Of a stretch of DNA of 22,305 nt, positions 1 to 22,305 are shown one piece after another. The stretch is from the IMG/VR virus record IMGVR_UViG_3300029267_001817, positions 1 through 22,305 of that record; one strand, given 5' to 3'. Position 1 is the first letter of the stretch, and every line of letters starts with the position of its first letter. Under the pieces are notes generated by a model, which worked only from the letters and a program-made list of their open reading frames with translations, did not search any database and was not told the DNA's origin. The DNA comes from a virus. The position numbers and the translations under genes are program-made.

Positions 1-121
1 AGGAATTAGGCCTTCCTTATAACGCGCTTCAAATATTTTTCTACTAGGGGAAATATTTCTTATGGCCCTAACAATTTAATAGGGGCCCACATAGAATAGA
101 ACGATCGGGTGGTAAGATACC
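1..121. other. Non-coding hairpin-rich region at window edge
   Basis: No credible gene lies here. Several inverted repeats are visible: AGGAA (1-5) with TTCCT (13-17); AAATATTT (31-38) with AAATATTT (51-58), an 8-bp stem over a 12-nt loop; and GGCCCTA (64-70) with TAGGGGCC (80-87), a 7-bp stem with one bulged G. An AT-rich stretch at 73-81 (AATTTAATA) could be a TATA box for the transcript carrying the structured element just downstream, but this is weak. Together with that element it forms a leader of about 300 nt before the first gene. It may also contain the 3' end of an element cut by the window edge. Confidence 0.45.
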
Positions 122-192
122 ATACATCCCATAGCCTAATGGTAACCATAGGGGCATGGGGCCTATGTATCTCTATCACTGTCTATCGTCGC
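122..192 (+). promoter_or_regulatory. Structured leader element, copy A
   Basis: One of three related elements in this window. The inner hairpin is CCTAATG (135-141), loop GTAAC, CATAGG (147-152), with one bulged A. It is enclosed by outer stems ATACAT (122-127)/ATGTAT (165-170) and CCCAT (128-132)/ATGGG (156-160). Downstream comes the conserved box CTATCAC (173-179), four variable bases, TATCG (184-188). Hairpin start to box start is 38 nt, exactly as in copy B. A further hairpin TCGCTT/AAGCGA (about 189-205) follows only in this copy. It lies about 115 nt before the small membrane-protein gene at 306. Likely a cis-acting RNA; function unknown. Confidence 0.6.
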
Positions 193-305
193 TTCTCGTA
201 AGCGATTACGTAGGGTCGATATCCTATTACACGTACGTTGTGATACATGGATACCCGCAACATGTTTTACTGAGAGAAAATCAATTGAACAGGAGGCAGA
301 AATAT

Positions 306-512
306 ATGGGGGATATGGATTGGGGTATATGGACCCGTAAGCTATTCAAGGGGCTGGGGTTCACGGTACTAGTGACAGCCATTACCTACATGGCCACCTA
401 CCTCGAGGCCACTGAGGTGCCAGCTGAGTACGCTTTGCTAGTTACTTTAGTTTATACTGTGATGAAGCAAGCAGCGAACTTTATCAAGCACACGTATTTA
501 GTGGAAGGGTAG
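306..512 (+). CDS. Small two-helix membrane protein (holin-like)
   Basis: A 68-residue protein with two hydrophobic stretches, about residues 16-34 (GFTVLVTAITYMATYLE) and 42-60 (YALLVTLVYTVMKQAANFI), joined by a short acidic turn, and a charged N-terminus with Trp. Size and topology fit a holin or another small viral membrane protein, but no family motif is recognised. The start at 306 is chosen because AGGAGG (291-296) sits 9 nt upstream. The frame stays open upstream to 156, but that stretch overlaps the structured leader element and has no SD, so it is probably non-coding. A hairpin/T-run terminator follows, so the gene seems to be its own transcription unit or the last gene of an upstream one. 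Confidence 0.65.
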   Translation: MGDMDWGIWTRKLFKGLGFTVLVTAITYMATYLEATEVPAEYALLVTLVYTVMKQAANFIKHTYLVEG

Positions 513-513
513 G

Positions 514-525
514 CACGCGCGCGTG
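514..525. repeat. Perfect 12-nt GC palindrome CACGCGCGCGTG
   Basis: An alternating purine-pyrimidine palindrome directly after the stop codon at 512, followed by a run of seven G (525-531). It stands out against AT-rich surroundings. It could be a small hairpin, a protein-binding site or a Z-DNA-prone stretch; the sequence alone does not decide. Confidence 0.5.
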
Positions 526-539
526 GGGGGGTATCAGTT

Positions 540-564
540 CCGAAAGATATTAATTTTTTTTCGG
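540..564 (+). terminator. Hairpin plus T-run terminator
   Basis: CCGAAA (540-545) can pair with TTTCGG (559-564) over a 13-nt AT-rich loop, and a run of eight T lies at 554-561. T-runs are the core of archaeal terminators. The site separates the small membrane-protein gene from the methyltransferase operon, whose TATA-like box begins about 30 nt later. Confidence 0.55.
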
Positions 565-594
565 CAAAATATAAAGATTAGGCCTCTCTAGAAA

Positions 595-602
595 TTTATA
601 TT
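595..602 (+). promoter_or_regulatory. TATA-like box for the methyltransferase operon
   Basis: TTTATATT preceded by GAAA, a purine-rich stretch that could act as a BRE. A transcription start about 26 nt downstream falls near 624-628, giving a short leader with a weak GGAAG SD before the ATG at 642. The site follows a terminator and precedes a long co-directional gene run, as expected for the main late promoter. Based on motif and position only. Confidence 0.5.
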
Positions 603-641
603 ATTTTCAAATGTTAATAGTATTTAGGAAGCTAGATAATA

Positions 642-1430
642 ATGAACATAAGTAAGATTCAATCAATTCAAATAGGGCCCCTTCAATATGGAGGTCGTTT
701 TGTGGACGTCTTTAATAGTAGTCCAGAACACGAGTGGCCAGAGATAGCGGCTTCAATGATTAAGCACGAAACGCTTAATTCAATAGAGCCTTATGATAAA
801 TATTTCAGAATAAAAGAGGGCGACATAGTTCTTGACGTCGGATGTCACGTTGGAGTTAACGCAGCAATCTTCTCAACGAAGGTTGGACCGACGGGACGAG
901 TCATTGCAATGGAGCCTGACTATCGAGCACTTGGTGCAGCGATAGCAAATAATTATCGATTTAAAAATATTGAGTATTTTCCACTTGCAGCTTGGAACAA
1001 AAAAGGGCACGAAGTAATTCATCTTCATGATAAGGCATACGGCATGAGTTGTATGACACATAAGTGGCTTGAAGAAACATACCCAATTATTGTTCGGACA
1101 GTTCGAGTGGATGACTTGATGAACGAACTCAATATTAAGAAAGTTAATTTCATTAAGATGGATATCGAAGCTGCAGAAGTTAATGCAGTTAATGGCATGA
1201 TTCAAACTCTTCGAAAATGCGATGGCTTTTCAATCGCAGCATATCATGCATACAAACAAGATGACGAAGTAATCAAGACACATGAAATCATCTTACCACA
1301 ACTTAAGAAATTACTACCAGACTTTGAGATTCGAATGTGGAATGCCAACGATGGCGAAATAATTTCAGGATGGCGAAAAGGCAATGAAGATAGGGTTATA
1401 CAGCACAGCGCAGATACCGACAGCTCCTAA
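642..1430 (+). CDS. FkbM-like SAM-dependent methyltransferase
   Basis: A 262-residue class I methyltransferase. The SAM-binding motif I is IVLDVGCHVGVNA (residues 62-74), the acidic residue after strand 2 is in AMEPD (89-93), and FIKMDIEAAE (170-179) is the characteristic FkbM motif with an Asp-Ile-Glu core. FkbM enzymes usually O-methylate sugars or similar small molecules. Next to a glycosyltransferase the likely substrate is a glycan, either on the virion or on the host surface; that is inference. The last 47 bases overlap the start of the glycosyltransferase gene, so the two are almost certainly co-translated. The family is clear; the substrate is not. Confidence 0.85.
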   Translation: MNISKIQSIQIGPLQYGGRFVDVFNSSPEHEWPEIAASMIKHETLNSIEPYDKYFRIKEGDIVLDVGCHVGVNAAIFSTKVGPTGRVIAMEPDYRALGAAIANNYRFKNIEYFPLAAWNKKGHEVIHLHDKAYGMSCMTHKWLEETYPIIVRTVRVDDLMNELNIKKVNFIKMDIEAAEVNAVNGMIQTLRKCDGFSIAAYHAYKQDDEVIKTHEIILPQLKKLLPDFEIRMWNANDGEIISGWRKGNEDRVIQHSADTDSS

Positions 1431-2439
1431 GCTCAAAGGATATGGGGGTGTAGAATATACCGTTGGAAATCTCGCAAAACGATTTGCAAAACATGGGCAT
1501 GAAGTTCATTTATTTGGCGCAAAGGGCTCGTACAGACCTGACGGGGGAGTCGTAAATGAGTTCGAATCGTCTAATCCGAACGAAGCTATTCTCGAAAGAG
1601 AAATGTTTCAATCATTTGATAAGTCGCTTTTTGATGACTTAGATATCCTTCACGATAATTCGCATTGGCATTTTCCTGCAGCACTTGTTCCGGACGTACA
1701 GTATTGCTATACGTTACATGCGACAAGAGCAAACATGCAGGACTTTAAACAAGGCTATAATTATAATGGAATATTACAATGCACACATCATGCGATATAC
1801 CAGAAGTGGATGACTGGTAACGAATATCGTGTATGTCAAGGTGGCATTGATATTTCACATTTTAAATTCAAGAAAGATAAAGGCGATAGATTACTTTGGT
1901 TGTCTCGTTTGTTTGAACCGAAAGGCGCACATCGAGCAATCGAAATCGCAGAGATGGCAAAGACACCAATTGATATTGTAGGTGGGTCATTCATCGATAC
2001 GCCATCATATACAAATAAGATTAAACGAATGTGTCAGTACTCAGACTATGCAAACTTTGTAGGCGAAGTCTCTCAAAAAGAGAAGCACGAGTATTTGGAA
2101 AATGCGAAAGCATTACTATTTCCCGTCGAGCAGTTCTTGTCGCCTGCATCTATGGGTATCAGTCTTTGGATTGAAGCATTATGTTTAGTTCCATTAGAGG
2201 CGCTTGCCTGTGGAACACCAGTTATCGCATCACCAAATGGCATCATATCAGATGCTGTACATGATGGAATGACTGGTTATCTCGCAGCAAATGACAGAGA
2301 TTTTGTCGACAGAATACATCAAATCGATAACATCGACCCACAGATGTGCAGATGTCGTGCAGAGTATTTTTCACTTGATAAGACAGCCGAAAGGTATCTG
2401 CATTTGTACAAAGAGATTATTGAGGGACGAACGTGGTAA
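1384..2439 (+). CDS. GT4-type glycosyltransferase (GT-B fold)
   Basis: A 351-residue retaining glycosyltransferase. The N-terminus carries a glycine-rich loop (KGYGGVEYTVGNLAKRF, residues 18-34). The C-terminal donor domain begins near LLWLSRLFEPKGAHRAIE (170-187) and holds the E-x7-E motif, E264 to E272, within EALCLVPLEALACGTPVIAS. Such enzymes transfer a nucleotide-activated sugar to an acceptor. About 13 residues (250-262) between LLFPVE and the E-x7-E motif look like an insertion relative to typical members. The start codon lies 47 nt inside the methyltransferase gene; the first residues MKIGLYS match the usual first beta strand, which supports this start. Probable role: decorating virion proteins or changing host glycans. 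Confidence 0.85.
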   Translation: MKIGLYSTAQIPTAPKLKGYGGVEYTVGNLAKRFAKHGHEVHLFGAKGSYRPDGGVVNEFESSNPNEAILEREMFQSFDKSLFDDLDILHDNSHWHFPAALVPDVQYCYTLHATRANMQDFKQGYNYNGILQCTHHAIYQKWMTGNEYRVCQGGIDISHFKFKKDKGDRLLWLSRLFEPKGAHRAIEIAEMAKTPIDIVGGSFIDTPSYTNKIKRMCQYSDYANFVGEVSQKEKHEYLENAKALLFPVEQFLSPASMGISLWIEALCLVPLEALACGTPVIASPNGIISDAVHDGMTGYLAANDRDFVDRIHQIDNIDPQMCRCRAEYFSLDKTAERYLHLYKEIIEGRTW

Positions 2440-2516
2440 GCAAATCATTGATTAGGTTACGAGAGTTAACAGATAATCTTCCTGAAACTCCATACGCAAA
2501 CACGAAGGTGACATAA
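2433..2516 (+). CDS. 27-residue micro-ORF similar to the N-terminus of the next protein
   Basis: A GTG-started frame of 27 codons overlaps the end of the glycosyltransferase by 7 nt and shares its final A with the ATG of the next gene (TAATG), so it could be translated by coupling. It contains SLIRLRELTDNL, very close to SLERLRELTNDL at residues 5-16 of the following protein. The similarity suggests partial duplication of that gene's 5' end, or a conserved helix with a binding role. GGTGA at 2507-2511, near its end, can act as the SD for the next gene. Whether the peptide is made is unknown. Confidence 0.4.
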   Translation: MVSKSLIRLRELTDNLPETPYANTKVT

Positions 2517-2923
2517 TGCCAAGTGATAGTCTAGAACGACTTCGAGAATTAACGAACGATTTAGCTCATGAACTTGATGGTTCAGTCGGGCATATTCTTG
2601 ATATGTTGAAATTAGTTTTGACATATGTTAATTCGCAAGTCATGATATTAGATACAGATAACAATATCATTTATACAAATCCAAAATGTGACGAATACAA
2701 TAAACGAGTATACGGTAAATCGTTACGTTGTGGACATAAGTGGTATGAAGAAATGGGAATAGGAGAACCTGAAGAGTATCCGTCAAAAACAGCGTTACAA
2801 AAAAGACGTGTAGTTAAAACAAAATTCATAAGTCCTGTAACAGGGGTGACTATGACAGTTGTTTCAATACCGTTGATTAATAATGGAGAATCGGGAACGA
2901 TATGTATTTATAACGAGGAGTAA
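2516..2923 (+). CDS. PAS-domain-like protein
   Basis: 135 residues. An N-terminal helix (SLERLRELTNDLAHELD) leads into a region resembling a PAS fold: VMILDTDNNIIYTNPKCDEYNKRVYG (about 42-67), a Cys/His-containing middle segment (RCGHKWYEE) and closing strands (VKTKFISPVTGVTMTVVSIPLINNG) ending GTICIYNEE. The pattern of ILD-x-DN-x-I-x-Y-x-NP is typical of PAS sensor domains. No kinase, cyclase or DNA-binding part is attached. PAS domains bind small ligands or mediate dimerisation; what one does just upstream of a terminase is unclear. Translation is coupled to the micro-ORF by TAATG. The family call is by pattern, not proven. Confidence 0.55.
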   Translation: MPSDSLERLRELTNDLAHELDGSVGHILDMLKLVLTYVNSQVMILDTDNNIIYTNPKCDEYNKRVYGKSLRCGHKWYEEMGIGEPEEYPSKTALQKRRVVKTKFISPVTGVTMTVVSIPLINNGESGTICIYNEE

Positions 2924-2928
2924 GTCTT

Positions 2929-3144
2929 ATGCCTGGTGGGAGTAACGGCGGTTGGCCTGAATGGGGTCGGCACGTATTAAAAGAGATAGAGCGGTTAGAT
3001 GACGGACACACCGACAATGCAAAACGTCTTAACCAACACGATATTGACATCACTATGCTAAAAGTCAAGTGCGGGTTATTGGGATTACTGGCAGGTTCAG
3101 TACCATCTGTTATCACATTATTGATTACAATATTTTCAGCGTAG
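2929..3144 (+). CDS. Coiled-coil protein with C-terminal membrane helix
   Basis: 71 residues. A Gly/Trp-rich N-terminus (PGGSNGGWPEWGRHVLKEIERL) is followed by a polar helix with heptad character (about 13-46) and one C-terminal membrane segment (CGLLGLLAGSVPSVITLLITIF, about 48-69). The layout recalls XhlA-type phage membrane proteins and other small proteins found next to terminases or lysis genes, but there is no decisive motif. The start at 2929 has a strong SD (GAGGAG, 2915-2920) overlapping the end of the PAS-like gene. It could be a lysis accessory or membrane-tethered packaging factor. Confidence 0.55.
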   Translation: MPGGSNGGWPEWGRHVLKEIERLDDGHTDNAKRLNQHDIDITMLKVKCGLLGLLAGSVPSVITLLITIFSA

Positions 3145-3154
3145 GTAATGTATT

Positions 3155-4552
3155 ATGAGGAAGCAATATAAGCAGTGGCTTAAATATGCCACTGACCCAA
3201 TTTCATTTACACGTGATATACTTCACTATGAAGTCAAAGACTTTCATGCCGATTGGTTAAAGTTTGAAATGGAAAATCGATATACCATTTTACTAGCACC
3301 AAGAGGACATGGGAAAACGACAATTCATAGTGTCGCGTATCCTATTTGGAAGTTATGTCATGACCCAAATCTTCGTGTCATGATATTAAGTAAATCATCA
3401 GCACTTGCACAACGTGTGTTAAGTGAAATCAAATGGCACTTCGAAGTTAACGAAGATTTAATAGAGTTCTATGGTGACTTAACAAATAAAGACGTTAAGT
3501 GGACTAATGAAGAAGTTATGTTGTCGAGGTCTAAGGATGTACCATTCAAGGAATCGTCCATCACTGCTAGAGGGCTCGATTCAGCGATTATCGGGGGTCA
3601 CTACGAATTAATAATATGTGATGATATTATTGATGAGAAGAATACAACAACAGCACAACAACGAGATAAGGTTCGCAATACATTTGAAAAGGTCGTAAGA
3701 CCAATGTTGGAACCGTGGTCTGAAATGCACTTCGTGGGAACACGATGGCATGAGTACGACATCTATGGGGAACTAATGGAATCGCGTTTGTTTAATGGAC
3801 GTGTCTATGACATGATAACAAACGAACAAAAGAAAACGACATTGTGGCCTGAAAGGTTTCCGTACGAGTCAAATAACGCGAATCATATTACAGCTATGAG
3901 TTTGAAAGAATCGATGGGAAGCGTAGCTTTCTCGTTACAGTATAGGAATGACGTCAGCCAGTTCAGGAATGCAATATTCAAATCTGACTGGATGAAATAT
4001 TATGTCGAACCACCATTAAAGACTAGAACTTTTATGGCGGTAGATTTAGCAATATCAGAGAAGGGTGACTACTTTGCGATTGTTGTTATTGGTGTGGATT
4101 CTAAGGGAGATATTTACGTATTAGATACATACTACGGGCACCATTCGTTCTTTCCACAATTGAAAAAGATTAAGTATTATTACGACAAATGGGAACCACT
4201 AAAAATTGGAATTGAAAACAATGCGTTTCAACGAGCAGTTCCGCAGGAATTGAAACGCAGGTCAGATGAGTTTGGTATACTTCCAATTTTTCCAATTAAT
4301 ACTACAAAAGATAAGATTACACGTGCACGAAAGGTCTCAGCTTTATTCGAGGCAGGTCGTGTGTATGTTCATAAAACAAAACACATCGAATTAATAGATG
4401 AAATCTTACACTTTCCAAAAGCAAGTGTAGCTGATGACGTTCTCGATGCTTTAATGATGGCAATCGACATGAGTGACGTCAGAGGTTCGTTCAATTGGCA
4501 AAGTGTGAAAAATTTGACTAGAACCGGAAGATATAGAGGTAGAATAATATGA
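3155..4552 (+). CDS. terL: Terminase large subunit (packaging ATPase-nuclease)
   Basis: 465 residues, normal for TerL. The ATPase half has Walker A APRGHGKTT (48-56), Walker B ELIICDDIID (151-160, acidic D156/D157) and the coupling motif VGTRWHE (194-200). The C-terminal RNase H-like nuclease starts with FMAVDLAISEKGDY, where D297 is the first metal ligand; further acidic residues lie in GIENNAFQ and in DDVLDALMMAID. It pumps viral DNA into the prohead through the portal encoded next and cuts the concatemer. The SD AGGT overlaps the previous stop codon. The 3' end overlaps the portal start by ATGA. No small terminase subunit is recognised in the window; the upstream small genes are not obvious candidates. 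Confidence 0.95.
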   Translation: MRKQYKQWLKYATDPISFTRDILHYEVKDFHADWLKFEMENRYTILLAPRGHGKTTIHSVAYPIWKLCHDPNLRVMILSKSSALAQRVLSEIKWHFEVNEDLIEFYGDLTNKDVKWTNEEVMLSRSKDVPFKESSITARGLDSAIIGGHYELIICDDIIDEKNTTTAQQRDKVRNTFEKVVRPMLEPWSEMHFVGTRWHEYDIYGELMESRLFNGRVYDMITNEQKKTTLWPERFPYESNNANHITAMSLKESMGSVAFSLQYRNDVSQFRNAIFKSDWMKYYVEPPLKTRTFMAVDLAISEKGDYFAIVVIGVDSKGDIYVLDTYYGHHSFFPQLKKIKYYYDKWEPLKIGIENNAFQRAVPQELKRRSDEFGILPIFPINTTKDKITRARKVSALFEAGRVYVHKTKHIELIDEILHFPKASVADDVLDALMMAIDMSDVRGSFNWQSVKNLTRTGRYRGRII

Positions 4553-5895
4553 GTGACGAAAATTTTTGGACTAATTCACTTCGGCGTCTAGTCGGTACAG
4601 ACAATAAGCCAAAAGAACAGAAAACAAAACCGAAAGGTTATTCGGCACGAGCGAATGAACGTGTGACTGAGTTCTTTGCAGACAAGCCTCGCAACGTTTC
4701 GCATCTTGACGAAAATTGGAATATTTATTCTCAGTCAGAAGTTCCGTATGCTGCAGTGACTGCATTGTCTTATAATGCTGTAGGCGACTGGCGTGTACGT
4801 TGTGAGGACGAGAAATCGAGAGAGTATATTTACGATTTTCTTCGTCTAACTGATTTTGATAGCGTTGTTTTGGATGTTATCAGAGATTGTTGCGTTTTTG
4901 GAGATGCGTTCGTTGAGAAAGTATATTTCAGCAATGGCGATTTGGCTGAATTAAAATTACGAGACCCAAGAACATTTCAAATCAAGATTGATGCGAAAGG
5001 AGATGTATTGGGTTATGTACAAACTGTGAAGACTGGCGATGGTTCAAAAACTATTGAATTGAAACCTGAAGAAGTTGTTCATTATCAATTGTTTACTATC
5101 CCTCATAGTCCTTATGGGCTTGCTCTCATTGACCCTTCAAGGGATACAATGAAAAGAAAGACTGTAGCTGACGAGGGTATTACAGCTGCGATGGATAGGC
5201 ACGGTTTTCCAAAGTATCACATTAAATTAAAAACACCTAAGGGTTACGAAGATGAAATACCATCGTCAACTGAGATTGACAGTATTGCATCTGATTTCAA
5301 GAACTTAAATTTAAAAAATGAGATTGTAACGTCTGAGTTAATTGAGATTACACCATTAGACGTTAAAGGTATTCAGAATGTTGAAGAATACTTTAATTAT
5401 TTCCAAAGTTCAGTTACTTGTGGTGTCTTAGTTCCACAGGAAGTCTTAGGTCTTGGTAGTGGCTCAACTGAAGCAACTGCAAGAGTAAGACGATTAATGT
5501 TTGAGAAGCTAGTTCGTGGTTTCCAACGAAAGGTAGCTCGTACGACTGAAATCAATGTATTAGAAGAACTTGCTCCTGATAAGAAAGCACGTATCATCTT
5601 TGCAGATTCAGTACCAGAAGATGACGCAATATTAGCTGAAAGCATACATAAACTTATGCCAAGAGGCGACCCATTCGCAATCTTAACAAGAGATGAAATA
5701 CGAGAACGTTTAGGATATCCACCAGTAGTAGTTGCAAATCAAAAGCGCAAAGCTATCTATAATAAATATGGAATATCTAGTAAAGCTGATGAGATGGAGC
5801 AACCAACGAATGGGACACAAGTCGACGACTTACAACAGACACTGAACAGGTATTCTAGTAAAGTTGAAGATTACTTGCGAGATTATGTTGAATGA
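4549..5895 (+). CDS. Portal protein
   Basis: 448 residues, typical of HK97/SPP1-like portals. Diagnostic stretches are VRDCCVFGD-type wing sequence (DVIRDCCVFGDAFVEKVY, about 102-119), LRDPRTFQI, a conserved EEVVHYQLFTIPHSPYGLALIDP segment, and the stem/clip region with PQEVLGLGSGSTEATARVRRLMF. The ring sits at one capsid vertex, nucleates assembly, and docks TerL. It starts within the terL stop codon (ATGA) and its own stop overlaps the MuF gene start in the same way, so the three products are translationally coupled. Assignment rests on sequence pattern, length and gene order. Confidence 0.92.
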   Translation: MSDENFWTNSLRRLVGTDNKPKEQKTKPKGYSARANERVTEFFADKPRNVSHLDENWNIYSQSEVPYAAVTALSYNAVGDWRVRCEDEKSREYIYDFLRLTDFDSVVLDVIRDCCVFGDAFVEKVYFSNGDLAELKLRDPRTFQIKIDAKGDVLGYVQTVKTGDGSKTIELKPEEVVHYQLFTIPHSPYGLALIDPSRDTMKRKTVADEGITAAMDRHGFPKYHIKLKTPKGYEDEIPSSTEIDSIASDFKNLNLKNEIVTSELIEITPLDVKGIQNVEEYFNYFQSSVTCGVLVPQEVLGLGSGSTEATARVRRLMFEKLVRGFQRKVARTTEINVLEELAPDKKARIIFADSVPEDDAILAESIHKLMPRGDPFAILTRDEIRERLGYPPVVVANQKRKAIYNKYGISSKADEMEQPTNGTQVDDLQQTLNRYSSKVEDYLRDYVE

Positions 5896-6440
5896 AACTA
5901 GAGGAGCTTATTAAGGCTGAAGCTAAGCGTTTGTATAAGCAACTTAAACCTATTTATATAGAATCATATATCAAAGGCGCTCAAGACGCTGAGAAGGTCT
6001 TAAAGAAAGTCCTTGATTATGAAAGTCTATATGAAGAGGCTGTAGGTTACTATAACGAACAGGGAGATTGGATTGTCGACCAGTTTGCAGACGTTGATGC
6101 AGAGCTTTTACATACTAAATTGAATCTTGCTATTGCTCAAGGGCATAGCTTTAGTCAGTTTTGGACTAACGTTCAACACTCTGGAATGTTTTCTTACGAT
6201 AGAGCAAAGCGTATTTATCGTACAGAAACAGCAAGAGCATACAATGAAGGTGCCTTAAGACAATACCATAAGGAAGGAGTCAAGATGGTTGATATACTAT
6301 TAGGCCCAAATCCTTGTCCAATATGTTCTTCGTTTGCAAGTGCTAGCCCCTTTAAGACTGAAGATTTGTTTGGAGTGCTTCCAATACATCCAAATTGCGC
6401 TTGTGTTATGGTAAATTCGTCTGTAGTTCCCAAGCAATAG
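5892..6440 (+). CDS. MuF-like phage head morphogenesis protein
   Basis: 182 residues. The C-terminal half carries the classic MuF/SPP1 gp7 signature: RAKRIYRTETARAYNEGALRQY (105-125), a C142-P-I-C145 pair in LGPNPCPICSSF, and HPNCAC with H166, C169 and C171, a probable zinc site. The N-terminal half is helical and charged. These minor head proteins bind the portal and can be ejected with the DNA. Its ATG overlaps the portal stop (ATGA). A TATA box and a new leaderless gene begin right after its stop codon, so the operon is re-promoted here. Confidence 0.9.
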   Translation: MKLEELIKAEAKRLYKQLKPIYIESYIKGAQDAEKVLKKVLDYESLYEEAVGYYNEQGDWIVDQFADVDAELLHTKLNLAIAQGHSFSQFWTNVQHSGMFSYDRAKRIYRTETARAYNEGALRQYHKEGVKMVDILLGPNPCPICSSFASASPFKTEDLFGVLPIHPNCACVMVNSSVVPKQ

Positions 6441-6445
6441 AAACC

Positions 6446-6453
6446 TTTATAAA
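6446..6453 (+). promoter_or_regulatory. TATA box for a leaderless gene
   Basis: A perfect TTTATAAA preceded by GAAACC (BRE-like). The box centre lies about 26 nt before the ATG at 6476, the usual TATA-to-start distance in archaea, so transcription should begin at or next to that codon. There is no SD before the gene. This is one of the clearest archaeal signals in the window. Confidence 0.75.
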
Positions 6454-6475
6454 CCCCTAACCCTTATCTATGTTT

Positions 6476-7294
6476 ATGACACAGGAAATAAGTGGCCTCA
6501 TAAAAAAGGTAGGAAAAGTTAAGGCTTATGACAACTCAAACGCATGGGACAGAGAAATAACATTTGTATTTAAGTTCTTTATGGAAGTAGAAAATAAAGA
6601 TGGAATTTATTTAGCAATGGTTACAGTCGACGGCGAAATGACTGAATGGGGACCAAGAATCAAGAAAGATGGACGAAGAGAAAAACCATTAATTGGAGAT
6701 AAAGTTCGATTTACAACACATCGCATTCGAGAAGGCAAAGATGGAGCACGATGGTGTTCAGTTACATGGAACCAAGAATTTGAAATAACTTACAAATCAG
6801 AATCGGCACGACAAGAACTCGCAGATTTCATTGCACGCAAAAAAGCAGAACGCGAAGAAGCATATCAACAAAAACTCAAAGAACAAGAGGAACAAGCATA
6901 CGAAGCTAAAGCCGAATCATTAAGTCGCCAATTCGCAGAAGAAAACGACGACAGAATCCCACAGGACGTAAGAGACGAATTTAATTCAGTCTTCAATTGG
7001 GATAGATTATTTAACGTCCTTAAACAAACACAATCACCAATTGATATCGGAGAAGCACCACACATGTGTCCACACGGCGGACCAAGAGCATGTGGCTGTC
7101 AAACACCAGGGAGTGGCCTCAGATACTCACACACTGGAGCATTATATGGTTTACCAAGAGCACACAGAAACTCAGTTATCAAAAAGGCACTTAAAACTAA
7201 CTTAATTACAATTCACAAAGAATCTGATGACGAAGACTCAGTTCTTTACATCATCACAGAACGTGGACGACAAGTCCTTGAAAGTATGAAATAA
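6476..7294 (+). CDS. Unknown protein with Cys/His motif and winged-helix-like C-terminus
   Basis: 272 residues from the ATG at 6476; an in-frame ATG at 6470 would add two residues. The N-terminal ~110 residues look beta-rich, like an OB fold (FVFKFFMEVENKDGIYLAMVTVDG and GDKVRFTTHRIREG). A charged coiled coil follows (about 112-160). Then comes a CPHGGPRACGC motif, a possible zinc site with two flanking Cys, one His and a further Cys. The last ~50 residues (TGALYGLPRAHRNSVIKKAL to ITERGRQVLESM) resemble a winged helix ending in a wing plus helix. An OB part plus a winged helix suggests nucleic-acid binding, perhaps regulation of the late genes. The gene has its own TATA promoter and a T-rich end, so it is a separate unit inside the head cluster. 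Function unproven. Confidence 0.6.
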   Translation: MTQEISGLIKKVGKVKAYDNSNAWDREITFVFKFFMEVENKDGIYLAMVTVDGEMTEWGPRIKKDGRREKPLIGDKVRFTTHRIREGKDGARWCSVTWNQEFEITYKSESARQELADFIARKKAEREEAYQQKLKEQEEQAYEAKAESLSRQFAEENDDRIPQDVRDEFNSVFNWDRLFNVLKQTQSPIDIGEAPHMCPHGGPRACGCQTPGSGLRYSHTGALYGLPRAHRNSVIKKALKTNLITIHKESDDEDSVLYIITERGRQVLESMK

Positions 7295-7300
7295 TCATAC

Positions 7301-7316
7301 TTTCTTTTTATGTTTT
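7301..7316 (+). terminator. T-rich terminator
   Basis: TTTCTTTTTATGTTTT directly follows the stop codon at 7294 and has no stable hairpin, as in archaeal terminators. Twelve bases, TTTTTATGTTTT, recur exactly at 11363-11374 after the last decoration gene, which supports a shared function. Confidence 0.55.
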
Positions 7317-7324
7317 AAAAAATA
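7313..7324 (+). promoter_or_regulatory. TATA-like box for the small protease-like gene
   Basis: An A/T stretch TTTTAAAAAATA, centred near 7317, lies about 24 nt before the ATG at 7341. There is no SD in front of that ATG, so a leaderless mRNA is likely. The box overlaps the end of the preceding terminator. Confidence 0.5.
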
Positions 7325-7340
7325 ACACTTGTGTCAAATA

Positions 7341-7847
7341 ATGGAATTAAATTACAAAAAGAAAAGTAACAATATCTTGAAGGACGTTATTTATCATGAC
7401 GTCACTATTTTGAGTAATGGAGTATGGGACCAACAGGATAAAAAGTCGAGAGTCTTTTATCCTGAAGAGGTTCTACATAGGGATGCTAAAAATTGGAAGC
7501 GAAATTTCATTTACGCCAAACATACATCAAGGAAAGATGGAACGCCAGAAAGCGCTTTCAATATTGTTGGCTTTGTCGAAGACCCACATTACAGTAACTT
7601 GCGAAAAGCAATCGTTGCTGATTTGAGGATACTTGGGTCAAAAAAAGAAATAATTGAATATATTGACAAAGGCATCATACGTTTTTTGTCACCTGAAGTT
7701 TGGACAGATGACCATTACAGCTATACAAAAAATTCACGTATAGCGACAAAGTTGGATTTTAACGGTGTTGCATTAGTAGTAGACAATCCAGCATGTAAGG
7801 AATCAGAGATAAATAGACACAGAAAATCGCTTGTTAATTCAACCTAA
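7341..7847 (+). CDS. Small head-protease-like protein (DUF2213-like)
   Basis: 168 residues. The pattern RVFYPEEVLHRDAKNWKRN, then YAKHTSR with H61, NIVGFVEDPHY, KAIVADLRIL and IDKGIIRFLSPEV with S117 matches the layout of prohead proteases of the DUF2213/assemblin-like type, where His and Ser about 55 residues apart form the active site. A second, clearly different prohead protease is encoded at 8480, with the same His-Ser spacing. This one has no scaffold region. The ATG at 7341 is chosen over the TTG at 7329 because of the TATA-to-start distance. The stop codon lies inside the first hairpin of structured element C. Family assignment is by motif pattern. Confidence 0.6.
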   Translation: MELNYKKKSNNILKDVIYHDVTILSNGVWDQQDKKSRVFYPEEVLHRDAKNWKRNFIYAKHTSRKDGTPESAFNIVGFVEDPHYSNLRKAIVADLRILGSKKEIIEYIDKGIIRFLSPEVWTDDHYSYTKNSRIATKLDFNGVALVVDNPACKESEINRHRKSLVNST

Positions 7848-7920
7848 TGGTATAACATTAGGCTTACATTTAATTAACTCTAACGCCGCGTTTCGGCGCT
7901 ACAACAGCGTATCGACGTTG
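7833..7920 (+). promoter_or_regulatory. Structured leader element, copy C
   Basis: The most regular of three related elements. The inner hairpin is a perfect 7-bp stem, CCTAATG (7843-7849)/CATTAGG (7856-7862), loop GTATAA. The outer stem is GTTAATT (7833-7839)/AATTAAC (7872-7878). An extra hairpin CGCCG (7884-7888)/CGGCG (7894-7898) is found only here and accounts for most of the longer hairpin-to-box distance (56 nt against 38). The box is CTACAAC (7899-7905), AGCG, TATCG (7910-7914). CAAC (7902-7905) can pair with GTTG (7917-7920). The stop codon of the upstream gene is inside the inner hairpin. A TTTAATTAA at 7869-7877 could alternatively be a TATA box. Confidence 0.65.
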
Positions 7921-7949
7921 CATGTTAAACAATAAAAGGAGTGAAGAAT

Positions 7950-8477
7950 ATGTCATGGATGAAAGAAGACATGCTTGAGGTTACAAGAAATCTCAAACTT
8001 TCAGGAACAGTTGAAGGAGATGCAAAGCATACTTTAACAATGTTTTACAGTCACCCAACAGTTATCGACTCATCTGGGTGGGTAACCACAAATTCAAACG
8101 GCGCAACTACATTAGCTGAAAGTGCAGCAAACAAACATGTCAAGTTCGCAATCGGTGGACTTAAAGAAGGCGACATCATTACTAAATATCGTCTTTTAGG
8201 TGGAACTACAATTGGAACTGCAACAAACACATGTGCAATTGTTTCTGGACTTTATAATGTGACAAAATCAGCAGGAGCGGCTTTAGTTGCAACATCTGTT
8301 GGTAACACAACTACATTAACTGCAGCATCAACAACTGCAATCGATTTAGAAGCAGACGTCACTGACACTACAGTTGCAGACGATTATCAGTATTTTGTTC
8401 TCGTTAAAGGAACTACTATGGCTGGTGCGTCAGCTGCAATCACTGGTGTTGAAGTTGATATTGATAGGATTGTTTAA
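7950..8477 (+). CDS. Beta-rich, Thr/Ala-rich structural protein (putative head decoration)
   Basis: 175 residues. A short amphipathic N-terminus (WMKEDMLEVTRNLKLSG) is followed by a long beta-prone region rich in Thr, Ala, Gly and Val, with Asp near the end (VEVDIDRIV). No Cys clusters or membrane segments are visible. Composition and its place between two head-protease genes suggest a virion surface or decoration protein, but the family is not recognised. The start at 7950 follows SD GGAGTGA (7938-7944) by 5 nt; a GTG at 7941 inside that SD is unlikely to be used. It is the first gene after structured element C, which may control it. Confidence 0.6.
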   Translation: MSWMKEDMLEVTRNLKLSGTVEGDAKHTLTMFYSHPTVIDSSGWVTTNSNGATTLAESAANKHVKFAIGGLKEGDIITKYRLLGGTTIGTATNTCAIVSGLYNVTKSAGAALVATSVGNTTTLTAASTTAIDLEADVTDTTVADDYQYFVLVKGTTMAGASAAITGVEVDIDRIV

Positions 8478-8479
8478 TT

Positions 8480-10006
8480 ATGCCAATGCCGAAACCCGTA
8501 CCAAGTGATACACAAGAAATGTTTAATTCACGTTGTATGTCAAATTCCACAATGGTGGCAGAGTATCCAGACAAAAAACAAAGGTTTGCTGTCTGCCAGT
8601 CGTTATGGGAAAATAAAGGAGATAAAAAGATGACAAAGAAGTCAGATACACCAAAAGCAACAGTTATCCAAAGAAAGGGTAGACGTATTATTGGTGGTTA
8701 CGGTTCATTCGTCATGGTAGACTCTGACAACGATATGGTCAACAACGACGCTCTTAAAACTGGGCTAAAGAAATTTATGTCCAAGAAAAACAAAGATTAT
8801 CGAAACATCATGTGGTCTCATGAAGGCATACAAGTTGGAAAGGTTATCGAAGGTTACGGAAAACACAAAACGCGCGTTGACGACAAAGGGCTTTACATCG
8901 TTGCAGAAGTTAGAAACGATATTGAGTCTGCAGATAGAATCTGGAATGCAATATTGTCTGGTGACTTGAATGCATTTTCAATTGGATTCGAACCATTGCA
9001 ACGAATGAAACACACGAAAGAAAGTGGTGAACATTGGAATGAAATAACAGAGATAAATCTGTTAGAGGTATCAATTTGTGAGATGCCAAAAAATGCTTTA
9101 TCACGGTATACGATTCTTTCAAAAAGTAAAAATGTTATAAAAGATGGAGAAGGCAATGTGATGACTGAAAAAACAAAAGTCAAAGCACCTGAGGACGAAC
9201 CAGAAGACAATCCCGAAGACATGCCAGAGGATAAACCCGAAGACATGCCTGAAGATGAAACTGATGAACCTGAAGACGATGATGAGGAAACTATGTCCGA
9301 TTCGAAAAGTAAGGTTGACACAATTATTTCATTGATTAAGGATTTGTCTGTGGACGAACTTGCCGAACTTAACTCTAAGATGCAACCACAAACAAAGAGT
9401 GAAGTTTCTATCGACGAAATACGAGACGAGTTAAAAAATCTTCAAGAGAAGGACGATATTAAAGGCATCGACTTATCTGAGTTAGCAAGATTAGTTACTT
9501 CATACGAAACTGGCACATCTGCAAAGTCGTACGCGTTACCACGAATTGCTGACGGTAAATTGGACTGGCATTCTGCTATTTCAAAATCTATTGATAACAT
9601 TACTGAACAAATGAAAGATGTCGTTACAAACAAATCGAAGATTAATAACTTAGAACTCGAAATCTCAAGGAAGGCGGAAGAAGTGGAAAACGCAAAGAAA
9701 GAGGCTGAAGAAGCAAAACAGGAAACAGCACAGGCTGAGAAAAAAGTAGAGCAAGCTGTCGAAGAAAAACAAGAGGTTGTTAAAACAGCCGAAGCCGACA
9801 GACAGGTTCTCGACGAAGTACAAAAATCTATGAAGAGTCTCGATGAAACTCTTCGCAACTTCGACAATCGTTTAGAAAAGCTCGAGAAGGTGAAGGTAAC
9901 TAAAACTGAAGCTACTGGACAACCTACTAAAGAGCAATTGTTGAATGATTATCGACCGTCAAATGTCATAGAAGATAGAGATATGGTAGAAATACAGGTG
10001 GAATAA
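8480..10006 (+). CDS. Prohead protease fused to scaffold protein
   Basis: 508 residues in three parts. Residues 1-50 form a small module with CM and AVC motifs (FNSRCMSN, YPDKKQRFAVCQSLW) often seen before phage proteases. Residues 51-215 are a U35/HK97-type prohead protease: H114 in MWSHEGIQVGK, S167 in NAFSIGFEP and E196 in LLEVSICEMP fit the catalytic set. Residues 228-508 are an acidic scaffold: Pro-Glu-Asp repeats (about 235-275), then long charged coiled coil (about 290-460). Internal in-frame ATGs with good SDs at 8630 and 9161 fall exactly at the two domain borders, so separate protease and scaffold products are possible, as with lambda C/Nu3. It directs capsid assembly and is then degraded. 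The stop shares a base with the next ATG. Confidence 0.88.
   Translation: MPMPKPVPSDTQEMFNSRCMSNSTMVAEYPDKKQRFAVCQSLWENKGDKKMTKKSDTPKATVIQRKGRRIIGGYGSFVMVDSDNDMVNNDALKTGLKKFMSKKNKDYRNIMWSHEGIQVGKVIEGYGKHKTRVDDKGLYIVAEVRNDIESADRIWNAILSGDLNAFSIGFEPLQRMKHTKESGEHWNEITEINLLEVSICEMPKNALSRYTILSKSKNVIKDGEGNVMTEKTKVKAPEDEPEDNPEDMPEDKPEDMPEDETDEPEDDDEETMSDSKSKVDTIISLIKDLSVDELAELNSKMQPQTKSEVSIDEIRDELKNLQEKDDIKGIDLSELARLVTSYETGTSAKSYALPRIADGKLDWHSAISKSIDNITEQMKDVVTNKSKINNLELEISRKAEEVENAKKEAEEAKQETAQAEKKVEQAVEEKQEVVKTAEADRQVLDEVQKSMKSLDETLRNFDNRLEKLEKVKVTKTEATGQPTKEQLLNDYRPSNVIEDRDMVEIQVE
8618..8632 (+). promoter_or_regulatory. Internal RBS and start at the protease domain border
   Basis: GGAGAT (8618-8623), then 6 nt, then ATG (8630-8632) in frame with the long gene (codon 51). 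This SD is better than the one before the annotated first ATG at 8480, where only a weak AGGATT is seen. The start would remove the 50-residue CM/AVC module. Confidence 0.5.
9146..9163 (+). promoter_or_regulatory. Internal RBS and start at the scaffold border
   Basis: GGAGAAGG (9146-9153), a 7-nt spacer, and an in-frame ATG at 9161 (codon 228), placed between the end of the protease domain and the acidic scaffold. Use of it would give a free 281-residue scaffold, like lambda Nu3 made inside gene C. Purine-rich coding sequence can mimic an SD, so this is a prediction. Confidence 0.5.
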
Positions 10007-10461
10007 TGACTGATATAACGGCATTCCCAACAGCAACAAAGCGGATTCTCGTACATGGCGATAATTCATATACATTTACAGTTGGGTCTGAAGCAATTAA
10101 AGCTGGACAAGTTGTAGGTATTGCATCCAATGGTGGTGACTTTACAATAACTCCTTGTAATTCAGCTGATGCCGTATGTCCTATTGGTATTGCAGACCAC
10201 GCAGCAAGTTCAACTGAAACACTTACCGTACATATGTATGGTACGGTGTGTAAAGTCTTTAATGAGGACGATACTACAGCTATTGAAGCTGGTACCGAAC
10301 TCAAACAAGGAACAGTTGATGGCGCTGTATGTGCCGCAACGCCTGGTGGAGCAACAGAATATCTTGTGGGTATTGCACTCGAAGATATTCCAGCAACTGC
10401 AGCAGGTAGTTATGGTGGTGGAAACGCATTAATTTGTCCACATATCAATACTATTGCATAG
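10006..10461 (+). CDS. Capsid decoration protein, paralogue 1 (DUF2190-like)
   Basis: 151 residues, beta-rich, Cys-containing. Shared landmarks with the next two proteins are an N-terminal ITAFP, EAIKAGQVVGI (about 28-38), a PIGIADHA strand, and FNEDDTTAIEAGTEL (about 84-98), ending in LICPHI. The overall pattern (AI-x-AG-x-x-V, G-x-A, G-T-x-x, DDTTAI-x-x-GT) resembles DUF2190/capsid-cement proteins that bind the outside of the capsid. ATG overlaps the scaffold stop (TAATG) with SD AGGTGG. First of three tandem copies; the order just before the major capsid gene fits a decoration role. Confidence 0.7.
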   Translation: MTDITAFPTATKRILVHGDNSYTFTVGSEAIKAGQVVGIASNGGDFTITPCNSADAVCPIGIADHAASSTETLTVHMYGTVCKVFNEDDTTAIEAGTELKQGTVDGAVCAATPGGATEYLVGIALEDIPATAAGSYGGGNALICPHINTIA

Positions 10462-10470
10462 GTGATATAA

Positions 10471-10920
10471 ATGACAGCAATAACTGCATTCCCAGATAGA
10501 CATACTATTTTAGAGACCGACCCACAAGTTGCAAATCTTTTAACATATACAGCATCTGAAGCTATCTACGCAGGGCAGGTTGTAGAGGTAGACCCTACAA
10601 CTGGTGACCAATATGTCACACCTGGCGACTCTGATGATGCAGCACCAGTTGTTGGTGTAGCATTATATGGAGTTGCTTCATCAGGCGACCCTGTCACTGT
10701 AGCAGGCCCAGGATGTGTTTGTTACGTTGCAAACGAAGATGATACGACTGCAATCAACGAAGGTACTTATTTGACTTTGTCAGATAACAACGTTGGTGGT
10801 TGTGTCAAAGCAACTGTAACTGGTGCAACTCAATATATTGTTGGCGTCGCTTTAGAAGAAATCGCTGCTGATGGTTGGGGAAGAGCCTTAATTATGCCAC
10901 ACGAACAGGTGATTGCTTAA
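10471..10920 (+). CDS. Capsid decoration protein, paralogue 2 (DUF2190-like)
   Basis: 149 residues. It aligns along its length with both neighbours: MTAITAFPDRHT, SEAIYAGQVVEV, a PVVGVALYGVASSGDPVTV strand pair, YVANEDDTTAINEGTYL and a closing RALIMPHEQV. Divergence from copy 1 is substantial, so the duplication is old rather than an assembly repeat. SD AGGTGAT lies 5 nt before the ATG; the stop overlaps the start of copy 3 (TAATG). Probably forms hetero-oligomers or occupies different capsid positions, which is inference. Confidence 0.7.
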   Translation: MTAITAFPDRHTILETDPQVANLLTYTASEAIYAGQVVEVDPTTGDQYVTPGDSDDAAPVVGVALYGVASSGDPVTVAGPGCVCYVANEDDTTAINEGTYLTLSDNNVGGCVKATVTGATQYIVGVALEEIAADGWGRALIMPHEQVIA

Positions 10921-11354
10921 TGACAAACGTGACAGTAATTCCTGACATCACAACTCGAGTCAGGGTACACGGAAACAACGCATTATCTTTTTATGCTGCT
11001 GAAGCAATTAAAGCAGGAGCCGCAGTCACAATTGATGACGACGGCTATGCACAAAATTGTAATTCAGGAGATGCAAAGATTCCTATTGGCGTTGCAGACT
11101 TTGGCGTAACCTCATCAGGTGATGAAGTTACAGTCAATACTATTGGAACGGTTTGTTATGTAGCTAATCTCGATGACACAACTGCAATTGGAGAAGGAAC
11201 TACATTAGTAGCGACTTCAGTTGATGGTGTTGTTGCAGCATTAGCAGGCGGTGACGATTCTGATGAGTATGCACTTGGTGTATCACTCACTGACATTACC
11301 GGTGGCGGCTTTGGGCTTTGTTTAATACGACCTTACCTTAGTACGACAGCTTAA
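10920..11354 (+). CDS. Capsid decoration protein, paralogue 3 (DUF2190-like)
   Basis: 144 residues from the ATG at 10920, which shares its A with the preceding stop; SD AGGTGAT precedes it by 6 nt. Landmarks: EAIKAGAAVTID, PIGVADFGVTSSGDEVTV, YVANLDDTTAIGEGTTL, and LCLIRPYL at the end. The first line, VTVIPDITTRVRVHGNN, is nearest to copy 1 (RILVHGDN), while the middle is nearest to copy 2 (SSGD-x-VTV), as expected if the three arose by successive duplication. A T-rich terminator-like stretch follows. Confidence 0.7.
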   Translation: MTNVTVIPDITTRVRVHGNNALSFYAAEAIKAGAAVTIDDDGYAQNCNSGDAKIPIGVADFGVTSSGDEVTVNTIGTVCYVANLDDTTAIGEGTTLVATSVDGVVAALAGGDDSDEYALGVSLTDITGGGFGLCLIRPYLSTTA

Positions 11355-11378
11355 ATTTTACGTTTTTATGTTTTGTTT
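11355..11378 (+). terminator. T-rich terminator-like stretch before the capsid gene
   Basis: Three T-runs (TTTT, TTTTT, TTTT) separated by ACG/ATG, including TTTTTATGTTTT identical to the terminator at 7305-7316. It sits in the only sizeable gap between the decoration genes and the major capsid gene. It may reduce read-through, or serve as an RNA end or processing site that sets capsid protein level. No convincing TATA box follows before 11407. Confidence 0.45.
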
Positions 11379-11406
11379 CAATGTCCGATAAAAAACGAGG
11401 GATATT

Positions 11407-12336
11407 ATGTCTGAGTTAAGAAAACTTTTAGCATACAATTTAGAACAAGATTCAACTGAACGAGATAGGGCTTTAAATTCAATGACTCCCGAACTTCGTA
11501 AACTTTTACAAACAGAAGGAGTAGAGTCAACGACTCTTATTCAAACAGAATTTTCAAAGACTGTTCTCGAAGGAGCAAAACCTGCAATGTCTGCTCGACA
11601 GTGGCTTCCACTCATTCGCATTAAAACTAATGCATTTGATTGGCCATTACGACCAGCAGCAACTTATGCTACTAAAGTTGGAGAAGGTGCAAGTTCACCT
11701 GCAGCAGAAATGGATTACTCAAAACGAACCTTCACTACTTACAAAATCTCACAAGCAGCAGAAATTTCCGAAGAACTTGTTGAAGATGGTCTTTATGACG
11801 TCATTAACATGGAAGTCGAGAATGCAGCACTTGCTTGCGAAATGAGATTGAACAGAGATGCAATTGATACCATCATGGATAATGCTGGTAGCAATGTCGA
11901 TACAGCCGGCAACGCGTGTAGTGTAACATATCTTGCAGCAGCATGCAAAGCATTACAAGGAAATGGTTACAGACCAGATACACTTGTTATGGCATCACAA
12001 GCATGGTATGGGTTAATGACAGATTCAAATCTTGTCTATACAGCATATGCAGGAACTGACAGTACCTTAAAAACTGGTAAAGTCTTCCCTATTTTTGGAC
12101 TTAAAGCTCACCTCTGCGATGTCGTTTCAAATGGAACTGCAACTTGGGGCGGAAGTGCCGACAATAAAATGGCAATGGTACTTGATTCCAAGAAAGCAGG
12201 TGGTATCGCAATGCGACGTGACCTTACTACTAAAAAGTTCGCTGATGTCCGACGTGACCTTCAAGGAGCCGTTGTGTCAATGAGATACGACGTTAACTAC
12301 TTGCAAGCAAACGCGGCATGTACTATACAAGTTTAA
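11407..12336 (+). CDS. Major capsid protein (HK97 fold)
   Basis: 309 residues. The pattern is that of HK97-type capsid proteins: helical N-arm (MSELRKLLAYNL, LRKLLQTEG), then ARQWLPLIRIKTNAFDWPL, an E-loop-like part with KVGEGASSPAAEMDYSKRTF, a spine-helix region EISEELVEDGLYDVINMEVENAA, the A-domain segment GYRPDTLVMASQAWYGLM, and a C-terminal MRYDVNYLQANAA strand. The N-terminus is short (about 50 residues before the E-loop strands), so no long delta domain is present, which fits a separate scaffold encoded upstream. SD GAGGGAT lies 4 nt before the ATG. It builds the icosahedral shell with the decoration proteins. Confidence 0.88.
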   Translation: MSELRKLLAYNLEQDSTERDRALNSMTPELRKLLQTEGVESTTLIQTEFSKTVLEGAKPAMSARQWLPLIRIKTNAFDWPLRPAATYATKVGEGASSPAAEMDYSKRTFTTYKISQAAEISEELVEDGLYDVINMEVENAALACEMRLNRDAIDTIMDNAGSNVDTAGNACSVTYLAAACKALQGNGYRPDTLVMASQAWYGLMTDSNLVYTAYAGTDSTLKTGKVFPIFGLKAHLCDVVSNGTATWGGSADNKMAMVLDSKKAGGIAMRRDLTTKKFADVRRDLQGAVVSMRYDVNYLQANAACTIQV

Positions 12337-12346
12337 GGTTATAGTG

Positions 12347-12574
12347 ATGCTTACATCTAGAAATTCTGGAAAATATTTATCAGAAAAATACTACCAAACT
12401 AGAAATGTCGGGTTTACAGATAATCGGAATCTTTCAGATAACGATAAAGAGTATGCAGATATTGAAGGTGCGGAAGGTGGAGGACGCTTTGATTCACGTA
12501 CTTATGTTTTACAATCTGTCTTTGAAGGAAGGCAGTATAATATCACACATAAAGAGAGAAGAGGTGACGACTAA
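12347..12574 (+). CDS. Small unknown head-region protein
   Basis: 75 residues, strongly charged, with many Tyr, Asp and Arg, no membrane segment, and a central YADIEGAEGGGRFDSRTY. Not recognised. It lies between the capsid and connector genes with SD AAGGT (12335-12339) 7 nt before the chosen ATG; a GTG at 12344 is less likely. The stop overlaps the next start (TAATG). Candidate for a head-tail joining or capsid-lumen protein from position only. Confidence 0.55.
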   Translation: MLTSRNSGKYLSEKYYQTRNVGFTDNRNLSDNDKEYADIEGAEGGGRFDSRTYVLQSVFEGRQYNITHKERRGDD

Positions 12575-12963
12575 TGGCATACTCACCACAAATAGTAACA
12601 GAAGAAAAAGTTAGAACATTTTTTCAACCACGTTTGTCTGAGGATGAATATGAGTCACCCAACCTTCTCGCCAAAATAAAGGCAGTTGAATATACCGTTA
12701 ACAAGAAATATGGTGTGTCTCTAAATAGTGATGACGAGGCAGTTGTTCAAGCAACTATTATGTTAATTGCAGCAAAAATTGGTTCTGAAGCTAGAGTTCA
12801 ACAGAGGAGATTGGGTCTGACACGTGAAGCGTGGGTAACACAAAAAATGGCAGGCGAGGAAAGCGACCCATTCACAGCATTCAAAAAATGGGAATGCGAA
12901 GCAAAGGACATATTGAGAAGTTATTTGCCAGATGTTAGACAATGGAAAATAGTGAATCAATAA
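12574..12963 (+). CDS. Head-tail connector (adaptor, gp6/gp15-like)
   Basis: 129 residues, mainly helical. Opens with EKVRTFFQPRLSEDEYESPNLLAKIKAVEYTVNKKYG, then AVVQATIMLIAAKIGSEARVQQ and KKWECEAKDILRSYL. Helix-loop-helix content, length and position right after the capsid gene match adaptor proteins that dock under the portal. The next gene starts directly after its stop codon, so translation is coupled. Confidence 0.65.
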   Translation: MAYSPQIVTEEKVRTFFQPRLSEDEYESPNLLAKIKAVEYTVNKKYGVSLNSDDEAVVQATIMLIAAKIGSEARVQQRRLGLTREAWVTQKMAGEESDPFTAFKKWECEAKDILRSYLPDVRQWKIVNQ

Positions 12964-13404
12964 ATGTTTAACGTTTCATTTCCAAATATAGCATCATTAC
13001 TTGCTGTATTTGAAAACATCACTAAAGAGATAATGTCTAAAGGTATTGAACAAATAGCGCAACAGGCAAGAGATTTGGCGAAATTAAAAGCGCCTCATTT
13101 GACTGGTGCTTTAAAGCGTTCAATATATATGAACAAAGTTAACGACTATACATTTGCAGTAGGTTCGCCTTTATCGTATGCATGGGCTGTCGAATTTGGC
13201 AGTGGTATATACGGGACTGGCCCCGGTGCAAGTGGCGACCCAATACGACCAAAGCAAGGTTCTTTTTTAACTTTTCAAATTGGTGGTCAATGGGTACGTG
13301 TCAAATATGTCTTAGGACAACGACCTCAGCCGTTTTTGAGGCCGGCATGTGAAGAAGCAATCGCAAATGCGGATATTCAAATTAAAGCGACAGGAGTGAC
13401 ATAA
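12964..13404 (+). CDS. Head-tail joining/tail completion protein (HK97 gp10-like)
   Basis: 146 residues. Carries the gp10/neck signature: a helix with ARDLAKLKAPHLTGALKRSIYM (about 37-58), a strand YTFAVGSPLSYAWAVEFGSG, and a C-terminal QRPQPFLRPACEEAI with the conserved R-P-Q-PF-x-RPA pattern. Such proteins finish the neck and connect head to tail. The first ~25 residues are hydrophobic in places (IASLLAVFENITKEI) but too broken for a membrane helix. Confidence 0.82.
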   Translation: MFNVSFPNIASLLAVFENITKEIMSKGIEQIAQQARDLAKLKAPHLTGALKRSIYMNKVNDYTFAVGSPLSYAWAVEFGSGIYGTGPGASGDPIRPKQGSFLTFQIGGQWVRVKYVLGQRPQPFLRPACEEAIANADIQIKATGVT

Positions 13405-13887
13405 ATGTTTGACCCAAGAGAAGAAATCAGAGATATTTTACGAGCATATAAACCAGATGGGCAAAGTGAAGAAGGAATGATTTTTCATGACACACACGGT
13501 ACTGAACATGAGATGGGCGTTTATCTTTGGGAAGAACAAGTAACAAATTTTGAGGAAGGCGGTAAACTTGGTTTATCGAATCCAATGATGATTTTGTTAT
13601 CATTGATATCTTCTGTATCAGTTAATGCAAATATTGGTGCGACGAGACGAAAGCCAATTGCTTTAATCGACGCACACATATTTGTTGTTAAAGATGATAG
13701 ATGGCAAGCAGAACCTGTTAAGATGGAGATATCTAATCAAATTGAAGATGCGATACGTGCCAGTCAAACATCTATATCTGGTTGTGATTTTGTCGAATGC
13801 ATTAATGCGAGAGACTTGGATGCTCTTAAACAGACTTTAGGCGTCAGAAGAATCGTTGGCATGCGTGCTTACGGCAATATAAGTTAA
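13405..13887 (+). CDS. Tail terminator-like protein
   Basis: 160 residues, alpha/beta. Opens DPREEIRDILRAYKP, has a central GLSNPMMILLSLISSVSVNANIG stretch and a strand-rich KPIALIDAHIFVVKDDRWQAEPVKMEISNQIEDAIR, ending in VGMRAYGNIS. Position between the gp10-like gene and the tail tube, plus this fold pattern, fits the tail terminator that caps the tube. SD GGAGTGA lies before the ATG, which directly follows the previous stop codon. Confidence 0.6.
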   Translation: MFDPREEIRDILRAYKPDGQSEEGMIFHDTHGTEHEMGVYLWEEQVTNFEEGGKLGLSNPMMILLSLISSVSVNANIGATRRKPIALIDAHIFVVKDDRWQAEPVKMEISNQIEDAIRASQTSISGCDFVECINARDLDALKQTLGVRRIVGMRAYGNIS

Positions 13888-13921
13888 TGTAATTACGTAA
13901 GAAAATTATAAAGGTGACTTT

Positions 13922-14821
13922 ATGGCATATACATTAGGTTTTCAGGGACAGATTGCGTACAAGGTTGAAACGACTTATGGTGAAGGTTGTGCATCTGACG
14001 ACACAGTGCTTTTATTAGCAAACAATGTTCAAGATGTCAAACTGACACATTCAAGAGCATCATTAGGAGAAGTTCATAATATTAATTCTCCAGATATCAA
14101 TGCGTTCGTAGATAGTACTAAAATGTATGGTATAACGACTACATACTTAGCTGACAGAGTTTTCTCTTCAACTGATTGTATTCTTTATCATGCAGTTACT
14201 CGTTCTAACGCAGATTTATCAAGTGTTGCATTTGAAGTCGGAGTTGGCAAAGACCAAGACACATCAACTTATTTCAATTTGAAAGGTTGTAAGGCAAAAA
14301 GCGCTAGCATCGAAGTTTCAGAAGATGGACCTGTTAACGTTTCAATTGATTGGTCTGTTAAAGACGTCGAAGTTTCAAGCTCAATAACAGTTACTGCCGC
14401 AGCATCAGCAATTGGCACACAACCGTGGAACTACGTTGGTGGTTCATTCAAGAGAAACGGAGCAGCAGATTGGGGTTACATTGTTGGCTCAGCGTCAATT
14501 ACAATTAACAACGGTCTTCAAGAGGTTCGTGATATTGGAAACACGACAATCATAAACGCTATCCCTGGTATCAGAAGTTGTACCGGAACAGTTAATGTCT
14601 GTTTGACAGATGGTGGACTTGGATATTGGTCTGAAGTAGTTAATCGTTCAGCATATGATATGGAACTTTATTTTGGTTCTGTAGCAGCAAGTGCTCCAAA
14701 GATTAAGATAACAGGCGCAATTCTCAATAACATCGATGTTCCAATGGACTCATCTGCGTCAGTTGTGATGACATCTGTACCATTTACTGGTAAGATTCCG
14801 TCATTAGCAATCGCAGATTAA
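13922..14821 (+). CDS. Major tail tube protein
   Basis: 299 residues, beta-rich. Begins YTLGFQGQIAYKVETTYGEG, a typical tube start, with SVEV-like strands (KSASIEVSEDGPVNVSIDWSV, about 124-144), a GYIVGSASITINNGLQEVRDIGN segment and a DMELYFG strand near the end. It forms hexameric rings stacked into the tail tube. SD AGGTGA (13912-13917) lies 5 nt from the ATG. The gene is preceded by a 34-nt gap and followed by a 51-nt gap with no structure I can support. No sheath gene follows, so the tail is non-contractile. Confidence 0.8.
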   Translation: MAYTLGFQGQIAYKVETTYGEGCASDDTVLLLANNVQDVKLTHSRASLGEVHNINSPDINAFVDSTKMYGITTTYLADRVFSSTDCILYHAVTRSNADLSSVAFEVGVGKDQDTSTYFNLKGCKAKSASIEVSEDGPVNVSIDWSVKDVEVSSSITVTAAASAIGTQPWNYVGGSFKRNGAADWGYIVGSASITINNGLQEVRDIGNTTIINAIPGIRSCTGTVNVCLTDGGLGYWSEVVNRSAYDMELYFGSVAASAPKIKITGAILNNIDVPMDSSASVVMTSVPFTGKIPSLAIAD

Positions 14822-14872
14822 TGACAGCAGTTAATAACGTTAAATGTTTACTTATTTACAGGAGGCAATTTT

Positions 14873-15244
14873 GTGGAAACAAAAGAAGAAGATGTTCAGA
14901 TAGAACCTCAAACTGAGTTTAGTATTCCATTTGTTAATGGAGGCAAAAAGTTTGAAGTTCCTCTTATTACAGTATCAGACGTACGCGCAATGCAAAAGAA
15001 ACGAGCAGCAGTAACAGATGCAAACGAAAAAGAATTAGAAGCAAGCGTTACATTAGCATATCAAGTGTTAAGACGCATAGATGGCAGTATCGTTGAAGAA
15101 GATATTATCAATTGGGAATATTCCGATTTCCTTAACTTCATACAAGGTCTTTGGGCTAAGAATGCTGCAAATTTTCGTGGAACGTTGCCGACATTAGCGC
15201 AGCAAATGGCAGCGGCAGCAGCTCAGAAACAGACGCAGAAGTAG
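14873..15244 (+). CDS. Tail assembly chaperone, short form (G-like)
   Basis: 123 residues. GTG start with a strong SD (GGAGG, 14861-14865). Sequence features: FSIPFVNGGKKFEVPLITVSDVRAMQKKRA, then YQVLRRIDGSIVEEDIINWEYSDFLNFIQGLW, and an Ala/Gln-rich tail. Length, acidic N-terminus and position between the tube and tape measure match lambda G-type chaperones, which coat the tape measure during tail assembly. A slippery heptamer at codons 100-101 can redirect ribosomes into the -1 frame and make a longer product with the downstream frame. Confidence 0.8.
   Translation: METKEEDVQIEPQTEFSIPFVNGGKKFEVPLITVSDVRAMQKKRAAVTDANEKELEASVTLAYQVLRRIDGSIVEEDIINWEYSDFLNFIQGLWAKNAANFRGTLPTLAQQMAAAAAQKQTQK
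15169..15214 (+). promoter_or_regulatory. Programmed -1 ribosomal frameshift signal
   Basis: The heptamer A-AAT-TTT (15169-15175) is in the correct phase for simultaneous -1 slippage (AAT TTT to AAA TTT). After a 7-nt spacer, CGTTGCC (15183-15189) can pair with GGCAGCG (15208-15214), seven pairs with one G-U, around an 18-nt loop: a stem at the usual stimulatory distance. The -1 frame is open from 15160 to the stop at 15456. Confidence 0.72.
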
Positions 15245-15456
15245 TGCATGGTTTCGACAAGATGCGATGGCGCTTATCGTTTGAGTTTAAATGTCCGTTG
15301 TCTGAGATAGACTCATTATGTATGAACGACTTTTATGGTTTGTTTAGAACGATAAAAGACATGCATGAAGGTCCGAAAGGAAAAACGAGTATACGTAGGG
15401 CGACAAAAACAGAGATGAATTTTGTTGATAATTTCATAAAACAAAAAGGTGGTTAA
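15175..15456 (+). CDS. Tail assembly chaperone extension (T-like), read by -1 frameshift
   Basis: 93 codons in the -1 frame after the slippery site, giving a fused protein of 194 residues. The junction would read NF then SWNVADISAANGSGSSSETD, a credible linker, followed by DKMRWRLSFEFKCPLSEIDSL and a charged C-terminus (TEMNFVDNFIKQKGG). A GTG at 15244 overlaps the upstream stop by one base but has no SD, so separate initiation is less likely. In lambda and many siphoviruses the G-T fusion is needed to load the tape measure. The tape measure start overlaps nothing essential and follows at 15458. Confidence 0.7.
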   Translation, partial: SWNVADISAANGSGSSSETDAEVVHGFDKMRWRLSFEFKCPLSEIDSLCMNDFYGLFRTIKDMHEGPKGKTSIRRATKTEMNFVDNFIKQKGG

Positions 15457-15457
15457 T

Positions 15458-18400
15458 ATGGCAGGATTAGGAGTATTCGAAGCACTGTTTACAGCAAAGG
15501 ATGGTATGACAGGGCCTCTAAAGACAATGACATCTGGTCTTGCCGGTATGACCACTCAAGGTCTCGCAATGGGTGCAGCATTTGCAGCAATGAACATAGG
15601 TATCACAGCTGCAATTGGGGCAATTCAAGGTTTAGGCCAATACATTAGTGATAGTATCGACTTATATCTCAGATTTGAAAAGGGTCTGTCAGAAGTTGCT
15701 ACATTGTTAAGTGACACTTCTGTTATTGATTCTTATAAACAAAGTCTTTTAGATTTATCAACTGCTTCTGGACAATCACTCGATACATTGACAGAAGGTT
15801 TGTATCAAGTCATATCTGCTTCAATTGAGGCAGAAAATGCAATGCATGTATTAACAGTTGCGACAGCATTAGCAACTGGTGGTATGAGTGATACAGCAAC
15901 AACTGTCGACTTATTGACATCAATTATTAACGCATATGGTATGTCTGCAACTAACGCTGGTAGAGTCAGTGATATCTTATTTGAAACTGTTCGTTTAGGT
16001 AAAACAACGATTAGTGAATTAGGAGCATCATTGGGTACAGTTACGTCGTTAGCAGCAGCAATGGGTGTATCGTTAGAAGAAGTTAATTCAGCATTAGTTG
16101 TGATGACCAGAGGTGGTATCCAAACAACTAACGCAGTTACATATTTAAGAGCAATTCTTAATAGCATTCTCAAACCAACTGAGTCTGCAAAGAAAGCAGC
16201 AGCTGAATTAGGAATTGAGTTTAATGCAGCAGCATTACAAGCAAAAGGATTAGTACCATTCTTAACTGAAGTTGCAGAGAAGACTGAAGGCAACTCAGAT
16301 GCATTCGCAAAATTATTCCCTAACATCAGAGCAACTACTGGTGTAACAGCATTATTAAAAGATGGTGGCGAAGAACTAAACATTGTTTTAGAAGACGTTA
16401 CTGATAGTGCTAATGCAACAGAAGACGCATTAGCGAAAGTTATGGAGACAGATGCATTTAAGATGGAGCAAATGTCTGCAGTCTTAGAAGCACAACAAGT
16501 CGAACTTGGCGAAGCAACCGTTGGTTGGAAACTTTGGTTCGAAGAAGTTAAGATTGGATTCGCAGAAATCATAAACGCTGTTGGAACATTCCCTCAAACT
16601 ATCCAAGAAAACATTGGCGGACCAGTTGGAGATGTTCTTGCTGGTGCGTCTGACGCTTTTACAAAAGGCATCTTTCCAATATATGGTTTTCTTGATGCTA
16701 TAGGAAATCTTGGTGCTGAAGTTGCAGATACTGACGGCAAGATGCAAGAATTTACTGAAGCGCTTGCAGTTCAGTATGATGAAATGGGTAATGTCGAAAC
16801 TGCAATGGGTAATTTAGATTATCTTCAATTGTCGTCTGACCTCTCAGAGATGTCAATGGCGACATGGGAATCTATTGATGCAACTACAATATTCGACACA
16901 GAATTACAAAACGCTGTTATTGCTTGTCAAAATCTTGCAGCTGAAATTCAAATACTCAAAGACGAAAATGCAGCTTATGCATTAGATATGCAGAAAAACA
17001 ATCTCGAAATAATGAAGATTCGTTTTGAAGCAGATTCTCAAGGGCGCGAATTAACAGACAAAGAAAAAGCACGTATCGCTGAGTTAAAACTTGCGAACGA
17101 TGAATTGAGAATAAATAAATTAGAAAATAACATTGCAATTACTGAATCAAATAATGAGTTAACTGAAAACGCTACAGTTAAAGTGCAAGAACGTATCGAT
17201 GCAATGGAGATTGAAAAACAAGCGTTCGATGCATTTACACAGTTCTTAGTTGGTGGAACTGAAACGATGACTGCAGAGCAGTTAGCAATCTTACAAACTC
17301 ATTATGGATTGAGTCTTGAAGAATTAAACAATTATACTGGCATTTACGAAGGAGACTTTGATACATTTTCTGCTAGTATGGTATCATTAGCAACTCAAAT
17401 GGGTATTGATATCAATGCTGCAGAAGCTGCGTCATATACACAACGTTTAATTGATTTAGGCGTTTTCTTCACAACTTCAGAAGGCGAAATCTTAGTTAAC
17501 GGACCAGTTCTTGTAGCTGCATTTCAAAATGGTTACATTACTCCAACTGAATTATTATTAGCGACATTAGCATCAATTGGAGAAACAGCAGTAACTGATA
17601 TGAATACATCGATGGAAGGAGCAGTCCCAGATGGTTCAAATTTCCAATTGATTTTAGGCAAAGCGTATGATACTCCTCTTGGGAAAGTATTAACAACTAT
17701 TGCTAGTAAAGTTTCAGGATTTAAATGGCCTAAATTCCCAGAGCCACCTTGTATCCCAGTTCCAGTTTCTTGTAAAGAAGGTAGTGGAACGCCAGGCGAC
17801 ATGAGTAACGTCAAAAGCACTATTGATACGTGGGAGAAAAATAACCCAGACGACGCTAAGTCAAAATCTTCGTCTAAGTCGAAGACTAAATCTGCACAAG
17901 ATATATTAGACACATACTTTAAAGGTTCGAAAAACAATACGAAGAAGGTTACGACTCCTGGGCCAATGGGCGGTCTTGAATTATTAGCAGGTGGCGGTAT
18001 CTTTGGCGCATATTATGGTGGCTTATACAATTGGGGAAATATGATGCAGGCGGGAACTAACATCTTTAGAATGGGTTCTTCATTTACGACTAGACCAGTA
18101 ATTGGTATGGTTGGTGAAGCAGGTCCTGAAGCAGTTATTCCGATGTCAGGTCCAAATCGTTATAGAGGAGCAAACATCTTAAGAGAAATCTTACCTATAT
18201 TCCCAGAGGTAATGAGAGATGTAGTTAAAGATGCTGCAAGATTTGGTAATGCACCTGCAGGAGTTACTGAAACTGGAGAGCGTTCAAGTTTAAGGTATCC
18301 TCATATGGGTCATAACGGACCGCCAAATGAGTGGCCTGGCGGTGCTAGCTATGGCGGTTGGAATCCGTGGATGTATCAAGGATACGACCCAAGTAGATTT

Positions 18401-18529
18401 AACTTCGCAAGAGGTCATAATGGTCCTCAATTCAATGGTCCAATTCATGTTCATGGCGTACAGAATTATGACGAATTTATGCGTGAGATGCAACAACGTT
18501 CACGGTGTGCTGGGGCAAGGCAGTTATGA
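15458..18529 (+). CDS. Tape measure protein
   Basis: 1023 residues. N-terminal FEALFTAKDGMTGPLK is typical. The core (about 95-300) is the TP901-type tape-measure domain (LTVATALATGGMSDTATTVDLL, VRLGKTTISELGASLGTV, EEVNSALVVMTRGG). A charged coiled coil follows near 500-590, a Cys pair in PPCIPVPVSC, a Ser/Lys-rich linker, and the conserved VGEAGPEAVIPM close to the C-terminus, which ends Gly/Asn/His-rich. At about 0.15 nm per residue the tail would be near 150 nm. The ATG at 15458 is preferred to 15449 because GGTGG precedes it. Hydrophobic segments near 30-60 may insert in the host membrane at ejection. Its stop overlaps the hub gene (ATGA). Confidence 0.93.
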   Translation: MAGLGVFEALFTAKDGMTGPLKTMTSGLAGMTTQGLAMGAAFAAMNIGITAAIGAIQGLGQYISDSIDLYLRFEKGLSEVATLLSDTSVIDSYKQSLLDLSTASGQSLDTLTEGLYQVISASIEAENAMHVLTVATALATGGMSDTATTVDLLTSIINAYGMSATNAGRVSDILFETVRLGKTTISELGASLGTVTSLAAAMGVSLEEVNSALVVMTRGGIQTTNAVTYLRAILNSILKPTESAKKAAAELGIEFNAAALQAKGLVPFLTEVAEKTEGNSDAFAKLFPNIRATTGVTALLKDGGEELNIVLEDVTDSANATEDALAKVMETDAFKMEQMSAVLEAQQVELGEATVGWKLWFEEVKIGFAEIINAVGTFPQTIQENIGGPVGDVLAGASDAFTKGIFPIYGFLDAIGNLGAEVADTDGKMQEFTEALAVQYDEMGNVETAMGNLDYLQLSSDLSEMSMATWESIDATTIFDTELQNAVIACQNLAAEIQILKDENAAYALDMQKNNLEIMKIRFEADSQGRELTDKEKARIAELKLANDELRINKLENNIAITESNNELTENATVKVQERIDAMEIEKQAFDAFTQFLVGGTETMTAEQLAILQTHYGLSLEELNNYTGIYEGDFDTFSASMVSLATQMGIDINAAEAASYTQRLIDLGVFFTTSEGEILVNGPVLVAAFQNGYITPTELLLATLASIGETAVTDMNTSMEGAVPDGSNFQLILGKAYDTPLGKVLTTIASKVSGFKWPKFPEPPCIPVPVSCKEGSGTPGDMSNVKSTIDTWEKNNPDDAKSKSSSKSKTKSAQDILDTYFKGSKNNTKKVTTPGPMGGLELLAGGGIFGAYYGGLYNWGNMMQAGTNIFRMGSSFTTRPVIGMVGEAGPEAVIPMSGPNRYRGANILREILPIFPEVMRDVVKDAARFGNAPAGVTETGERSSLRYPHMGHNGPPNEWPGGASYGGWNPWMYQGYDPSRFNFARGHNGPQFNGPIHVHGVQNYDEFMREMQQRSRCAGARQL

Positions 18530-19056
18530 CGACATGGAAAATTACAGTAAAAGGAACAATCTCATTCGACATTGTTCCTTCTGATAAGACAACTGAGAAG
18601 ATAGACATCACAAGTTCTATCCAACAGAAGTTCCAAACAGCATCATTTGATTATACTGATAAAAATAAGAATCGGTATTCATTTCTTGTTGTAGGGAATT
18701 ATATTGACATTTATATTGATAACGAAATTGTGTTCGAAGGATTCATTTCTCAGACACAAAAGTCATATGTTGGTGGCGCAATTAAGATGGCTGTCAACTG
18801 CATAGGTAATACGTTTGAAGTAGAACGATATCTAACAGATGCTAATAAAACATACACTAATAAAAAATCTGGTTACATTGTTAAGGACTTACTTGACACG
18901 TATGCTCCTTCAACAATTACACATACATCCGTTAGTTCGACTGATGGTGCTACAATCACATCAATCGTATTTAACGAGATTACATTAGGTTCAGCATTTC
19001 AGAGATTAGCAGAGTTAGATGGATATCGGTATTATATTGGTAATAGAGGTGAATAA
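18526..19056 (+). CDS. Baseplate hub protein, N-terminal half
   Basis: 176 residues. Matches the first half of siphoviral hub/late-control-D-like proteins: opening strand WKITVKGTISFDIV, FLVVGNYIDIYIDNEIVFEGFISQ, then KMAVNCIGNTFEVERYLTDANKTYTNKKSG and YIVKDLLDTYAPSTI, ending in TLGSAFQRLAELDGYRYYIGNRGE. Normally the chain continues after YRYYI-D with a strand and a second domain; here it stops. The remaining half is encoded at the 3' end of the next gene. The start is the ATGA overlap with the tape measure gene; the stop overlaps the next ATG (TAATG) with GGTGA just upstream. Confidence 0.72.
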   Translation: MTTWKITVKGTISFDIVPSDKTTEKIDITSSIQQKFQTASFDYTDKNKNRYSFLVVGNYIDIYIDNEIVFEGFISQTQKSYVGGAIKMAVNCIGNTFEVERYLTDANKTYTNKKSGYIVKDLLDTYAPSTITHTSVSSTDGATITSIVFNEITLGSAFQRLAELDGYRYYIGNRGE

Positions 19057-20768
19057 TGGCACATAGTATTTCAACGGGTGCGTCTATAAACTATGGATAT
19101 CCGTTTGCAGCAATGGGTCACGATAGAGTCTCAATCTCATCATATTCTGTTATTCCTGACGATGGAACAATATCTTTTTTTGAGGCGTCAGTGAACTCAA
19201 CAGCTTCGACTTGCGACCTCTATTTTGAGAATGTTGATGGAGCAGAAACAGCAGGCGTTACAGGATTACATTCAACAGCTCAGTATAAACAAAATACATC
19301 AGACACAGTTTCTGTTTCAGCTGGCGACCGTTGTAGGGTTGTTCCTGCAGGTTCTGGCTCGTCTTCAACATTTATGTGGAACTATAGATTTCAGTCGTCA
19401 AACACTAATTGTGCACAAGTATTATGTGCTTATCATAGATGGCGCATTTTATGGTGGATGACTCCTCACTATGCAGCAATTCTTGGAGATATGGATTCAG
19501 AGATTGGCGGTACGTCTGAAGTTAATATGCAAAGACCAATGCCAACGTCTGGTACATTCAAAAACTTATATGCTGATACTGACCAATTGGATGATTACGC
19601 AACTGTTGTATTACGAGTTAATGGTTCTGACACTGCATTAACAGTTACAGTTCAAAATGATGAATATCAAAAAGCTGATACTACAAATGAAGTTCATGTA
19701 GATGCTGGCGATTTAGTTAATTACAAATTGACTAATTTATGTTCAAGAGGAGAAATTGCATTAGGAATCACGTTCGTACCTGATACATCTGGCGAATCTA
19801 TCATGTTAGGTGGTACGACTGAATGGCGTAGTTATGCAGATGGCAATCAATTGGATAATGTATATGAATGGGATTGGGTTGACACTGGAACATTATTTCC
19901 AAATTTAGCTAGATTACAAAAATTCTATACATATGCAAATGTCGTTAACTCAGCAGATTTCTATATCACTAAGACTGATTATGTTACAACTGGAATGTTG
20001 CATAATGCACATACTTCTGCTGGACAATCATTAGTTTCAGATACTTCATCAATATACTTTTGTGATTCTGGAGATGGATACGTATTCAGATTCGTCCCTG
20101 GCGGGGGTGGAGTATATCAAGTACTTTGGGGCTTTGTCGTTGTTACATTAAGTCCACAGACATTCACTGAGACAGTCGTTTGCAATGATGATAGTTCTGT
20201 TGTTCAAGAATTGTATCGAACATTAGAAGAAACAATCGTTTCACTTGCGTTAATGGTAAAACGTGCAACTGAATTTCCATTCCATTATTTCGAAGTTTTA
20301 GATGCTTCACAATTTACAATCAATGAATCTGACGTTTTAGGACTTTCTTCAATAACTGAAGATGATTCATCATTGAGAAATCACGTAACAGTAGTTGGCA
20401 GTAGTGTGTCAGTTACGACAACTGATTCAGTTTCAATAAACGAATATGGCACGTATACGTATAAGTTGACAGATGATAATATTACGACAACTGCTGATGC
20501 TGAGTTATTAGCTGGTCGTATCTTAACAGAATATTCGTATCCAAAGAAACGAGGTTCAATTACAATCAACGGAAAACTAGATATTGATGTAGCAGAACAA
20601 TTTACTTTAAATCTTCCGAACATAGGAATTACAAATGAGAAATTCCAAATTGTTCAATACGCACATAACATAACAAACGCAGGTTTTTACACAACTATCC
20701 AGTTTGGAGCACTTGACTATGATATTGCACGAGAAATCGCTGTTTTAACAAGAGAGGTACGTGAATAA
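19056..20768 (+). CDS. Baseplate hub C-terminal half fused to large beta-rich domain
   Basis: 570 residues. Residues 1 to about 360 form a beta-rich region with at least two, probably three, similar units (for example GTISFFEASVNSTASTCDLYF with DTVSVSAGDRCRV, and GTFKNLYADTDQLDDYATVVL with VHVDAGDLVNYKL), resembling jelly-roll tail-tip repeats. About 405-570 is the second half of a hub protein: FHYFEVLDASQFTINESDVLG, LRNHVTVVG, YGTYTYKLTDDNITTTADAELLAG, LNLPNIGITNEKFQIVQYAHNI and IQFGALDYDIARE. So a beta-rich module sits between the two hub halves. It probably forms the tail tip and may contact the host. The last base of its TAA stop is followed at once by structured element B. Confidence 0.68.
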   Translation: MAHSISTGASINYGYPFAAMGHDRVSISSYSVIPDDGTISFFEASVNSTASTCDLYFENVDGAETAGVTGLHSTAQYKQNTSDTVSVSAGDRCRVVPAGSGSSSTFMWNYRFQSSNTNCAQVLCAYHRWRILWWMTPHYAAILGDMDSEIGGTSEVNMQRPMPTSGTFKNLYADTDQLDDYATVVLRVNGSDTALTVTVQNDEYQKADTTNEVHVDAGDLVNYKLTNLCSRGEIALGITFVPDTSGESIMLGGTTEWRSYADGNQLDNVYEWDWVDTGTLFPNLARLQKFYTYANVVNSADFYITKTDYVTTGMLHNAHTSAGQSLVSDTSSIYFCDSGDGYVFRFVPGGGGVYQVLWGFVVVTLSPQTFTETVVCNDDSSVVQELYRTLEETIVSLALMVKRATEFPFHYFEVLDASQFTINESDVLGLSSITEDDSSLRNHVTVVGSSVSVTTTDSVSINEYGTYTYKLTDDNITTTADAELLAGRILTEYSYPKKRGSITINGKLDIDVAEQFTLNLPNIGITNEKFQIVQYAHNITNAGFYTTIQFGALDYDIAREIAVLTREVRE

Positions 20769-20834
20769 CGCTATCCTAATGGTAACATATAGGGCAGGGC
20801 GTTAAAGTGCTTCTATCACCGCGTATCGTGCGCT
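20766..20834 (+). promoter_or_regulatory. Structured leader element, copy B
   Basis: Inner hairpin CCTA-ATG (20775-20781), loop GTAA (a GNRA tetraloop pattern), CAT-A-TAGG (20786-20793), with one bulged A on the 3' side. Outer stem TAACGC (20766-20771)/GCGTTA (20799-20804), beginning in the upstream stop codon. Box CTATCAC (20813-20819), CGCG, TATCG (20824-20828). Hairpin-to-box distance 38 nt and box spacing 11 nt are identical to copy A. An SD-like AGAGAGGGT follows at once and the ATG is at 20850, so the element occupies the whole intergenic space before the LamG gene. Confidence 0.65.
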
Positions 20835-20849
20835 AGAGAGGGTATATAC

Positions 20850-21788
20850 ATGACGGTTAATGATAATAGATACTACTTGACATTCGATGGAAACAACGAT
20901 TATATCGAATTTGACTCGAATGAAAGTGTAGCAGGTCTTTCTACATTCACAATTTCATTATGGGCTCGACCGGATACGTTCGAATCAACTGACACTATTT
21001 GGAACGAATCATACACAACTTACAAACAAAATACGTTAACTGGAACTGATTGGACAACAAGGTCGAACAATACAGGGACAGCATACACATTAGCAACTCC
21101 AACGATAGGGACTGGTGACTGGCATCACATTGCATTTGTATACGACGCAGTAAACAATGAAAAAAGCATTTATGTCGACGGTTCAAGAGAGGCATATACA
21201 AGTCAAGCATTAAGCGCATTATCTTCAGGACGAGATAAGTTGCGTGTTGGATATCCTCTTTCAGGAGATACTTATTACGATGGTCGAATCGATGATATCA
21301 AAATATACAATACTGCATTAAGCGCATCAGACATCGATAGTTTGGCAAATAATTCAAGACCTCAAACAACACCATTATATCATTGGAAATGCAATGAACG
21401 TACAGGAACATCATTGAATAATGCAATGACTTCAAATGATAGCACATTAGTTGGAGCAACTTGGGGTTATGAGTTAAGCCCGATTGGGTATAACACTGGT
21501 CATAACTTTAGTATTGGTCTATCATTTATTGTTCCTGCAGTTACAAAGGACTGTTTGTACGACCAAATCAAATATGCAGGAAGGATTGGAACGATTTCAA
21601 CAGCATTAGGACAAATCGAACACTATGATACTACGACAGATGATTCAAATACATTGTCTGTAGAGTTATCAAATTGTCCAGAAAAACGTGACACGTCATT
21701 ATCGATATACGTCGAAAACTATTCAATACAACATGTGAGTAGTATTTCAGACACATACATTATCGATATTTCAGGATATACGAGTTGA
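20850..21788 (+). CDS. LamG/concanavalin-like tail protein (receptor-binding candidate)
   Basis: 312 residues. Residues about 5-175 are a LamG-like beta sandwich: YLTFDGNNDYIEFDSNESV, FTISLWARPDTF, WHHIAFVYDAVNNEKSIYVDG, YDGRIDDIKIYNTALSASDI. These are the signature strands of the LamG_3 group, which often binds sugars. Residues 180-312 are a second beta-rich part without recognised family. No signal peptide. Position after the hub and before a beta-helix protein suggests a tail-tip or fibre protein that binds host glycans. Structured element B lies directly in front. Confidence 0.8.
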   Translation: MTVNDNRYYLTFDGNNDYIEFDSNESVAGLSTFTISLWARPDTFESTDTIWNESYTTYKQNTLTGTDWTTRSNNTGTAYTLATPTIGTGDWHHIAFVYDAVNNEKSIYVDGSREAYTSQALSALSSGRDKLRVGYPLSGDTYYDGRIDDIKIYNTALSASDIDSLANNSRPQTTPLYHWKCNERTGTSLNNAMTSNDSTLVGATWGYELSPIGYNTGHNFSIGLSFIVPAVTKDCLYDQIKYAGRIGTISTALGQIEHYDTTTDDSNTLSVELSNCPEKRDTSLSIYVENYSIQHVSSISDTYIIDISGYTS

Positions 21789-21792
21789 TATT

Positions 21793-22305
21793 ATGTATTT
21801 AGAATTAACAATCATAGCAATCGCAATTGTAGTTTTGTTCTATTACAGAAATGAGATTTATTCATTCTTCAAAACACATAAGAAAACATTAGTTGCATTA
21901 TTAGCAACAGGAAGCGTAATGAGTGGTGGCATTATACTAATGGATGATGGTGAATTGCCTCCAGTTGGTGCGACAACTTATTATGTCGATTATACTGATG
22001 GCAGCGATTCTGACCCAGGGACAATGGCAGAACCATTTAAGACACTTTCATATGCTTGTACAATGTTGAGTGCTGGAGATACATTACGTGTTAATGGAGA
22101 TACTTATCCGAATACACATATTACAATAACACAATTAGATGAAGGTACAGCAGGAAATCCTATAACAATCATGGGTAATGGCACTGGAGAAGCAATCATA
22201 GACGGCGATAATCAAATCCCATTCGAACTTAATTGGATGTCACATTTAATCTTTGATAATTTAACTATTCGCGATTCAAACAGCGAACTATTATTGTTTA
22301 GATAT
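21793..22305 (+). CDS. Membrane-anchored right-handed beta-helix protein (partial, runs off the window)
   Basis: 171 codons are visible and the frame is open at the window end. The N-terminus has two hydrophobic segments, residues 3-18 (LELTIIAIAIVVLFYY) and about 32-53 (TLVALLATGSVMSGGIIL). Then TTYYVDYTDGSDSDPGTMAEPFKTLSYACTML begins a DUF1565/pectate-lyase-like beta helix with repeated turns (AGDTLRVNGDTY, NPITIMGNGTGEAIIDGDNQ, HLIFDNLTIRD). Beta helices of this type are common in viral tail spikes and in surface glycan-binding or degrading proteins. Two membrane segments are unusual for a virion spike. The start at 21793 follows the LamG stop by 4 nt. Confidence 0.7.
   Translation, partial: MYLELTIIAIAIVVLFYYRNEIYSFFKTHKKTLVALLATGSVMSGGIILMDDGELPPVGATTYYVDYTDGSDSDPGTMAEPFKTLSYACTMLSAGDTLRVNGDTYPNTHITITQLDEGTAGNPITIMGNGTGEAIIDGDNQIPFELNWMSHLIFDNLTIRDSNSELLLFRY

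Follow-up and report, generated by a model that had tools for sequence, protein, structure and literature searches.

Organization of the viral genome

The window, that is, the whole stretch of 22,305 nt analysed here (IMG/VR record G000), is a fragment of a tailed virus. Its genes run in one direction and encode terminase, portal, Mu-F-like, prohead protease, HK97-type capsid, tail tube and tail proteins. Blastn of the window against the phage collection gave no match. Among 50,697 phage records, the capsid protein matches tailed viruses of haloarchaea only, with 23–28% identity, so an archaeal host is likely. Three IMG/VR contigs belong to the same species (99.98–100% identity), while the nearest relatives found are four contigs with capsid identity of 68–70%. 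Positions 548–640 of the window contain a T-run (ATTAATTTTTTTTCGG) followed by TTTATATTATTTT; over 66 nt, this stretch shares ~76% identity with a gap in the relative G004 (L082, near 356–740), and it is probably a terminator together with an archaeal-type promoter that serves the late genes.

Three related copies of a tip and a box

The sequence CCTAATGGTA is found exactly three times in the window, at positions 135 (copy A), 7843 (copy C) and 20775 (copy B), and all three IMG/VR contigs of the species carry the same copies. Each occurrence sits in a hairpin closed by AGG, which is followed by a conserved box. All copies lie on the + strand, outside genes or at gene edges. The features are as follows.

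101..195, + strand: copy A as a whole, a long imperfect hairpin (101–189) with tip and box; fold z −3.5 (131-nt stretch), and the model matches
135..152, + strand: tip hairpin of copy A, CCTAATGGTAACCATAGG
173..195, + strand: box of copy A, CTATCACTGTCTATCGTCGCTTC
7833..7917, + strand: copy C as a whole, outer helix (7833–7839/7872–7878), tip and two tandem boxes
7843..7862, + strand: tip hairpin of copy C, CCTAATGGTATAACATTAGG, which holds the TAA stop of the upstream gene (7845–7847)
7880..7901, + strand: box 1 of copy C, CTAACGCCGCGTTTCGGCGCTA, the actual counterpart of the A and B boxes according to the alignment and the A+B model
7899..7917, + strand: box 2 of copy C, CTACAACAGCGTATCGACG, a tandem second box
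20753..20835, + strand: copy B as a whole, two helices (20753–20760/20807–20814 and 20766–20771/20799–20804), tip and box
20775..20793, + strand: tip hairpin of copy B, CCTAATGGTAACATATAGG
20813..20835, + strand: box of copy B, CTATCACCGCGTATCGTGCGCTA, followed directly by a ribosome-binding stretch and the ATG at 20850

The tip pattern common to the copies is CCUAAUGGUA...AGG, with the conserved 22-nt box directly on its 3′ side; the box consensus is CTAWCRCYGYSTWTCG, then CGCT. The sequence, order and spacing of the tip and the box are kept, whereas the intervening letters vary. Specifically, the distance from the start of the hairpin to the box is 38 nt in copies A and B and 37 nt in copy C, and the corrected two-part pattern consists of the tip, 37–38 nt, and the box CTANCNCNGNNTNTCG.

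Over 26 fixed positions, A and B agree at 23, B and C at 23, and A and C at 20, whereas in 200 dinucleotide-shuffled windows no copy found a match better than 19/26. When a sequence-only model is built from two copies, it retrieves the remaining one: the model from B and C finds A with an E value of 1.8e-5, and the model from A and B finds C with an E value of 0.011 (the next unrelated + strand match has E=4.2). Since the match lies beyond all shuffles and the two-copy models recover the remaining copy, the three copies are related, or held by the same constraint, which bears out the family of three proposed in the preliminary description.

The register of copy C had to be revised. The A+B model, built with C unseen, aligns to 7841–7898, and box 1 of this copy aligns with the boxes of A and B as CTAACGC-CGCG-TTTCGG-CGCTA. 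The box first assigned to 7899–7914 is the second of two tandem boxes with a 19-nt period, and the 'extra GC hairpin' thought to explain a longer spacing is box 1 itself. Additionally, L021 contains GGTAACCATAGGGG at 4705–4718, which matches copy A over all 14 nt and lies in a gap of 76 nt ahead of the gene of a membrane-anchored surface protein. This is possibly a partial fourth copy; no box follows it, and it was dropped from the count.

Position of the copies relative to genes

Each copy runs in the direction of transcription and is placed either in the interval from a stop codon to the following ribosome-binding site or in the leader. Downstream of position 641, copies C and B occupy two of the three gaps of at least 70 nt between predicted genes; the remaining one is at 2440–2515 (76 nt). 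The distance from the box to the ATG of the next gene is 14 nt in copy B and 32 nt in copy C, and the outermost 5′ arm of copy B overlaps the last codons of the upstream gene. That all copies directly precede structural or membrane genes, as proposed, is broadly true of B and C, while copy A lies ~110 nt upstream of the ATG of a small, probably membrane protein. The frame of this protein (156–512) is open back to an ATG at 156 within copy A, which would give 118 instead of 68 amino acids, so the start of the gene is uncertain. Leader peptides starting from the ATG of the tip were considered and rejected, as they would have 20 (A), 8 (B) and 2 (C) codons and show no conservation.

Predicted RNA structure

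An outer helix is seen in all three copies, at a distance that differs from copy to copy. The best helix of copy A is AGATAC/GTATCT (115–120/167–172), which replaces the outer stem first described for it. With position left free, shuffles give a helix of equal length in 7.4% (A), 5.8% (B) and 3.2% (C) of cases, and Fisher's method, applied to the longest helix of each copy, gives a combined p of ~0.007 for three copies from one virus species. The nested helices differ in letters among the copies and pair in each. A covarying outer stem had been taken as the mark of RNA. What stands of this claim is a helix in all three copies with its combined p; the single p values are 0.03–0.07, and the positions of the helices differ. 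The covariation argument was therefore overstated, and reading RNA from the outer stem is only weakly supported. RNAalifold on a MAFFT alignment leaves the outer arms unaligned, and its structure was left out of the evidence.

Compared with shuffled flanks, the folding energy is low in copies A (p=0.013) and B (p=0.003) but not in C (p=0.74). As read from the sequences, self-folding of the box is good in copy C, fair in B and poor in A. In copy A the box instead pairs with a further 5′ arm (101–114), giving one long hairpin from 101 to 189; no single structure thus fits all three copies. The tip of copy C forms a 7-bp perfect stem. A pseudoknot pairing between GGUA of the tip and UAUC of the box is possible, and both sides are nearly invariant across the three copies. 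The predicted accessibility of the ribosome site follows no consistent pattern, with a mean unpaired value of 0.5 (A), 0.44 (B) and 0.18 (C). Together, the predicted helices and energies lend modest support to an RNA structure.

The non-coding leader around copy A

Copy A is located at the 3′ end of a gene-free stretch of ~770 nt (L012 1741–2512), of which window 1–305 is the 3′ part. This leader contains two homologous domains, at L012 1830–1883 and 2035–2088, which are 73% identical and are each enclosed by arms that are unrelated but complementary (1778–1791/1881–1894 and 2019–2037/2118–2136, respectively). A third stable domain lies at L012 2137–2267 (z −3.2), and the z values of the stable domains reach −4. 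The leader domains match no Rfam family, one pattern found none of them in other viruses, and blastn of the leader against the phage collection gave only short chance-level matches. ARAGORN found no tRNA in the window; a tRNA-Ser (TGA) gene lies at L012 171–257, upstream of the non-coding region.

Absence from the relatives and from the collections searched

The element is missing at sites B and C in L024, L025 and L027, and L028 has site C without it. At site C, the gap to the next gene is 102 nt in the window versus ~30 nt in L024, L025 and L028; the upstream protein ends with V and a stop in the relatives, while in the window it continues with N-S-T to a stop within the tip. At site B, the gap is 81 nt in the window versus 1–2 nt in L024 and L025. 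Beyond copy B, window 20850–21788 encodes a LamG-like domain and a C-terminal part of ~80 residues, which in the relatives is matched by a short protein encoded separately; by this comparison, the gene has apparently gained a LamG-like N-terminal part adjoining the element.

Copies in relatives had been named beforehand as the test of the element, and this expectation failed: a covariance model scan of the four relatives' records found no copy in any of them, and in 2.9 million IMG/VR contigs five two-part patterns gave, beyond the same species, chance matches only, mostly in coding sequence. One pattern run on 85,000 prokaryote genomes yielded two chance matches (Alteromonas and Bacteroidales) in which the structure is absent, and blastn of copy B against the phage collection gave short chance-level matches only. 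By these searches, the element is restricted to one virus species in the collections covered, and its gain in this lineage would be the simplest reading. Since none of the four relatives has a copy, late genes of this type are able to function in its absence.

No Rfam 15 family matched the window at the gathering score, and the related contigs gave tRNA only; matches below the threshold have E values of ~3 or more and cover short, unrelated stretches. This agrees with the earlier view of an apparently undescribed hairpin-plus-box element before genes. Known self-cleaving ribozymes, T-boxes and riboswitches were rejected, as no Rfam match was found. A likeness of ACCGCG to the T-box motif was discarded; copy B shows it, copy A does not. 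The core sites of integron attC do not fit.

A candidate intercistronic RNA element and its rivals

The layout of a stem, a tip and a box, followed by a ribosome-binding site and an ATG, would fit an RNA element between cistrons that defines either an mRNA end or the point where translation of the next gene starts. Our first, still tentative choice is that the copies form one family of cis-acting RNA elements between late genes, which would control processing, or the start of translation, of the gene that follows. Read as RNA immediately ahead of a gene, the element would set the expression of that gene, either by marking an end for RNA processing or stability, or by isolating the ribosome-binding site of the next gene from the upstream cistron; a viral or host protein may recognise the tip and the box. 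We infer in this proposal that the element is transcribed, folds, binds protein and controls expression. More broadly, the copies are a real, new and lineage-specific repeat family, for which an RNA function is plausible.

As conservation is mainly that of letters, the main rival is a double-stranded DNA site, in which the tip and the box would bind a viral transcription factor as parts of late promoters or operators. We regard this as possible, if somewhat unlikely. The letters are conserved more than the pairs, copy C's box forms an almost perfect dyad (TAACGCCG-N5-CGGCGCTA), and the two boxes of this copy are 19 bp apart, near two helical turns. In addition, a tailed virus of haloarchaea whose capsid protein is distantly related has 28 transcription units, as well as an internal promoter inside one of its genes (PMC12542753). 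However, an archaeal TATA-like box occurs at no constant distance (none in A, 7 nt before the ATG in B, inside C), the dyad is poor in copy A, and the 7-bp perfect stem at the tip of copy C is what an RNA would have.

The second rival, which we consider unlikely, is a small non-autonomous mobile element (MITE-like or a single-strand hairpin) that inserted three times and has no regulatory role. It would account for the extra DNA at sites B and C, a presence/absence difference between the window and its relatives at orthologous sites, and for copies that have diverged as if inserted at different times. Against this, target-site duplication does not exceed chance (flanking direct repeats, p=0.25, 0.03 and 0.15), the outer arms AGATAC, TAACGC and GTTAATT are unrelated and so provide no common terminal inverted repeats, all copies have one orientation, and other viruses and the 85,000 genomes hold no copies under the patterns used.

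A processive antitermination or anti-pausing RNA acting on RNA polymerase is improbable. HK022 put sites are two-hairpin antitermination RNAs that act on bacterial polymerase, and the element resembles them, by analogy only, in its length of ~70–85 nt and in a stem-loop with a second stretch able to form a hairpin immediately behind it, a two-part layout with an adjacent box hairpin in B and C. Its location in a long late gene run and the T-run downstream of copy A's gene, in the stretch common to the relative G004, would suit such a role. In contrast to put sites, the copies lie inside a gene run and the box of copy A forms no second hairpin; moreover, the probable host is archaeal, with a different termination machinery, and the relatives do without the element. 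Finally, chance similarity of unrelated intergenic stretches is very improbable, because, although a 10-mer shared three times in 22 kb is not rare alone (by a rough estimate, ~1–2 such triples are expected), none of the 200 shuffles reaches the two-part match of any pair, and the leave-one-out models recover the third copy.

Comparison with known systems

GOLLD and ROOL are large, ornate, structured non-coding RNAs found in phages and classified in Rfam. Copy A recalls them in lying within a ~770-nt non-coding region with repeated domains, on a contig that has a tRNA gene, but there is no Rfam match at the gathering threshold, and none to these families at E values up to 10.

Nearest in layout are the start-associated sequences and ESAS of cluster K mycobacteriophages, which are short repeats within one virus group that precede some of the genes, mostly in gene orientation, and contain imperfect inverted repeats with a variable spacer (PMC3203893). 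ESAS carry a 13-bp sequence (GGGATAGGAGCCC) at the start codon, occur in 11–19 copies per genome and are conserved across the cluster, and their function is unproven (PMC3203893). As in ESAS, + strand repeats stand before + strand genes, with helices in each of the three copies. Unlike ESAS, the element has 3 copies, another sequence and a variable distance to the start, and it is absent from the nearest relatives. In the three copies, the interval from box to ATG does not contain the 13-mer, and the element is therefore not a member of this family.

A wider version of the RNA reading is doubtful: the element may represent a new class of small structured cis-regulatory RNA, recently acquired, that sets single late genes within the polycistronic transcript of a probably archaeal tailed virus and is part of a larger set of structured RNAs in the ~770-nt leader. 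If read as RNA, it would offer a compact handle on the tuning of single genes inside the late transcripts of such viruses, and the four relatives without it constitute a natural experiment. To our knowledge, few cis-acting RNA elements have been described in tailed viruses of archaea.

Apart from the element, the window encodes three consecutive related small proteins at 10006–11354, of which the relatives likewise have three copies; these are possibly capsid decoration proteins.
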